NCBI RefSeq assembly: GCF_008330225.1
Contig: NZ_CP042466.1
Span: 692,501 to 756,500 of the forward strand
Length of the DNA: 64,000 nucleotides
Direction of reading: 5' to 3'
Source: Geobacter sp. FeAm09
Lineage (GTDB): Bacteria > Desulfobacterota > Desulfuromonadia > Geobacterales > Pseudopelobacteraceae
Positions within the stretch are counted from its first letter, which is position 1, and each line of letters starts with the position of its first letter. Position numbers and translations under genes: made by a program. The notes under the pieces are model-generated. The model searched no databases and was not told where the DNA came from. It saw nothing but the letters and a program-made list of their open reading frames with translations. Positions 1 through 64,000 of this stretch are shown one piece after another.

Positions 1-380
<380 letters not shown>

Positions 381-400
381 TAAAAATAAAATACGGTCAG

Positions 401-420
401 GGGGAAGGTTCTCCTTCCCC
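401..420 (+). other. Hairpin in the 23S-5S spacer
   Basis: Arms GGGGAAGG and CCTTCCCC enclose a TTCT loop, 20 bases after the 23S end. No T-run follows, so a role in rRNA processing is more likely than termination. That role is inferred from position only. Confidence 0.5.
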
Positions 421-516
421 CGGGCCGGATATAAATCGACAAAACAACAAACCTAAACCACAATGCAATTGATAACGATTCGCATGGACGCATGAGAATG
501 CATCCTTGCCAACGAT

Positions 517-636
<120 letters not shown>

Positions 637-643
637 TAAATAG

Positions 644-686
644 CAACGAGCCCTTCAGGAACAATCCTGAAGGGCTCGTTGCGTTT
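644..686 (+). terminator. Intrinsic terminator of the rRNA operon
   Basis: A perfect 17-bp stem (CAACGAGCCCTTCAGGA, 644-660, and its complement at 665-681) closes an ACAA loop. A short T-rich stretch follows. It sits 8 bases after 5S. Confidence 0.9.
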
Positions 687-744
687 ATACACTCCAAGCT
701 CCATAAGACTCGACACGAAAAGGCTGCCGCTGCTTTACTCCCCC

Positions 745-865
745 CACACCACGGAGGACACGGAGGACACGGAGGAAGCCACAAGACGGTACCGGATGCC
801 GTTGTTCCCGCCGCTCCCCTCGTTGTGATTCTCCTCCGTGTACCTCCGTTAAAACACCTGTCGAA
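745..865. repeat. Intergenic repeat built on CACGGAGGA units
   Basis: Three tandem copies of the 9-mer CACGGAGGA occupy 750-776. Two inverted partial copies (CCTCCGTGT, CCTCCGTT) lie near 831-850, so the region can fold back on itself. No credible gene was seen between the terminator and 874. Such GGA-rich units recur in intergenic DNA of many bacteria; copy number in this genome is unknown. Confidence 0.5.
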
Positions 866-873
866 AGAACGCT

Positions 874-1032
874 TCAGTAGATGATGATGTAACCGTGGAG
901 CTCCGCTATGCCACGTACCTCGTCCTTGTCCTTGAGCGTGTAGCTTTTCCCCTCCAGCGTAAAAGTATAGCCGCCCGTGCCGTCAGGAACCGCGTCCGCC
1001 AGGAGCGCCTCGAATGTCGCCGTCTTCACCAT
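874..1032 (-). CDS. Small conserved-looking hypothetical protein (52 aa)
   Basis: A 52-residue acidic protein starting MVKTATFEALLADAV. I chose ATG 1032 because GGGAGGAGGG lies just upstream; a longer upstream reading has no ribosome site and overlaps the neighbouring aldolase. The middle (TGGYTFTLEGKSYTLKDKDE) looks like two short beta strands. No signal peptide or membrane segment is seen. It follows the threonine aldolase on the same strand with a 28-base gap, so the two may be cotranscribed. Function unknown. Confidence 0.55.
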   Translation of the reverse strand: MVKTATFEALLADAVPDGTGGYTFTLEGKSYTLKDKDEVRGIAELHGYIIIY

Positions 1033-1060
1033 GATTCCCTCCTCCCATGTGTCCTTGCCG

Positions 1061-2128
1061 TTACCGTTCCCCACACGTTTGCCGGACCGCTGACACCAAA
1101 TTTCGTACATCCTGCTCCGTGGTCAGCCATGAGCACATGAAGCGGGCGCCGCCGGTGCCGATGAAAGAATAAAAGTGCCAGCCGGCTGCGCGCAGCGCCG
1201 TAGTGGCCTGTTCCGACATCTCCGTGAAGACCGCGTTGGCCTCGCAGGGGTACATCAGATTTACCCCGGGGATCTTGGCCAGTTCGTCGGCCAGAAGCCG
1301 GGCCTGGCGGTTGGCGTTTGCTGCATTGCGCAGCCAGGCACCGCTCTCCAGCATCCCGATCCAGGGCGCGGAGATGAAGCGCATCTTGGAGGCCAGTTGC
1401 CCCGCCTGCTTGCAACGGTACTCGAACTCCTCGGCCAACCCACGGTCGAAGAAGACCACCGCCTCGCCGATAGCCATGCCGTTCTTGGCCCCGCCCAGGC
1501 AGAGCACATCCACACCGGCCTGCCAACTCGTTTCCGCCGGCGTTACCCCCAGGGTTGCCACGGCGTTGGCAAAGCGCGCCCCGTCCATATGCACCCGCAG
1601 GCCGTGGGAGTGGGCCAGGTCGCAGGCGGCGCGGATCTCGCCGGGGGTATAGACGGTCCCCAGTTCCGTGGATTGGGCCATGCTCAAGACCCGCGGCTTG
1701 GGGTAGTGGATGTCGCTGCGCCGGGTGATGGCGAGTTCCACCGCATGCAGATCCAGCTTGCCGTTGGTGCCGGGCGTGTGCATGATCTTCGTGCCGTTGG
1801 AAAAGAACTCCGGGGCGCCGCACTCGTCGGTCTCGATGTGGGCCATGTCGTGGCAGACAACGCTATGGTAGGAGCGGCACAGCGAGGCCAGTGCCAATGA
1901 ATTGGCCGCCGTGCCGTTGAAGACGAAAAAGACCTGGCAGTCGGTCTCGAACAGGCGGCGGATGCTCTCGCAGGCGCGTTCGGTCCAGCAGTCATCTCCA
2001 TAGGACGAGACAAAGCCGTGGTTGGCCTCCTCCATGGCGCGCCATGCTTCCGGGCAGATGCCTGCGTAGTTGTCGCTGGCGAATTGGTTGAAGATCGGTT
2101 GCGAGGTATGCTGGTCGTCCGATGGCAT
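1061..2128 (-). CDS. ltaE: Low-specificity L-threonine aldolase
   Basis: A 355-aa PLP-dependent aldolase of fold type I, expected to cleave L-threonine or allo-threonine to glycine and acetaldehyde in the cytoplasm. The N-terminal FASDNYAGICPEA motif, the H-MDGARFANA aspartate that contacts the PLP ring, and the LGGAKNGM motif with the Schiff-base lysine are all present. Start ATG 2128 is supported by AGGAGGGC eight bases upstream; an in-frame ATG further up lacks such a site. Length matches the family. The exact stereospecificity cannot be read from the sequence. Confidence 0.9.
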   Translation of the reverse strand: MPSDDQHTSQPIFNQFASDNYAGICPEAWRAMEEANHGFVSSYGDDCWTERACESIRRLFETDCQVFFVFNGTAANSLALASLCRSYHSVVCHDMAHIETDECGAPEFFSNGTKIMHTPGTNGKLDLHAVELAITRRSDIHYPKPRVLSMAQSTELGTVYTPGEIRAACDLAHSHGLRVHMDGARFANAVATLGVTPAETSWQAGVDVLCLGGAKNGMAIGEAVVFFDRGLAEEFEYRCKQAGQLASKMRFISAPWIGMLESGAWLRNAANANRQARLLADELAKIPGVNLMYPCEANAVFTEMSEQATTALRAAGWHFYSFIGTGGARFMCSWLTTEQDVRNLVSAVRQTCGER

Positions 2129-2287
2129 GGATGCCCTCCTATATAACCGCTTGTTTGGTGAACTAAATAGCATGGAGAACCGCCGTGCCGCCAGATATTT
2201 ATTGTCCAACGGGCAGCAAGGGGTTGAATATCTGACGGTAAGCGAATATTATAGTTATTTTACGTTTCTAGAATGGAAGGATTTCCC

Positions 2288-3169
2288 ATGCGTCCCAGCC
2301 GAATGCGGCTTTCCCACAAAATAGTGCTGGTATTCCTGTTTACCTCCCTGCTGGTAGGATTCACCGTGTTGCGTACCCCGTCAGAAACCAGCGAACCGGG
2401 CGCTTCGCCGGCGGACAAGGCGATGGAGGACCTTTCCCGGGTGGAGTACCCCAGCCTCAAGGCCATCAAATGGCACCCCCATTTCATTCAGCCGAACCAG
2501 ACCCTGGAAACGCTCTTCGGCAACGACTGGACCTGGGTTGCGCGTTTCAACCGCATCGACCGGCGTCACGTGTACCCCGGCATGACGATCAAGGTGCCGG
2601 ACAACATGGCCGATATCCGCGGCTATACGCCGCTGCCGCGTTTCTACGAACCGGCCCGGCGCCACGACAAGTATATCCTGGTGGACCTCACTGAGCAGTG
2701 GCTGGGGGGGTATGAGCACGGCAAACTGGTCATATCCGTTCCCGCCGCCACCGGCAGGGCCGAAGCGCCGACCCCCACGGGGCAGTTCCGCATCAGCGCC
2801 CGGGATCAGAACCATACGTCATCCCTCTACAAAACCCAGGACGATTCGGAGCAGTATCCCATGGACAACGCCATGCGCTTCCATATCGACGAGAAGAGCG
2901 TCGGCTACTGGATCCATGCCCGGGATCTGCCGGGCCGCCCCGCCTCCCACGGTTGTATCGGGCTCTATGACGAGGCGATGCAGAAGCGGGTTTTCGGGTT
3001 CCCGGACAAGCCGGTGTTGCTGGATTCGGAAAAGGTGTATGCCTGGGCCGTGGGGGAGGCGGATTACGAGGACGATAGCGGGAACCTGGAGGAGTTGGAA
3101 GATGCTCCGGAGGTCGAGGTCCGCGGGGAGTTGCCGCGGTATCTGCCCCAGAGTCCGTTCCGGCGGTAA
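2288..3169 (+). CDS. L,D-transpeptidase (YkuD) with LysM-like domain
   Basis: A 293-aa envelope protein. A short basic N-terminus is followed by a hydrophobic span (IVLVFLFTSLLVGFTVL), probably an anchor or uncleaved signal. Residues about 50-95 (IQPNQTLETLF...VYPGMTIKVP) resemble a LysM peptidoglycan-binding module. The C-terminal half is a YkuD catalytic domain with the H...SHGCIGL signature containing the catalytic cysteine. Such enzymes make 3-3 cross-links or attach proteins to peptidoglycan. Start 2288 is preferred because ATG 2273 overlaps the GGAAGG ribosome site. It is divergent from ltaE. Confidence 0.88.
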   Translation: MRPSRMRLSHKIVLVFLFTSLLVGFTVLRTPSETSEPGASPADKAMEDLSRVEYPSLKAIKWHPHFIQPNQTLETLFGNDWTWVARFNRIDRRHVYPGMTIKVPDNMADIRGYTPLPRFYEPARRHDKYILVDLTEQWLGGYEHGKLVISVPAATGRAEAPTPTGQFRISARDQNHTSSLYKTQDDSEQYPMDNAMRFHIDEKSVGYWIHARDLPGRPASHGCIGLYDEAMQKRVFGFPDKPVLLDSEKVYAWAVGEADYEDDSGNLEELEDAPEVEVRGELPRYLPQSPFRR

Positions 3170-3207
3170 CGCCGTGGCGGAAGATAATCCTGAATGCGGG
3201 GGGTAAT

Positions 3208-3660
3208 ATGATGCGGATGATTATTGCGGCTCTGATGTTGTTGGCCCTGGCGACGCCTTCCCTGGCGGCCAGGGTCTACCTGAAGGATGGCGGCAGGATC
3301 GACGCACAATCGGTCTGGCGTTCCCCGGGGAAGGTTCATGTGCTGGTCAACCGGGATACCCTTACGGAGTATGCGCCATCGGAGATCGACATGAAACGGA
3401 CCTTCCCCAAGCGGCATCATCGCGCCGTGCGTCGGCAGCCCCATGCCGCGATACCGCACAAGGGCACGGCAGCGGCGCCAACGCCCGCAGCACCGGTGCA
3501 GGCGGCCGCCGCGCAGAAGCCCGCCGGCAGGGGCCTGTCGCTTCCCAAGCTGCCGTCGAAGCTGCCGGAGATGAGCCCCCCCTCTCTTGGTGGAAGAGAG
3601 GAGGGGACCATCAGGAAGCAGAAGAAGGAGATGCAGGAGCGGCTTAACGACAGTAACTAG
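3208..3660 (+). CDS. Secreted hypothetical protein, Pro/Ala-rich
   Basis: A 150-aa protein with a clear signal peptide (MMRMIIAALMLLALATPSLA/A). A short domain follows (RVYLKDGGRIDAQSVWRSPGKV) that resembles the beta-hairpin found in many small delta-proteobacterial envelope proteins. The rest is a disordered Ala/Pro/Lys-rich tail. It begins 38 bases after the L,D-transpeptidase and is probably cotranscribed, which suggests a cell-wall role. It converges on hemB, only 16 bases away. Function not assigned. Confidence 0.75.
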   Translation: MMRMIIAALMLLALATPSLAARVYLKDGGRIDAQSVWRSPGKVHVLVNRDTLTEYAPSEIDMKRTFPKRHHRAVRRQPHAAIPHKGTAAAPTPAAPVQAAAAQKPAGRGLSLPKLPSKLPEMSPPSLGGREEGTIRKQKKEMQERLNDSN

Positions 3661-3676
3661 TTGTAGTCGTTCTTGC

Positions 3677-4654
3677 TTACCGCTGCTTCAGCCAGCGGGC
3701 CACATCCTTGGCGTGGTAGGTGATGATGATGTCGGCGCCGGCGCGTTTGAAGCCGAGCATGGTTTCCATGACGACCCGCTCTTCGTCGATCCAGCCGTTC
3801 AGGGCGGCGGCCTTTATCATGCTGTACTCCCCGGAGACGTTGTACACCGCCAGGGGCAGGTTGTAGTCGTTGCGCAGGTCCCGGAGGATATCCAGGTAGG
3901 GGAGGCCCGGCTTGACCATGATGATGTCGGCCCCCTCCTCGATGTCCGACGCCGCCTCGCGCAGCGCCTCGAGGCGGTTGGCCGGGTCCATCTGGTAGGA
4001 GCGGCGGTCGCCGAACTGAGGGGTGGAGTCTGCCGCCTCCCGGAAGGGGCCGTAATACCCCGAGGCGTACTTCACCGCATAGCTCATGATCGGGATGCCG
4101 TCGAAACCGTTGTCGTCCAGGATCTCGCGAATGGCCGCAACCCTGCCGTCCATCATGTCCGAGGGGGCCACCATGTCCGCGCCCGCCTTGACATGGGAAA
4201 GCGCTTCCTTGGCCAGGAGTTCCAGGGTGGCGTCGTTGTCCACGTCGCCGTCCTTGATGACGCCGCAATGGCCGTGGTCGGTGTATTCGCACATGCACAC
4301 ATCGGTGATGACCGCCAGCCCCGGCACTTCCTTCTTCAACGCCCGAATCGTCTCCTGAATGATGCCCGTATCCGAGTAGGCGTCGCTTCCCACCGCATCC
4401 TTTGTCTCCGGGATCCCGAAGAGAATCACCGCCGGGATGCCCAAGGCGTACACCTCCCGGGCCTCCGCAACGATATCCGCGATGGACTGCTGGTAGATGC
4501 CCGGCATGGAGGAAATCTCCTTGCGTGGCCCGTTGCCGAATGCCGAAAACATCGGGTAAATCAAATCGTTCACCGACAGGCTCGTCTCGCGGACCATCCG
4601 GCGGAATATCTCGCTGCCGCGAATCCTGCGTGCCCTGAACTGGGGGAAAAACAT
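3677..4654 (-). CDS. hemB: Delta-aminolevulinic acid dehydratase (porphobilinogen synthase)
   Basis: A 325-aa enzyme that condenses two 5-aminolevulinate molecules to porphobilinogen, an early step in heme and B12 synthesis. The metal-binding segment ([14 protein letters not shown]) has its cysteines, and both active-site lysine regions are present ([15 protein letters not shown] and [13 protein letters not shown]). Start ATG 4654 has GGGAGG upstream; the longer frame is noncoding. High heme demand fits the many cytochromes in this window. Length and motifs are typical. Confidence 0.97.
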
Positions 4655-4913
4655 GGTTGCCTCCCTTTCCTCGACAAGATGTATCCAAAAATAATACTGC
4701 AACGCCCGGGCATAATGCAAGCGGCACGACCCATCACCGGGGCCGGCAGCGAAAAATAATCCTCCGCTTGCCATGGGGTGATTTCGCGTTACACTTAATG
4801 ATAACCCCGGTGTGGTGTAAGGGATTGAAATTGTCTTTTGGGTTGCGTCGCACCGCAGTTAGTGGTAGATACTATTCTTTTATTAATTAATGCCATGAAA
4901 GGAGAGCACATTT

Positions 4914-6173
4914 ATGATGAGGAAAAGACTCGCATTGATCGTGGCCGGTTCCATCGCAGCGATGGCAACGGCTGCGTCGGCCGGAAACAAGGAGGGGACG
5001 TTCTCCCTCTCCCCCGTGATCGGCGGCTATACGTATGACGGGGTACAGCATCTTGAAACCAGCCCGGTGTACGGCGCCCGGGCCGGCTACAATTTCACCA
5101 AGGCGTTCGGCGTGGAGGCGCTCTTCGATTACGCCCATACCGAGGGGACCAAATCGACGAAGAAATACGACATGTACCGTTACGGCGGCGAACTGCTGTA
5201 CCACTTCTTCCCGGACAACACCCTCGTTCCTTACGTGGCAGCGGGTTACGCGGGGCTCAACTTCAACGACAACAAGCCCCAGGGGGCCTTTGACTACGGT
5301 GCCGGCCTGAAATACTTCCTGACCGACAACTTCGCGCTGCGGGGCGATGTCCGCCATATCATCTACAAGTCCGGCGGCGTCAACAGCACGACCGACAACA
5401 ACGTCGAATACACGGTCGGCGCCTATATCCCCTTTGGCGGGACGGCACCGGTCGTCAAACCGGTCGAGGCCCCGGCAGCACCTGCGCCGGCTCCTGCTCC
5501 GGCGCCCGAGCCTCCCAAGGCGGTGGAGCCTGCGCCGGCTCCCGCTCCGGCACCTGTCGCCCCTACGAGCACCTTGGCGGTTGCCCCAGCAGCCGTCACC
5601 AAGGGAGAGCCCGCCACCCTGAGCTGGACCTCCCGCAATGCCACGGCCTGCGATATCCAGCCCGGCATCGGGGCGGTTCCGCCCCAGGGTTCCATGAGCA
5701 TCACGCCTGCCGATAACACCGACTACACCCTGACCTGCAACGGCGAAGGGGGCAGCGTCACGAGCGCGGCCAAGATCGCGGTCACTGCGCCGGTGGTGGT
5801 GCCCAAACCGGTTGCCAAGCTGTGCAGCCCCACCACCCTGGAGATTCAGTTCGACACGGCCAAGTCCGACATCAAGCCCAAGTATCACGACGAGCTGAAA
5901 AAGGTGGGGGATTTCCTCAAGGAAAACCCTGGTGCCAAGGGTGTCATCGAAGGGCATACCGACAACGTAGGTGGCCTGAAGATGAACATGGATCTCTCCC
6001 AGCGCCGCGCCGAGAGCGTACGGGCGTACATCATCAAGAACTTCGGCATCGCCGCGGAGCGGATCAGTGCCAAGGGGTACGGCCCCACCAAGCCGGTCGC
6101 CAGCAATAAGAACGCCGCCGGCAAGCAGAAGAACCGCCGCATCGACGCCAACTTCACCTGCAACGGCCAGTAA
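4914..6173 (+). CDS. OmpA-family outer membrane protein with Ig-like insert
   Basis: A 419-aa outer membrane protein. Residues 1-23 are a signal peptide. About 25-180 form an OmpA-like beta-barrel rich in aromatic strand ends. About 183-225 are an Ala/Pro repeat linker. About 226-305 form an Ig-like domain (TWS-type strand LSWTSRNATACDI with paired cysteines). About 310-419 are the OmpA C-terminal peptidoglycan-binding domain (EGHTDNVG, LSQRRAESVRAYI). The linker-Ig insertion between barrel and peptidoglycan domain is not the classical OmpA layout. RBS AAAGGAGAG precedes ATG 4914. It is probably monocistronic, with a strong terminator downstream. Confidence 0.9.
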   Translation: MMRKRLALIVAGSIAAMATAASAGNKEGTFSLSPVIGGYTYDGVQHLETSPVYGARAGYNFTKAFGVEALFDYAHTEGTKSTKKYDMYRYGGELLYHFFPDNTLVPYVAAGYAGLNFNDNKPQGAFDYGAGLKYFLTDNFALRGDVRHIIYKSGGVNSTTDNNVEYTVGAYIPFGGTAPVVKPVEAPAAPAPAPAPAPEPPKAVEPAPAPAPAPVAPTSTLAVAPAAVTKGEPATLSWTSRNATACDIQPGIGAVPPQGSMSITPADNTDYTLTCNGEGGSVTSAAKIAVTAPVVVPKPVAKLCSPTTLEIQFDTAKSDIKPKYHDELKKVGDFLKENPGAKGVIEGHTDNVGGLKMNMDLSQRRAESVRAYIIKNFGIAAERISAKGYGPTKPVASNKNAAGKQKNRRIDANFTCNGQ

Positions 6174-6210
6174 TTCCAGAGCCTGCGGCCATGACCCGGC
6201 CGCTGCATGA

Positions 6211-6256
6211 ACGCACAAACGCCCTTCCGGGATTTCCCGGAAGGGCGTTTGTGCGT
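6211..6256. terminator. Bidirectional terminator between convergent genes
   Basis: A perfect 22-bp inverted repeat (6211-6232 and 6235-6256, starting ACGCACAAACGCCCTTCCGG) with a TT loop sits between the OmpA gene and the convergent larA-like gene. It can serve both. Confidence 0.88.
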
Positions 6257-6282
6257 TTGCAGGCTGAAAACCGCGGGGCGGA

Positions 6283-7545
6283 TCAGAATGGTGCCACCGG
6301 GAGCACGCTCCCCCCCTCGGGCATGACCAGGGCGCGCCATGGGGACGGCAGCAGGGCTTCGGCCTTTTCCATGGCCGCCGCCAGCGAGGGGGCGGGCACC
6401 AGGCCCATCTCCTCAACCTGGCGGTCGGGAAGCCGGGACACCAGGATGATGGTGAAACGCTGCGCCTTCTGCAGCAGGGAATAGGCGGTCTGGCCGTTGA
6501 TCTCGTACCGTTCCCGCAGGGCGGCCTCGAACCGGTCCAGGGTACGATGGCGGAACCAGTCGAAGAACGTGGCATTGCCGAAACCGTCCCGGCATTCGGC
6601 CAGGAGGATCATCACCCCACCCGGCTTGAGAGCCTGGGAGGCGTACTCCATGGCTTTGTGAGCCTGGATGAGGTTGATGTCCTTGGGGAAGCCACCGCAG
6701 GAAACCACGACCAGATCGGCCCTGGCCGCCACCGGGTAGGAAAACTGCTCCCGATAAAAGCGGCAGCCGCGTTCGTGGGCTTCGCGCCACTGCCCGGCAA
6801 AGGCGGCAATGATGCGCTTGTCCGGGGAGAGGACCGTGTTGAGGAGCAGGTCCGGTTCGACCATGGCACAGGCCTCGACCATGGCCTGGTGCACCGGGTT
6901 CCCCTCCAGGTTGCCGGTGGTCGCCAGCGGGTTCTTGCCGCTGCCCGGCTGGGGGTTGAGCACGCAGAAGTGGCTCGCCATGCAGGCCTGGCGGCTGGCG
7001 ATGCCGGGCAGGACCGCCTTGCGCCCCCCGCCGAACCCCGCGAAGTAATGGAAGCCGATCACCCCGGTAAGGATGAGCCGGTCGGCCTCCACGGCCCGGC
7101 GGTTGATACTGACCTCGATGCCGGCAGAGGTTTTTCCCACCACGACCAGGCCGGCGGGGTCGTCGCAGTCGTGGTCGCTGACCTTGATGCGGCCATGGAG
7201 GGATCCCAGAATCTTTTCGTGCTCATGGGCGCTCTGCTTGCGATGGATGCCGAGGGCGATGAGGATCTCGATGGTGCGGTCCGGTATCCCCCGGCGGTTG
7301 AGCCGTTCCACCAGCAGGGGGAGATAGATCTCGCTGCCGGTATAGCGGGTGATGTCGGACGTGATGATGACGACCCGGTCCCCCGGCTCAAAGCCCGCAA
7401 GCGTGGGCTCGCAGGCGTCGAGCGCCGCGGAGACGGTCTCTTCGGGGGGGTGGGCTGTCGGGGGGATGGCCGGTTCGATGATGCCGGCCAGGCGCTCCGG
7501 CGGGAGTTGGAGCGGGAACGAGGTTGAACCGTACTTGAGATCCAC
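6283..7545 (-). CDS. larA: LarA-family nickel-dependent racemase/epimerase (DUF2088)
   Basis: A 420-aa protein of the lactate racemase family, which uses a nickel-pincer nucleotide cofactor to racemise 2-hydroxy acids. The cofactor residues known from Lactiplantibacillus LarA align by spacing: His101 (LGIHRK), His166 (GFHYF), Lys176 (GGGRKAV) and His192 (ASHF) match H108, H174, K184 and H200. The DITRYT phosphate/cofactor motif is also present. Start is GTG 7545 with GGAGG nine bases upstream. No larB, larC or larE cofactor genes are in the window, so the substrate (lactate or another hydroxy acid) and the cofactor source are unknown. Confidence 0.85.
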   Translation of the reverse strand: MDLKYGSTSFPLQLPPERLAGIIEPAIPPTAHPPEETVSAALDACEPTLAGFEPGDRVVIITSDITRYTGSEIYLPLLVERLNRRGIPDRTIEILIALGIHRKQSAHEHEKILGSLHGRIKVSDHDCDDPAGLVVVGKTSAGIEVSINRRAVEADRLILTGVIGFHYFAGFGGGRKAVLPGIASRQACMASHFCVLNPQPGSGKNPLATTGNLEGNPVHQAMVEACAMVEPDLLLNTVLSPDKRIIAAFAGQWREAHERGCRFYREQFSYPVAARADLVVVSCGGFPKDINLIQAHKAMEYASQALKPGGVMILLAECRDGFGNATFFDWFRHRTLDRFEAALRERYEINGQTAYSLLQKAQRFTIILVSRLPDRQVEEMGLVPAPSLAAAMEKAEALLPSPWRALVMPEGGSVLPVAPF

Positions 7546-7579
7546 GGTAGGGGCCTCCTTTGCAGGGAACCGTCGTCGA

Positions 7580-7662
7580 GAGGGGATGAATCCCCATAAT
7601 CAAACGGGGATGAACGGGAGAACGGGACGTCTGCACATCCCCCTCATCCGGTTCATCCCCGT
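7580..7662. repeat. Intergenic inverted repeat
   Basis: Arms ACGGGGATGAAC (7604-7615) and GTTCATCCCCGT (7651-7662) are perfect complements. A smaller palindrome GGGGATGAATCCCC lies at about 7582-7595. The element fills the gap between larA and the YtxH gene and looks like a dispersed intergenic element. Its copy number cannot be judged here. Confidence 0.45.
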
Positions 7663-7700
7663 GGTGTCGTTCCCCTCCGGCGCAGAGGCCGGAAGGAGGC

Positions 7701-7946
7701 TCAGATCCAGGCGTCGCCGCCGTCGTACTGGAAGTCCCCGTTCTTTGCCTTGGGCGAAACCTTGAATTTCGCCTCCCGGGCGAGGCGGCGCATCTTCTCG
7801 GCAGCGCTTTCCCCCAGGTCGGTCAGTTTCTCCCGCACCTCGCGGCCCGGTTTCGGGGTGAGGAGAAGCGCGGCGGCAGCGCCGATGACGGCGCCGGAGA
7901 CAAAGGCTATGACGGCTGCTGCGGCATTATCGTTGTTGTTTGACAT
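7701..7946 (-). CDS. YtxH-domain membrane-associated protein
   Basis: An 81-aa protein with one glycine/alanine-rich membrane helix (AVIAFVSGAVIGAAAALLLTP) followed by the charged KPGREVREKL motif typical of YtxH proteins. These are general-stress or envelope-linked proteins of poorly defined function. RBS AAAGGAG lies upstream of ATG 7946. It is separated from the downstream larA gene by a repeat and is probably a single-gene unit. Confidence 0.8.
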   Translation of the reverse strand: MSNNNDNAAAAVIAFVSGAVIGAAAALLLTPKPGREVREKLTDLGESAAEKMRRLAREAKFKVSPKAKNGDFQYDGGDAWI

Positions 7947-8107
7947 GGCAGGCTCCTTTATCGTGTGGCAATCGTGATTGCGGAAATAGTCAATGGATCG
8001 ACTCCATATCTAGCACAGTGGGCGTTGCAACATAAAGCAAAATTTTCCGGTGCCGCGAAAAAGCGCATCCCGGAGCCGCCCCCCTCGGATCGCTTGGGAG
8101 ACGGCTT

Positions 8108-11082
<2,975 letters not shown>

Positions 11083-11297
11083 GGGGGTGCTCCTGGTGCG
11101 TGGGATGGTGGGCCGTGCCCCATAGTATACCGTTTCCGGGCCTCCGCGCAATGCCCTGGCCGCAATTGCCGCGGCAATCCTTTGCTTGACCGCGCCGGGC
11201 CGAATTGCTATAGTCAAACACCGTTGTTTTATTCTGCTGTAATCGCAAAGAGCCCGGCACCAGCGGGGCTTGGCGGGATTCGAACCGGGAGCGGCGC

Positions 11298-11825
11298 ATG
11301 ATGTTGGAGCGGGGCTGCATACAGGTGTACACCGGCAACGGCAAGGGTAAGACCACCGCGGCTCTCGGCCTGGCCCTGCGGGCCATAGGCCGCGGGCTCA
11401 ATGTGTGCGTCTTCCAGTTCATCAAGGGAGGCGGCCCCTACGGCGAGCACTTGGTCGCTGGCAAGCTGGCCCCCCTGTTCACCATCATCCAGACCGGCCG
11501 GCCCGGCTGGGTCAACACCAAGGATATCGCCGAGGACCGCAGGGCGGCCCAGGAGGCGTTGGAACGGGCCAAAGAGATCCTCGCCTCGGGCGAGTACGAT
11601 CTGGTGGTCCTGGACGAGATCAACGGCGCCGTGGGCTTCGGCCTGGTGGATGTGGAGCAGGTGCTGGAACTCATGAGCCTCAAGCCGGAAAGGACGGAAC
11701 TGGTCCTGACCGGCCGCAACGCCCATGAAAAGGTGATCGAGGCCGCCGACCTGGTGACCGAGATGCGCGAGGTCAAGCACTACTACAAGGCGGGGGTGCC
11801 GGCCCGCACGGGCATCGAGATGTGA
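11298..11825 (+). CDS. cobO: Cob(I)yrinic acid a,c-diamide adenosyltransferase
   Basis: A 175-aa CobO/BtuR-type enzyme that transfers the adenosyl group of ATP to the cobalt of corrinoids, giving adenosylcobalamin. The P-loop [15 protein letters not shown] is at residues 10-24 and the Walker B-like [11 protein letters not shown] is in the middle. The next gene on this strand encodes a B12-binding mutase subunit, a likely user of the product. RBS-like GGGAG precedes paired ATG codons at 11298 and 11301; either may be used. Confidence 0.93.
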
Positions 11826-11890
11826 CCACGAATCAGGGAGATGTCCATCGAGCTTTTGCGAATTCTTAATCTATGCAGATCCTGGCGCAG

Positions 11891-11953
11891 GGGCGCATTG
11901 CATGCGCCCTGTGTTTCATGCGCCCTGGTTGGGCGAACGGCAGTTCGCCCCTA
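11891..11953. repeat. REP-like palindromes, family ending CGCCCCTAC
   Basis: Two adjacent palindromes are seen: GGGCGCAT-TG-CATGCGCCC at 11891-11909 and GGGCGAAC-GGCA-GTTCGCCC with CTAC after it at 11931-11953. A related copy lies at 13923-13945. They fill most of the gap between cobO and the mutase subunit gene. Confidence 0.6.
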
Positions 11954-12030
11954 CGATTCAGATATGTAGCCACCACAACAATAACGATGAACGGCTTCTG
12001 TTTATAAATTTCAAGTCGGAGGTACCTTTC

Positions 12031-12435
12031 ATGGCTTCAAGAACATTACGCGTGCTTGTGGGCAAACCGGGGCTGGACGGTCACGACCGGGGGGCGAAGA
12101 TCATCGCCCGCGCCTTCCGCGACGCCGGTTTCGAGGTCATCTACACCGGCCTGCACCAGACGCCGGAGCAGATCGTCTCGGCCGCCATCCAGGAGGACGT
12201 GGACTGCGTCGGCCTGTCGATCCTGTCCGGCGCCCACAATACCCTGCTCCCCCGCGTTTGCCAGCTCTTCAAGGAAAAAAACGCCGACGACATCAAGGTC
12301 TTCGGCGGCGGGGTCATCCCCGAGGACGACATCCCGGGCCTCAAGGCGGCCGGCATCTGCGAAATCTTCACCCCCGGCACCTCCACGGACGACATCGTCT
12401 CCTGGGTGAAGGACAACGTGATACCGCGGGCATAA
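12031..12435 (+). CDS. Cobalamin-binding subunit of a methylmalonyl-CoA-type mutase
   Basis: A 134-aa stand-alone B12-binding domain equivalent to the C-terminus of methylmalonyl-CoA mutase. The base-off signature [18 protein letters not shown] contains the DxHxxG histidine (in DGHDRG) that coordinates cobalt; [10 protein letters not shown] and the GGGVIPEDD loop complete the fold. It should pair with a separate catalytic large subunit, not present here, in succinyl-CoA/methylmalonyl-CoA or related acyl-CoA rearrangement. RBS CGGAGG precedes ATG 12031. cobO is upstream and a strong terminator follows. Confidence 0.9.
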
Positions 12436-12459
12436 CGGTCGCTGGAACTCTTTTGTGTG

Positions 12460-12493
12460 AAAAAGCCGCCCTGGATTGCCGGGGCGGCTTTTT
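12460..12493 (+). terminator. Intrinsic terminator after the mutase subunit gene
   Basis: Arms AAAAAGCCGCCC and GGGCGGCTTTTT form a GC-rich stem with a T5 tail, 24 bases after the stop codon. Confidence 0.9.
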
Positions 12494-12534
12494 CGTCGAA
12501 CGGGCCGCGCTCATGCCGCTTGATGTTGTCGTAA

Positions 12535-12551
12535 AAGACTACTATAGTCTT
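12535..12551. promoter_or_regulatory. Palindromic operator candidate upstream of the SDR gene
   Basis: AAGACTA-CTA-TAGTCTT is a perfect 7-bp dyad with a 3-base spacer, 45 bases before the SDR start. The size and position fit a TetR- or MarR-type repressor site overlapping the promoter. The regulator is not identified. Confidence 0.45.
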
Positions 12552-12596
12552 ATTATGATGCATCACCGATTCCCATGTCCATGATCGGAGGAAGAC

Positions 12597-13313
12597 ATGA
12601 AGCTCGAAAACAGAACCATTCTGGTAACCGGAGCCAATAGAGGCATCGGCAAGGCCCTTGTTGAAGCGCTGCTCAAGCAGCCGGTCGGAAAAATCTATGC
12701 AGCGGCCCGCAAGACTGAAGAACTCCCGGCATTTGGCGACAGCCGCGTGGTACCGCTGAAACTGGACATCACCGACCTGGATCTCGTCAGAAAGGCGGCC
12801 GCCCTGGCGCAGGATGTGGACCTGCTCATCAACAACGCCGGTGTTGCCACCTTCTCGTCCGTGGTTTCCGCCGAGCCGGCCGCGCTGAAACACGATCTTG
12901 AGGTGAATTATCTGGGCACGCTCAACGTGGTGCGTTCCTTTGCGCCGGCGCTGGAGAAGCGGGGCGGCGGCGCCATCGCCAATGTCCTCTCCGTTCTCGG
13001 CCTCGCCAGCATGTCCGCCGTAGGCGGCTATAGTGCTTCAAAGGCGGCGCTCTTTTCCGCAACGCAGGCGATGCGTGGGGAGTTGAAGGCCAAGGGCATC
13101 TCCGTCCACGCTATCTTCCCCGGCCCGATAGATACCGACATGTCCCGCGATTTTGACATGCCGAAAACCAGCGCCCGGGAAACGGCGGAAAACATCATCA
13201 AAGGCATCCTGGCGGATCATGAGGATATCTTTCCCGATCCCATGTCCGCGCAGGTAGGCGAATTGTGGGTGAAGGACCCGAAAGGACTCGAACGACAGTT
13301 CTCGGCCATGTAG
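12597..13313 (+). CDS. Short-chain dehydrogenase/reductase
   Basis: A 238-aa classical SDR. The nucleotide-binding motif TGANRGIG starts near residue 11, NNAG follows near 80, and the catalytic Ser-Tyr-Lys triad is represented by the serine in LSVLGLAS and the YSASKAA motif. It is expected to oxidise or reduce a small carbonyl/alcohol substrate with NAD(P)H; the substrate is unknown. RBS CGGAGGAAG precedes ATG 12597. It is a single-gene unit with its own palindromic operator and terminator. Confidence 0.88.
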   Translation: MKLENRTILVTGANRGIGKALVEALLKQPVGKIYAAARKTEELPAFGDSRVVPLKLDITDLDLVRKAAALAQDVDLLINNAGVATFSSVVSAEPAALKHDLEVNYLGTLNVVRSFAPALEKRGGGAIANVLSVLGLASMSAVGGYSASKAALFSATQAMRGELKAKGISVHAIFPGPIDTDMSRDFDMPKTSARETAENIIKGILADHEDIFPDPMSAQVGELWVKDPKGLERQFSAM

Positions 13314-13336
13314 CCGGCGGCCGGTTCATACATAAA

Positions 13337-13364
13337 AAAACGCCCTGGATCACCGGGGCGTTTT
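13337..13364 (+). terminator. Intrinsic terminator after the SDR gene
   Basis: Arms AAAACGCCC and GGGCGTTTT flank a 10-base loop, 23 bases after the stop. The A-run on the other side lets it act for the convergent DUF2845 gene too. Confidence 0.85.
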
Positions 13365-13415
13365 CTTTCGAGTGCATACCATACACGCATGGCAGCCCAC
13401 GCGGGGCCCTTCTGA

Positions 13416-13763
13416 TCATTTTACAAAACCACCCGTTCGGACTTCTCTAAGACATCCTTGATAAAATACCAAAATATGTTGCAGTGAAGAGCCCTCAGTG
13501 TATGTCCATTCTACATATGGCTCCTTTTTCAGCCAGGCATACGGTTCACCACTTTTATAGCAAGGGTTCACTTCCGGATTAAAATGCATCGGGGCACTCA
13601 TGTCATTAGTTTTGAAAGCTGGTGGATCGCATTTAGCTTCCACGGTGGTGATTTTGTCTCCGGTCGAGACAATATTGTCGTTGGGGCAGCTAAAGTTGTC
13701 GGCATAGGCCTGCAAGACTGAGAAATAGAAAACAGCGGCTACAGCAATACTTGTCCATTTCAT
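13416..13763 (-). CDS. DUF2845 secreted protein
   Basis: A 115-aa protein with a signal peptide (MKWTSIAVAAVFYFSVLQAYA/D). The mature part has the DUF2845 pattern: an N-terminal SCPNDNIVSTGDKITTVEAK segment with Cys, KCDPP, then VEWTYTEGSS and a C-terminal strand LREVRTGGF. DUF2845 proteins are common in Geobacter relatives; their role is unknown and they are probably periplasmic. The start was set at the signal-peptide methionine (13763). AT content is higher than in neighbouring genes. Confidence 0.75.
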   Translation of the reverse strand: MKWTSIAVAAVFYFSVLQAYADNFSCPNDNIVSTGDKITTVEAKCDPPAFKTNDMSAPMHFNPEVNPCYKSGEPYAWLKKEPYVEWTYTEGSSLQHILVFYQGCLREVRTGGFVK

Positions 13764-13922
13764 GCTTTCCCTCACACTATTGTCACCAATGTATGATTTG
13801 ACTGCCCATCAGCAATCATATACCATAAGAAACAGTTACGACATATTTTGTCCAATCTGAGGTCTCCTCAAAGGGTTGTTTCGGTGATGAATCGTTGGTG
13901 CGAACGGCTCTTCGCCTAATCA

Positions 13923-13945
13923 GGGCGCATGCGATGCGCCCCTAC
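13923..13945. repeat. REP-like palindrome, second copy
   Basis: GGGCGCAT-GCG-ATGCGCCC followed by CTAC resembles the copy at 11891-11953. It lies in the 217-base gap between the DUF2845 and cytochrome genes. Confidence 0.55.
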
Positions 13946-13980
13946 ACCGGGATTTGCATTATGTAATTGCGAAGCATCAC

Positions 13981-14778
13981 CTAATCAAACGTCTTCCTCA
14001 GCAAATGGGCGAACAACGCCAACAGCAGCATGGCCGAAACCACAGCCGCCCCGGCGATCTTCCGTTTCTGGCGCGATGCGTCCAGGGCCGTGAGCTGGGC
14101 CTGGATCTTCTTCAGGTCCGCCTGTATCCCGGCCGACTCTTTCTTCACCATGTCCACGTCCACGTTGTGGAACAGGGTGTGGAAGCGGTTGCGCACGGCA
14201 AACAGCCCCTTTTCCAGCTTCTCCGTATCGGTCCCTTCACCCTTGTAGGCCGCGATCCGCTTATCCATGGCGACGATCATGGCCTCGGTTTCCTGCATGG
14301 CGCCACGGATCACCTTGGCCCGCTCGAAGCTGTGGCACTGGCTGCAGCGCTTCTCGTTGATGATCTCCAGGGACGCCTTGACCACCAGATGATTGCTGTG
14401 GCAGGTGACGCAGGTCGGTCCGCCCTTGCCCAACGCCTTGCCGTGGGCGCTGGCCAGATAGTCCTTCAACACCCCCACATGACAGCGGCCGCAGAAGGCC
14501 GGGATGGCCGCCTCCTTGGGGGCGCCCAGGAAACCCCGGGCCGGGCTCATGGCGTTGGCCGCGTCCTTGGGGTCCCCGCCGTGGCAGGCGTTGCAGGCGA
14601 TGCCGTTTTCCGCATGGATGCTCCCCTTCCAGAGCTTGACCGGTTCGCCGATCTTGCCCGGCATGGCGCCGTGGCACTGGATGCAGACGATCTCCTGCGG
14701 TTCCGCAGCGAAGGAGGCCACCGGCGGCAGGGCGGCCAGGGGCCAGAGCAGGATGAGCAGGCTTCCCAACAGATTCAT
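13981..14778 (-). CDS. Five-heme c-type cytochrome, membrane-anchored
   Basis: A 265-aa cytochrome with a signal peptide (to ASFA/A) and five CxxCH heme sites: CIQCH, CNACH, CGRCH, CVTCH and CSQCH. A helical region follows, with a C-terminal membrane helix (IAGAAVVSAMLLLALFAHLL) near residues 241-260. It is the last gene of the Rieske - cytochrome b - cytochrome c operon and probably accepts electrons from the complex on the periplasmic side. Start 14778 has GGGAGA upstream. An alternative ATG at 14799 overlaps the cytochrome b stop (ATGA) and would add seven residues. Confidence 0.85.
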   Translation of the reverse strand: MNLLGSLLILLWPLAALPPVASFAAEPQEIVCIQCHGAMPGKIGEPVKLWKGSIHAENGIACNACHGGDPKDAANAMSPARGFLGAPKEAAIPAFCGRCHVGVLKDYLASAHGKALGKGGPTCVTCHSNHLVVKASLEIINEKRCSQCHSFERAKVIRGAMQETEAMIVAMDKRIAAYKGEGTDTEKLEKGLFAVRNRFHTLFHNVDVDMVKKESAGIQADLKKIQAQLTALDASRQKRKIAGAAVVSAMLLLALFAHLLRKTFD

Positions 14779-14795
14779 GACAGTCTCCCGGTGTC

Positions 14796-15899
14796 TCATG
14801 AGTAGTGCCCCCAGATGCCGAGTCCGATCCAGAGCAGGATTCCCCCTACGGCGCAGACCATGAACAGGGGGCGTTTCAGGGGGTGGCGCTCCTTGCTTCT
14901 GTCGATGAAGGGGAGCAGGGCCAGGAAGGTCATGGCGGCCCCCTGCACCGCGAGGCCGATGAACTCGCTGGGGAAGATCTTCAGGGTCTGGTAGTTGGCC
15001 AGGAAGTACCATTCCGGCTTGATGTGGGCCGGGGTCTGGAGCGGGTTGGCCGGGAGAAAGGAATCACTGGTGAAGAACAGGTTGGGGGCGAAGAACACCA
15101 CCGCCAGGAAGCAGGCCAGGTAGATGAAGATGGAGCGCAGGTCTTCCAGCGCATAGTTGGGGAAGAAGGGGATGCCCCCCGGATGGCTCTCGTAGCGGTA
15201 GCCGTCCCCCTGCCATTGGTTGGCGGTCTCCTGCCGGCCGAAGGGAGGGGTGGAGACGCCGGTGCGTTGCAGGAGGAACAGGTGGGCGCCCGCCACGGCC
15301 GCGATCCCCAGGGGGATAAGGGCCACGTGCAGGGCGAAGAAACGCCCCAGGGTCGGCGGGCCGACCAGTTTGCCCCCCCGCAGGAACTCCACCAGGTACT
15401 GCCCCACCACCGGGATGGCGCTGACGCTGTTGGTGGCCACGGTGGTGGCCCAGAAGGAGAGCTGGCTCCAGGGGAGCAGGTAGCCGGTCAGAGAGATGCC
15501 CTGGACCAGGGTGAACAGGATGAAGCCGGTGACCCAGTTCAGTTCCCGCGGGCTCTTGTAGCTGTTCATGAAGAGCACGGAGAGCATGTGCAGCAGGAGC
15601 ACCAGCACCATCATGTTGGAGCCGATGGCGTGGCACGCGCGGATGAGCCAGCCGAAGGGGACCTGGTTCATGATGAAGGCCACGCTTTTGAACGCCTTGT
15701 CCGCGTCCGGCACATAGTAGATCAACAGCAGGATGCCGGTGACCACCTGCATGGCGAAGATGAAGAGCAGGATGCTCCCCATGGAGTACCAGGCGTTGAT
15801 GTTGCGGGGCAGGAGATAGCCGGTCAGTTCCTTCGCCACGATCTCCCGGGCGCCGATGCGCACGTCGATCCAGTCCGTAAGCCGTTTGAAGAGAGCCAT
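14796..15899 (-). CDS. Cytochrome b of a Rieske/cytochrome b complex
   Basis: A 367-aa integral membrane protein of the cytochrome b/b6 family, with N- and C-terminal domains fused. The heme-ligand histidines lie in IRACHAIGSNMM and LLLLHMLSVLF, with the second pair in FFALHVAL and AGAHLFLL. The quinol-site motif PEWYFLANYQ is intact. It should oxidise menaquinol and pass electrons to the Rieske protein and cytochrome c. It lies between the Rieske gene (16-base gap) and the pentaheme gene (overlap or 17-base gap). Confidence 0.93.
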   Translation of the reverse strand: MALFKRLTDWIDVRIGAREIVAKELTGYLLPRNINAWYSMGSILLFIFAMQVVTGILLLIYYVPDADKAFKSVAFIMNQVPFGWLIRACHAIGSNMMVLVLLLHMLSVLFMNSYKSPRELNWVTGFILFTLVQGISLTGYLLPWSQLSFWATTVATNSVSAIPVVGQYLVEFLRGGKLVGPPTLGRFFALHVALIPLGIAAVAGAHLFLLQRTGVSTPPFGRQETANQWQGDGYRYESHPGGIPFFPNYALEDLRSIFIYLACFLAVVFFAPNLFFTSDSFLPANPLQTPAHIKPEWYFLANYQTLKIFPSEFIGLAVQGAAMTFLALLPFIDRSKERHPLKRPLFMVCAVGGILLWIGLGIWGHYS

Positions 15900-15915
15900 G
15901 CAGCCTCCTGGTGTT

Positions 15916-16335
15916 TCAGCCGACGGTGATGGTGCCGTTGGCCACGCTAAAGGGAAGTTTTGTGAGCGGTTTGGGCGGGGGGCCGGCGGTGACCGCCCCC
16001 TCGGGGCTATAGTGGCCGCCGTGGCAGGGACAGAGGAAGTCCTGCTTGTCCTTCTCCCACTGCACGATGCATCCCAGGTGGGTGCAGACGGCGGAGAGGG
16101 CGATCAGGCCGCCCCCCCGTTTCCGCACCACGACCGCCGATGCGCCGTTGAATTCGAAGAACCTGGCCTCCCCTTCCGGGACATCCTTTTCCGGGATATC
16201 GACCCTGGCGGCCGTGGCCCCGGTGGAGCGGGGCGCCAGGTAGCGGTACACCGGCCAGGCGGTCACGGCGGCAACTGCCGCCGCCAGGCCGCCCAGGCAG
16301 ACTCCCAGGAAGGTTCTCCTGCCGTTACGTTCCAT
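15916..16335 (-). CDS. Rieske iron-sulfur protein
   Basis: A 139-aa protein. The N-terminus has a twin-arginine signal-anchor (NGRRTFLGVCLGGLAAAVAAV). The [2Fe-2S] ligands are in CTHLGC and CPCHGG, with the disulfide cysteines present. It passes electrons from menaquinol at the cytochrome b site to cytochrome c. It is the first gene of the operon. Start ATG 16335 has GGGAGG upstream; a longer frame lacks a ribosome site. Confidence 0.93.
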   Translation of the reverse strand: MERNGRRTFLGVCLGGLAAAVAAVTAWPVYRYLAPRSTGATAARVDIPEKDVPEGEARFFEFNGASAVVVRKRGGGLIALSAVCTHLGCIVQWEKDKQDFLCPCHGGHYSPEGAVTAGPPPKPLTKLPFSVANGTITVG

Positions 16336-16492
16336 AGCTTCCTCCCGAGTGAGACATGGATGATTACTTATAGCAATCCTGTCGTTTTTTTCAAGGCGAG
16401 AGTTGCGGTACCGGCCCGATTTTGCCGCGTTGGCGGTGCCGCCGGGGAGGAGAGGCAAAAATGTTTACATAAAATTGCGTGTCGGACACTTT

Positions 16493-16550
16493 ACAATTGT
16501 GAGCCTATATTGTTTATGCTAGAATTATTTATATTAAAATCATTGCAATG
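16493..16550. promoter_or_regulatory. Palindromes between the Rieske operon and marR
   Basis: The AT-rich gap contains ACAATTGT (16493-16500) and CATTGCAATG (16541-16550), both perfect palindromes, upstream of the MarR gene. They fit MarR-type operators and could control marR or the divergent Rieske operon. This is inference from position and symmetry. Confidence 0.35.
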
Positions 16551-16581
16551 TTAACTGTTTTTTATGAGCGAAGGGAGAAGT

Positions 16582-17085
16582 ATGGTCAAGACGGTCAAAG
16601 TGGCAGAGATCATTAATAATATTCGCAGGGTATTCCAGGTTTTCAACGACTACTCCAAGAAGGCCAAGCGGGAAACCGGCCTGACCGGGCCCCAGCTCTG
16701 GGCGATCAAGATGATTGCCGAGAACGCGCCGGTCAAGGTGTCGGACCTGGCGCGGCTGATGTTCGTTCAACCGGCCACCGTGGTGGGCATTCTCGACCGC
16801 CTTGAAAAAAAGGGGCTGGCAGAGCGGACCCGCTCGCGGGAAGACCGCCGGGTGGTGACCATCGAGTTGACCCAGGCCGGCAAGGACCTGGTGGAACAGG
16901 CCCCGGAGGTCGTCCAAGGGCATCTGGTCAAGGGGCTGGAAACCCTGTCGGCTCACAAGCTCCTGCTCATCGAAGACGGCATGGAGCAACTGGTGAAGAT
17001 CCTGGGAGCACAGGAGATTCCCCCCAGGCTGATCCTGGCGCGGGAGGAGGAACTGCCCCAGGCGAAAAAGGAACACAAAAGCTGA
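16582..17085 (+). CDS. MarR-family transcriptional regulator
   Basis: A 167-aa winged-helix regulator. LTGPQLWAIKMIAENAPVKVSDLARLMFVQPATVVGILDRL forms the helix-turn-helix (residues about 35-75), and the wing has the conserved TRSREDRRVVTIELT with the Asp-Arg pair. ATG 16582 is preferred because GGGAGA lies upstream; an ATG 18 bases earlier is possible. It is divergent from the Rieske operon and 91 bases upstream of dctA. The ligand is unknown. Confidence 0.88.
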   Translation: MVKTVKVAEIINNIRRVFQVFNDYSKKAKRETGLTGPQLWAIKMIAENAPVKVSDLARLMFVQPATVVGILDRLEKKGLAERTRSREDRRVVTIELTQAGKDLVEQAPEVVQGHLVKGLETLSAHKLLLIEDGMEQLVKILGAQEIPPRLILAREEELPQAKKEHKS

Positions 17086-17176
17086 CGATGCAGAGGGGGA
17101 TGTCCCCCGCGGGACAGGGAGCAAACCGGCGGTACCTTGAGCCACGTCCCTAAAATCAATTCGAGAGGGAACCAGG

Positions 17177-18508
17177 ATGAAAGGGAAGAGGATTTACCAG
17201 CATCTTTATTTTCAGGTTCTGGCGGCGATTGCCGCTGGCGTGCTGCTCGGCTACTACTACCCGGAAAGCGGCGTGGCCATGAAGCCCTTCGGCGACGGGT
17301 TCATCAAGCTGATCAAGATGATCATCACCCCGGTGATCTTCTGTACGGTCGTCACCGGCATCGCCGGCATGGAGGACATGAAGAAGGTCGGCAGGGTCGG
17401 GGTCAAGGCGCTCTTCTATTTTGAGATCGTCACCACGGTGGCCCTGGTCATCGGCCTGGTCATCGTCAGCGTGATCCAGCCGGGGGCTGGCTTCAACGCC
17501 GACGTCAGCAAGATCGACACCAAGGCCCTGACCGCCTTCACCACCCAGGCCCACTCGGCCTCTACCGCGGATTTCCTCATGAACATCATCCCCACGAGCG
17601 TGGTGGACGCCTTTGCCAAGGGTGACATCCTGCAGGTGCTCCTCTTCGCCATCCTCTTCGGCTTTGCCCTTTCGGCCCTGGGCGAGCGGGGCAAGGTGGT
17701 GTGCAAGCTCGTGGAGCAGATATCCCATATCCTGTTCGGCATCGTGGGCATCATCATGAGGCTCGCCCCCCTGGGCGCCTTCGGCGCCATGGCATTCACC
17801 ATCGGCAAATTCGGGGTCGGCTCCCTCTCCAAGCTGGGGATGCTCATGGGGAGCTTCTACCTCACCTGCATCGTCTTCATCTTCCTGGTCCTCGGCACCA
17901 TCGCCAAGGCCACCGGTTTCAACATCTTCAAGTTCATCCGCTACGTCAGCGAGGAGATTCTCATCGTACTCGGCACGTCGTCGTCCGAATCGGCGCTGCC
18001 GCGCATGATGGCCAAGCTGGAGAACCTGGGGTGCCGGAAATCGGTGGTGGGGCTCGTCATCCCCACCGGCTACTCCTTCAACCTGGACGGCACCTCCATC
18101 TATCTGACCATGGCGGCCCTGTTCGTGGCCCAGGCCACCAATACCCACCTGACCATGACCCAGACCCTGACCATGCTCGCCATCCTCCTCTTGACCTCCA
18201 AGGGGGCTGCCGGGGTTACGGGGAGCGGTTTCGTGACCCTGGCGGCCACCTTTGCCGCCATCCCCACCATTCCGGTGGCCGGCCTGGCCCTGATACTGGG
18301 GATCGACCGCTTCATGTCCGAGGCGCGCGCCATCACCAACCTCATCGGCAACGGCGTCGCCACCGTGGTGGTTTCCAAGTGGGAGAACGAACTGGACGTG
18401 GAACGGCTGCACTGCGTCCTGAACCGGGAGGCGTGCCCGGAGGCCGACGAGGACGCCCTTGCGGAGGAGGATGCATCTTTTCTTGAGCAGGTGCCGGTTA
18501 AAGAGTAA
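17177..18508 (+). CDS. dctA: C4-dicarboxylate:cation symporter
   Basis: A 443-aa DAACS-family carrier, about eight membrane helices plus re-entrant loops. Motifs include the serine-rich [12 protein letters not shown] re-entrant loop, the [14 protein letters not shown] cation-site segment and [22 protein letters not shown]. It should import succinate, fumarate or malate with protons or Na+, feeding the TCA cycle or fumarate respiration. RBS GAGAGGGA precedes ATG 17177. A MarR gene is upstream; the acetate kinase homologue starts 78 bases downstream on the same strand. Confidence 0.92.
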
Positions 18509-18586
18509 GATGGGGCCGGAGCCGGCATTCAGTGGCGCGGAAAGGGCGCCTTGAAACTTCTGTCCGGCAGGGAAAGCGGAGCGTAC

Positions 18587-19864
18587 ATGAATATTCTGAC
18601 CCTGAGTTGCCGGACCCATTCCATAAAATACCATCTCTTCACCTGGGGGGGCGGGGCGCTCCTCGCGGCGGGGGACGTGAAGCGGGTCGGGCTTGGCGGA
18701 ACCTCCATCAGCCTGAAGGTGCCGGGCCGGGAGGAGGAGACCCGGAAGGTGGAGTTTGTGGATCACCGGGGGGCCGTGTCCCAGATCCTGGCCATTCTGA
18801 ACGATGCCCGGCACGGCGTCAGGGAGCAGGCGGCGCAGATCGGGGCTGTGGGCCACCGGGTGGCCCACGGCGGGGAAAAGTTCAATCGTTCCATGGTGAT
18901 CGACGACCAGGTGCTGGACGCCATCCGGGATCTCCAGCAATTGGCGCCGCTGCACAATGCGGCCAACATCGCCGGCATCGAGGCCGCCAGGGAGTTCCTG
19001 CCCCGTATCCCCCACGTGGCCATCTTCGACACCGCCTTCCACGTCACCATGCCGGATTACGCCTACATCTATCCCCTGCCCTACGAATGGTACAAAAAAT
19101 TCGGCATCAGGCGCTACGGCTTCCACGGGCCGTCCCACATCTATCTTTCCCGGCGGGCCGCCGGGCTTCTGGGCAAGCCGGCCGACGCCTGCAACCTGAT
19201 CACCATCCATATCGAGAAGGGCGTGTCCCTGTGCGCCATCAAAAACGGCAGGTCCATCGATACCAGCATGGGGCTCACCCCCCTGGAGGGGGCGGTCATG
19301 GAGACGCGCAGCGGCGATTTCGATGCCGGCATCACCCCTTTCATCATGCAGCAGCTGAATCTCTCGGCGCGGGAGATGGAGAGCATCCTCAACCAGAAGA
19401 GCGGGATGTTGGGCATCACCGGGTTGAACAAGGACCGGCGGTATATCCTGGAGGCCGCCTCCACCGGCCACGCCCGCTGCCGGCTGGCCCTGGAGATGGA
19501 GGCCTACCGCCTCAAGAAGTATATCGGCGCCTACCTGGCCGCCGTGGGGCCGCTGGATGCCGTGGTTTTCACCACCGGCGCGGGCGCGGAGGAGTGGTTC
19601 GCCCGGGAGCTGACCCTGGCGGGGCTGGAATGCTTCGGCATTCTCCCCGACCCGGAGAGAAACCGCGCCGCCCGCCCGGAGCGGGAGGAGGCGCTCATCA
19701 CCACCGACGCATCGCCGGTCAAGGTCTTCGTCATGTCCACCGATGAAGAGTTGGTCTTTGCCCAGGACGTGACCGCCATCCTTGCCGGGGAATACAGCGA
19801 CCACCTGCACTACGACTATTCCTTCACCCGCCCCGATTTCGTCCCCGTCCGGCCCGCGGCATAG
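18587..19864 (+). CDS. Divergent acetate kinase homologue (ASKHA family)
   Basis: A 425-aa protein with an acetate kinase fold. The acyl-site residues of Methanosarcina AckA keep the same numbering: Arg91 (HRVAHGG), Asp148 (FDTAFH), His180 (YGFHGPSH) and Arg241 (ETRSGDFD). The three nucleotide loops are altered: NxGSSS reads SCRTHS at residues 7-12, HLGNG reads HIEKG at 208-212, and GIGEN reads GAGAE near 331-335. A catalytic-type glutamate survives near 388 (TDEELVFAQD). It may use a different phosphoryl donor or no longer phosphorylate acetate. ATG 18587 has a GGAG site upstream. Function not certain. Confidence 0.75.
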   Translation: MNILTLSCRTHSIKYHLFTWGGGALLAAGDVKRVGLGGTSISLKVPGREEETRKVEFVDHRGAVSQILAILNDARHGVREQAAQIGAVGHRVAHGGEKFNRSMVIDDQVLDAIRDLQQLAPLHNAANIAGIEAAREFLPRIPHVAIFDTAFHVTMPDYAYIYPLPYEWYKKFGIRRYGFHGPSHIYLSRRAAGLLGKPADACNLITIHIEKGVSLCAIKNGRSIDTSMGLTPLEGAVMETRSGDFDAGITPFIMQQLNLSAREMESILNQKSGMLGITGLNKDRRYILEAASTGHARCRLALEMEAYRLKKYIGAYLAAVGPLDAVVFTTGAGAEEWFARELTLAGLECFGILPDPERNRAARPEREEALITTDASPVKVFVMSTDEELVFAQDVTAILAGEYSDHLHYDYSFTRPDFVPVRPAA

Positions 19865-19960
19865 CCGCGAGGCCGGTGCCCGGCTTCCTGCCCCCTGCTA
19901 TGTTTTCCGTTTTTTTGCGCTATAATTAACACGTCGATAAGCAGCGATCTCCCGTTGAAC

Positions 19961-20006
19961 CCTTCTCCCAGTGGGAGAAGGTGGCCGAAGGCCGGATGAG
20001 GGGATA
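19961..20006. repeat. Intergenic repeat CCTTCTCCC...GGGAGAAGG plus GCCGGATGAGGGG
   Basis: CCTTCTCCCA-GTGGGAGAAGG is an almost perfect dyad followed by TGGCCGAAGGCCGGATGAGG. This pattern recurs in intergenic DNA of many proteobacteria. It lies in the 221-base gap before the sigma-54 regulator gene; a TATAAT box at 19921-19926 lies just upstream. Confidence 0.6.
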
Positions 20007-20085
20007 TCCGTCCCCCGCCCCTCTCCCCGGGGCGGGGAATTTGCCTGCAGGAAAGCCCCGGCCGCGGCCGCCCAAGGATGGATGC

Positions 20086-21513
20086 ATGTCGAACGTTCTG
20101 ATCATCGACAACGACGACGGGACCGGCTCTTCGCTCTGCCGGGCGGTGACCGGCCTGGGACACGACGCCTCCTGGAGGAAGAGCCTGCGGGAAGGGGTGC
20201 CGCTGGCCGTCTCCCGCCCCTTCGACGTGGTGTTCCTCGACATCCACCTGCCCGACGGCAACGGGCTCGACCTGCTGCCGGTCATCCAGGCGGCCCCCTC
20301 CAGCCCGGAGATCATCATCATGACCGGGGCGGACGAGCCGGACGCCGCCGAAACGGTCATCAGGAGCGGGGCCTGGGATTACGTGACAAAGGGGGCGCCC
20401 CCGGAGGAGATCAGGCTGCCGCTGGTCCGGGCGATCCAGTACCGTCAGGAGAAGCTCTTTTGCTCCCGGAAGAACGTGACCGCCCTGAAGCGGGACGGCA
20501 TCGTGGGGAGCAGCCGGAAGCTGACCGCCTGCCTCGATCTGGTCGCCCAGGCGGCGGTGAACGACACCACCGTCATGATCACGGGCGAAACCGGCACCGG
20601 CAAGGAGCTTTTTGCCCGGGCCATCCACCACAACAGCGGTCGGGCGGGGGGCAATTTCGTGGTGGTGGACTGCGCCGCCCTTCCGGACACCCTGGTGGAA
20701 AGCCTCCTGTTCGGCCACGAGAAAGGGGCCTTCACCGGCGCGGAACACGGCCGCGACGGCCTGATCCGCCAGGCCCACGGCGGCACCCTGTTCCTGGACG
20801 AGGTGGGGGAGCTTTCCGTCTCCGTGCAGCGGGCTTTCCTGCGGGTGCTCCAGGAGCACCGTTTCCGTCCCCTGGGGGGGAGCGGGGAGGTGGAGAGCGA
20901 TTTCCGGCTCGTGTCCGCCACCAACCGGGACCTGGACGCCCTGGTGCAGGGAGGGCAATTCCGCAGCGACCTCCTCTTCCGGCTCCGCTCCTTCACCATC
21001 GAGATCCCGCCGCTCAGGGACCGGCTCGACGACGTCAAGGAACTGGTGCGCTACCACATGGACCGGCTATGCGAGCGCTACGGCCTGGCCCATAAGGGGT
21101 TCGCCCCCGAGTTTCTCCAGAGCCTGGGCGCTTACGCCTGGCCCGGCAATGTACGGGAGCTGATCAACACCCTGGACCGGGTCATCGCCTCGGCGCGCTA
21201 CGAACCGACCCTCTTTCCCAAGCATCTTCCCAGCGACATCCGCATCCAGGCGGCGCGGGCCGCCGGCGGCCATGTCCGGCAGGGCGACGCCTCCCCGGCT
21301 CCCGTGCGCGGACTCCCGCCGCTGCACGATTTCCGGGATGAGGCGGCGCACCGGGCCGAAAACAACTACCTCCATGAACTGATCGCCATCACCGGGGGGA
21401 ACATCACCGAGGCCTGCCGCATCTCCGGGCTCTCCCCGTCGCGCCTCTACGCCCTGATGAAGAACCACCATATCCACCGCCGCTATTTCGATCCCGATGC
21501 CGAGACCGAATGA
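20086..21513 (+). CDS. Sigma-54-dependent response regulator (NtrC family)
   Basis: A 475-aa activator. The receiver domain (1-120) has the acidic pocket DNDD, the phosphoacceptor Asp in VVFLDIHLPDGNG and the conserved Lys in YVTKGA. The AAA+ domain has Walker A GETGTGKE, the sigma-54 contact loop GAFTGA and Walker B LFLDEVGE. The C-terminal Fis-type helix-turn-helix is NITEACRISGLSPSRLYALM. Its kinase partner is not adjacent. Tandem operators directly downstream and the following cytochrome operon suggest it regulates that operon. Confidence 0.9.
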   Translation: MSNVLIIDNDDGTGSSLCRAVTGLGHDASWRKSLREGVPLAVSRPFDVVFLDIHLPDGNGLDLLPVIQAAPSSPEIIIMTGADEPDAAETVIRSGAWDYVTKGAPPEEIRLPLVRAIQYRQEKLFCSRKNVTALKRDGIVGSSRKLTACLDLVAQAAVNDTTVMITGETGTGKELFARAIHHNSGRAGGNFVVVDCAALPDTLVESLLFGHEKGAFTGAEHGRDGLIRQAHGGTLFLDEVGELSVSVQRAFLRVLQEHRFRPLGGSGEVESDFRLVSATNRDLDALVQGGQFRSDLLFRLRSFTIEIPPLRDRLDDVKELVRYHMDRLCERYGLAHKGFAPEFLQSLGAYAWPGNVRELINTLDRVIASARYEPTLFPKHLPSDIRIQAARAAGGHVRQGDASPAPVRGLPPLHDFRDEAAHRAENNYLHELIAITGGNITEACRISGLSPSRLYALMKNHHIHRRYFDPDAETE

Positions 21514-21521
21514 CACGGTGA

Positions 21522-21580
21522 TTTCCTGCCGGACAACATATTTTCCTGTCTCGCAGTAATTTTCCTGTCCCGCAGGAAAA
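21522..21580. promoter_or_regulatory. Three tandem operator-like repeats (TTTCCTG core)
   Basis: TTTCCTG occurs at 21522, 21542 and 21561, spaced 20 and 19 bases apart, about two helical turns. The last copy is a perfect dyad with arms TTTTCCTG and CAGGAAAA around TCCCG (21560-21580). The second is a partial dyad (TTTTCCTGTCTCGCAGTAA). The array is 184 bases before the cytochrome start and right after the sigma-54 regulator gene, the usual place for an upstream activating sequence. Confidence 0.6.
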
Positions 21581-21763
21581 GACTTCCCCGCCTACCCGTC
21601 ACCCCTGCCTGCAACAATCCGGAATCATTCGAGATCGTTCTCCCGGCGCCTGCGAATTTTTCCGGTACGCCTGATGCTAGGGCTCACGGTAGCGGGCCTG
21701 CGCCCCTGGCATGCCGGGCGGGGGTGCCGCGACAAACGGATCACGGTTACATGCGGAGGGGCT

Positions 21764-23485
21764 ATGGGAACCAACGGCAGAGGTCTGGCGCGGGGGTGTT
21801 TCCTGGCGGTACTGGCGACGCTGTTTTTCGGGCACGCCGCCTTCGGCGCGCGGGACAACGGGGAGTGCCTCGAATGTCACGGCGAGCAGTCCATCATCCG
21901 GCAGGGGGGCGCGCGCCTCTATATCGACCCGCTGCAATACGCCGACACCAGCCATAAGGTCGTGGGCTGCACCTCGTGCCACGATGCGGTGACCGACCGG
22001 CATCCCGACGATGGGACCAAGCCGTCCCGCGCCACCTGCACGGAGTGCCACGGCGCGGTCGCCAGGGAGTATGCCCAAAGCCTGCACGGTAAGAACGCCA
22101 CCTGCGCCGACTGCCACGACCCGCACCGGGCAAGGAAATCGGCCTATGTGTCGGGGGTGGAGATCAACGCCGTCTGCTCCCGCTGTCACCTGCCTCCGGC
22201 AACCCTGAAAAGCCATGAAAAATGGCTCCCCCAGACCGGGCTCCACCTGGACAGCCTGCCCTGCATCACCTGCCACACCGGGTCCAAGGGGTATTACATC
22301 AATCTGTTTGTGGAAAAGGGGGACCCCAAGGGCGGGTTCCGCCTGGCCACCTACGACGACCTGGCGCGGCTGACCGGCGAGAACGGCCCCGCCTCCCTGA
22401 TCGATACCAACGGCGACAATTACATCTCGCTGCAGGAGCTGCGGCGATTCAACAAAAAGGCCCGGGACGACGGGATGCGCCTGCGGGGCATGATGATGCC
22501 CGAGGTGGTGACCCACAGCTACCAGATCCTGGACAATCGCTGGGATTGCACCTTCTGCCACGTCTCCGGGACCCGGGCCCTCCAGACCGGCTTCGTCTCC
22601 TTCCCCGGCAAGAGCGGGGCCTACAGCCGGGTGGCCGTGGAAAAGGGGGCGGTCCTGGACGTTCTCTACGGCACCCCGGATTTCTACATGACCGGCGCCA
22701 CCCGTAGCAAAGCGTTCAGCATCATCGGCGGCCTCATCATCGCCTGCGGCATCGTCATCCCCCTGGGCCACGGGTTCATCCGCTTCCTGACCCGCAGGAA
22801 GCGGGAGCACGGACACGACCCGGCCGCCCACGAGGTGATCGTCTACCTGCAGCCGACCCCGGTCAGGATCTGGCACTGGATTCATGCTCTCAGCATCGTC
22901 ACCCTCTGCGTCACCGGGGTCCAGATCCGTTTCCCCGAGGCGGTCAACCTGTTCGGCAGCTACCGGGCAGCGGTGACGCTGCACAACGTGGCCGGGGTCG
23001 TGGTGGCGCTCTCCATGGTGTACTGGGTCCTCTATTACGTGGTCATCTCCCATGCCATCGGCAGGATCTACTTCCCCACCGGGGACGAGGTGAAGCACGG
23101 ACTCATCCGGCAGGCGGTCTTCTATGCCTTCAACTACTTCCGCGGCAAGCCGAACCCCTTCCACGCCACCCCGGAGAACAAGTTCAACGCGCTCCAGAAG
23201 ATGGCCTACCTGGTGATCATGCTCGTCTTCATGCCGCTGGTGATCGTCACCGGCTTCCTGCTGCTGGATATCCGGCCCCTGCGGGACATGCTGTTCCTCT
23301 TGGGGGGGATCAAGCTGATCGACGGGCTGCACTTCTTCACCGCCTGCTGCCTGTGCGCCTTTACCTTCTTCCATTTCTATCTGACGACCCTTGGTCCCAC
23401 CCCATTCTCCGAGATCAGGACCATGTGGACCGGGTGGGAGAAGGAGGAGGAAGCGGAGGAGGGCGGGGCGCCAACGCCCGAGTGA
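21764..23485 (+). CDS. Seven-heme cytochrome c / cytochrome b fusion, Cbc-type quinol oxidoreductase subunit
   Basis: A 573-aa protein. After a signal peptide come seven CxxCH sites (CLECH, CTSCH, CTECH, CADCH, CSRCH, CITCH, CTFCH). Between the sixth and seventh lies an EF-hand-like loop, [12 protein letters not shown]. From about residue 320 there is a membrane part, with a helix near 322-345 and then a cytochrome b561-type domain with histidines in [17 protein letters not shown] and GLHFFTA. It resembles CbcS/CbcL-type proteins of Geobacter that link the menaquinone pool to periplasmic cytochromes. RBS GGAGGGG precedes ATG 21764. First gene of an operon with FeS and NrfD subunits. Confidence 0.85.
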
Positions 23486-23510
23486 TTCCGTAGAGAGGAG
23501 GTCGAGTACT

Positions 23511-24424
23511 ATGGGAACGACCAGCAGGAGACAGTTTCTCAAACTGCTCGGGGCGACCGGCGCCGGGCTTCTGACCGGCCGGCCGTGTGCCGCCCGGGAG
23601 GGGCGGAGTGTCAACAACGACGAGTTGGGCATGCTCTACGACGCCACGCGCTGTGTGGGGTGCAAGGCGTGCATGGCGGCCTGCAAGCGGGTCAACCGCG
23701 ATTCCGGCGGCCTCGCCTACGAACGGGCCCCCTTCGATCAGGACAAGCTGTGGGACGCGCCGGCCGACCTCTCGGGCAACACCCGGACCCTGATCAAGCT
23801 GTACAAAGGGCTGCAAAACCGCTGGTCGTACATAAAATATTCCTGCATGCACTGCCAGGAGCCTTCCTGCGTATCGGTCTGCCCGGTGAGCGCCATGACC
23901 AAGGACGAGGCGACCGGCATCGTGGATTACGACAAGAACAAATGCATCGGCTGCCGTTACTGCCAGATCGCCTGTCCTTTCAGCATCCCCCGCTTCCAGT
24001 GGGAGCGGAAGGCCCCCGGATCGTCAAGTGCGACCTGTGCCGCAGCACCAACCTGCGGGGCAAGGGGGTGCCGGCCTGCGCCGAGGTCTGCCCGACCGGG
24101 GCCATAGCCTTCGGCAAGCGCGGCGACCTGCTGCGGGATGCGCGGGGCAGGATCGACGCCAATGGCGGCCGGTACGTCAACTACATCTACGGCGAGCGTG
24201 AGGTGGGAGGGACCAATCACCTCTACCTGGCGGGGGTGCCGTTCATCAGGCTCGGCCTGCCCCGGCTGCCGGCCGAGGCGCCGGCCGAGTTCTCCGAGCG
24301 TATCCAGCACACCATCTACCGGGGGTTCATCGCCCCGGTGGCGCTCTATGCCATGCTCTGCGCCATCGCGCTCAGGAACCGGAAGAAACGGGAACAGGCC
24401 GGAATCCGGGAAGAGGAGGAGTGA
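23511..24424 (+). pseudogene. Four-cluster ferredoxin subunit of the Cbc-type complex (frameshifted)
   Basis: A HybA/NrfC-like iron-sulfur protein of about 304 residues. It has a Tat signal (SRRQFLKLLGATGAGLL), then four [4Fe-4S] cysteine groups: CVGCKACMAAC, CMHCQEPSCVSVC, CIGCRYCQIAC and, after the frame break, CDLC...CAEVC. A C-terminal membrane helix (APVALYAMLCAIAL) anchors it. The frame breaks at a five-C run (24013-24017); one extra C restores ERKAPRIVKCDLC. Both sides are intact, so a sequence error is more likely than decay. It transfers electrons between the cytochrome and NrfD subunits. Confidence 0.85.
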
Positions 24425-24426
24425 CC

Positions 24427-25743
24427 ATGAGGGAACACGAACACAGCAAGGAATTCGTCCGGGTACACCGGCCGCTTTTCACCAAGCCCTTTTACTTCTT
24501 CCTGGCGCTCTCCCTGGTGGGGGTCTACTTCATCATCCTCAGGTTCGTCAAGGGGATCGGCGCGGTTTCCAACCTGAGCGACGGCTATCCCTGGGGGATC
24601 TGGATCGCCTACGACGTGGCCACCGGCACCGCCATCGCGTGCGGCGGCTACGCCATCGCCATCCTGGTGTACATCCGCAACCGCTGGCAGTATCACCCGC
24701 TCATCCGCTCCGCCATCCTGACCAGCCTGTTCGGCTATTGCCTGGCCGGCTTTTCGGTCATGGTGGACATCGGCCGTCCCTGGAACGCCTACGGTTTCTT
24801 CATGCCGTCCCGCTGGCAACCCAATTCTGCCATGTTCGAGGTGGCGCTCTGCATCATGGGGTACTGCATGGTGCAGATCATCGAGTTCTTCCCCTCGCTT
24901 TTCTGCGTTCTGGAGCACAGCAAGATGACATGGCTCCAGAAAGCGATCTACCATTTCCATCCGCGCCACACCCCCCAGGACGAGACCCTGGTGCGGACGA
25001 CCGTGGCCTGGGTGCACTCGGCCGTGGCCTGGTTCCATCCCAAGTTCAACAATATCCTGATCTTCATCGTGGCGCTCGGCCTCGTCCTGCCGACCATGCA
25101 CCAGTCGTCCCTCGGCTCCCTGATGCTCATCGCCCCCACCAAGCTGCACCCCCTCTGGCATACCGGGTTCCTGCCGCTGCTCTTCCTGATCAACTGCATG
25201 TACATGGGGTATGCCATCGTGATTCTGGAATCCCTGGTCTCATCCTACCTGCTCAAGCGGGAGTACGAGGTGGATGAGTTGTCCGGGCTGGCCCACATCA
25301 TCCCCTGGCTGGCCGCAGTCTGGCTGTCGGTCCGGCTGGGCGACCTCATCCAGCGCGACCAGATCGCCCTCATCTTCAAGGGGGACAAGTACTCCCTGTT
25401 CTTCCTGCTGGAATTCCTGCTCCTGGCCGGCGGCTCCCTGCTGCTCTTCGAGAGCAAACGGTGGCGCTCGCCGCGCTGGCTCTTCGCCACTGCGGTCATG
25501 ATGCTCCTGGGAGGCGCCCTGTACCGTTTCAACGTCTACCTCATCGGGTTCATCCCGGGTACCGGCTGGCGCTATTTCCCCTCCTTTGCGGAGTTGATGA
25601 TCTCGGTCGGCATCGTCTCCATCGAAATCCTGGGCTACCAGGTGCTGATCAGGTATCTGCCGGTGCTCCCCAACCCCCACATGCACCGCGATATCGCCCA
25701 TGTGAAACCCGTCAAGAGCGCCGGGGCCGTTGCCAGGGCGTGA
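24427..25743 (+). CDS. NrfD/HybB-family integral membrane quinone-reactive subunit
   Basis: A 438-aa protein with about ten membrane helices, of the NrfD/PsrC/HybB family that handles quinol oxidation or reduction. The conserved YPWGIWIAYDVATGTA segment in the first part and the helix patterns fit HybB. The start at ATG 24427 has AGGAGG seven bases upstream; a GTG at 24421 overlaps the previous stop. It is the third gene of the cytochrome - FeS - NrfD operon, which together forms a menaquinone oxidoreductase like the Geobacter Cbc complexes. Confidence 0.88.
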   Translation: MREHEHSKEFVRVHRPLFTKPFYFFLALSLVGVYFIILRFVKGIGAVSNLSDGYPWGIWIAYDVATGTAIACGGYAIAILVYIRNRWQYHPLIRSAILTSLFGYCLAGFSVMVDIGRPWNAYGFFMPSRWQPNSAMFEVALCIMGYCMVQIIEFFPSLFCVLEHSKMTWLQKAIYHFHPRHTPQDETLVRTTVAWVHSAVAWFHPKFNNILIFIVALGLVLPTMHQSSLGSLMLIAPTKLHPLWHTGFLPLLFLINCMYMGYAIVILESLVSSYLLKREYEVDELSGLAHIIPWLAAVWLSVRLGDLIQRDQIALIFKGDKYSLFFLLEFLLLAGGSLLLFESKRWRSPRWLFATAVMMLLGGALYRFNVYLIGFIPGTGWRYFPSFAELMISVGIVSIEILGYQVLIRYLPVLPNPHMHRDIAHVKPVKSAGAVARA

Positions 25744-25770
25744 TGGGCGCCTGTGTGAAAGGACCGCGCC

Positions 25771-26157
25771 ATGCAGATACTCCTGTTCGCACGGGACGGG
25801 GTCGCCGACCACATCCGCGACGCCGTGACCCGGACCGTACCCCAAACCGAGGTCATAAGCGCCATGGACGACCTGGTCGGCCGGTTCCGGCGCCCCTCCG
25901 GGGAGCCGGTGGTGGCCGTGCTCATCGCCGGCTCCCTGGGCGAGCTTGCCGCCCTGCGGCAGATGAAGGGGATGCTGCACGATTGCCGCACCGTCCTGAT
26001 CCTGCCCGATAGGGAAGCGGAGACCGTGGCGGCGGGGCACCGCCTCCACCCCCGGTTCCTCGGCTGCCTGGATGACGCCGGGGAGGAAATCGCCGCCGTG
26101 CTGTGCAAGATGCTGAACCAGCAGAAGCGGGACCGGGCGGAATACCACGCCGGGTAA
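25771..26157 (+). CDS. Receiver-like protein without a phosphoacceptor
   Basis: A 128-aa protein with the alternating strand/helix pattern of a receiver domain (MQILLFARDGV...VVAVLIAGSLGEL...TVLILPDREAE). The strand that should end in the phosphoacceptor Asp reads VLIAGS, and no acidic pocket is seen. It lies 27 bases after the NrfD gene and 24 before the ATPase G gene, so it is either the last gene of the first operon or the first of the ATPase operon. Function unknown; a protein-interaction role is possible. Confidence 0.6.
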   Translation: MQILLFARDGVADHIRDAVTRTVPQTEVISAMDDLVGRFRRPSGEPVVAVLIAGSLGELAALRQMKGMLHDCRTVLILPDREAETVAAGHRLHPRFLGCLDDAGEEIAAVLCKMLNQQKRDRAEYHAG

Positions 26158-26181
26158 TGACGTGTCCGCAGGGGAGCCGCC

Positions 26182-26502
26182 ATGGAACAGGACATCCTGA
26201 ATACGGTATTCGAGGTGGAGCGGGAGATCCGGGAGACGGTCGCCGCCGAGCAGCAGCGAGCGGATGGGGCTCTGGCCGCCCTGCGCCGGGAGTGCGCGGA
26301 GCTGGCGGCAGGGGAGGAGGCCCGGCTGCGGGAGGAGATGGCTGCCGGGGTGGCGGCCGTGGCTACGGGCGAGGCACGCCGGCAGGCCGACGTCGCCGTG
26401 GGGCAGGCCGAGGCGCGGGCCGGGCGGCTGGCCCGGCTGGGGGACGACCGGCTCGCACGGCTGGTGCGGCACGGGATCGGGACCATACTACCGGGTGAAT
26501 GA
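26182..26502 (+). CDS. V-type ATPase peripheral stalk subunit G-like
   Basis: A 106-aa, highly charged, almost entirely alpha-helical protein (heptads of Glu/Arg/Ala such as QQRADGALAALRREC). It matches the short G/H stalk subunits of V/A-type ATPases, which pair with subunit E to form the peripheral stalk. It lies directly before subunit I, with the stop codon one base before the next ATG. Sequence alone is low in complexity; the call depends on context. Confidence 0.65.
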   Translation: MEQDILNTVFEVEREIRETVAAEQQRADGALAALRRECAELAAGEEARLREEMAAGVAAVATGEARRQADVAVGQAEARAGRLARLGDDRLARLVRHGIGTILPGE

Positions 26503-26503
26503 C

Positions 26504-28390
26504 ATGATCGTCGCCATGTCCAAGGTTGAAATCATCGGCCCCATGGAGTTTCTGCTCCCGGTGCTGGACCGTGTCCGGGCCCTGGGGCTGTTCCAGGTGG
26601 AACAGGAGATGCGCGGTTTTGTGGGCCGGGAGGACGAAAAGGCGTTTCGGTCGGTACGGCTGGACAAGAAGACCCTGGCGGAACGACTGTACTTCGACGA
26701 TCTCCTGGCAAGGATCGGCCAACTGGCCGCATTCCTCCCCAAGCTGCCCACCCGGTGCAGCTACCTTGAGCCGCACAGCGCCGTGGGGATCGTGGCCGAT
26801 GTGGTGGACAAGCATACTGCCCTGTGCAGCGGGCTCTGCCGCCGGCGGGACGCCCTGGAGGAGGAGCGGAGTGAACTGCTTCGGCAGACCTCTTTTCTCG
26901 ACGCCCTGGAGCCGCTCTTCAAAACGGCCGGGGAGGGGACCGGGCTGGATTTCATCGGGGTATCCCTGAAAAACGGCGAAGCGGTGGATCACCTCTACCA
27001 ACTGATCGCCCGCCTGACGGGCGACACCTTTGAATTCGTCACCACCAGCGGCCCGGAGGGGGCGATCATCGTGCTCATCACCCTGCCGGCCGAACTGGGG
27101 GGCAAGGTGCGGGACGTACTGAACGGGGAGCGGATCCCGGAGTTGGCCTTCCCGGCCTCCCTGGGGCAGCTCCCGTTTCCGGACAAGGTGCGCACGGTGC
27201 GCCGCCGGATCGGCGACATCGGGGCCGAACTCGACCGGGTGAACGCCGAACTGCACCGCTTCGCCTCCCGCTGGTGGCCCACCTACCACAGCGTGCGGGA
27301 GTGGCTGCTGGACCGTCTGACACTGCTCACCACCACCGCAGCCATCCACAAGACCGACCTCTGCTTCTTCATCCACGGCTGGATGCCCTCCCCGGACGTG
27401 GCCCGGCTCAGCTCTCTGCTGAACGGTGAATTTCAGGGACGGGTGGTGGTGGTGGAGCAGGAGGCGCTGGAAGAGGAGATGGAGACCGTTCCCATTGCCA
27501 TCAGGAATCCCCCCTATTTTCGCCCCTTCGAGCTCTTCACGCGCATCCTGCCGCTCCCCGCCTACCGTTCCTACGACCCGACCCCCTTCATCGGCATCTT
27601 CTTCCCGATCTTCTTCGGCATGATCCTGGGGGACGTGGGGTACGGCCTGCTGCTTGCGGCCTGCGCCCTGGTCATGCTGAAGCTGTGCCGCACCAGGCGC
27701 GACCTGCGCGATGCCGCCCTGATCCTGCTGGTGTCCTCCTGCTACGCCGTGGTGTTCGGTTTTCTGTACGGCGAGTGCTTCGGCGGCCTCGTGGGGTGGG
27801 CGCTTCTGGAGCAGACCTGCGTCATCGAGCGCAGCCGGGCGATCATGCCCATGCTGGCGTTTTCCCTCTCCATCGGCGTCGCCCACGTCACCCTTGGCCT
27901 CTGTCTCGGCCTCTGGTCGGCCCTGCGAAGGGGGGCGGTCAGGGAAGCCCTGACAAAGCTCGTGAACATCCTGCTCCTGCTCTGCCTGGCGGCCCTGGCC
28001 GTCTCCCTGTTCAGCCCGTTTCCGGTCCCGGTCAGAAGGGGGCTCAACGTGGCGGTGGTCGTCGCCATCCCGCTCATGCTCCTCACGGGGGGGCTCCTGG
28101 CGCCGCTGGAGATGATGAAGAATATCGGCAACATCGTATCCTACGCCCGGATCATGGCCATCGGGCTCGCCTCGGTGCTCATCGCCCAGGTGGCGAACCG
28201 GTTCGCGGGGTTGACCGGGGATGTGCTGACCGGGGCCGTGGCGGGCGGGTTGCTCCATCTGATCAATATCGTCCTTGGGGTGTTCTCCCCCACCATCCAC
28301 AGCCTGCGGCTCCATTACGTGGAGTTTTTCGACAAGTTCATGGTCTACGGCGGCCGGCGGTTCGAGCCGTTCAAGAAGCCGTCCGGATAG
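26504..28390 (+). CDS. ntpI: V-type ATPase subunit I (membrane stator, a-subunit)
   Basis: A 628-aa protein. The cytoplasmic N-terminal half (to about 340) contains paired coiled coils and alpha/beta lobes (MSKVEIIGPMEFLLPVLDRV). The C-terminal half has about seven to eight membrane helices, with FFGMILGDVGYGLLL and, near the end, the ion-channel helix SYARIMAIGLASVLIAQVAN, whose Arg is the stator arginine. It forms the ion half-channels against the K ring. ATG 26504 starts one base after the G stop; subunit K follows after 50 bases. Confidence 0.92.
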   Translation: MIVAMSKVEIIGPMEFLLPVLDRVRALGLFQVEQEMRGFVGREDEKAFRSVRLDKKTLAERLYFDDLLARIGQLAAFLPKLPTRCSYLEPHSAVGIVADVVDKHTALCSGLCRRRDALEEERSELLRQTSFLDALEPLFKTAGEGTGLDFIGVSLKNGEAVDHLYQLIARLTGDTFEFVTTSGPEGAIIVLITLPAELGGKVRDVLNGERIPELAFPASLGQLPFPDKVRTVRRRIGDIGAELDRVNAELHRFASRWWPTYHSVREWLLDRLTLLTTTAAIHKTDLCFFIHGWMPSPDVARLSSLLNGEFQGRVVVVEQEALEEEMETVPIAIRNPPYFRPFELFTRILPLPAYRSYDPTPFIGIFFPIFFGMILGDVGYGLLLAACALVMLKLCRTRRDLRDAALILLVSSCYAVVFGFLYGECFGGLVGWALLEQTCVIERSRAIMPMLAFSLSIGVAHVTLGLCLGLWSALRRGAVREALTKLVNILLLLCLAALAVSLFSPFPVPVRRGLNVAVVVAIPLMLLTGGLLAPLEMMKNIGNIVSYARIMAIGLASVLIAQVANRFAGLTGDVLTGAVAGGLLHLINIVLGVFSPTIHSLRLHYVEFFDKFMVYGGRRFEPFKKPSG

Positions 28391-28440
28391 CCGCACACCG
28401 GGCGGTCCGCGGGTTCCCGCGTTCGAAAGGAGGGAAGGAA

Positions 28441-28653
28441 ATGGAAAAGGTATTGCTCGGTTTTGCCGCCGCCCTTGCCGTCGGGCTCTGCGCCATCGCC
28501 ACCGGGTGGGCCCAGTCCCGGATCGGCTCGGCCGGCGCCGGCACCCTGGCCGAGAAGCCCGAGTTGTCGGGAACGATCATCATCCTGCTGGCCATCCCCG
28601 AAACCATGGTGATCCTGGGCTTCGTGGTCGCCGCCATGATTCTCTATCTCTAG
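28441..28653 (+). CDS. ntpK: V-type ATPase subunit K (rotor ring proteolipid)
   Basis: A 70-aa, two-helix proteolipid that forms the membrane rotor ring. Helix 1 has GWAQSRIGSAGAG with Gln25; helix 2 has the carboxylate Glu54 followed by Thr55 (LAIPETMVILGF). Gln, Glu and Thr align with Gln110, Glu139 and the Thr64-equivalent of the Na+ site in Enterococcus NtpK, so Na+ coupling is plausible. That is an inference. The single hairpin is half the size of the four-helix NtpK. RBS AAAGGAGGG precedes ATG 28441. Confidence 0.88.
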   Translation: MEKVLLGFAAALAVGLCAIATGWAQSRIGSAGAGTLAEKPELSGTIIILLAIPETMVILGFVVAAMILYL

Positions 28654-28663
28654 GGGGAACGCC

Positions 28664-29227
28664 ATGGGATACCATGAACTCGTCGCATCGCTTCGGCGGG
28701 AGGGTGAGGAACGGGTCGCCGCCATCCGCACGGCGGCAGCAACGGAGGGTGACCGGATCAGGGGAGATGCGGCGGCGCAACTCCAGGCGCTGCGTGATGA
28801 CTACGCCCGCCGCCGGGCGGATGCCATTGCCGCCGCTGCCGGCAAGCTGGCGGCAGAGGGGCGGCGCCGGGCCGAGCGGATCAGGCTCCAGGCCGAGAGT
28901 TCCCTGGCCGAGCGGCTGTACGCCGTGGCCCGGGCCTCCCTGGCCGAGTTGCGGGGTGACGACTATGCCGGGCATTTTGCCCGCCTGGTGGGGGAACTGC
29001 TCCCCTGTCCCTGGGAAACGGTGTGGGTCAATCCGGCCGATGTGCCCTTGGCCCGGCGGCACTTTCCCCAAGTCCGCATCGAGGCCGACGACGCCATCTC
29101 CGGCGGCCTGCGGGTGACGGGGGAGGGGGGGCGGCTCACCATCGACAACACCTTCGAGAAGCGCCTGGAACGGTGCTGGCCCGAACTGGTCTCCCAGGTC
29201 GTGGCGGCGGTCCTCCCCCAGGTGTGA
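28664..29227 (+). CDS. ntpE: V-type ATPase subunit E (peripheral stalk)
   Basis: A 187-aa protein. The first 100 residues form a long Arg/Glu/Ala-rich helix (REGEERVAAIRTAAATEGDR) and the C-terminal part is a globular alpha/beta domain containing GGLRVTGEGGRLTIDNTFEKRL, the hallmark of the E subunit. It partners the G-like protein to brace the A3B3 head. It starts 10 bases after K and ends three bases before C, within the same operon. Confidence 0.85.
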   Translation: MGYHELVASLRREGEERVAAIRTAAATEGDRIRGDAAAQLQALRDDYARRRADAIAAAAGKLAAEGRRRAERIRLQAESSLAERLYAVARASLAELRGDDYAGHFARLVGELLPCPWETVWVNPADVPLARRHFPQVRIEADDAISGGLRVTGEGGRLTIDNTFEKRLERCWPELVSQVVAAVLPQV

Positions 29228-29230
29228 GCC

Positions 29231-30190
29231 ATGGGGCTCCTGGCGGAACATGGGGGGAGCGGCGTACCGCTCTCCTACCTCCTGGCGCGCATCATGGGGC
29301 GGCGCGCCTACCTGGTGACGGAGTGGCAGCGGCTATTGGCCACGGCCGACCCGCTGGCTTCCCTTCCGCCATCCCCCTATCGCCAGGCCCCGGACGGGGG
29401 GGCGGACGAAGGGCTGTGGGGTAGTCTCCAGCAAGAGCTGGCCTGGGTCCACCGCCAGATGGGGCGCAGCCTCCAGGCCATCTTCGAGCCGTTCTTTCTC
29501 ACCCTGGAACTGCGCACCCTCTTCATGGCGCTGCGCCTTCGTTCCCGGGGGGAAGAGGGGCGCACCCTGGGGAGCCTGCTCCGCTTCAGCCTCCTCTGCG
29601 CCCCGGTGAAACGGCTGCTCCGGGAGGGTGACGACCTGCCGGCCATCATGGCCGGGGTGGGGCTGCACGCGGCGTTTCTGCCGGACGGGGGGCGAGCCTT
29701 GCCGGAGATCATGCGGCGGCAGGGGATGCGGGGGTGCGAGGAACACCTGGTGGACGCCTGTCTGGAACACGCGGCCGCAAACCGCCTCCATCCCGCTGTC
29801 GCCGCGTTTGTGATCCGGCTCATCGACATGGAAAACATGGTTGCCCTGGCCAAACAGGTGCGTTGGAGGATGGGGGAGCCGGGTTTTGTGGCGGGGGGGA
29901 GCATCGGCGTGGCGCTCCTCAGGGAGGCGGCCCGCGACCGGGAGGGGCGGTTGGCCCGTCGCCTCATGGGCCGCGTGTTGGGGGGGGAGGCGGACCCGGC
30001 CGCACCGGAGCTGGTCCCGCTCCTGGCGGCCCGCCTGGCTCTGGCCCTGCGCAGGCAGGGGCGGGAGCCCGACGGAGTCGGCCTGATCCTGGACTATCTC
30101 TGGCGGCGTTTGGCCGAGACGCGCAACCTGTCCCTGCTCCTCCACGGCGCCGACCTGGAGCGCGAGACCCTGGGAAGGGAGCTGTTGTGA
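29231..30190 (+). CDS. ntpC: V-type ATPase subunit C (central stalk to ring connector)
   Basis: A 319-aa helical protein with three-fold repeated helical bundles, in the position and size of the archaeal/bacterial-type subunit C that couples the central shaft to the K ring. The sequence is diverged, with patterns such as VIRLIDMENMVALAKQVRWRM matching the family (a DxxN-like segment with L-rich helices). The stop overlaps the GTG start of subunit F by four bases (GTGA), so the two are translationally coupled. Confidence 0.78.
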   Translation: MGLLAEHGGSGVPLSYLLARIMGRRAYLVTEWQRLLATADPLASLPPSPYRQAPDGGADEGLWGSLQQELAWVHRQMGRSLQAIFEPFFLTLELRTLFMALRLRSRGEEGRTLGSLLRFSLLCAPVKRLLREGDDLPAIMAGVGLHAAFLPDGGRALPEIMRRQGMRGCEEHLVDACLEHAAANRLHPAVAAFVIRLIDMENMVALAKQVRWRMGEPGFVAGGSIGVALLREAARDREGRLARRLMGRVLGGEADPAAPELVPLLAARLALALRRQGREPDGVGLILDYLWRRLAETRNLSLLLHGADLERETLGRELL

Positions 30191-30510
30191 AGAGGATCGT
30201 CTTCATCACGCCCGGGGATGCCCGGCCCGGTTTTGCCCTGGCCGGTTTCCAGCAGCACACGGCCACCATCGCCGGGGTCGAGGAGGCGTTGCGTGCCGTG
30301 CTGGCCGACCCGGAGACCAGGGTGGCGGTGGTGGACGAGCGGCTTCTGCCGGGCATGACCGAGGAGCGGTTCAAGGAGATGGACGCCCGGTGGCCCGGGG
30401 TGCTGGTGGTCCTCCCGGCGCCGGAGCGGAAAGGGGCGGAGAGCGAGGAGGATTACGCCCTGCGCATCATCAGGAAGGCCATCGGCTATCATGTGCGGTT
30501 GCAGCGATAG
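30187..30510 (+). CDS. ntpF: V-type ATPase subunit F (central shaft)
   Basis: A 107-aa protein with a CheY-like alpha/beta fold (VFITPGDARPGFALAGFQ...VAVVDERLLPGM...VLVVLPAPE), typical of subunit F. The GTG start at 30187 overlaps the stop of C. The C-terminal segment (EEDYALRIIRKAIGYHVRL) matches the end of the family. A 200-base gap containing a MITE-like repeat separates it from subunit A. Confidence 0.85.
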   Translation: MKRIVFITPGDARPGFALAGFQQHTATIAGVEEALRAVLADPETRVAVVDERLLPGMTEERFKEMDARWPGVLVVLPAPERKGAESEEDYALRIIRKAIGYHVRLQR

Positions 30511-30528
30511 AAAGCTGTGTTGAAAGTT

Positions 30529-30690
30529 CAGGTTGTTCAAAAATAGTCAGATCGTCGCACCTGCAAAAAGCCCCGCGGAGGCGTAGAAGGCCTACTCCGC
30601 CGAAGCGGCTTTGGCTGCGAAGGCCGGGCGCTACGCCGCACAAGGCGGCTTTTGAGGACGGTGGAGAGCGGGCTGTTTTTCAACAACCTG
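30529..30690. repeat. MITE-like element inside the ATPase operon
   Basis: About 162 bases with imperfect terminal inverted repeats: CAGGTTGTTCAAAAAT at 30529-30544 and GTTTTTCAACAACCTG at 30675-30690, 14 of 16 positions complementary. The interior is GC-rich and has further fold-back structure, and it has no open reading frame of note. It separates subunits F and A, a junction that is usually only a few bases long. No transposase is present, so mobilisation in trans is inferred. Confidence 0.6.
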
Positions 30691-30711
30691 CCAGTGTGAA
30701 AGGACCTCACC

Positions 30712-32327
30712 ATGGACGGAAGAGTCACCGGCATATCCGGCCCCACGGTCACCGCACGGATCGGCGGCGTGAAGCTGTGCGACATGGTCCTGGTGGGCCA
30801 TGCCGGGCTGGTGGGCGAGGTGGTGCGGCTGGATGGCGAGCAGGCCGTCGTCCAGGTCTACGAGAATACCCTGGGGCTGGGGGTCGGGGAACCGGTCGTG
30901 GGGACCGGGGGACAGCTCACCGTTACCCTCGGGCCGGGACTGGTCTCCACCATGTACGACGGTCTGCAGCGGCCTCTGGAACGGGTGCGCGCCGCCGTGG
31001 GGCCCTTTATCCGCCCCTGCCGGGATATCCCCCCTTGGACACCGCCGTGGAGTGGATATTCGAGCCGGACCGCAAGGCTGGGGATGACGTGGCGGCTGGC
31101 GAGGTCATCGGGCGCATCAGGGAGGGGGCGTTCGTCCATCTGGTGACCGCCCCGGCCCCCGGCAGACTGGGGCAGGTGCGGTCGGGGGCCGGCACCCTGG
31201 CGGAGCCGGTGGCCCGCTACGAGGACGGTGGCGGGATCTTTGCCCGGCAGCAGTGGCCGGTGCGCCGGCCGCGCCCCTTCCGGCGCAAGCTCCCGCCGGT
31301 GCTGCCGCTTGTCACCGGCCAGCGGGTCATCGATTTCCTCTTCCCCTTGGTGCGGGGCGGCACCGCCATCTTCCCGGGCGGCTTCGGCACCGGCAAGACC
31401 ATCCTGGAACAGACCATCGCCAAGTTCGCCGACGCCGACCTGGTGGTGTACGTGGGGTGCGGTGAGCGGGGCAACGAGATGGCCGAACTGCTGGAGGAGT
31501 TCCGCACCCTGAAGGACCAGCGCAGCGGCGCCCCGCTCCTGTCCCGCACCATCGTGGTGGTCAACACCTCCAACATGCCGGTGGCCGCCCGGGAGGCGTC
31601 CATCTACACCGCCGTCACCATGGCGGAATACTACCGGGACCTGGGACTGCACGTGCTGCTCCTGGCCGACAGCATCTCCCGCTGGGGGGAGGCATTGCGG
31701 GAGATCTCATCCTCCCTGGAGGAGATGCCGGGGGAGGAGGGGTATCCCACCTATCTGTCGTCTCGGCTGGCGGCCTTCTTCGAGCGGGCCGGGGCGGTGG
31801 AGACCCTGCACGGCGCCATCGGTTCCCTCACCATGATCCTCTCCGTCTCGCCGCCGGGGGGGGACTTCTCCGAGCCGGTCACCCAGGCCTGCCTCCGCAC
31901 CACCGGCGTGTTTCTGATGCTGGACGCCGCCCTGGCCCACAGCCGCCATTATCCGGCCATCAACTGGGCCCAGAGCTATTCCCTCTACGCCGCCGGGGTG
32001 ACGGGGCACTTTGCCGCCCGGGTGGCCCCGGCCTGGGGGGAGATGCAGCGGCGCTGCCGGGAACTGCTGCAGCGGGAGGAAACCCTGCGGGAGGTGGCGG
32101 AGATCGTGGGGGCCGAGGGGTTGCAGGATGGGGACCGGCTCCTGATGATGACCACGGAGCGGATCAGAAACGAGTTTCTCTGCCAGAACGCCTACGGCGA
32201 CGACGCCTTCTGCGCGCCGGAACGGACGGCGGCAAAGATGGCCGCAATCTTGGCGTTTCACGACCGGGCAGAGGCAGGCCTCAAGCAGGGGCTTTCCCTG
32301 GACGAGGCGCTGGCAGGTGGGACGTAA
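30712..32327 (+). pseudogene. ntpA: V-type ATPase catalytic subunit A (frameshifted)
   Basis: About 538 codons encoding the catalytic ATP-hydrolysing subunit. The N-terminal barrel begins MDGRVTGISGPTVTARIGG. The P-loop is GGFGTGKTI, where most family members have GAFGCGKT. The VGCGERGNEM and LLADSISRWGEALREIS motifs are intact. The frame breaks at a six-C run (31029-31034) in ...RDIPPLDTAVEW; one more C restores it. It would be active if this is a sequence error. RBS AAAGGA precedes ATG 30712, and subunit B follows after 25 bases. Confidence 0.88.
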
Positions 32328-32352
32328 GCGTCCCTGACGACACGAGGTGGCT

Positions 32353-33675
32353 ATGAGGCTGAGCGAACACCGATACCGCAGTGTCGCTTCCGTGGGGGGG
32401 CCGCTCCTGTTCGTGGAGGGGGTCGTGAACTGCCGCATGGGGGAGATGGTGAGGATCGTCTACCCGGACGGCACGGCCGTGGCCGGCGAGGTGTTGAAGA
32501 TCTCCGGTCGGACCGTGCTGATCCAGGTGTTCGGGGAGACCGCGGGCATCGACCTGGGGGCCGAGGTCATCTTCAGCGATGCGGTCCGCCGCGCCCCCCT
32601 GGCCCGCGCCATGGTGGGGCGGGTCTTCAACGGCTCCTTCGACCCCATCGACGGCCTCCCCCTGTTTATCCCGGAGCAGTGGGGCGGGGTGAACGGCCTC
32701 CCCATCAACCCCACGGCCCGGGCCTGCCCCGAGGAGTTCATCGAAACCGGCTTTACCGCCATCGATACCCTCAATACCCTGGTCAAGGGGCAGAAGCTCC
32801 CCATCTTCTCCTGCGCCGGGCTTCCCTCCCGGGAGGTGACGGCCGGCATCCTGGGCAACGCGCGCCTGGCGGGCGGGGGGGAATTCGTGGTGGTGTTCGT
32901 GGCCCTGGGGCTGACGCACCACGACTACTCTTTTTATATGGATGCGCTCGAGGAGATGCGCACCGGGTTCGTGGCTTTCGTAAACCGGGCCGACGAACCG
33001 GTGGTGGAGCGGCTCCTGGTGCCCCGCTTCGGCCTGGCCTGCGCCGAGTACCTGGCTTTTTCCTGCGGCATGGACGTACTGGTGGTGGTGACCGACATCA
33101 CCAACTACTGCGACGCCCTGCGGGAGGTCTCCACGGCCCGCGAGGAACTCCCCGGCCGGCGGGGCTATCCCGGCTACCTGTACTCCGACTTGGCCTCCCT
33201 GTACGAGCGGGCCGGGCGGATTCAGGGGACAGCCGGGTCGGTCACCATGCTACCGGTGGTGACCATGCCGGAGGACGACATTACCCACCCGATCCCGGAC
33301 CTGACCGGCTACATCACCGAGGGGCAGATCGTGCTCTCCCGCGAACTGCACCAGCGGGGCGTCTTTCCGCCGGTGGACGTACTCCCCAGCCTGTCCCGCC
33401 TCATGCAGCGCGGCATCGGCCCCGGCCATACGCGGGATGACCACCGCCGGATCGCCGACGCCCTGTACCGGCACTATGCCAAGGGGCGCTACATGCGCGG
33501 CCTGGAGGCGGTGGTGGGGCGGGAGGGGATGATGGCGGCCGACCGGGTGATGCTGGATTTCGCCGATGCCTTTGAGACGGAGGTCGTCGGCCAGGGAAGG
33601 GTGCGCCGGGGGATCGGCGCGAGCCTGGACGCCGGCCTGGCCCTGTTGCAGCGCTTCTCTCTGGAGCCGCCATGA
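32353..33675 (+). CDS. ntpB: V-type ATPase regulatory subunit B
   Basis: A 440-aa subunit alternating with A in the hexameric head. Family motifs include SGRTVLIQVFGETAGID, FIETGFTAIDTLNTLVKGQKLPIFS in place of a P-loop, and DITNYCDALREVSTAREELPGRRGYPGYLYSDLA. The usual non-catalytic nucleotide site is retained only in outline. ATG 32353 is preferred over an in-frame GTG six bases earlier. Its stop overlaps the D start (ATGA), so B and D are coupled. Confidence 0.95.
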   Translation: MRLSEHRYRSVASVGGPLLFVEGVVNCRMGEMVRIVYPDGTAVAGEVLKISGRTVLIQVFGETAGIDLGAEVIFSDAVRRAPLARAMVGRVFNGSFDPIDGLPLFIPEQWGGVNGLPINPTARACPEEFIETGFTAIDTLNTLVKGQKLPIFSCAGLPSREVTAGILGNARLAGGGEFVVVFVALGLTHHDYSFYMDALEEMRTGFVAFVNRADEPVVERLLVPRFGLACAEYLAFSCGMDVLVVVTDITNYCDALREVSTAREELPGRRGYPGYLYSDLASLYERAGRIQGTAGSVTMLPVVTMPEDDITHPIPDLTGYITEGQIVLSRELHQRGVFPPVDVLPSLSRLMQRGIGPGHTRDDHRRIADALYRHYAKGRYMRGLEAVVGREGMMAADRVMLDFADAFETEVVGQGRVRRGIGASLDAGLALLQRFSLEPP

Positions 33676-34292
33676 TCCACCCGACCCGCACCAACCTGCT
33701 GTTGCTCAAGGAAAAGGCCCGCTCGGTGGCCGGGAGCGTCGGCATCCTCACGGCCCGCCGCCTGGCCCTGATCCGGGAGATCCTGGCCATCTCCACCCCC
33801 TTTCTCCAATCCCGGGCAGAGGTAAAAAGGGCCTACACCAAGGCCCTGACCGAGATAGCGCTGGCCGGCGGCCTGGAAGGAGACGACTTTATCGGGTCGT
33901 TGCCCATGGAGGCCGCCCAGGACGTGGGGGTGGAGGTCGGAGAGCGGAACGTCATGGGGCTCCGTTACCGGGAGATCCAGATTCAGGGCGAGGTGCGCCG
34001 CCCCCCGGACGAGCGGGGCTACGACTGCCGTTTCACCACGCCGCATCTGGAGGAGGCCATCGGCCTCTTCGAAGAGATCGTGGCGGAGATGCTGGAGATT
34101 GCCGCCTTCGAGGTGCGGATGAAGCGGCTGGGGGAGGAGGTCGTGCGGGTGACGCGGCGCATCAGGGTGCTGGAAGAGCGGGTGCTCCCCGGACTTAAGA
34201 GCGAGATCAGGGCAATCGCCCACTATATCGGTGAGCGGGAACGGGAATCCTTCTACCGCCTCAAGCGCTTCAAGGAGCAGCGGAGCGAATGA
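33672..34292 (+). CDS. ntpD: V-type ATPase subunit D (central shaft)
   Basis: A 206-aa protein forming two long antiparallel helices of the rotating shaft. It has the characteristic N-terminus (IHPTRTNLLLLKEKARSVA) and C-terminal helix (RIRVLEERVLPGLKSEIRAI). It overlaps B by four bases and is the last gene of the ATPase operon. tRNA-Asn follows 129 bases later under its own promoter. Confidence 0.92.
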   Translation: MIHPTRTNLLLLKEKARSVAGSVGILTARRLALIREILAISTPFLQSRAEVKRAYTKALTEIALAGGLEGDDFIGSLPMEAAQDVGVEVGERNVMGLRYREIQIQGEVRRPPDERGYDCRFTTPHLEEAIGLFEEIVAEMLEIAAFEVRMKRLGEEVVRVTRRIRVLEERVLPGLKSEIRAIAHYIGERERESFYRLKRFKEQRSE

Positions 34293-34372
34293 ACCGGAGC
34301 AGGGACAAACGGCATGATATCACCGGCTTCCGCCGCAGTCGGTGGGCGCAATTTTTTTGCAGACATTTTGAG

Positions 34373-34402
34373 TTGACACGGGAAACAATTCCGTGGTAAA
34401 AA
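34373..34402 (+). promoter_or_regulatory. Sigma-70 promoter of tRNA-Asn
   Basis: A perfect -35 box TTGACA (34373-34378) and a TAAAAA -10 box (34397-34402) with an 18-base spacer end 19 bases before the tRNA. Confidence 0.6.
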
Positions 34403-34421
34403 CTCGGCTCTACACCGCTAT

Positions 34422-34498
<77 letters not shown>

Positions 34499-34585
34499 AC
34501 AAATCAAGGGCTTACAGAGATGATCTGTAGGCCCTTTTTGTTTGTGTGGTCTCTGGTGTGGTCTGTTGTGATCTTGCTGGACTTT

Positions 34586-34738
34586 TCAGATCAAGTATAC
34601 ATGCGGTGGGCATTCGGCTACTGGGTCTGTGTTTACAATATCGACACATTCAATTTCGTCTGGGTTGTGGCACACCCTAACATCCCCCAGTTTTGCCCTT
34701 GCTTCTTCCAGTTTTTCGATCAGCTCTGTGATAGTCAT
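34586..34738 (-). CDS. Small phage-type hypothetical protein
   Basis: A 50-aa acidic protein (MTITELIEKLEEARAKLGDV). This helix-then-strand N-terminus is common in small phage and plasmid proteins. The start at 34738 has a strong GGAGG site; a longer upstream frame does not. It is the island gene closest to attL on the minus strand. Function unknown. Confidence 0.65.
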   Translation of the reverse strand: MTITELIEKLEEARAKLGDVRVCHNPDEIECVDIVNTDPVAECPPHVYLI

Positions 34739-34833
34739 GCTAACGCCTCCTAGTTTAGTTGGCAATGCCGAAGAGTTTTTACCACTCATCTGTATCAGTC
34801 GTCAATATAAAATTAAATAAAAACATATAGTTA

Positions 34834-34870
34834 CATTCAAGTTGGATGATGCTGACACCCAACTTGAATG
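34834..34870. repeat. 12-bp inverted repeat in the left part of the island
   Basis: CATTCAAGTTGG (34834-34845) and CCAACTTGAATG (34859-34870) are perfect complements around a 13-base loop. The stem lies in the 279-base AT-rich gap between the small minus-strand gene and the plus-strand cargo. Without a T-run it looks more like a protein or element site than a terminator. Confidence 0.5.
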
Positions 34871-35017
34871 ACAAGACCCGGCACCACTACCCCTACACCC
34901 CGTCTGTAGCCCCCCGGTCGGTCAATGCGACCCACCCCCTTCGCAAACCCGCCCAGTTTTCAAGATATTGGGTCGGTTTGACAACCTCATGGTTCTATGG
35001 GAGAATGAGCTCGATTA

Positions 35018-35320
35018 TTGCCCACAACTTTACCGAAGATTACTTGTATGGGCACCTCTGCCTTGATGATGGATGAACTGCTGCGCCGGTCAGGGATACA
35101 TCTCGACGCCACGAAATACCTTGCAGCCAATCTCCCTCATACCCAGAAGGCTTTTGATATTGAGATCGAAATGGCCGCCATGCTCCTGCACCAGGCACGG
35201 AAAAAGGCGCTAACGTACCCATTCTCGCCCGGCTTAAAAGAACGCTACCTGGCCGCCACACGGGAGATGCTGAGTCAGGCGGGCGAGTTTGTCTTGTACC
35301 GAAAAATGGCTGAAATATAA
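35018..35320 (+). CDS. Hypothetical island protein
   Basis: Up to 100 aa, mainly helical (DELLRRSGIHLDATKYLAAN...KAFDIEIEMAAMLLHQARKKAL). No recognised domain. Several starts are possible (35018, 35048, 35066) and none has a good ribosome site. It is the first gene of the plus-strand cargo block, 26 bases before a lipoprotein gene, so it may be cotranscribed. Confidence 0.5.
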   Translation: MPTTLPKITCMGTSALMMDELLRRSGIHLDATKYLAANLPHTQKAFDIEIEMAAMLLHQARKKALTYPFSPGLKERYLAATREMLSQAGEFVLYRKMAEI

Positions 35321-35346
35321 CTGATGGGCGGGAGGAAGCAGGAAAT

Positions 35347-36063
35347 ATGAAACAGATAATCGCTGTGCTTGTAATGGTAACAGGACTTACCGCATGTGGT
35401 GGCGGCAGCGGATCGGGCGGATTGAACACGGCAAGCGTGACAACCCCGGTCGGCACCACAGTTGATCTGACAAAAATCAATGGTGCTTTCCTTGGCACAT
35501 CTTCGGGGGTGCAATTCAACTTCCCCTCCCTGTCAGGGTATGACGCTTCGGGCGCCCACTGGACGGGGGCGATGTCCTTCACCGGGGACGGCTCCACCAC
35601 GTTCGAGGGGCAGAGCGTCACAAAGTCAGTTTCCACCGTCACGCTCCAGGCGGCCAACGGCAGCCCGGCCACCACCACCATTACCAGCTACTATCTCGCC
35701 TTGGATGGGAGCCTTTACAAAACCGTGTACGATAATGGCGCCACCTACACTCCGGCCTCCCAGGTTGCTGCACCCACATCAGCCAAGGTGGGCGACTCCG
35801 GAGACCTGGCTGCGGCTACCAGGAGCGACGGGACTACCAAGACAGTGCATTGGGCTCTCAACCCAGACTTCGACGGTGCGGTGCAGTTGGTTGTCACAGC
35901 CGTCATCAAGACGGGGGCGGTCATAACCTCCAATGAGGTTGACACGATATACCTCAACTCCAGCGGCACCCCAACGCGCATTGCCGTAAGCATCGCCACC
36001 TATGGGACCACATCGGGGCACCCGTTGCTCACCTCCTTAACGATCTACGGTAACGCCCAATAA
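35347..36063 (+). CDS. Lipoprotein of unknown function (island cargo)
   Basis: A 238-aa protein with a lipoprotein signal (MKQIIAVLVMVTGLTAC, lipobox LTAC, Cys17) and a Gly/Ser-rich linker. The mature part is Ser/Thr-rich and beta-strand-rich (VTKSVSTVTLQAANGS). The composition suggests an extracellular or periplasmic beta-domain. RBS AGGAGG lies 9 bases upstream. No family recognised. It is part of the plus-strand block with a second lipoprotein. Confidence 0.7.
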   Translation: MKQIIAVLVMVTGLTACGGGSGSGGLNTASVTTPVGTTVDLTKINGAFLGTSSGVQFNFPSLSGYDASGAHWTGAMSFTGDGSTTFEGQSVTKSVSTVTLQAANGSPATTTITSYYLALDGSLYKTVYDNGATYTPASQVAAPTSAKVGDSGDLAAATRSDGTTKTVHWALNPDFDGAVQLVVTAVIKTGAVITSNEVDTIYLNSSGTPTRIAVSIATYGTTSGHPLLTSLTIYGNAQ

Positions 36064-36251
36064 GACCAAAGCCCCTTGGCATTTCGCCTTGGGTAACGGT
36101 ATACCGACAGCGCAAGCACGGAATCGCCGGAGACAAGCCAGCCGGAAACACCGTAGGCATAACGCGAACCGAGGCGCCGGGCACACTGAAAGCGCAGAGC
36201 AATCCGGAAACGGAATAGGAACTTTTCAACGAAATGTCATGTGAGGCCAGT

Positions 36252-36671
36252 ATGTTAAGAACGATGGTCTGTTTGCTCTTTGTAATGGTTTTGAATGGTT
36301 GTGCTGCTGGCAAGTTGGTGGGGGGAGTTCCTATGGTTGATGGTGATAATTTTGCTACGGTTCATATTGCACGGCCGTCAGGCTACTCTGGCTGTGCCGT
36401 GAGGATGACGATACAATTAGACAACGATGATTTTTACTGGTTGGCTTGTGGAGAGCATATTTCTTTCCGTGTGCCGGCTGATAAGCAAATTATCGTGTCA
36501 CAGACAACATCACATGTTGCTGACCATGTTGAGATTGATACAGATAAGGGCGAAGAGTTTTTCTTTGAGAACGATTGTAACGGTTTTGCCTGTTGGTTAC
36601 AGGAGGTTAAAGAAGCCCGTTTCACAAAACTACTTAATAGGTGCGGCCCAGAAATAAAGATAGGCTATTGA
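36252..36671 (+). CDS. Second lipoprotein of unknown function (island cargo)
   Basis: A 139-aa protein with a lipoprotein signal (MLRTMVCLLFVMVLNGC, lipobox LNGC). The mature part contains a CxnC-type arrangement of Cys residues (SGCAVRM, WLACGEH, NDCNGFACW) and a beta-rich VPADKQIIVSQTTSH segment, resembling small PEGA/DUF2846-like lipoprotein folds. AT content is higher than in the chromosome. The preceding 188-base gap (36064-36251) has no gene. Function unknown. Confidence 0.65.
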   Translation: MLRTMVCLLFVMVLNGCAAGKLVGGVPMVDGDNFATVHIARPSGYSGCAVRMTIQLDNDDFYWLACGEHISFRVPADKQIIVSQTTSHVADHVEIDTDKGEEFFFENDCNGFACWLQEVKEARFTKLLNRCGPEIKIGY

Positions 36672-36753
36672 TGGTAAAATTGTAGTGACAGCGGTCCTGT
36701 TGGATGGCAAAATCCTGTGAAAGATGAATAGCACTGTATCACAGGAGAAGAAT

Positions 36754-37026
36754 ATGGCAGGGTTAATCGGTAGCGGCCAGATCATGGGCAACAATGCCCT
36801 TCAGTCAATGCAGAGGTATTCTAGCCTCGACGCCAAGATGAAGGCCGAGCAGGACATTGCCAATAAACAGAACGCGATGGCGGAGAAACAGCAGAATACC
36901 GCGCTTGGCGGGGCCGCAGGGATGGCGGCCGGGGCGCTTGCCGGGGCGATGTATGGAAGTGAGGCCGGGCCTATCGGCATGGCTGTTGGGACACTGGTTG
37001 GTGGCATTGCCGGTTCACTGTTTTAA
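36754..37026 (+). CDS. Glycine-zipper small protein (island cargo)
   Basis: A 90-aa protein. A polar, Gln-rich helix (DAKMKAEQDIANKQNAMAEK) precedes a GxxxG-rich hydrophobic tail (GMAAGALAGAMYGSEAGPIG, then VGTLVGGIAGSLF), like glycine-zipper membrane segments of phage DNA-ejection proteins, holins or two-peptide bacteriocins. ATG 36754 has AGGAG upstream. It is the last plus-strand cargo gene. Membrane insertion is the likely activity, but this is inference. Confidence 0.65.
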   Translation: MAGLIGSGQIMGNNALQSMQRYSSLDAKMKAEQDIANKQNAMAEKQQNTALGGAAGMAAGALAGAMYGSEAGPIGMAVGTLVGGIAGSLF

Positions 37027-37144
37027 GGAGTCGAGATAAAAAGTATCAACTGATGATGGCAATGACTTTGCTTTTGTATATATGTGTACCTTTCTAATGC
37101 TACAGCATTTAAAGACTCTGCTTTTATTAGGTTATATAGGGCAT

Positions 37145-37176
37145 GAAAAGAAAAAGGGGAGACGGCCAGCCTCCCC
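37145..37176 (-). terminator. Terminator after the PC4-like gene
   Basis: Read on the minus strand, GGGGAG and CTCCCC arms close an 9-base loop and are followed by TTTTTCTTTTC, six bases after the PC4-like stop. Confidence 0.75.
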
Positions 37177-37182
37177 ATGTGT

Positions 37183-37395
37183 TTACTCTGCCCCGGATAT
37201 TTCAGCCCCGATTATGGGCGCGAGCTTCTTCCATACGTCCATCTCTGCAATAAAGCCCTTGGTGGTAGGCTGGGCCTCGTCTCCGGTCCCCTTGAACTTC
37301 CGCACGTCAAGGTAGAACTTCCCCCGGTAGTCCTTACGGATAAGGCGGATTTCTTCGTTTTTGTTGACGGCGATGGTCAGCAGGCTTGTTTCCAT
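37183..37395 (-). CDS. PC4/YdbC-like ssDNA-binding protein
   Basis: A 70-aa protein whose body (RLIRKDYRGKFYLDVRKF, then TTKGFIAEMDVWKKLAPII) matches the PC4/YdbC transcriptional-coactivator fold: a beta sheet with the K/R-Y-x-D-I/V-R-K strand, then a helix. These bind single-stranded DNA as dimers and are frequent in phages. The start at 37395 has GGAG upstream; a start five codons earlier is possible. It is part of the minus-strand replication block. Confidence 0.75.
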   Translation of the reverse strand: METSLLTIAVNKNEEIRLIRKDYRGKFYLDVRKFKGTGDEAQPTTKGFIAEMDVWKKLAPIIGAEISGAE

Positions 37396-37445
37396 TGTAC
37401 CGTTCTCCATGTGTTCTCTTGATTGTCGTTACGCTTCATCTAACC

Positions 37446-37730
37446 CTATAGGCCCAGGTGCCCTGTGGAAGCCATCTGGGAGTCTTTTTCTTTACCCCCC
37501 CTGTCGCTACCTTCACCACTGCTGTTCCACTGGCAAAATTGCTTCAGAGGGCATGTTGGGACCGTGCATGGTTTGGTGTCTTCCCCGCCAACACATTCAA
37601 AACATTTGGCCTTGATGGCCGCCTGCCTCGTTAACCGTTTGCCGGAGAGATGTTTGATGAGATCGGCGCGGCCTGTCTTTTGGGGCATGGCCTTGACCTG
37701 CTTGATAAGGTCTTCATTCCTGGTGGTCAT
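37446..37730 (-). CDS. Phage-type zinc-binding small protein
   Basis: A 94-aa basic protein. The core, RLTRQAAIKAKCFECVGG then CTVPTCPLKQFCQW, has a CxxC...C-x4-C-x5-C cysteine arrangement seen in many small phage proteins of unknown role. The C-terminus is Gly/Ser/Lys-rich. It lies between the PC4-like gene and the RepA-like ATPase on the same strand. DNA binding through the zinc motif is plausible. Confidence 0.7.
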   Translation of the reverse strand: MTTRNEDLIKQVKAMPQKTGRADLIKHLSGKRLTRQAAIKAKCFECVGGEDTKPCTVPTCPLKQFCQWNSSGEGSDRGGKEKDSQMASTGHLGL

Positions 37731-37927
37731 GGTGTGTATGCCTTTCGTAGTTGGTTGTTATGATTTTGCCGGAATATTTTCCAGACACGGGTCTGGAGCG
37801 AAGTGGAAGACTAGGCCGGGGTGTGGGGTCGGCTATGAGACCCCACGGTTTACCCCAGTACCAGCAATCCGGACGAATAGCCCCCCTTTAAGGGGGGGGG
37901 CGAATCCGTCCGTTTTTGTGCTGCGGA

Positions 37928-39253
37928 TTAATCCGGATTTTTCCGTTGATCGTCCGTTTTTAGAAAAGCTGCAATCCCTTTACTGGTAAGCATTCGTGAG
38001 CCCTTTTCATCGGTAACATGTCCGGATTCTATTAATGAGGCGCGAGCGGTACGAAAATATTTACGGATTGTGTCGGAATCCGTTTTTTTGCCCTTCCGTT
38101 GTGTATAGGCTTTGACGAAAGCGGCCTGCCACTCCCGATCAGTGGCCTTAACGCCAAGATGTCCCAGAGTCTGCCCGGCAAGGACTGCTTTGGCGTCAAG
38201 GTCTGTGCCCGTAGATTCTGGATTTTTTGTCGTGTCATATTCTGGAACACACGATGTTACGATCTCCCCGTTGTCGTCTGCCCCAAGCTCTACCTCTGAC
38301 AGTTCAAACTTGAGCTGCGCGGGCCGACGACCGTCCTTCATTTTGCCGAAACTAAGGTACCCGTCATGGCAGCGCATCACAAAATCCATTGCAGCAAACA
38401 GGGCCGACGACCCGCGCATACGTGACGTATCGTTTCCGGTGTGGTGAATGATTATGGCGCTGCTGCCCGGAAAAGCGCGCCGGAGGGCGTCAACCTGGTT
38501 GGTCCATCCCTGCACAATATGGGCTGCGTTCTCGTCACCTTCAATATGCCGGGCGAGTGTGTCAACAACGATCAGTCGAATAGGTCGGCCGCATTGGGCT
38601 TGAAACGCATGGGCCGCCTCTATGAGGTCTTCCGTTGTTGCTGGGTTCAGTGGCATCGGGTGACTTGTGACTGTGATTTGGTTGCAAGGGTCAAGCTCTC
38701 GATCATGCTGCCAAGCGGAAAACCTCTGATGCTGGCCGGAATGTGCTTCTCCCCACAGATACAGCACGGCACCCTGCTGGCATTGGTGCCCGGCCCATGT
38801 GCTGCCTGTTGCGACAGAACATGCCAAATCAACACCGATGAAGGTTTTACCCGATCCAGAAGGACCGAACAATACGCCGGTGGTGTCCTGCCGGATCAGG
38901 TTCCCGATCAGCGGCCGGGCTTGAAGTGGCTCCTTCATAATCTCTGCAAGAGGCACTAATAATCGTGGGCGGGCCTGGTGGGTGGTCATGCCTTGTGTAG
39001 GGCTGGCTGGCCGTGGGGCGGTGGCCGCCTTCGTCCGGCTCGGAGGTGGTTGCGTGCTAACACGATATTCAGGCCGCTCGCCAGTCATGAGGAAGTGCAC
39101 AAGGTCAGATTTTTTGGCCTGGATCGCTCCTGTGCCTTTCCAGCCATTGCCCCGCACCAGTTTCCGCAGCTCGTCCACCTTCAACGTGTCCAGATAGGTG
39201 GCTTTGAATTTACGGTTCGTCTCGGGATTGATTGGAATTGGAGGGCTGCTCAT
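37928..39253 (-). CDS. RepA-like AAA ATPase / replicative helicase
   Basis: A 441-aa protein. An N-terminal region containing a SAP-like stretch (TLKVDELRKLVRGNGW) precedes a RecA/RepA-type ATPase domain with Walker A GPSGSGKTF near residue 130 and Walker B LIVVDTLARH. The HHTGNDTSRMRGSSAL segment is typical of RepA/phage helicase-like ATPases. A C-terminal winged-helix-like region follows. It probably drives element replication. The ATG at 39253 overlaps the upstream stop by four bases. Confidence 0.82.
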   Translation of the reverse strand: MSSPPIPINPETNRKFKATYLDTLKVDELRKLVRGNGWKGTGAIQAKKSDLVHFLMTGERPEYRVSTQPPPSRTKAATAPRPASPTQGMTTHQARPRLLVPLAEIMKEPLQARPLIGNLIRQDTTGVLFGPSGSGKTFIGVDLACSVATGSTWAGHQCQQGAVLYLWGEAHSGQHQRFSAWQHDRELDPCNQITVTSHPMPLNPATTEDLIEAAHAFQAQCGRPIRLIVVDTLARHIEGDENAAHIVQGWTNQVDALRRAFPGSSAIIIHHTGNDTSRMRGSSALFAAMDFVMRCHDGYLSFGKMKDGRRPAQLKFELSEVELGADDNGEIVTSCVPEYDTTKNPESTGTDLDAKAVLAGQTLGHLGVKATDREWQAAFVKAYTQRKGKKTDSDTIRKYFRTARASLIESGHVTDEKGSRMLTSKGIAAFLKTDDQRKNPD

Positions 39254-39498
39254 CTGGTACCCCCTTGGCGATGGGCCTTGATCTTCTCGCCGATGAACCG
39301 GCATGCGGCAACAAACGACTGAACAGGTACGCCACGGTTGCCGGTGTAGTCCATGCAAGAGTGGTCCAGGGCTTCCGACCACGGGAAAACTGCATCTAAT
39401 TCAGACGTGCCGGGCCGGGGGGCGAAGGTGCAGGTGAAGCCGTTTGCCAGTAAATAGGCTACAAGATTCCGGTCTTTTATTGTCTTGGTCATGGTCAT
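39250..39498 (-). CDS. Small island protein (DUF5659-like)
   Basis: An 82-aa protein (IKDRNLVAYLLANGFTCTF then VQSFVAACRFIGEKIKAH). The pattern resembles DUF5659-type proteins found beside phage replication genes. Start 39498 has GGAGG seven bases upstream. It overlaps the ATPase start by ATGA, indicating coupled translation. Function unknown. Confidence 0.65.
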   Translation of the reverse strand: MTMTKTIKDRNLVAYLLANGFTCTFAPRPGTSELDAVFPWSEALDHSCMDYTGNRGVPVQSFVAACRFIGEKIKAHRQGGTR

Positions 39499-39500
39499 GG

Positions 39501-39770
39501 TTACACCTCCATGGCTACCCTGGACGGCACCTTGCAAGGCCGCCCCCGTCGTTTGCCTTCGCCCGGTACGGCTACCGGCAAAGGTTGGTCAACCGTTTGG
39601 AGAGACTGTAGCCAGCAAAGCAGTTCCGACAATCTCCAACCGACAGCGCCGGGGCCGATTTGGACCCTTTTGGGCACTCGGCCTGCCTGCTCGTCCCGCC
39701 ACCAACTCACCTTACTGCGGCCTGTTATCAGTCTGCGTTCCTGTTCCCTTACAATGCGATCTGTTTCCAT
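39501..39770 (-). CDS. AlpA-family regulator/excisionase
   Basis: An 89-aa winged-helix protein. The pattern ERRLITGRSKVSWWRDEQAG then RVQIGPGAVGWRLSEL is diagnostic for AlpA proteins: a helix-turn-helix followed by a basic wing and the WR.S motif. AlpA proteins activate integrase expression or act as excisionases. The stop lies two bases before the start of the next small gene, so both are in one operon with the ATPase. ATG 39770 has GGAG upstream. Confidence 0.85.
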   Translation of the reverse strand: METDRIVREQERRLITGRSKVSWWRDEQAGRVPKRVQIGPGAVGWRLSELLCWLQSLQTVDQPLPVAVPGEGKRRGRPCKVPSRVAMEV

Positions 39771-39792
39771 GCGTGCTCCAAGATTAGGTAAC

Positions 39793-39843
39793 CAAAAAAG
39801 CCTGCACTGATCCCCCTCCGGTTTGGAGAAGATCAACGCAGGC
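39793..39843 (-). terminator. Terminator between the 132-aa gene and alpA
   Basis: On the minus strand, GGCCTGC...GATC and GATC...GCAGGC pair and are followed by TTTTTTGG. It separates the replication operon from the upstream hypothetical gene. Confidence 0.65.
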
Positions 39844-39891
39844 CCACGATGATTCCGGCCGGGCATGGCCGGGGTCGTTTGGTACCTGATT

Positions 39892-40290
39892 TTATTTGTC
39901 GGAGCCCGCGTCCACCGTCATACGTCTGCTGCTGATGACGGCCTTCGAACCACCTAAACGCTGGACAGCTAGCCCATACGCTTCAACCATCTTTGTTGTT
40001 GTCGGTATCCGTACAAGCGACTTGGAATAAGTGGCTAAACGTCCATTCTGTATGTTGCATATAACTGTGCCCGTGATATCGGACTTTTTACGACAGAAAT
40101 ATTCGTAGCAAGGGACTAATACTTCCCTGACCAGTTTTTTTTCCTCATTAGTGGCATTGTGGTTTTGCAGCCCGCCCTGGTTAAATTTGAGTTCGACCTT
40201 CGCGCATGAGCGCCCTCCTGCAATCGCGATAGCGATTTTTTCCAAGGTGTTGTGCTCGAGTATCCGATGTTTTTCTTGGGCCGACGTCAT
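39892..40290 (-). CDS. Hypothetical island protein
   Basis: A 132-aa basic protein (EKHRILEHNTLEKIAIAIAG, KLVREVLVPCYEYFCRKKSD, KMVEAYGLAVQRLGGSKAV). No known domain; mostly helical with one beta region. No good ribosome site is seen at ATG 40290; an upstream ATG at 40326 is also possible. It lies between the integrase and the AlpA operon. The AT-rich upstream region suggests its own promoter. Function unknown. Confidence 0.55.
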   Translation of the reverse strand: MTSAQEKHRILEHNTLEKIAIAIAGGRSCAKVELKFNQGGLQNHNATNEEKKLVREVLVPCYEYFCRKKSDITGTVICNIQNGRLATYSKSLVRIPTTTKMVEAYGLAVQRLGGSKAVISSRRMTVDAGSDK

Positions 40291-40396
40291 GAATAAGAAA
40301 ATACACCACGTTTCAAATGAAATCAATAAATTTATTCAAGTAAATCAATCTGTTATAACTATCGTTGTTTATGGGGAAATCGAGGGTGTGGATGCT

Positions 40397-41704
40397 TTAT
40401 GCTAATTTTCGTTTCGCTCTCTCGGTTCCCAGGTCAACTACCTTCTCTCCGGCCAGAATAATTTTCAATCTCCTTTCCAGTGCCTCCAGCGCCATTTGCT
40501 TTTCTTCGTCGTAATCGTGCAGGTTGTACGTGCCGTCCAGGCGCTCAAGGGTATGGTTCAGGACGCGCTCCCGGTGCTCCTTGATGATCTTGGATGCCGC
40601 CATGAGGGTATTCGCGGTCCGGCGGAGATCGTGGGGCGTGAACTTGGCAACTCCCAGGCGGTTCTCGGTGGCCGGCGAGCCGTCCTTATTGAAAAGTTGG
40701 TTGCCCTTGTCGTCAGCCAGTGGATGAGTGAGGTTCTTCCCAACGGTCACGGCAAGCGCGGTATCGCCCATGGGCTTGTTGCCTGATTTCTTAACAGGGG
40801 AGGGGAATATATACCCCATTGGCTCCATCTTCCCCTCTTTTTCATTCATGGCTTCCAGCGGCCCGATCAGTTCAAGAGCCGTCTTTGTCAGGTATACGCG
40901 ATGCGCTCGCCCGTTTTTCGCCCGCTCCTTTGGGATTATCCACCATTGACCGTCAATCTCATCGGTGTGCATCCCGATCACCTCGCCGGGGCGCTGGGCT
41001 GTAACCAGAATGAGTTTCAAGGCGCGGCGGGACTCTAGGGACATGCAAAGGTCGTCTCGCTCCAACGATTTCCATAAGGTTCTGATTTCGTCGTCCGATA
41101 ATGCCCTGTCTTTGATGTTTTTGGGCGCGGGTAGTTTGGCGCCTAGGCAAGGCGTTGTGGTGAGAATATCCTTTTCTACAGCCCAATTGAACATCTTGCG
41201 GATAATCTGAAAGCAGTTGTTTGCCATCCCCGGCGCGTCGCGGTCGATGATGCTATCAAGCAATGCGATCACGTCGCGCTTCACAATGTCGGCAGCTTTG
41301 CGCTTGCCCCATGCCGGGATAACGTCACGGTTCAAAATGGCTTCATCCTTCGCCCATGATCGTTTGAACTTCTTGGCGTGCTTCTCGATGTAATCGGTAA
41401 CGAGTTCGGAAACGGTGGGGGCTTTGCGGCGTTCTTCTCGTTCGCAGTCGGCCAGCGCCAAAGGGTCCTTGCCTTGCTCAAAAAGGCTGTAGGCGTCCCG
41501 ATACCGCTTGTTAGCCTCGGCAATGCTGACACTGGGATAATGGCCGAGATTCATGAAGCGCCTACGGCCATCGAAGCGGTAAAGGAAAAACCACGTCTTG
41601 ACGCCGCCAGGTGTCACGCGGATACCAAAGCCTTTGCCTTCCCTGATATCCTGAATCTTGTCGGTCGGCTTCAAATTCAGAATGAACTTGTCGGTGAACT
41701 TCAT
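40397..41704 (-). CDS. int: Tyrosine integrase (P4-type, DUF4102)
   Basis: A 435-aa integrase. The N-terminal DUF4102 domain (IREGKGFGIRVTPGGVKTWFFLYRF) is followed by a core-binding region and the catalytic domain, with Arg in TAQRPGEVIGMH, HDLRRT and, near the C-terminus, a HTLERLDGTY box with the nucleophile Tyr. It catalyses recombination between the tRNA-Asn attB and the island attP. The gene lies next to attR, the usual place. ATG 41704 has GGGAGG upstream. Confidence 0.95.
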   Translation of the reverse strand: MKFTDKFILNLKPTDKIQDIREGKGFGIRVTPGGVKTWFFLYRFDGRRRFMNLGHYPSVSIAEANKRYRDAYSLFEQGKDPLALADCEREERRKAPTVSELVTDYIEKHAKKFKRSWAKDEAILNRDVIPAWGKRKAADIVKRDVIALLDSIIDRDAPGMANNCFQIIRKMFNWAVEKDILTTTPCLGAKLPAPKNIKDRALSDDEIRTLWKSLERDDLCMSLESRRALKLILVTAQRPGEVIGMHTDEIDGQWWIIPKERAKNGRAHRVYLTKTALELIGPLEAMNEKEGKMEPMGYIFPSPVKKSGNKPMGDTALAVTVGKNLTHPLADDKGNQLFNKDGSPATENRLGVAKFTPHDLRRTANTLMAASKIIKEHRERVLNHTLERLDGTYNLHDYDEEKQMALEALERRLKIILAGEKVVDLGTERAKRKLA

Positions 41705-41905
41705 GGCGTGGCCTCCCTTTTTTTGAGACCACATGAATCTCGTATGGTCTCTCGTGTGGTCTCAAATATGTTATCTAGGGTGAAATGAAGTGAAATGGTG
41801 TGATGATGGGTATAGCGCTTAACTTGTTGTTTGTCAATGGTTTTTGTGTTTGAGTTGAAAACGGTAGAAATATATTTAAAAGATATGAAATGATTAGATT
41901 AGGTT

Positions 41906-41952
41906 GCTGTTAACCACCTTGTCCATGGTTCGAGTCCGGGTTGGGGAGCCAA
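41906..41952. repeat. attR of the island
   Basis: The second copy of the 47-base tRNA-Asn 3' segment, differing from attL at one base. The sequence beyond it (from 41953) is the original chromosomal flank of the tRNA, starting with its displaced terminator. The 200 bases between the integrase start and this site are AT-rich, with repeated GTGAAATG-like motifs that could be regulatory. Confidence 0.9.
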
Positions 41953-42587
41953 CTACTAGATGATCTGAGTACTCCAGCATGAGTGCTCAGATCATTTTTT
42001 TTATCCGCCACCCGTATCACCCCGGCCAGTTCCGCATACCCTCCGATAATTTTCACCTCATCGTTCTTGAACACCACTTCCTTTACCAGCTTCTTGAGAT
42101 ATTGCTTGGCCAGTGGCGTTTGCTGATCGAACAGCCGTTCGCGGAGCAGGGTGCAAAATTCGGTTATGGCCTCCGGGTCTATGGTGTCGGTTTGTAATTG
42201 CTGCCTGTTTTGCAGCACCTGCATTTGAGCTGCAACCACTTCCTTCTCCTTGGTCAGTGTCAAAGTCCTCTCTTTGAGATCAGCGTCCAAGGGGACCAGC
42301 CCTTCTTCAATGGCATTGTAAATCCGCTGCATGCGGAGCTTGACCGCTTCCAGTTTCAGGGAGACCTCTTTCATGATATCGGCATCATTCTGGTTGCCGC
42401 TTTTTCTCTGCAATTCGCGGAGCATGGCTGCCACCCGTTCCGGAGTCACAAAATTTCGGCACATGACGTCCAGAATCACGGCATCCAGTTTGTCCAGCCG
42501 CACCATGCGCGACTGGCAGAGGTCTTTATGTTTGTTGTTCTTGGTGGTACAGCGGTAGTAACGGTACTGATTGCCTAACTCTTTCAT
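41910..42587 (-). pseudogene. C-terminal remnant of a serine site-specific recombinase
   Basis: A 225-aa fragment matching the C-terminal part of large serine recombinases: the end of the zinc ribbon (YRYYRCTTKNNKHKDLCQSR) followed by the coiled-coil region (MRQRIYNAIEEGLVP-like helices, LTLTKEKEVVAAQMQVLQNRQ). The catalytic N-terminal domain with the nucleophile Ser is missing, replaced by an unrelated lipoprotein gene. The C-terminus reads through the tRNA terminator and attR, suggesting the natural end near 41998 or the tRNA 3' end. It marks an older mobile element. Confidence 0.75.
41960..42002 (+). terminator. Displaced terminator of tRNA-Asn
   Basis: ATGATCTGAGTACTC (41960-41974) pairs with GAGTGCTCAGATCAT (41981-41995), one G-T pair, followed by T8. 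Before island integration it lay about 7 bases after the tRNA CCA; it is now 7.5 kb away. It also falls inside the recombinase remnant on the other strand. Confidence 0.8.
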
Positions 42588-42615
42588 TATACCCTGTGAT
42601 GCTCTCCAAAATAAA

Positions 42616-42975
42616 ATGATGAAATTCAAAATCGTCCTCATATGCGTTTTTGCGCTCCTAAGTGCCTGTATCCCTGTTAAATACACGGAGGCACCGAAGC
42701 TATCTGGTCGCGTGATTGACTCGGAATCTAAGAATCCAATTTCTGGTGCGGATATTTATTTCAAAGAACATCCTGATAAAAAGGTTCAGTCAGACAATCA
42801 AGGTAGATTTATTTTTGATCCAATTACGAAATGGATTTTGATTCTCATCGGACCATCCGATTTCATGCCGCCGCACGGAGATTTACTAATTGAAATGGCG
42901 GGGTCTGAAAGACTAGAAAAAAAGCTGTACGGGCCGAGAGAAATTGAGGGTGAGTTTGAATTGAAGAGAAGGTAG
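42616..42975 (+). CDS. Small lipoprotein with carboxypeptidase-regulatory-like domain
   Basis: A 119-aa protein with a lipoprotein signal (MMKFKIVLICVFALLSAC, lipobox LSAC) followed by a beta-sandwich: LSGRVIDSESKNPISGADIY...QSDNQGRFIFDPI. This is the CarboxypepD_reg/peptidase-associated fold, probably involved in binding or stability at the cell surface. Paired ATG codons at 42616 and 42619. The gene is AT-rich compared with its neighbours and sits beside the recombinase remnant, suggesting horizontal origin. Confidence 0.75.
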   Translation: MMKFKIVLICVFALLSACIPVKYTEAPKLSGRVIDSESKNPISGADIYFKEHPDKKVQSDNQGRFIFDPITKWILILIGPSDFMPPHGDLLIEMAGSERLEKKLYGPREIEGEFELKRR

Positions 42976-43155
42976 TGCTGGGAGCGCGTCGGTATTTTTC
43001 ATTTTGTGTAGTATGTGGACCTGCCCCTTGTGATGCTCCTTTTGTGTGTCTGGCAGCGTGCGAAAGCACCTGCCCGATGGGTGCGTCAAGGCGATTGCGG
43101 GTCGCAACGTGAACGGTCTCGGCGTGTTCAAAAGCTGGAATTATCCGGGAAGCGC

Positions 43156-43191
43156 TCCGTTCGGCGGGGGCTGGTGCCCCCGTCGAACGGA
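43156..43191. terminator. Strong hairpin downstream of the DUF1566 lipoprotein gene
   Basis: Arms TCCGTTCGGCGGGGGC (43156-43171) and GCCCCCGTCGAACGGA (43176-43191) pair except for one G-T, around a TGGT loop. It has no clear T-run; it may limit transcripts ending at 43222. The remainder of the 246-base gap shows nothing recognisable. Confidence 0.5.
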
Positions 43192-43221
43192 CGCCGCATC
43201 AAAGGTTCGAAGAGCGGGGTA

Positions 43222-44840
43222 TCAACGAACGGCCCAGATGTAGTAAGAATTGCCCATGTCGAAGTTGCCCCCGGTGCCGCTGCCCATGTCAGCCTCCCAG
43301 ATATTGCCGCCGCCGATGCTGTAGGACGACCAGTAGTAATCGCTCTGGATGTTGGTAAAAAACATTGGCGTACCGGCCAATACCGGTTCCGTACCGATGA
43401 TCAATGCCGCAAAATCGCCTATCGTCGGCAATCGCCAGTCCATGGCGTGGGAACCGTCGCTCAGGCCGCAACTGCCGCTCGCGAGATAACTGCTCCAGGT
43501 CAAGGCGTCAAACCACGTATTCCCCCCCCGGACGTCACGCCGCCGAGGGTGGCCGCGCAGTTGGCGTTTTTCAGCCAGAGCAGGCCGGTGGTCATGTCCC
43601 GGACCGTGCCGTCTCCGTTGTCGCACCAGCGGCCGAGCGGGCTCAGGGTGCCGCTGCAACTGTAGGCAGCCGTGACGACGTCGGTGAAGTTCCGTCCGGT
43701 GACATTGGTGTTGCTGACCGTCACGGCAAGGGAGGACGGCTTGAAGCTGTATCCGGACCGTGACGGGGTTACGGTGTAGGTGCCGTTCTGCAGCCCGGCA
43801 AAACTGTAATTGCCGCTGGCGTCGGTCATAACGGCGGCTGTGGCGGCTCCGGTCAGGGCGACGGCCACGTTCTGCAGCCCCGTTCCGTTCAGGGCGATGG
43901 TGCCGGACACGGTGTAGGTGGGCGCGGGAGCTGCCGTTATGGTCACTATCGCGCCGCCCGCGTGCAGGCCGTCCACCACATAGATGTTGAACGTGCCGGG
44001 GGCTGTGGAGCTGAAGGTCGTCGAGGCGGTGTTGCCGGCAATGGTCACGTTAGCCGGGGTCGTCAGCAGGTTGCCGCCCGTTGCCGCGAAGGTGGCGGTT
44101 TTACCGTTTTCCGTACTGGGGAAGGTGGCGGTGACGGTAATGGCGGTGGAGACGGCGGCGGTCAGGGCGCTTGCGCTCATGGCTACCGGGGTGGCGACCA
44201 TGGCGCTGATCTGCGCCTGGAGGGTCGATATGGTGCTGTTGAGGGAAACGATGGTCGCGTCCTGCGTTACGATGGTGTCGTTGGCGTTGGCGAGTTGCGT
44301 CTGCAACGTAGCTATCTGATTGGTCAGGGTGGTCGCCTGGGCGTTGGCGGCGGCCAGTTGGCCGGACAAGGCGCTGTTAGTGCTTTCGCTTGCCGCCAGT
44401 TGTGCCGTCAGGCTGGCTACCTGGGCGTTGGCGGCGTTCAGTTGTGTCGTCAGGTTGGCGATGCTCGCCTGCGCGGCGGCGTATGCGGCCGACAGGGCGG
44501 CGCTATCCGACGAGAGGCTGGCGGCCAGCGACTGGAGCACGAGGACCTGGTTGGCGGCGGTCGTCAGGGGCGTGGCGTTGGCGTTGGCGGGCTGCCCGGC
44601 CAGCGTGGCCAATGCGCTTTCCGTCTGTTTCAGCGAGGCGATCGCGGTGGTGATCCCGGCGCTGTACACCGAGCCGTCCGCCTTTGCGCTGGACAATTGC
44701 GTCTGCACGGCGGATAGCTGGGTTTGCAGGGTCGCTATCTGCGCCTGTTGCGATTGCGTCTGCGACGGGGTGTCGCCGCTGCAGCCGGTACAGGCAAGCC
44801 CCGCGAAGAACAGCGTAACCACGAGTAAAGCATGTTTCAT
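43222..44840 (-). pseudogene. Coiled-coil/DUF1566 lipoprotein (frameshifted)
   Basis: About 539 residues. A lipoprotein signal (MKHALLVVTLFFAGLACTGC) is followed by long coiled-coil heptads (QIATLQTQLSAVQTQLSSAK; ALSGQLAAANAQATTLTNQI), then an Ig-like beta region, a carboxypeptidase-regulatory-like domain (VSGTIALNGTGLQNVAVALT) and a DUF1566/Lcl domain (GLLWLKNANC ... SGSCGLSDGSHAMDWRLPT). The frame breaks at an eight-C run (43522-43529); one more base joins TSGGG to NTWFDALTWSSY. RBS GGAGGGG precedes ATG 44840. It follows the 73-aa gene and is probably under the same sigma-54 promoter. Confidence 0.75.
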
Positions 44841-45029
44841 GTCAATCCCCTCCTTGTTTGATACGAATATGTTTCTAGTGCATGAACTAACTCTGAAGCC
44901 GGTTCGGCTGCTCCGTTTGCAGGTGCGCTCCGGCCGATCCGCAGATCCGCCCGATGTCGGCTGCCGTTTCAGAAGAAATCCGCTGGACGGCCGCTGGCCC
45001 AACCGCGTGGCCGTTTCGGATACACCTGC

Positions 45030-45251
45030 TTACGGGTAGCCGCCGGTCCGGCACAGCCCCGGGTCCAGCCGCTCGGCGAGTTCGGAGATGCGCTGGAATT
45101 CCAGACTGCCGGACAACAACCGCAGCTCTCCCGGAGACAGGCGATACCCCGCCTGAATGCTGGCCGCCTCAAGGGATTCGGTCGCCAGACGGCGGAACCG
45201 CCCGTCGGTGATCAACCGCCCCAGCACTTTTTCGACCGCTTCCTGTGACAT
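45030..45251 (-). CDS. NHLP-clan-like small protein, possible RiPP precursor
   Basis: A 73-aa protein. The N-terminal pattern MSQEAVEKVLGRLITDGRFRRL... with a following LSPGELRLL helix resembles Os1348/Franean1_4349-type NHLP-clan proteins, whose members include leader peptides of RiPPs. The C-terminal part (ELAERLDPGLCRTGGYP) has a single Cys and GGYP end. No maturation enzyme gene is adjacent, so a RiPP role is only a hypothesis. GGGAGG precedes ATG 45251. A sigma-54-type promoter and operator palindromes lie directly upstream. Confidence 0.6.
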   Translation of the reverse strand: MSQEAVEKVLGRLITDGRFRRLATESLEAASIQAGYRLSPGELRLLSGSLEFQRISELAERLDPGLCRTGGYP

Positions 45252-45272
45252 TGGCGCCTCCCGTCGCACATC

Positions 45273-45288
45273 TGTCCCCTGCGGGACA
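45273..45288. promoter_or_regulatory. TGTCC-N6-GGACA palindrome, copy 1
   Basis: TGTCCC-CTGC-GGGACA lies between the sigma-54-type promoter and the 73-aa gene start. It is the same 16-base dyad as two upstream copies. Its downstream position could mean repression or an extra activator site. Confidence 0.6.
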
Positions 45289-45323
45289 ATTGCGCCCCGG
45301 AGCAGATCTGCTGCCCGAGTAAG

Positions 45324-45343
45324 TGGCGAAATCCGTGCCGGAT
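45324..45343 (-). promoter_or_regulatory. Sigma-54-type promoter of the 73-aa gene
   Basis: On the minus strand CCGGCACGGATTTCGCC has the -24 GG and -12 GC dinucleotides exactly 10 bases apart (45339-45338 and 45327-45326). The -24 element is near consensus (CGGCACG). It is about 75 bases before ATG 45251 and about 95 bases after the palindrome at 45413-45430. That spacing is normal for an enhancer-dependent promoter. Confidence 0.5.
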
Positions 45344-45394
45344 ATTTTTTTTTGTTTAAATTCGGTGTGTTATGAAAATGGGATGGAATGTTTC

Positions 45395-45430
45395 TGTCCG
45401 GAGGGGGACATGTTGTCCCGTTTGGGACAA
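45395..45430. promoter_or_regulatory. Upstream activating sequence: TGTCC-N6-GGACA copies 2 and 3
   Basis: TTGTCCC-GTTT-GGGACAA (45413-45430) and TGTCC-GGAGGG-GGACA (45395-45410) lie side by side in the gap between the sigma-54 regulator stop and the promoter. They are probably binding sites of that regulator. Confidence 0.65.
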
Positions 45431-45479
45431 CTGGTGGAGCGGGCTGGCCGGAAGGTCGGCGGACGGGCGCTTTGGGGGG

Positions 45480-46838
45480 TCAGTAGAACAGCTTGCGGGA
45501 GGCTTTCAGCAGGCGGGCGGCGGAGGATTTGTTGTTGTTGCTCCTGACCAGGGCCCATTCGACAACCCGGCGGGTGACGGTGTCGAGAGAGAATTCGTCG
45601 AGGGAGAAGGTGAGGTTGAGGGAAATCCGGTCGCCGGCCACCTCCCCGGTTTGTGTCTGAAAATGCTCCTGCAGGCGCAGGTGCTCGGGCCGGATCAGGT
45701 CCCCGCCGGTGACGATGGTGGCATATTCCAGTTGGTTGCGCAGTTCGCGCACGTTGCCGGGCCAGTCGTAGGTCATCATCAGGTCGAGCGCCATCTGGGA
45801 AAGTCCGGGGAGCTGTTTGCCCTGGTGCTGCCGGAATTTCCTGAGGTAGTGTTCCGCAAGGTGCGGGATATCTTCGCGTCTCTCCCGCAGGGGCGGGATG
45901 GTGATCGGGAAGATGTTGAGCCGGTGGAAGAGGTCCCGGCGGAAGGTCCCCCGGTCGCAGCATTCCTCCAGATTGCGGTGGGTGGCGACGATGACCCGGA
46001 AGTCGGCGTTGATCTGGCGGTCGGAGCCGACTTTCTCGTAGGTCCGCTCTTCCAGCAGGCGCAGCAGTTTCGGCTGGAGCGACAGCGGCATGTCGCCGAT
46101 TTCGTCCAGGAACAGGGTGCCGCCGTGCGCCCGGCTGCATTTTCCCTCGCGTTCGCGGTCGGCGCCGGTGAAGGCCCCCCTGACGTGGCCGAACAGCTCG
46201 CTCTCCAGCAGGGTTTCCGGGATGGCGGCGCAGTTGACGGCTATGAAGCTGGCCATGTTCTGCCCGGATGCCACGTGGATGGCCCGGGCCATGACCTCTT
46301 TTCCCGCCCCGCTCTCGCCGGAGATGGTAACGGTGGTGCGGGGGGAGGCGGCCACCTGCCGGGCTGCGGCGAGAGCCCTGCCCATGATCGGCGAATGGCT
46401 GGTCATGTTCTGGAAGCTGAACTTTTCCCGCTCGAAATCCAGCATCCGGTCATAACTGTGGCGTACCCTGGCGTTTTCGAGCAGCCGTTCCACCACCACC
46501 AGCAGTTCCTCCCGGTTGAGCGGCTTCAGCAGGTAGTCGCCGGCCCCCTCTTTCATGGCCGCCACGGCGCTGTTGACACTGCCGTGGGCGGTGACCAGCA
46601 CGAAAGGCAGGTCCGGGCGGACCTCGTGCACCCGACGCAACAACGCCACCCCGTCCATCCCCGGCATGACCATGTCGGACAGCATCAGGTCGAAGCGCCC
46701 CTCTTCCAGTTTTGCCAGGGCCTCGGCCCCGTCGGCGGCGCAGGCCGTCCGGTATCCGGCATCGTCCAGGTATCCCTTGACCATGAAGCGAAAGCTCTGC
46801 TTGTCGTCAACCACCAGTATCCGTGCGCCACTGTTCAT
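45480..46838 (-). CDS. Sigma-54-dependent response regulator (NtrC family)
   Basis: A 452-aa activator. The receiver has VVDDK, phosphoacceptor Asp in LMLSDMVMPGMDG and Lys in YLLKPL. The AAA+ domain has Walker A GESGAGKE, the GAFTGA loop and Walker B LFLDEIGD. The C-terminal Fis-type helix-turn-helix ends WALVRSNNNKSSAARLLKASRKLFY. Its start overlaps the stop of the hybrid kinase (ATGA), so they form a cognate pair. The palindromes and sigma-54 promoter just downstream are its likely targets. Confidence 0.93.
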   Translation of the reverse strand: MNSGARILVVDDKQSFRFMVKGYLDDAGYRTACAADGAEALAKLEEGRFDLMLSDMVMPGMDGVALLRRVHEVRPDLPFVLVTAHGSVNSAVAAMKEGAGDYLLKPLNREELLVVVERLLENARVRHSYDRMLDFEREKFSFQNMTSHSPIMGRALAAARQVAASPRTTVTISGESGAGKEVMARAIHVASGQNMASFIAVNCAAIPETLLESELFGHVRGAFTGADREREGKCSRAHGGTLFLDEIGDMPLSLQPKLLRLLEERTYEKVGSDRQINADFRVIVATHRNLEECCDRGTFRRDLFHRLNIFPITIPPLRERREDIPHLAEHYLRKFRQHQGKQLPGLSQMALDLMMTYDWPGNVRELRNQLEYATIVTGGDLIRPEHLRLQEHFQTQTGEVAGDRISLNLTFSLDEFSLDTVTRRVVEWALVRSNNNKSSAARLLKASRKLFY

Positions 46839-49462
46839 GGATAGCCACCCTTCATCCGTTTCATGAGTTTCTCGACCACCGGCTGCAGGTGTTCGGGCCG
46901 GGCCGACGGGGCGTGCCGCTGCAGCCAGGCCGCAAGTTCGGCCGGCTCCCGGTTTGCCAGGTGTCCGCACAGACCTTTCAGGGTGTGGGCGGCCCGGACG
47001 AGTCCGCTGCGGTCGTCGCGTTCGAGGGCGGTTTGCAGGCTCCGCAACTCGCCGTCGATATCCTGCAGCAGCATCTCCCGGTACTGCCGGGCGCGCTCCG
47101 GGTCGCCGGCCAGGTCGTTCCGGGTTTGTGCGTCCAACTGCGGCTCCCCGCCGGGCGGCGCTGCGGCGGTTTCCCCTCCGCACGCGGCCATGGCCTGGGC
47201 CAGCTGTTCGGGGACCACCGGTTTTGCCAGTACCCCGTTGATCCCCGCGGCATGACAGGCGTCGCGGGTGGACGCATCGGCATCGGCCGTAATGGCGATG
47301 ACCGGTACGGGGATTTCGGCCCGCTCCTCTTCCCGGCGCCTGATGCGGCGGGCAACCTCGATGCCGTCGATATCCGGCATGCGGATATCCAGCAGGACCA
47401 GGTCGAAACGCCGCTGCTCCATGAACCGCAACGCCTGCAAGCCGTCTTCCGCCAGCGTAACCTCCTGGCCCCAGGATCTCAGGATCTCTCCCAGCAGCCT
47501 GCGGTTGAATCCGTTGTCCTCCACCACCAGGACCGCACGGGGCGCCGGGGCCGCGGCCGGTGCAAGACGGCCGTCCGGCGCCGGTTCCGTTTCCCGGAGC
47601 GGCAGTGCGACGGTAAAACAGCTTCCCGCGCCGACCCGGCTGTCGACGGTGAGGCTTCCCTTCATCAGTTCCGTCAGGTTGCGGACGATGGCCAGGCCGA
47701 GGCCGGTGCCGCCGAATTTGCGGGAAATCGTCGGGTCGAGCTGGCGAAAGGGCTGGAAGAGCAGGGCGCGGCCGTTTTCGGGGATGCCGATGCCCGTATC
47801 CCGCACCTCGAAGCGGACCAGGGGCCGGTCTCCCTCCGCCGGTCGTCCGGCCTGGCTGACCGTGCAGGATACCGCGCCGCTTTCGGTGAACTTGACGGCA
47901 TTGGCCAGCAGGTTGGCGAGGATCTGGCGCAGGCGGAGCGGGTCGCCGAGGACCCAGGCGGGCACATCGTCGGCCACGCCGACCTGAAAGGCCAGCATTT
48001 TCCGCTCCGCCAGGGGGCGGTACTGCTCCTCCAGACCGGCGACGAGCTGCCGCAGATCGAACGGTACGGTTTCGAACTCCATCCGCCCCGCCTCGATCTT
48101 GCTCATGTCCAGGATATCGTTCACGAGCTCCATCAGGGAGCGCGACGATTGTTCGAGGATGGCGAGGTACTGGTTGATCAGGGCGGGGTCGGTTGCCGTG
48201 CGGGCCATGCCGCTGAATCCGACCAGCGCGTTGAGCGGGGTGCGGATTTCGTGGCTGACCAGGGCGAGAAACTCCGATTTCGCCTGCGACTCCAGGGCGG
48301 ACCGCTGCGCCTCCTGTTGCAGCCTGCGGGAACGCGTGTTCAGGATCATGGCGAATATGCTGCCGATGATCAGGCCGTTGATGATCAGCACCTGCCTGCC
48401 GTAGCTCGTGTTTCCCCGCAAGCTGGCGGGGGTGCTGCGGTTGGCAATCCAGAACAGGGTGAAAATGAAGGCGACGGCAACGAAGAAGAGTCGCAACGAA
48501 CGGCGGCTCGGGGTGCTTTCGCTCCGCAGGGTAAAGGTCGTGGCGACAAAATACCACCAGGTCACCCTGACCAGCACCAGGTTGGAAACCATGGCGAAAA
48601 AGATATGGCCGGAGACGATCGCCGCAAGCTGGAGGGGAAAGGCGCACAGCAGGAGATCGAGTCCGCGCATCATCAGCGGCGGGGGCTGATAGGGTTTGAA
48701 CAGCTCGCGGCAGAACAGAATGGTTGCGAAATTCGATCCGCAGTAGGCAACGACGGTAATCCAGTCTATCGTGCCCGGAGGAAGACCGGCAGGGATAAAG
48801 GGGGCCAAATAGCCGGTAATGGCCACGCCATACAGGGTGTACATGGCTTGATGCAGGGCAAACAGGCCGATTACCGGCAGCCGGTCCAGCAGATAACTGT
48901 GGAGGGCCCAGGACAATAGCAGCAGCATGGCGGTCACGAAAAACACCGCCATCAGGTCGAACCGGTCGTCCACGCGCTCGGCCTCCGCCGGCTCCAGGGC
49001 TTCCACCGTCAACTGCGACGAACTCCTGGTCTTGAGGCGCAGATAGTAGGTCGCCCCGGAGGGCGCCACGTTGACGACAAACCCCAGGGAATTTCTGGCG
49101 CGATCGCGCGTGTCGAAAGCATAGTGATTGCCGGTCAGGCGTGTCTTCCAGCCCGACGGGGCCCCCGCGTCCGCCTCGTAAAGACGGACCTCGTTGAGAA
49201 AAGGCTGGCGAATGAACAGCACCACCTCGTTCCCCTTGGCGGGCGCCCGGACCCGCAGGCGCAGCCAATGCGCGGAGTCGGTCAGCCCCCGGGAAAGCGT
49301 CGGACCGATCGGGGTAAACTCGCGCCCGACCACATCGGTGATCGTCAGGGTGCCGGCCGCGTCTTCCAGCGCGGCACGCGAAACGATCAGGTCACTTGCA
49401 ACGGCGGGGAGAGCAAGGGCACATCCGGCGATCAGGATGAACATGCCGAAAATGTATTTCAT
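46835..49462 (-). CDS. Hybrid histidine kinase with 7TMR-DISM sensor, receiver and Hpt domains
   Basis: An 875-aa protein. Signal peptide, then a periplasmic 7TMR-DISMED2-type beta domain (residues about 25-170), seven membrane helices (about 180-390), HisKA (SHEIRTPLNALVGF, His near 403), HATPase (NLLANAVKFTE, DTGIGI, GGTGLGLAI), a receiver (LLDIRMPD, Asp near 689) and an Hpt domain (AAHTLKGLCGH, His near 825). The 7TMR-DISM region often binds carbohydrates or other periplasmic ligands. ATG 49462 is the signal-peptide start. It is translationally coupled to the sigma-54 regulator. Confidence 0.9.
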   Translation of the reverse strand: MKYIFGMFILIAGCALALPAVASDLIVSRAALEDAAGTLTITDVVGREFTPIGPTLSRGLTDSAHWLRLRVRAPAKGNEVVLFIRQPFLNEVRLYEADAGAPSGWKTRLTGNHYAFDTRDRARNSLGFVVNVAPSGATYYLRLKTRSSSQLTVEALEPAEAERVDDRFDLMAVFFVTAMLLLLSWALHSYLLDRLPVIGLFALHQAMYTLYGVAITGYLAPFIPAGLPPGTIDWITVVAYCGSNFATILFCRELFKPYQPPPLMMRGLDLLLCAFPLQLAAIVSGHIFFAMVSNLVLVRVTWWYFVATTFTLRSESTPSRRSLRLFFVAVAFIFTLFWIANRSTPASLRGNTSYGRQVLIINGLIIGSIFAMILNTRSRRLQQEAQRSALESQAKSEFLALVSHEIRTPLNALVGFSGMARTATDPALINQYLAILEQSSRSLMELVNDILDMSKIEAGRMEFETVPFDLRQLVAGLEEQYRPLAERKMLAFQVGVADDVPAWVLGDPLRLRQILANLLANAVKFTESGAVSCTVSQAGRPAEGDRPLVRFEVRDTGIGIPENGRALLFQPFRQLDPTISRKFGGTGLGLAIVRNLTELMKGSLTVDSRVGAGSCFTVALPLRETEPAPDGRLAPAAAPAPRAVLVVEDNGFNRRLLGEILRSWGQEVTLAEDGLQALRFMEQRRFDLVLLDIRMPDIDGIEVARRIRRREEERAEIPVPVIAITADADASTRDACHAAGINGVLAKPVVPEQLAQAMAACGGETAAAPPGGEPQLDAQTRNDLAGDPERARQYREMLLQDIDGELRSLQTALERDDRSGLVRAAHTLKGLCGHLANREPAELAAWLQRHAPSARPEHLQPVVEKLMKRMKGGYP

Positions 49463-49570
49463 AAAAGAGTGCTCGGTTACCGGGAGATGGGGGATCGGGT
49501 CGCGCCCATTGGGATCACGTCCGGGACATCCCGGTTTGCACGACATTCGGACCATGACCGTTGTTTACTA

Positions 49571-49837
49571 TCAAAACTGCAACGGACGTGTCCAGGGTTT
49601 TGTGCAAATTTTGTGTAAATAACTTTTCGGGTTCCAGAAGAGAGCGCCAGCGCCCCCCAGAAAGGAAATGATCCGCATTCCCATGGACATCTGTCGAGCT
49701 GTGCTGTTGGTATCGATATCGAAGTGAAGGGCATATTGGTTGAACAAATCGGCATGATAGGCGGCCACCAGTTCTCTCTGCTCTGGCAACAGATGCAGAA
49801 TCTCCTCTTTCTCCAGAGTTTTAATCCGAATTTTCAT
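49571..49837 (-). pseudogene. Truncated N-terminal part of a DUF2157-like membrane protein
   Basis: 88 aa. The first 65 residues (IKTLEKEEILHLLPEQRELVAAYHADLFNQYALHFD, then SMGMRIISFLGGAGALFW) look like the cytoplasmic N-terminus and first helix of DUF2157-type membrane proteins. The rest turns into unrelated sequence (NPKSYLHKICTKPWTRPLQF), so the remaining helices are missing. It overlaps the stop of the preceding fragment (ATGA), as in an intact operon. Probably non-functional. Confidence 0.5.
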
Positions 49838-49980
49838 GGTTCTGCGCATGAGACGCGCATCGTGTCTCTTTCTGGCGGCACCTGGGCGGGCCAGCCGATC
49901 ACAAGCATCAGCAGACCAGCCGCGACAAAGGAAGCAAGCCGCTCCACCGTGCCGTGACCGGCAAGATTCTCCAGAATAGT
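49834..49980 (-). pseudogene. C-terminal fragment of a multi-spanning membrane protein
   Basis: About 48 residues remain (ILENLAGHGTVERLASFVAA, GLLMLVIGWPAQVPPERDT), like the end of DUF2339/DUF4401-type membrane proteins whose last helix is followed by a PP-containing tail. The upstream part of the gene has been replaced by the rhombosortase gene, which ends 11 bases away. The stop overlaps the start of the next fragment, indicating that both belonged to one operon. Confidence 0.4.
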
Positions 49981-49990
49981 TTGTCCGCCA

Positions 49991-50557
49991 CTATACCCGG
50001 CAGTCGCCCCTCTGTGATCCTGGCAATGAACATATCGATACCAGCGCGCCCACGGCAGCCCCGGCACAATGGGCCTGCCAGACGGGGGCCACGCCCGAAG
50101 CGCTTATGCCGAGCCATTCCAGACAGATCTTCATCAGCATGGCTGCAAGCAGCACGATTCCGGTCCGGGCGTCACGGACGATCAGGCGTATCGCGGCAAA
50201 GCTGAGAAGCCCGGCCGTGATGCCCGAAAGGCCGCCATAGACATCCACCGGATGTAAGGTCAGCAACTCCACCGATACAACAGTGGCCGCACACAGTGCG
50301 GTGCAGGAGATGGTCCCGACGCCTGAGCCCAATCGGCTGCAGAGAATCAGCACCAACCCCAGCGCCAGCAGGTCGTACCAGTAGTGCTGCCAGTTCAGAT
50401 GGACGAGATGTCCGCTGATGAGCCGCCACCATTCGCCCTGCCGGGTTCTGGCAATGTCCAGTGCCCAACGGTCGGGGGCGCCGGTTGCCGCTGCGGCAGC
50501 CAGCGCCGTGGCCAGCCAGGCTGTCAGCAGCACCGTTTGCGTTTGTTTGCTGCACAT
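49991..50557 (-). CDS. rrtA: Rhombosortase (rhomboid-family intramembrane protease)
   Basis: A 188-aa, six-helix rhomboid protease. The catalytic Ser111 is in VYGGLSGITAGL and His163 in VWQAHCAGAAVG; the WWRLISGHLVHLNWQHYWYD helix is conserved. Rhombosortases cleave GlyGly-CTERM tails of exported proteins. Start at 50557 overlaps the end of the rhombotarget lipoprotein gene by 34 bases, so the two are coupled. An upstream ATG at 50587 is also possible. Confidence 0.9.
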   Translation of the reverse strand: MCSKQTQTVLLTAWLATALAAAAATGAPDRWALDIARTRQGEWWRLISGHLVHLNWQHYWYDLLALGLVLILCSRLGSGVGTISCTALCAATVVSVELLTLHPVDVYGGLSGITAGLLSFAAIRLIVRDARTGIVLLAAMLMKICLEWLGISASGVAPVWQAHCAGAAVGALVSICSLPGSQRGDCRV

Positions 50558-51411
50558 AGCAACCCCACTCCCGCCATGGCGATCCAAGCCGCGTCGAATG
50601 AACCGCCTCCGGTTGTCTTGTACTCATTGACCCTGCCCCAGTAGTTCTCGCGTGAGGTGTCTTCTCCGGAAGGCGCCGAGCCCATGGGCCGAATTTCCGC
50701 AGCCTTTGTTGCGTCGAAATGTTCAAACTTGACCAGTGATTCGGCCAGGGTGGCAACCAGCTTTTTGGTGGCGTCCTCGATGCTGGAAACCGTGTCTTTC
50801 TGGGCCGCCCCCGATGACGCGAACAGCGTGGCACGCGACCTTTTTTCGTCAGAACCGTCAGCGCGGAAGATGAGGGCTCTGGATGGCACGTGGTAGACCG
50901 CCGCCTCAAGCACCGTGTTGGTATCGACAGTATTCCCGGGAATGACGAAGCCGCCGATGACGGTAATGTCCAGAAAGGCCGCGAGCGAATTCCGTTCATG
51001 CTTTTGGAACTGGTTCGCCGCCATGAGCACGATGACGTCCACGTCGAACTCCCTGGCCACCTGTTCCAGCTCGGCAACGCCGCCTTTGGGACGCAGGTAT
51101 GTGGAAGGTATGGCGTAGGCCGCAGTAACGTACTTCTTGTGGGATGCCAATTGGGAGCGGACGGACTCGATGACCTGCTTCTTGGTGGTTTCGGGGATGT
51201 CGAGATGTCTTTCGTCTTCCGGGACAAAGGTCACCCCGACCTTTATCGGCAGAACCAGCGGTTTTTTCTGCACCACAGGCGCGGTCGTTTCCTTGCCGGA
51301 GTAGAGGTAGGTGGCCAGACTGCTCTGCCGCTGTACCACGCGGATATTTCCGTCATAGGCACAGGCGGTGAGCGGGATGAACATCAGGACGATAACGAGG
51401 TGTTTCAACAT
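50524..51411 (-). CDS. Rhombotarget lipoprotein, predicted rhombosortase substrate
   Basis: A 295-aa lipoprotein (MLKHLVIVLMFIPLTAC, Cys17) whose mature domain (VFVPEDERHL-type strands and LEQVAREFDVDVIVLMA) matches the rhombotarget family. The C-terminus is a GlyGly-CTERM-like tail: TTGGGSFDAAWIAMAGVGLL followed by basic residues and a final Cys-Cys. This is the expected substrate form for the overlapping rhombosortase. RBS AAAGGAGCG precedes ATG 51411. The tail should be cut in the membrane after export. Confidence 0.88.
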   Translation of the reverse strand: MLKHLVIVLMFIPLTACAYDGNIRVVQRQSSLATYLYSGKETTAPVVQKKPLVLPIKVGVTFVPEDERHLDIPETTKKQVIESVRSQLASHKKYVTAAYAIPSTYLRPKGGVAELEQVAREFDVDVIVLMAANQFQKHERNSLAAFLDITVIGGFVIPGNTVDTNTVLEAAVYHVPSRALIFRADGSDEKRSRATLFASSGAAQKDTVSSIEDATKKLVATLAESLVKFEHFDATKAAEIRPMGSAPSGEDTSRENYWGRVNEYKTTGGGSFDAAWIAMAGVGLLCAANKRKRCC

Positions 51412-51449
51412 GGCAGATCGCTCCTTTCGTGGTTGGGTCCATCTCATGG

Positions 51450-51647
51450 TTATCTCCCGGAAAAAAGGTTGTCCATAACGGCGCCGATGCTGTTGCCGAG
51501 CATTTCCGGGGCGGGTTCGGTCCTGACCATGGCCTCGGCCTGCAGCCGTTCGACCCTGTGGGCAATGCCGTTGGATACCGTGACGATGGTGGTCAATGCG
51601 ATGAAGGGGATGATGACTGTTGTCAGTTTGTGAATGATGGTTTTCAT
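51450..51647 (-). CDS. Single-span membrane microprotein B
   Basis: A 65-aa protein with an N-terminal helix (MKTIIHKLTTVIIPFIALTTIVTV) followed by a charged tail (HRVERLQAEAMVRTEP). It resembles the neighbouring 57-aa protein in the M-(K/E)-T-x-I-I-x-K-L...IP...VT...S...HR/TRH pattern, suggesting a duplicated pair. The RBS AAGGGAGGAC lies upstream. It is 38 bases before the rhombotarget gene on the same strand. Function unknown. Confidence 0.65.
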   Translation of the reverse strand: MKTIIHKLTTVIIPFIALTTIVTVSNGIAHRVERLQAEAMVRTEPAPEMLGNSIGAVMDNLFSGR

Positions 51648-51699
51648 GGCGTCCTCCCTTGGTGAGGTGCTTCTATGAATCATGGGGCCAACCGATCCT

Positions 51700-51873
51700 T
51701 CAGCGCAGCATCACGCCGCCCGCCAGAGCCCGCAGAATGTTGTGCAGTGTGCGGTGCCGGGCCAGCGGATGGCGGGTATGCCGTGTTGAAAGGCTGGAGA
51801 TGGTAGTGACGGAGGCGACCAGGATAACCAGGGGGATGGCGGCGAGTGCCAGTTTGATGATGAAGGTTTCCAT
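51700..51873 (-). CDS. Single-span membrane microprotein A
   Basis: A 57-aa protein (METFIIKLALAAIPLVILVASVTTISS then RHTRHPLARHRTLHNILRAL). It has one membrane helix and a His/Arg-rich tail. GGGAGA precedes ATG 51873. It is first in the run of four genes: microprotein A, microprotein B, rhombotarget, rhombosortase. Its helix start is closely similar to microprotein B. Function unknown. Confidence 0.6.
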   Translation of the reverse strand: METFIIKLALAAIPLVILVASVTTISSLSTRHTRHPLARHRTLHNILRALAGGVMLR

Positions 51874-51917
51874 GACTGTCTCCCTGCTGCGTTCGTTCGT
51901 GTTTCACTGAACGTATT

Positions 51918-51933
51918 ACAGGGAGTGTGCCAA
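51918..51933 (-). promoter_or_regulatory. Sigma-54-like promoter of the rhombosortase cluster
   Basis: On the minus strand TTGGCACACTCCCTGT has a perfect -24 TTGGCAC but GT instead of GC at -12 (exactly 10 bases away). It is 45 bases before ATG 51873. The imperfect -12 makes this a candidate only. The rest of the 252-base gap is AT-rich with no gene. Confidence 0.35.
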
Positions 51934-52076
51934 AAGGCATCTTTCGGTATAACTGTATGATATTAAAAGTATAAATTGTGTAGCAATGGTTTGAGGGCTA
52001 TGTTTGGTGCAGGTGCGTATGAACATTTAATGATATGCTGATATGCATTGGATGAATACTTGAGTCCGTTTGTTTC

Positions 52077-52105
52077 AAAAAAGCGGCTCCATCTCTGGGG
52101 CCGCT
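52077..52105 (-). terminator. Terminator after the acyltransferase/synthetase gene
   Basis: On the minus strand AGCGGCCCC and GGAGCCGCT pair around AGAGAT, followed by TTTTTTG. It lies 21 bases beyond the stop. Confidence 0.8.
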
Positions 52106-52125
52106 CATGGTCGTATGTAATCGCG

Positions 52126-55100
52126 TTACCCAGCGAGCGCCGCCAGGGCGATCTCCTTGATCCCCTTCAGGTCCAGCTTGCCGGTCCCCAGGATCGGCAG
52201 ACTTTCCACCTCCACGTAGCAATCACGCCCCGGCTTCCAGAGATTGGGCAGGGGGCTTTCGGCCATGTGCCGCTGCAGGGTCCCCGCGTCGGCCGCCTCG
52301 CGGGCAAAGAGCACCACCAGCCGCTCCCCCTTCTTCTCGTCCGGCACGGCAGTCACCGCCACCACCCCGGTCTGGCCCAGGCGGTTGTGCAGTTCGTCCT
52401 CCACCACACCGTGGGGCACCATCTCGCCGCCGATCTTGCTGAAGCGCGACAGGCGATCGGTGATGCGGATGAAGCCGTCGTCGTCCATGACGCCGATATC
52501 GCCGGTGACGTACCATCCCCCGCGAATCGCCTCGGCGGTCTTGTCCGGCCTCCCCAGGTAGCCGAGCATGACGTTGGGCCCCTTGACCAGCATCAGTCCG
52601 GCCTCACCCGGTTTCTGCTCAATACCGCTCTCCGGATCGACCACCTTGATTGCCACGCCCGGTATGGGGTGCCCAACGCTCCCTTCCTTGGAGCCGTACT
52701 GGCGCACGCCACCCACCTCCACATCCGGCAGGGAGAGGGTGATGACCGGGGCCAGCTCGGTGGCGCCGTACCCCTCCATCGGCCTGACGCCGAAACGCTC
52801 CTGAAAGGAGTCGGCCACCTTGGCCTTGAGTTTTTCAGCGCCGGTGACCACCAATCGGAGCGAGGCAAAGTCCTCCCGCTTGGCGCGCCGCAGGTACGCC
52901 AAAAGGAACGTAGGCGTGGCCAGGAGCAGCGTGGACTTGTGCTCCCGCACCATCTGGGCGATCTTCTCGCCATCCATGGGGTTGGGGTGATAGGCCGCCG
53001 AAAAACCGGAAACCAACGGAAACCAGAGCGTGCCGGTGAAGCCCAGGGAGTGGAAGAACGGCAGGGCCGAGCACACGTTGTCGGCGGCACTGACCCTGAA
53101 GACCATGCGTAGCGCCTCGATGTTGGACATGATGTTGTGGTGGCTCAGCATGACCCCCTTCGGTTCGCCGGTACTGCCGGAGGAGAAAATCACCGTGGCC
53201 ACACTGTCGGCGGAGAAGCCTTCACGGCCGCACAACAGCCGGGGCGGCAGGATACGGGCTTTCAACATGGCCAGCAATTTGTCCGCAGCGCCGATGGTGG
53301 GCAGGATATCCTCCAGCAGGATCATCCCTTCCAGCCGCGGCAACGAGGGGACTTTCTCGAGAAAGGCCTTCGAGGTGACGATGGTGGTGATGCCGCACTG
53401 CTCGACGGCCGAGCGCAGCGACCCTTCGGCGGCGGTGTAGTTCAGGTTGACCGGTATCCTGCCCAGCAACATCAGGGCAAGGTTGGCCAGTACGCCTCCC
53501 ACCGACGGCGGCAGCAGCAGCCCCACGTGCCCTGCCGTGCCGATGGTGCCCTCCAGCTTGCCTGCCAAGGCCACGGCGCCTGTCAGGGTATGGCCGTAGG
53601 TGAGGGTCCTGCCCGAGGTGTCGGCAACGGCCTTGCGTTTCCAGTGCAGCCGGGCGGACTGGATGAAGTATTGTTCCAACGGACGACGGCGCGGTTTGCG
53701 CGAGTCGAAGTAATCGCAGGAAAGTTCGGATACTCGCTGGCGCACCTCCATGGCCGTGCTGGTCGAAGGCATTGGTTTCCCGAAGATGATGGTCATGGGA
53801 TAGGGGGAAAAAGCCGGTAGGCGCGACAGCAGGCGGCCATGGGCGTAGGAGAGGATGCTGCCCCAGGCGCCGCCGATGTAGACCGGGATGATGGGGTAGT
53901 CGCTGCCCTTGACGATGCGTTCGAACCCGCCGCGGAACTCGCGCAACATGCCATTCCTGGTGAGTTGCCCCTCGGCGAAGATGCAGACCAGGTAGCCGTC
54001 ATCCAGCGCAGCCCGCGCCTGCTTCATGAACTCCAAGAGTCCCTTCCTGCCGTCCTCAGAGGAGACCGGGATTACCCCCATGAGCCGGAACAGGCCGCGC
54101 AACAGCGGGGTGTTGTAGATGCTGCGCTCCATGACGAAACGGATGCGGCGCTGGTTGGTGGCGGTCAGGAGCAGGGCATCGACCCAGGTGACGTGGTTGG
54201 GGACCAGCAGTGCCGGCCCTTCCACCGGCAGATTTTCGCCGCCGATGACATTCAGGCGGTAGAAGATGCGCATAGTGGCCAAGGCAATGAAGCGGAGCAG
54301 GAAGTCGGGCAGTATCCAGAAGGATGCCAGGGTCAGAAGCAAGGTGATGACGCCGACGATGCTGAAGCCCTGGGCCGCCGAAAGTCCCATCGGCCCGCTC
54401 AGGAACCAGGTCAGCCCCGAGGCGATCAGGATCGCCACCCAGTTGATGAAGCTGGCTGCGGCCAGCACCTCGCCCCGTTTGGCCGGTTCGGCCTGAAACT
54501 GGATGAAGGTTTGCAGCGGGAGGCTGAACAGACCGGCGGAGAGACCGAATAATGTCAGAATCGCCAGGCAGGAAGCAAGGGCGGAGGGCACAACGTGCAG
54601 CAGGATCGGGGCAATGGTCAGGCCGGCTGCGCCGATCGGTACGATGCCGAATTCTACGTCTCTCCCCGATAGTTTGGCCGCCAGCAGCGAACCGCCGCCG
54701 ATACCGAAGGCTGCCGCCAGAAAGAGGTAGCCGCTGTGGGCCTCGGAGAGATGCAGCGCCTGCATGCCGTAGGCGATAAGGTTGAGTTGGGCATAGGCTC
54801 CGACAAACATGAAATAGGCCTGGCCGATCACCGCCAGCATCAGGTGCCGGTCACGGCGGATGCTTATGACGGTACGCAGGATCTCGGTCGGCAACAGGGC
54901 GACATGCCGCTTGGCATCGGCGCGTGGGGTGGCGTCCATGCCGCCGGCCGCCAGCAGTCCGGCCAAGGCCACACCGAGACAAAACAGCGCCGCCAGCCAG
55001 TAGCGGCCCTGTGCGGCCTGGGTCAGGGCCGAGGCGAGCGTGGTGCCCAGGATGATGGCCAGGTAGGTGAAAGATTCGATCAGGCCGTTGGCGCGGGAAA

Positions 55101-55533
55101 GCTGTTCGCGATTGGCCAGTTCCGGGATCACGCCGTATTTGGCCGGAGCAAAAAAGGCGCTGTGGGTAGCCATCAGGAAGATCACCACATACAGGCCGTT
55201 ATGCCATCCCATGAAAAACGCCGCCACCGCCAGGGCGGTCACCACGACCTCAACCGTCTTGACGAGCACGATGATGCGCGACTTGCGCAACCGGTCCGCC
55301 AGGCAGCCGGCCGGGGCGGAAAACAACAGGAAGGGCAGCACAAAGGCCGCCCCCACGGCGGCAGTGATCACGCCGGCCTGGTCCGCCCCCTTGACGCCGA
55401 TCAGGCAAAAGATGATCAGGAGCTTGAGGATGTTGTCGTTCATGGCCCCAAGGAACTGGGCCGCGTTGAGGCGACTGAAGGAACGGGGGAGGTTCGAGTC
55501 TCCGCTACGGTTTGTCTCGCCGGCTGCACACAT
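52126..55533 (-). CDS. aas: MFS - lysophospholipid acyltransferase - acyl-ACP synthetase fusion
   Basis: A 1135-aa trifunctional protein. Residues about 20-400 are a 12-helix MFS transporter like LplT (LNAAQFLGAMNDNILKLL). About 420-620 are a PlsC-type acyltransferase with the HxxxxD motif in NHVTWVDALLL near 444. The rest is an AMP-binding acyl-ACP synthetase (SSGSTGEPKGVMLSHHN near 784, then YGATELAP). It should flip and re-acylate lysophospholipids. Start ATG 55533 has GGGAGG upstream, and the amidohydrolase gene ends 5 bases before it. Confidence 0.93.
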   Translation of the reverse strand: MCAAGETNRSGDSNLPRSFSRLNAAQFLGAMNDNILKLLIIFCLIGVKGADQAGVITAAVGAAFVLPFLLFSAPAGCLADRLRKSRIIVLVKTVEVVVTALAVAAFFMGWHNGLYVVIFLMATHSAFFAPAKYGVIPELANREQLSRANGLIESFTYLAIILGTTLASALTQAAQGRYWLAALFCLGVALAGLLAAGGMDATPRADAKRHVALLPTEILRTVISIRRDRHLMLAVIGQAYFMFVGAYAQLNLIAYGMQALHLSEAHSGYLFLAAAFGIGGGSLLAAKLSGRDVEFGIVPIGAAGLTIAPILLHVVPSALASCLAILTLFGLSAGLFSLPLQTFIQFQAEPAKRGEVLAAASFINWVAILIASGLTWFLSGPMGLSAAQGFSIVGVITLLLTLASFWILPDFLLRFIALATMRIFYRLNVIGGENLPVEGPALLVPNHVTWVDALLLTATNQRRIRFVMERSIYNTPLLRGLFRLMGVIPVSSEDGRKGLLEFMKQARAALDDGYLVCIFAEGQLTRNGMLREFRGGFERIVKGSDYPIIPVYIGGAWGSILSYAHGRLLSRLPAFSPYPMTIIFGKPMPSTSTAMEVRQRVSELSCDYFDSRKPRRRPLEQYFIQSARLHWKRKAVADTSGRTLTYGHTLTGAVALAGKLEGTIGTAGHVGLLLPPSVGGVLANLALMLLGRIPVNLNYTAAEGSLRSAVEQCGITTIVTSKAFLEKVPSLPRLEGMILLEDILPTIGAADKLLAMLKARILPPRLLCGREGFSADSVATVIFSSGSTGEPKGVMLSHHNIMSNIEALRMVFRVSAADNVCSALPFFHSLGFTGTLWFPLVSGFSAAYHPNPMDGEKIAQMVREHKSTLLLATPTFLLAYLRRAKREDFASLRLVVTGAEKLKAKVADSFQERFGVRPMEGYGATELAPVITLSLPDVEVGGVRQYGSKEGSVGHPIPGVAIKVVDPESGIEQKPGEAGLMLVKGPNVMLGYLGRPDKTAEAIRGGWYVTGDIGVMDDDGFIRITDRLSRFSKIGGEMVPHGVVEDELHNRLGQTGVVAVTAVPDEKKGERLVVLFAREAADAGTLQRHMAESPLPNLWKPGRDCYVEVESLPILGTGKLDLKGIKEIALAALAG

Positions 55534-55538
55534 ACTAT

Positions 55539-56600
55539 CTACCTCCCGGGAATATGAAACAGTTTCGAATTGTTGGCAAAGATCGTTTCCGGGACGCCCA
55601 ATGCCCGTTTCAACTCCACATCCTGGTCCCAGGGATTTTTGATGGCGGCGATGCGCCACACGGACCTGAGCGGTATGTGGAGTGCGTGCCACCAGGGAGA
55701 GGTGATGCCGGTGGCGATAAGTGGCATATCGGTCCCGTGCAAGAGGCGGCCGTGCAGTTCTTCATGCTTCAATAAGCGTACAAGCTGACCCTGGCGGTTC
55801 GCTTGCGTCAGGGCCGATATGTCTCCGTACAGATTGGGATATTCGGCACACAGGCGCAAAAAACGCTTGAAGTTCTCCTCGCCATGGTTCCAGCCATTGC
55901 CGGCGGCATGTGCAGCAATAACCGTCACTCCCAGGGAAAGGGGCAAACGCAGGCGTTCGGGGTCCGCAAGCTCGTCTTTCTTCCGGGTGAAGGAGTTTTC
56001 CTGGCCGGTGTGGGTCAGGAGCGGCAGGCCGAGTTCCCGGAGCCGCACATAGAAAGGTATCAGGCGCCGGTCTGACGGATCGATGTCCTGGACGGATGGC
56101 AGCCATTTCAACAGTACGGCACCGTCAGCCGCAGCTTGATCCAGGCGCTGGATGGCGTCCTTTCGATAAGGGTTGATACTTGCCCCGAACAGGAGATTCG
56201 GGTGGCGTTTCGTCTCCCGGGCCAGGAAATCATTGGGTATATAAACCTCCGTGCGCGAGCGGTCCAGCGAGCCGTTTGCATCGACAACGCCGTCCATGGC
56301 CAACACCACCGCCGCCTTAACATGGTGCGATTCGGCCAGGGTGCGGGAAAGTCGCTGCAGGATCAGGGAATCGCCCTCACGCTCCAGTTCCTTTTCGGTT
56401 ACGCCGAACGACTTGAGATAAATACGGTAGCGCCAGTTCTTGCGCAGTGCCGGAGAGACAAAACACCCGCTGCCGCCGGCGCCTATCCCTGCGGTGTGGC
56501 AGTGGATGTCAATGATTGGAGGCTTCGCTGGTCCGCTCGCCGTCCCCGTCCGGGGCCACAATACCAGATAAAATGTCGCTGCTAGAAGTAATAGTTTCAT
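55539..56600 (-). CDS. Exported metal-dependent amidohydrolase (TIM-barrel)
   Basis: A 353-aa protein with a signal peptide (MKLLLLAATFYLVLWPRTGTA/S) and the metal-ligand motifs IIDIHCHTAG, LLTHTGQENSF, VIAAHAAGNGW and LLHGTDMPL of the amidohydrolase_2 family. Metal is expected to be Zn or Mn. Substrate unknown; the operon with a lysophospholipid acyltransferase hints at a periplasmic lipid or envelope role. RBS AAGAGGAAA precedes ATG 56600. The operon is divergent from a sigma-54 activator. Confidence 0.82.
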   Translation of the reverse strand: MKLLLLAATFYLVLWPRTGTASGPAKPPIIDIHCHTAGIGAGGSGCFVSPALRKNWRYRIYLKSFGVTEKELEREGDSLILQRLSRTLAESHHVKAAVVLAMDGVVDANGSLDRSRTEVYIPNDFLARETKRHPNLLFGASINPYRKDAIQRLDQAAADGAVLLKWLPSVQDIDPSDRRLIPFYVRLRELGLPLLTHTGQENSFTRKKDELADPERLRLPLSLGVTVIAAHAAGNGWNHGEENFKRFLRLCAEYPNLYGDISALTQANRQGQLVRLLKHEELHGRLLHGTDMPLIATGITSPWWHALHIPLRSVWRIAAIKNPWDQDVELKRALGVPETIFANNSKLFHIPGR

Positions 56601-56641
56601 GAGGTTTCCTCTTGGTCGGATTGTATGATACATCGCTGTTT

Positions 56642-56657
56642 TCAAAGCGCGTGCCAG
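56642..56657 (-). promoter_or_regulatory. Sigma-54 promoter of the amidohydrolase - aas operon
   Basis: On the minus strand CTGGCACGCGCTTTGA has a perfect -24 TGGCAC and a TTGA -12 box (consensus TTGC) at the right 10-base distance. It ends 42 bases before ATG 56600. The divergent gene encodes a sigma-54 activator. Confidence 0.5.
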
Positions 56658-56762
56658 GCTGTAGCCGGCTGTATAACATGCTTGAATCATTGTTTAATAT
56701 TGACCGAACATGCTGTAGGGATATGCTCTGCTATTTTGGTATTGACATATTATGTATGTGCA

Positions 56763-58319
56763 ATGTACACAACATGCATGAATGCAAAACAGGTATTGTC
56801 GTCAACTGATCGAGAATTTTTCAAAGCCGTGACCCAGGCTTCCATTGCCAATCCCTTCAGCCAGGCCCGCGTCGCGCTTGACCGTAAGATTGCCGGGACA
56901 GACGCCGCCATGTCATGGGATGATCTGGTGGGAGTAGCAACTGCTCGGGTTAGCGAACGCTTGGCGGGACTTAAGAAAAGTGGGCGCGACAACCTGCAGC
57001 GTTATGGTGCCGACGACCAGTCCTTGCTGCGTACGGCTTTCCTGTTCGACATCTTTCACCGCCACCGCCAGACCTTCGATGATTTTATCCTCAGGCAACT
57101 GGCTGCCGGTGACACTCCGATCCCGGCACCTTTTGCCCGGGAGTTGTTGTCTGCCATGTCGGCGCTTGGCATAGATGAGGGTGGGTGTCTGCGCTTTCTG
57201 GGGATCTTCTACCAGATCAGACGGGCTTTCTACTTCATAGAGACCTCTCTGATCGGGCTTTCTCCATCTATGCACGGCCTGCGGCTGCAGCTCTGGAACA
57301 ATATCTTCACCTGTAATATCAACTGGTACGAACAGCATCTCTGGAACCGCATGGAGGACTTCTCCACCCTGCTCCTGGGGGAAACCGGCACCGGGAAGGG
57401 AGCCGCGGCTGCCGCCATCGGCCGATCCGGCTTTATCCCCTTCGATGCCCGCAAGGGATGCTTCAGCGAGAGCTTTACCCGCAATTTTATTGCCATCAAC
57501 CTGTCTCAGTACCCGGAATCACTGCTGGAATCGGAACTGTTCGGCCACAAAAAAGGCGCCTTTACCGGCGCCATAGAAAACCACGAGGGTGTATTCAGTC
57601 GCTGCACACCCCATGGCTCCATCTTTCTGGATGAAATCGGCGATGTCTCTGTACCGGTACAGATCAAGCTGTTGCAAGTGATCCAGGAACGGACCTTTGC
57701 GCCGGTGGGCAGCCACGAGCGCCAGCGTTTCCAGGGGCGGGTCATTGCGGCAACCAACCGGCCGCTGGATAACCTGCGCCGGGCGGGGCAATTCCGCGAC
57801 GACTTCTACTACCGGCTCTGCTCGGACATCATCGTCGTTCCGCCCCTTAAACAGCGTATCCAGGAGGAGCCACGCGAGTTGGAGGCGCTGATCGTCAGCA
57901 TTCTGAAGCGCATGATAGGTGATGCCGCCGTTCCCCATGCCCGCCTGGTGCAGGAGACGCTCAGCCGCGACCTGGGGCCGCACTACTCCTGGCCGGGCAA
58001 TGTCCGCGAGTTGGAACAGGCGGTGCGGCGTATTATCATAACCCGCCACTATCGCGGGGACACGGATGCTTCGGCTCCAACCGAACCGGCCGAGAGGCTG
58101 CTGGCCGGTATTGAGGCCGGCAGCTTGGACGCCCAACAGTTAATGGTTGAATATTGTGGTTTGCTGTATAAACGCTTTGGTACGTATGAGGAGGTGGCCC
58201 GTACAACCGGTCTCGACCGGCGTACGGTTAAGAAGTACGTGCTGCTGACCAGCGGAAAGGCTTGCCCGAACATGATAACCGAGCCAGCAGATCCTAAGGT
58301 TGGGCGCAACGTACAATAG
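56763..58319 (+). CDS. Sigma-54-dependent activator with unclassified sensor domain
   Basis: A 518-aa protein (possible starts at 56763 and 56778). The N-terminal 190 residues have no recognised receiver, GAF or PAS fold (RVALDRKIAGTDAAMSWDDL, helical, ending FIETSLIGLSPSMHGLR), so the signal is unknown. The AAA+ domain has Walker A LLGETGTGKG, the GAFTGA loop and Walker B SIFLDEIGD. The C-terminal helix-turn-helix includes YEEVARTTGLDRRTVKKYV. It is divergent from the amidohydrolase - aas operon, its likely target. No cognate kinase is adjacent. Confidence 0.85.
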   Translation: MYTTCMNAKQVLSSTDREFFKAVTQASIANPFSQARVALDRKIAGTDAAMSWDDLVGVATARVSERLAGLKKSGRDNLQRYGADDQSLLRTAFLFDIFHRHRQTFDDFILRQLAAGDTPIPAPFARELLSAMSALGIDEGGCLRFLGIFYQIRRAFYFIETSLIGLSPSMHGLRLQLWNNIFTCNINWYEQHLWNRMEDFSTLLLGETGTGKGAAAAAIGRSGFIPFDARKGCFSESFTRNFIAINLSQYPESLLESELFGHKKGAFTGAIENHEGVFSRCTPHGSIFLDEIGDVSVPVQIKLLQVIQERTFAPVGSHERQRFQGRVIAATNRPLDNLRRAGQFRDDFYYRLCSDIIVVPPLKQRIQEEPRELEALIVSILKRMIGDAAVPHARLVQETLSRDLGPHYSWPGNVRELEQAVRRIIITRHYRGDTDASAPTEPAERLLAGIEAGSLDAQQLMVEYCGLLYKRFGTYEEVARTTGLDRRTVKKYVLLTSGKACPNMITEPADPKVGRNVQ

Positions 58320-58952
58320 CGGTTGACCTGGCGAAAACAGGTTTCTGCGCATGTGGACAAAGGCTTGGGTTTCCCCGCATGAACATGCAGGTTACGGAAC
58401 CGGGTGGGAACTGATTTGAAAACCGTCAAATTTGTTGCTCGTACCGTGGCGACGTTCGCTCCGTTTCGGACTTTTTCGCAAAAAAATTGAGCTTCACCAA
58501 TCCCGATATGGCAAGTGCGTGGCTGAGTATGGTGATTTTGCCGAGCGGCGTCATAGCGAGGGCTGGCGAGAGTTGTACCGTGGGCGTATTATTGACGGTG
58601 GAAGGAATAGTCGTAGCTGCGCGCAAAAATAGGTTCTTGAGTTTGCGGCCACAGCCTGTGGATGGCGTTCCAGCATGAAAGCCCCGCGTTCCGGTAACGG
58701 AATTCGGGGCTTTTTGCCTGCCGTTCCAAACATTAGAAATTTAGCGGGCTTTGTAGCGCGCCTGGTGACTTGGACATACAAGATATGACGTGCGCTGCTG
58801 CCTTGACCTGATGTCGTGGAAGTGGTTCAGTACGAGGCATTTTGTTTTCATCGCCGCTGTCATAACACGGACGTTGTAGAATCTGGCTATCGATACGCCA
58901 GCGGTGAGCCCGCTGTGCTTTCGACGTCAGGTCCGGAAAGCATCCCAGCCCC
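58320..58952. other. Gene-poor stretch of 633 bases
   Basis: No gene is convincingly supported here. Short open frames on both strands (for example about 58426-58626 minus, and 58511-58678 plus) lack ribosome sites and complementary frames look equally good, so I do not call them. The only clear structure is the hairpin terminator at 58678-58715. The region may hold an untranslated leader or a decayed gene. Confidence 0.5.
58678..58715. terminator. Intrinsic terminator in the gene-poor stretch
   Basis: AAAGCCCCG (58678-58686) and CGGGGCTTT (58705-58713) form a stem followed by a T-run. It is 360 bases after the activator stop, so it may end an unrecognised transcript. Confidence 0.7.
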
Positions 58953-60158
58953 TTACCCCCCGAAATGCGCCGCCACGATCCCCCGGGCCAGGTCCATGGA
59001 CGAGGTGAAGGCCGGGGAGATGGGGTTCAATACGTGGAGCGAGGAGCCGTCGGCCACCACCAGGAAATCCATGATCATCTGCTTGGTCTCCCAATCCACC
59101 AGTTGGGGCCGGATGCCCACCTTGGCGGAGGGGAGCACGTCGCGGGGCGAGAGTTGTTTCACCAGTCGGGCCGCATCCCGGAAGAAGCAGGAGGGGAGGT
59201 ATTTCAACGGCTCGCTCAGGGCCACGCTGCGGAACAGGGGATTGGCCAGGAACAGGGTCAGGTCCTCCAGGGCGATGCCGAACCCCTCCCGGTCGATCCC
59301 GGCCAGGATGCCGTAGTTCTCCCGGCCGAAGGCGGGGATGGCGGTGGGGCCCAGGTAGACGTCGCCGTGGACGCTGCGGGTGAAGTGAACCCCCAGGAAG
59401 GGGTTGCGGATGTCCGGCACCGGGTAGATACTGGAGTTGACCGTGAAGGGGGCCTCCGTGCGCAGCAACCGGTAGAGCCCCTTGAAGGGGATGAGGCGGA
59501 GGTTGCCCCCCACGCCGAACAGTCGGGCCACTTTGTCGCAGTAGGCGCCCGCCGCGTTGACGAAACGGCTGAAACCGATCTCCCCCTTACCGGTCAGGGC
59601 GGTGCCGCTCCCGCTCCCCTTCAGCCCGGTCAGGGGGCACTCCAGATGGAAGCGCACCCGGCCGCTCTCTTCCAGATCGTTTTTGAGGCTCTTCAATACC
59701 GCCTTGGGGTCCACCACCGCCGTGTAGTGGGAGAACAGGGCCCGTTCCACGGTCCGGGCGTTGGGCTCGATCTCCGCCAACTGTTGTTCGTCGATCATCT
59801 CCACCTTGGCGCCGTTGGCCACGGCCCGGCGGTGGAGTTCGTCCAGCACCGGCAACTCCCCGGCCGTGCGGGCCACGATCACCTTGCCGTTTTCCAGCAG
59901 GGGGAGCCCCTTTTCCTTGCAGTAGGCGCGCATCAGGCGGTTGCCGTTCAGGCATGATTTGGCTTTGAGACTGTCGGGGGAATAGTAGATCCCGGCATGG
60001 AGGACGCCGCTGTTGCGCCCCGAGGCGTGACGCCCCAGTTCCGGTTCCTTCTCCACGATCACGATGTCGCCGTACCCGGCCCCGACCAGTTCCCGGGCAA
60101 TGGTCAGCCCGATGATGCCGGCGCCCGCAATCAGGATTTCCGCCTTGTCCAGTTGCAT
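58953..60158 (-). CDS. lhgO: L-2-hydroxyglutarate oxidase (LhgO family)
   Basis: A 401-aa FAD enzyme that oxidises L-2-hydroxyglutarate to 2-oxoglutarate, usually passing electrons to the quinone pool. The FAD-binding GAGIIGLTIARELV is near residue 11. HASGRNSGVLHAGIYY matches the LhgO signature, and VNAAGAYCDKVARL and GIRPQLVD are present. RBS GGGGGC precedes ATG 60158. A FUSC-like gene is 35 bases upstream on the same strand, so they may be cotranscribed. Confidence 0.92.
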   Translation of the reverse strand: MQLDKAEILIAGAGIIGLTIARELVGAGYGDIVIVEKEPELGRHASGRNSGVLHAGIYYSPDSLKAKSCLNGNRLMRAYCKEKGLPLLENGKVIVARTAGELPVLDELHRRAVANGAKVEMIDEQQLAEIEPNARTVERALFSHYTAVVDPKAVLKSLKNDLEESGRVRFHLECPLTGLKGSGSGTALTGKGEIGFSRFVNAAGAYCDKVARLFGVGGNLRLIPFKGLYRLLRTEAPFTVNSSIYPVPDIRNPFLGVHFTRSVHGDVYLGPTAIPAFGRENYGILAGIDREGFGIALEDLTLFLANPLFRSVALSEPLKYLPSCFFRDAARLVKQLSPRDVLPSAKVGIRPQLVDWETKQMIMDFLVVADGSSLHVLNPISPAFTSSMDLARGIVAAHFGG

Positions 60159-60193
60159 ATCCAGCCCCCTTGTGTCGATGATGGTGTGTCGGT

Positions 60194-60715
60194 TCAGGAT
60201 TGGGTTGCGGAGCGGGGCGTCGCGAAGACCACGGCCAGGGCGGCGGCGGAGCCGATGCACGCCTCGCCGAAACGCAGCACCGCACTCATGATCGGGTTGA
60301 GGGTGGGGTTCAGGTGCGAAATCACCATGACGACCGCCACGGTGATCACCGCCAGGCGGCCGTGTTCGGGCACGTTCAGGAGTTGGCACAGCACAATGGT
60401 CACACCGAGGGAGACGGCCATGCCGGCCGGCCCGAACGGTAAAAAAGAGAGATACACCCCGCTGACGACCGCGCCGATGAAGGTCCCGAGCACCCGGAGC
60501 CCAGCCGACTTCCAAGTGTCGCGGGTCGTGGCCTGGAGCACCACCAGCCCGGAGATGAGCGACCACAGTCCCCCCATGGCCGCCGACTCGCCGTGGAAGA
60601 TGCCGGTGGAGTATTCGCCGCAGGGGTACGCCACCAGGCAGACCACGGCATTCTGGATGGCTACGGTGATGCCGTCCTTTTTGAGCAGCGTCTTTATCCC
60701 TACCCAATCGATCAT
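60194..60715 (-). CDS. FUSC-like inner membrane protein
   Basis: A 173-aa protein with about five to six membrane helices (VCLVAYPCGEY, LISGLVVLQATTRDT, LGTFIGAVVSGVYLSF, LAVITVAVVMVISHL). It matches the short FUSC/aromatic-acid-exporter type, with the LRVLGTFIGAVVSG motif that precedes the GTP-like loop in larger FUSC proteins. It may export an aromatic or other organic acid. It is 27 bases after DUF1634 and belongs to the same transcriptional unit. Confidence 0.78.
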   Translation of the reverse strand: MIDWVGIKTLLKKDGITVAIQNAVVCLVAYPCGEYSTGIFHGESAAMGGLWSLISGLVVLQATTRDTWKSAGLRVLGTFIGAVVSGVYLSFLPFGPAGMAVSLGVTIVLCQLLNVPEHGRLAVITVAVVMVISHLNPTLNPIMSAVLRFGEACIGSAAALAVVFATPRSATQS

Positions 60716-60742
60716 GGCATCACCTGCCCAATGGACGCCGGC

Positions 60743-61063
60743 CTAGTCCCCATGCCCCAGCAGGATACCGGTCACGATGGCGCACAGCACCACCACGCAG
60801 AAGAAGGCGAAACGCCAGTCCCGGTCGCGGACGAAGATCACTCCCGCCGCCACCACCCGCATGACCGGCGTGGCCAGAAGCGCCAGCAGGCCCGCGGTGA
60901 TCAACCTCGGTGCTACCACCGCATGCCCCCCCAGCAGCATGGCACCGATCCCCAGGGCCAGAAGGGCGGCGGCGACGAGGGAACCGATGCGCAGCAGCCG
61001 GGCCAGGACCAACTCGATCGCCTCGTGCTTCGCCGGTGTCTCATGGTGCGTTTCGACGGTCAT
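60743..61063 (-). CDS. DUF1634 membrane protein
   Basis: A 106-aa protein with three membrane helices (SLVAAALLALGIGAML, LITAGLLALLATPVMRVV, FFCVVVLCAIVTGILLG). DUF1634 proteins occur next to TauE/SafE carriers. Its ATG overlaps the TauE/SafE stop (ATGA), so the two are coupled and probably form one membrane complex. Confidence 0.82.
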   Translation of the reverse strand: MTVETHHETPAKHEAIELVLARLLRIGSLVAAALLALGIGAMLLGGHAVVAPRLITAGLLALLATPVMRVVAAGVIFVRDRDWRFAFFCVVVLCAIVTGILLGHGD

Positions 61064-61863
61064 CCCCGCACCCCCCGGTAGATCATCTCGATGGCCGTGT
61101 AGACGATCAGGGGGATGAAGAGCTTGCGGATGGTGGAGGTTTTCAGCCTGACCATCAGACGGCTCCCCAGCACGGCCCCCACCAGTACCCCCAGCACCAC
61201 CGGCCCTGCCACCAGCGGTTTGACGTCGCCCCGGGCGAAATAGACCACCGCCCCGGAGGCCGCCGTGACCCCGATCATGAAGTTGGAGGTGGCGGTGGAT
61301 GCCTTGAACGGCATGCGCATGACCTGGTCCATGGCCGGCACCTTGAAGATGCCGGCGCCGATCCCCAGAAGCCCGGCGGCGGCCCCGGAGAAATACATGA
61401 GGACCAGCCCGGGCAGGGTCCGGGTAACCTGGTACTCCACCCGGCGGCCCAGCATGCGGTCGTAGTAGGAACCGGCCAGATTCAGCTTTTGCGACAGGCG
61501 GTCCGGCACCACCTCCCCCGGCAGTTCGGCCTTGCGGGTCCTGAACATGTTGTAGCCCGAATAGGCCAGAAGCAGGCCGAACAGGATGTACAGGAAGCGC
61601 TGGTGCAGGTAGCCGGCGATCAGAGCCCCGCTCAGGGCTCCGAGGGAGGTGCCCATCTCCAGCCACATGGCCACCCGGGTGTTGGTCAGCCGGTCGCGCA
61701 GGAAGGCCACGGCGGCGCCGGTGGAGGTGGCGATGATGGAGACCGTGGAGGCGGCCACGGCCGTGCGCATGGAGACGCCGAACAGGATGGTCAGGGCGGG
61801 CACGATGATGATGCCGCCGCCGAGCCCCAGGACCGAACCGACGATCCCGGCGCCGATGGCCAT
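61060..61863 (-). CDS. TauE/SafE-family anion permease
   Basis: A 267-aa protein, about eight membrane helices, with the repeated family motif GSVLGLGGGIIIVPALTILFGV (first half) and GAAAGLLGIGAGIFKVPAMD (second half). Members export sulfite or organosulfonates, or import other anions; substrate unknown. The chosen start (61863) lacks a good ribosome site. A GGAGG site lies 33 bases upstream and could serve an ATT-initiated frame at VILLTTTIEIFA; a one-base error is an alternative. It is coupled to DUF1634. Confidence 0.8.
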   Translation of the reverse strand: MAIGAGIVGSVLGLGGGIIIVPALTILFGVSMRTAVAASTVSIIATSTGAAVAFLRDRLTNTRVAMWLEMGTSLGALSGALIAGYLHQRFLYILFGLLLAYSGYNMFRTRKAELPGEVVPDRLSQKLNLAGSYYDRMLGRRVEYQVTRTLPGLVLMYFSGAAAGLLGIGAGIFKVPAMDQVMRMPFKASTATSNFMIGVTAASGAVVYFARGDVKPLVAGPVVLGVLVGAVLGSRLMVRLKTSTIRKLFIPLIVYTAIEMIYRGVRG

Positions 61864-61912
61864 GGCGAATATCTCGATTGTTGTGGTGAGTAGAATGACC
61901 CATTTCCTCCGT

Positions 61913-62503
61913 TTACTGTTTTTTGTAGCCGTAGAGCTTTTCGGCGCATACCGGGCAGATGCCGTGGGAAAAATCCGCGCCGGAATGGGAGGAGATGTAG
62001 GATTCCACGTTATGCCAGTACCCCTCATCGTCCCTGATGTTCTTGCAGTTGGCGCAGATCGGCAGCAGCCCTTCCAGCCTCGTGATCCGGGACTCCTGGG
62101 CCTGGCGGAGCGCCGTGCGGGCCTCGACCCGGTCCGTGGTGTCGATGCAACTGCCGATATACCCGCCAAAGGCGCCGTCGTCGAGATAAAAGGGGGTGCC
62201 GCGGTCCAGAATCCAGCGATAGACACCGTCATGCCGCTTGAGGCGGTATTCCATCTCGAAGGCCAGACGCTTGCCGAAATTGTCCAGGTAGATCTCAAGG
62301 CAGCGGTCCAGGTCGTCGGGATGGACCCCTTCGGCCCAGCCGTTGCCCTGTTCCTGCGCCATGTCCCTCCCGGTGAATTCGAGCCAGCGCTGGTTGAAGT
62401 AGTTGCACAGCCCGTCGGTCCCGGCCCGCCAGATCATGATGGGGGCCCGCTCGACCAGAATCCGGTACTCCTGGGGGGTGATGACGCTTGCGTTCTGTTC
62501 CAT
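61913..62503 (-). CDS. PAS-domain protein with C-terminal cysteine motif
   Basis: A 196-aa protein. The PAS domain (YRILVERAPIMIWRAGTDGLCNYFN...GRDMAQEQGNGWAEGVHPDD) is followed by a PAC segment and a C-terminal module with two CxxC motifs (LPICANCKNIRDD, GICPVCAEKLYG), seen in Geobacter-type sensor proteins. No kinase or output domain is present. It may be an adaptor or redox sensor for the adjacent two-component system, 26 bases after the sigma-54 regulator. Confidence 0.8.
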   Translation of the reverse strand: MEQNASVITPQEYRILVERAPIMIWRAGTDGLCNYFNQRWLEFTGRDMAQEQGNGWAEGVHPDDLDRCLEIYLDNFGKRLAFEMEYRLKRHDGVYRWILDRGTPFYLDDGAFGGYIGSCIDTTDRVEARTALRQAQESRITRLEGLLPICANCKNIRDDEGYWHNVESYISSHSGADFSHGICPVCAEKLYGYKKQ

Positions 62504-62529
62504 GTGCGAGCCTCCGTCGCCGGGGTGCC

Positions 62530-63953
62530 TTAGCCGCCCGGTTGCCGCATCTTCAGGCGCTTGGAGAGCGCCGGTTGGGATATGCCCAGAAGCCGTGCGG
62601 CCAGGGTCTGGTTGCCGTTGGCCCGGTCCAGCGCCTCCATGACGAGAAAGGCGGCGGCGTCGCTGAACGTGGGCAGTTCGTCGAACCCGGCAAAGGGGTT
62701 CTGTCGGGGCTCCGGGGCGACCGCTCCCCCCCGCCCTGTTTCTGGGAGCGCTCCACGGCCCTGATGAACGACTCCATGGAGAGCATCCGGTCCCGGTGTA
62801 CGCTGACGGCGTCGTAGACCATGGCCTTGAGTTCCCGCACATTGCCGGGGAAGGTGTAGGTGGCGAGGAACGGGGCCAGCCCCTTGGGAGGGGTCGGCTT
62901 CTTTTTGCCCAAGGCCCGGGCCGACTCTTCCAGGAAATGGTCCAGCAGCAGGGGGATGTCCCCGCGCCGTTCCCGCAGCGGCGGCACGTGAAGCTGGTGG
63001 GTCCGCAGCCGGTAGTACAGGTCCCGGCGGAAGGTCCCGGCCGTCTCCTTGGCCGCCAGGTCCTGGTGGGTGGCGACGATGATGCGGGCCTTGAGCCGCT
63101 TCGGCAGGTCGCACCCCAGGGGGAAATACTCCCCCTCCTGGAGCAGCCGCAGCAGTTTCACCTGGGAAGGGATGCTCAGGTCGCCGATCTCGTCCAGGAA
63201 CAGGGTGCCGTCGGCCGCCTCCTCCACCATACCGCGCCGCACCTGCTCGGCGCCGGTGAAGGCTCCCCGCACGTGGCCGAACAGGGTGTCGGCGAAAACC
63301 GTGTCGTCCAGCCCGGCCACGTTCACCGTCACCAGCTTGCCCCGGCAGCCGCTCAAGGCGTGGACGGCCCGGGCGACCAGTTCCTTGCCCGCGCCGCTCT
63401 CGCCGGTGATCAGGAGCGGCTGGGGGCTTTTGGCCACCGCCTCGGCATAGGTGAAGACCGCCTGCATCCCCCGGTCGTTGGTGACGATGGCGCTGAAGGC
63501 CTCGGGGTGCCGGACCTCGGGAGAGCCGAAACGGCTGGCCATCTCCCGGTGGTCCCGCTGCAACTCCTGCATGCGCACCGCCCGAAGCACGCCGTTTACC
63601 ATGCGGTCCTCGTCGTCGGTCTTGACGAAATAATCGAACGCCCCCCGCCGCATGCAATTGACGGCGGTCTCCACCTGGTTCAGGCCGCTGATGACGATGG
63701 AGGCGATCTCCGGGTGCCGCTCGGCGATCTGCTCCAGAAGCTCATCCCCCGACAGGTGCGGCATGGTAAGATCCAGCAGCACCAGGCCGATCCGCCCCTG
63801 GTCCAGGATGGCCATGACCTGGCGGCTGTCGTTGCAGGTGGCGATGTTGGTGATGCCGGCGCAGGTCTCCAGGGTCAGGGAGAGGGAACTGAGCCAATCA
63901 GGCTCGTCGTCCACCAGGAGGATGCCGAAATCGGGATAGAGGGGCTCGCTCAC
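62530..63953 (-). pseudogene. Sigma-54-dependent response regulator (frameshifted)
   Basis: About 475 residues. The GTG start at 63953 overlaps the stop of the partial kinase gene (GTGA). The receiver has LLVDDEPD and Asp in LVLLDLTMPHLSG; the AAA+ domain has Walker A GESGAGKE, GAFTGA and Walker B LFLDEIGD. The Fis-type HTH (NGNQTLAARLLGISQPALSKRL) lies in another frame because of a seven-C run (62726-62732); adding one base restores the protein. Both parts are intact, so an error is likely. The PAS gene and TauE/DUF1634 genes follow and may be regulated by it. Confidence 0.88.
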
Positions 63954-64000
63954 AGGGTTTGCTCCTTCCGGTACTCGGGCAGGGAGAGGGTTACGGTAGT
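63950..64000 (-). CDS. Histidine kinase C-terminus (partial, runs off the window)
   Basis: The last 16 codons (TTVTLSLPEYRKEQTL) resemble the strand that ends histidine kinase ATPase domains. The stop overlaps the GTG start of the sigma-54 regulator, the normal arrangement for a kinase/regulator pair. The rest lies beyond 64000. Confidence 0.6.
   Translation of the reverse strand, partial: TTVTLSLPEYRKEQTL

Follow-up and report, generated by a model that had tools for sequence, protein, structure and literature searches.

Two paralogous single-span microproteins upstream of a rhombosortase in Geobacter sp. FeAm09 and a proposed link to an Arc3-related envelope operon

Gene layout and the two microproteins

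A rhombosortase gene of Geobacter sp. FeAm09 overlaps the gene of its predicted lipoprotein substrate, and two short frames encoding proteins of 57 and 65 amino acids (hereafter, MP57 and MP65) lie upstream of the pair, which raises the question of whether these microproteins serve the protease, as a preliminary description of the locus supposed, or belong to another system. All four frames were found in the order originally described, on the minus strand of the window (the whole 64,000-nucleotide stretch of DNA that was analyzed), where aas is followed by a promoter-like element, MP57, MP65, the rhombotarget lipoprotein, the rhombosortase, a hybrid histidine kinase and an NtrC-type regulator. 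The features are as follows:

45480–46832, minus: NtrC-type response regulator with a sigma-54 interaction domain, ending short of a full HTH
46835–49555, minus: hybrid histidine kinase (7TMR-DISMED2, HisKA, HATPase, receiver, Hpt), downstream of the pair
49864–49977, minus: C-terminal stub of DUF2339 (Arc3A), approximately 38 codons
49991–50557, minus: rhombosortase, with the Ser in YGGLSG and the His conserved
50524–51411, minus: rhombotarget lipoprotein (lipobox LTAC; Gly-rich stretch, membrane helix and basic C-terminus)
51450–51647, minus: MP65, one predicted membrane span, C-terminal end (N/G)SY...LF..SGR-like
51700–51873, minus: MP57, one predicted membrane span, basic tail
51880–51887, minus: GCAGGGAG, Shine-Dalgarno region of the 57-aa gene, reverse complement (one G-U) of CTCCCTGT
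51918–51925: CTCCCTGT, promoter arm complementary to GCAGGGAG
51916–51932, minus: TGGCACACTCCCTGTAA, promoter-like element, sigma-54-like −24/−12, GG-N10-GT in the window
52023–52032, no strand assigned: ACATTTAATG, upstream repeat at approximately −160 from the 57-aa ATG, possible enhancer-binding-protein site
52126–55692, minus: aas-type acyl-ACP–phospholipid O-acyltransferase (MFS, acyltransferase and AMP-binding; NF006386, 1542 bits), upstream neighbor

The rhombotarget frame spans 50524–51447 with a probable start at the ATG at 51411, and the rhombosortase frame spans 49991–50587 with a probable ATG at 50557, from which the overlap between the two genes is approximately 34 nt. The NtrC-type regulator stops after ...SRKLFY, short of the usual HTH end, and is probably truncated. 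A 92-aa frame at 49571–49849, which separates the DUF2339 stub from the histidine kinase gene, is without relatives among the fetched loci.

The identification of a rhombosortase with a lipoprotein substrate is borne out by curated models: the protease passes TIGR03902 (101.5 bits, cut-off 84), with S110 (GxSG) and H162 unchanged across an alignment of nine sequences, and the lipoprotein passes TIGR04179 over positions 1–258 of 259 (187.6 bits, cut-off 150). The tail TGGGSFDAAWIAMAGVGLLCAANKRKRCC was recognized by inspection; the generic GlyGly-CTERM model TIGR03501 matched nothing in the genome at E ≤ 1 and did not match the lipoprotein. By analogy with the chemistry known from Vibrio (PMC6219818, available text), the rhombosortase would trim the C-terminal helix of the lipoprotein. 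The two genes, both above the curated cut-offs, are adjacent, as in the single-target genomes of known rhombosortase/rhombotarget systems (PMC3237569), but, unlike in those systems, the pair sits inside an operon of the microprotein/DUF2339 type. A scan of the genome contigs with the rhombotarget protein returned no relatives, the single-sequence patterns being too strict. A structural model of this protein (mean pLDDT 68) weakly matches outer-membrane lipoprotein folds, HpaA, LptE, PelC and DUF330 among them, and these matches were set aside as too weak for a functional assignment.

Neither MP57 nor MP65 has a significant match to a Pfam or NCBIfam family. Their shared N-terminal pattern is M-x-T-x-I-x-K-L....IP, one x shorter than the version originally given, and the similarity itself is real: a profile-profile alignment of the two families that covers their first 35 residues has a probability of 96%, although part of this score may reflect shared hydrophobic composition. 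The basic tail ascribed to both proteins is a property of MP57, which carries a net charge of +6 after residue 28; the tail of MP65 is at −1 and its N-terminus at +2. This distribution of charge suggests that the two proteins take opposite orientations in the membrane. MP57, which is predicted to form a long N-terminal helix followed by a shorter C-terminal one, has relatives 48–74% identical in the first alignment, with invariant residues spread over the full length. The preliminary description had named a lack of purifying selection as grounds for dismissing the small frames; pN/pS is approximately 0.12–0.5 in most close ortholog pairs of MP57 and of MP65, a measure that rests on close pairs because distant ones rise towards 1 as synonymous sites saturate. 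Sequence comparison thus confirms MP57 and MP65 as real, paralogous and conserved genes under purifying selection.

The promoter-like element and the leader

The sigma-54-like promoter reported in front of the microproteins is conserved, although its −12 base varies. The TGGCACACTCCCTGTAA-type motif has one match in the 64 kb of the window against 0.03 expected, and TGGCAYnCTCCCTG is invariant at 15/15 57-aa genes compared, starting 54–61 bp before the ATG; where an MP65 gene stands first, it is preceded by a slightly altered version of this element. Exact copies of TGGCAYnCTCCCTG in the 4.1-Mb genome number two, both before 57-aa genes. The second of these genes (L127, 5877–6212; G000:C1:2607038-2607208) has an identical promoter element. 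Two genes resembling lipoprotein genes, neither with a curated Pfam match, come next, an order also seen in G071, and a C92-like protein is encoded beyond them. The −24 sequence TGGCAY, which agrees with the TGGCAC of sigma-54, is present in all 23 sequences; at −12, where sigma-54 expects GC 10 bases after GG, the dinucleotide is GC at five of the 15 57-aa loci and GT at 10, including the window. The operon promoter would be activator-dependent and probably of the sigma-54 type. Words like ACATTTAATG occur at approximately −160 in several loci, often with a second one 11 or 22 bp further out; 15 were counted at ≤1 mismatch against 0.5 in shuffles, an enrichment biased upward because the word was picked from the same data. 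The hybrid kinase and NtrC-type regulator of the window were weighed as the operon's activator and set aside; neither was seen at the other loci inspected.

The promoter arm CTCCCTGT and the Shine-Dalgarno region GCAGGGAG could form 7–8 of 8 pairs in most of the 23 sequences. Since RNAalifold found no compensatory changes in the 8-bp helix across these sequences, no RNA element is claimed.

Distribution of the microproteins and rival readings

A census of 141 genomes of the order, most of them drafts, was performed with profiles for MP57, MP65, DUF2339 and rhombosortase, at cut-offs set by the authors for the microproteins (MP65, E ≤ 2.3e-4; MP57, E ≤ 5.4e-7). A confident microprotein was found in 23 genomes and a long DUF2339 gene in 26 (split ones included), and the two occur together in 18 of the 23 microprotein genomes (Fisher p ~2e-12); a strong rhombosortase match is present in 4 of the 23 and in six genomes overall (Fisher p 0.007), although both tests assume independent genomes, an assumption that relatedness violates. 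DUF2339 has a microprotein gene immediately upstream of it at L011, L015, L059, L060, L061, L065, L066, L067, L069, L070 and L128–L131, and the 57-aa gene, the 65-aa gene and DUF2339 stand side by side in L066, L067 and L147. The plainest operon, L147, reads aas, promoter, 57-aa gene, 65-aa gene, DUF2339; its record is called Nitrospirae and is probably misbinned, given that its aas shares 85% identity with one from Geobacter. The aas neighbor recurs in L063, L068, L069, L070 and L128 as well as L147, and proteins of approximately 450–460 aa follow DUF2339 in L130, L132, L135, L138 and L139. Judging from named records, MP57 loci belong mainly to Geobacteraceae and related groups, with Geotalea toluenoxydans (L151) among the carriers of MP57, and no MP57 match at E ≤ 1e-4 was found outside the order across the class.

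The association with DUF2339 has exceptions. Eight genomes have a long DUF2339 without a microprotein, and three have a microprotein without DUF2339 (G071/L063, G092/L133, G127/L062); in G015, DUF2339 is on another contig. Lipoproteins or a C92 amidase come after the microprotein in L063, L071 and L133. These layouts, together with that of L127 and with the window, which is without Arc3A, tie the microproteins to a type of operon rather than strictly to Arc3A.

This distribution bears on the proposal that the microproteins are devoted to the rhombosortase or its target, as partners or as regulators. The shared operon in the window speaks for it, as do an MP65 directly before a rhombotarget in one further genome (G134/L016) and the presence of a microprotein in four of the six rhombosortase genomes of the order. 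However, 19 of the 23 microprotein genomes are without a strong rhombosortase match, and their usual neighbor is DUF2339/Arc3A. At other rhombosortase/rhombotarget loci, where the microproteins had been expected, there was no profile match at G003/L013 or G045/L014, the microprotein is absent from the rhombotarget-only genome G082/L012, and inspection of frames showed none at L021, L022 and L024 outside the order (L021 and L022 being, like L013 and L014, rhombosortase loci); L023, another outside locus, was excluded. Where both occur, a full DUF2339 stands at the locus in three of the four genomes (G053, G123, G134) and a stub in the window, so that the link between microprotein and rhombosortase is explained by the shared operon. 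The protease-partner proposal is thus largely refuted by distribution and has little chance of being correct.

Two further readings were weighed. If the small frames were cis-acting leader ORFs, the leader RNA rather than the peptides would matter, with a CTCCCTG/CAGGGAG hairpin hiding the Shine-Dalgarno site; their promoter-proximal position and the widely kept dyad agree with this. Yet amino-acid conservation over the full length and the low pN/pS of close pairs point to the peptides, the dyad is devoid of compensatory changes, MP65 is often the second frame, and CTCCCTG would lie upstream of the transcript if the element is a sigma-54 promoter, all of which makes a leader role unlikely. Alternatively, MP57 and MP65 might be stress-induced membrane-acting peptides of the holin or type-I-toxin kind, as the hydrophobic helix and basic second helix of MP57 and the tight control suggested by promoter and dyad would allow; their conserved position at the start of envelope operons, the non-basic MP65 and the failure to notice an antitoxin or antisense gene in an unsystematic look leave this improbable.

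A proposed Arc3-related operon and its rhombosortase cargo

The reading preferred here, to which a probability of roughly 0.55 is given, is that MP57 and MP65 are small inner-membrane accessory proteins of an inducible, Arc3-related envelope operon, in which the rhombosortase pair is optional cargo. They would be the first genes behind the promoter of an operon of the order, which named records identify as Geobacterales. An activator-dependent promoter, probably of the sigma-54 type, would switch this operon on, and the operon would normally extend into DUF2339/Arc3A, a very large membrane protein, often with aas adjoining. Each would place one helix in the inner membrane, the basic tail of MP57 probably being cytoplasmic and the C-terminus of MP65 periplasmic, and both may serve the membrane machinery of the downstream genes as small subunits, either accessory or regulatory. 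Short single-helix accessory proteins encoded with a large membrane protein include CydX, KdpF and AcrZ, which MP57 and MP65 resemble in kind only. A search of the literature on small membrane proteins with sigma-54, rhomboid and Geobacter returned nothing.

According to the available text of PMC8926400, the Arc3 antagonism-resistance cluster comprises arc3B (Pfam 13163) and arc3A (DUF2339); in Pseudomonas aeruginosa, Arc3A guards against the phospholipase effector Tle3 in that it keeps lysophospholipids from accumulating, and aas genes, whose product is assigned in the literature to lysophospholipid re-acylation, adjoin arc3 in many bacteria. From these roles, the present operon may be read as an inducible envelope-maintenance or defense operon. 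It resembles the Arc3 cluster in that DUF2339 stands beside aas, behind the microproteins, in relatives, with the stub and an aas neighbor (frequent with Arc3, not defining) remaining in the window. It differs in the microproteins in front, which find no mention in that available text, in its sigma-54-like promoter as opposed to the Gac/Rsm regulation given there, and, in the window, in the loss of Arc3A.

On this reading, two unannotated microproteins, first guessed to be partners of the protease, belong instead to an operon whose core, Arc3A, has been studied experimentally, and the conserved promoter is open to direct testing. The arrangement suggests that Arc3-type envelope defense beyond Gammaproteobacteria is equipped with small subunits and a mode of control of its own, and that the rhombosortase pair behaves as optional cargo within such operons. 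A bolder version, offered tentatively and with odds clearly below even, is that MP57 and MP65 are two unrecognized paralogous single-span families that head a sigma-54-type envelope-defense regulon of Geobacterales, whose cargo can be exchanged (Arc3A, rhombotarget/rhombosortase, paired lipoproteins, C92 amidase), and that this machinery cannot work without them.

In the window, the intact DUF2339 gene is absent from the locus. The stub, in frame and directly behind the rhombosortase, matches PF10101 positions 630–659 (E 1.5e-4) and shows approximately 50–70% identity with the C-terminal ends of complete DUF2339 proteins; no second DUF2339 was found elsewhere in the genome. At L016 (G134), MP65 and a full DUF2339 flank a rhombotarget and a rhombosortase, an arrangement that the window shares except that it adds MP57 and has lost DUF2339. 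The rhombotarget/rhombosortase pair may thus have taken the downstream place, with DUF2339 then deleted and its C-terminal stub left. A comparable stub lies behind MP65 in G132/L064. In-frame stubs holding only the last 30–50 residues were seen in three genomes (L064 of G132, 5096–5227; G137:C9:5510-5602; the window, 49864–49977), an unusual outcome for random deletion; in G137, a full copy is present at another place as well. At L068 (5113–5496; G119), a rhombosortase lacking approximately its first 75 residues, and without a rhombotarget, lies between MP65 and DUF2339 and apparently represents decay of the cassette.
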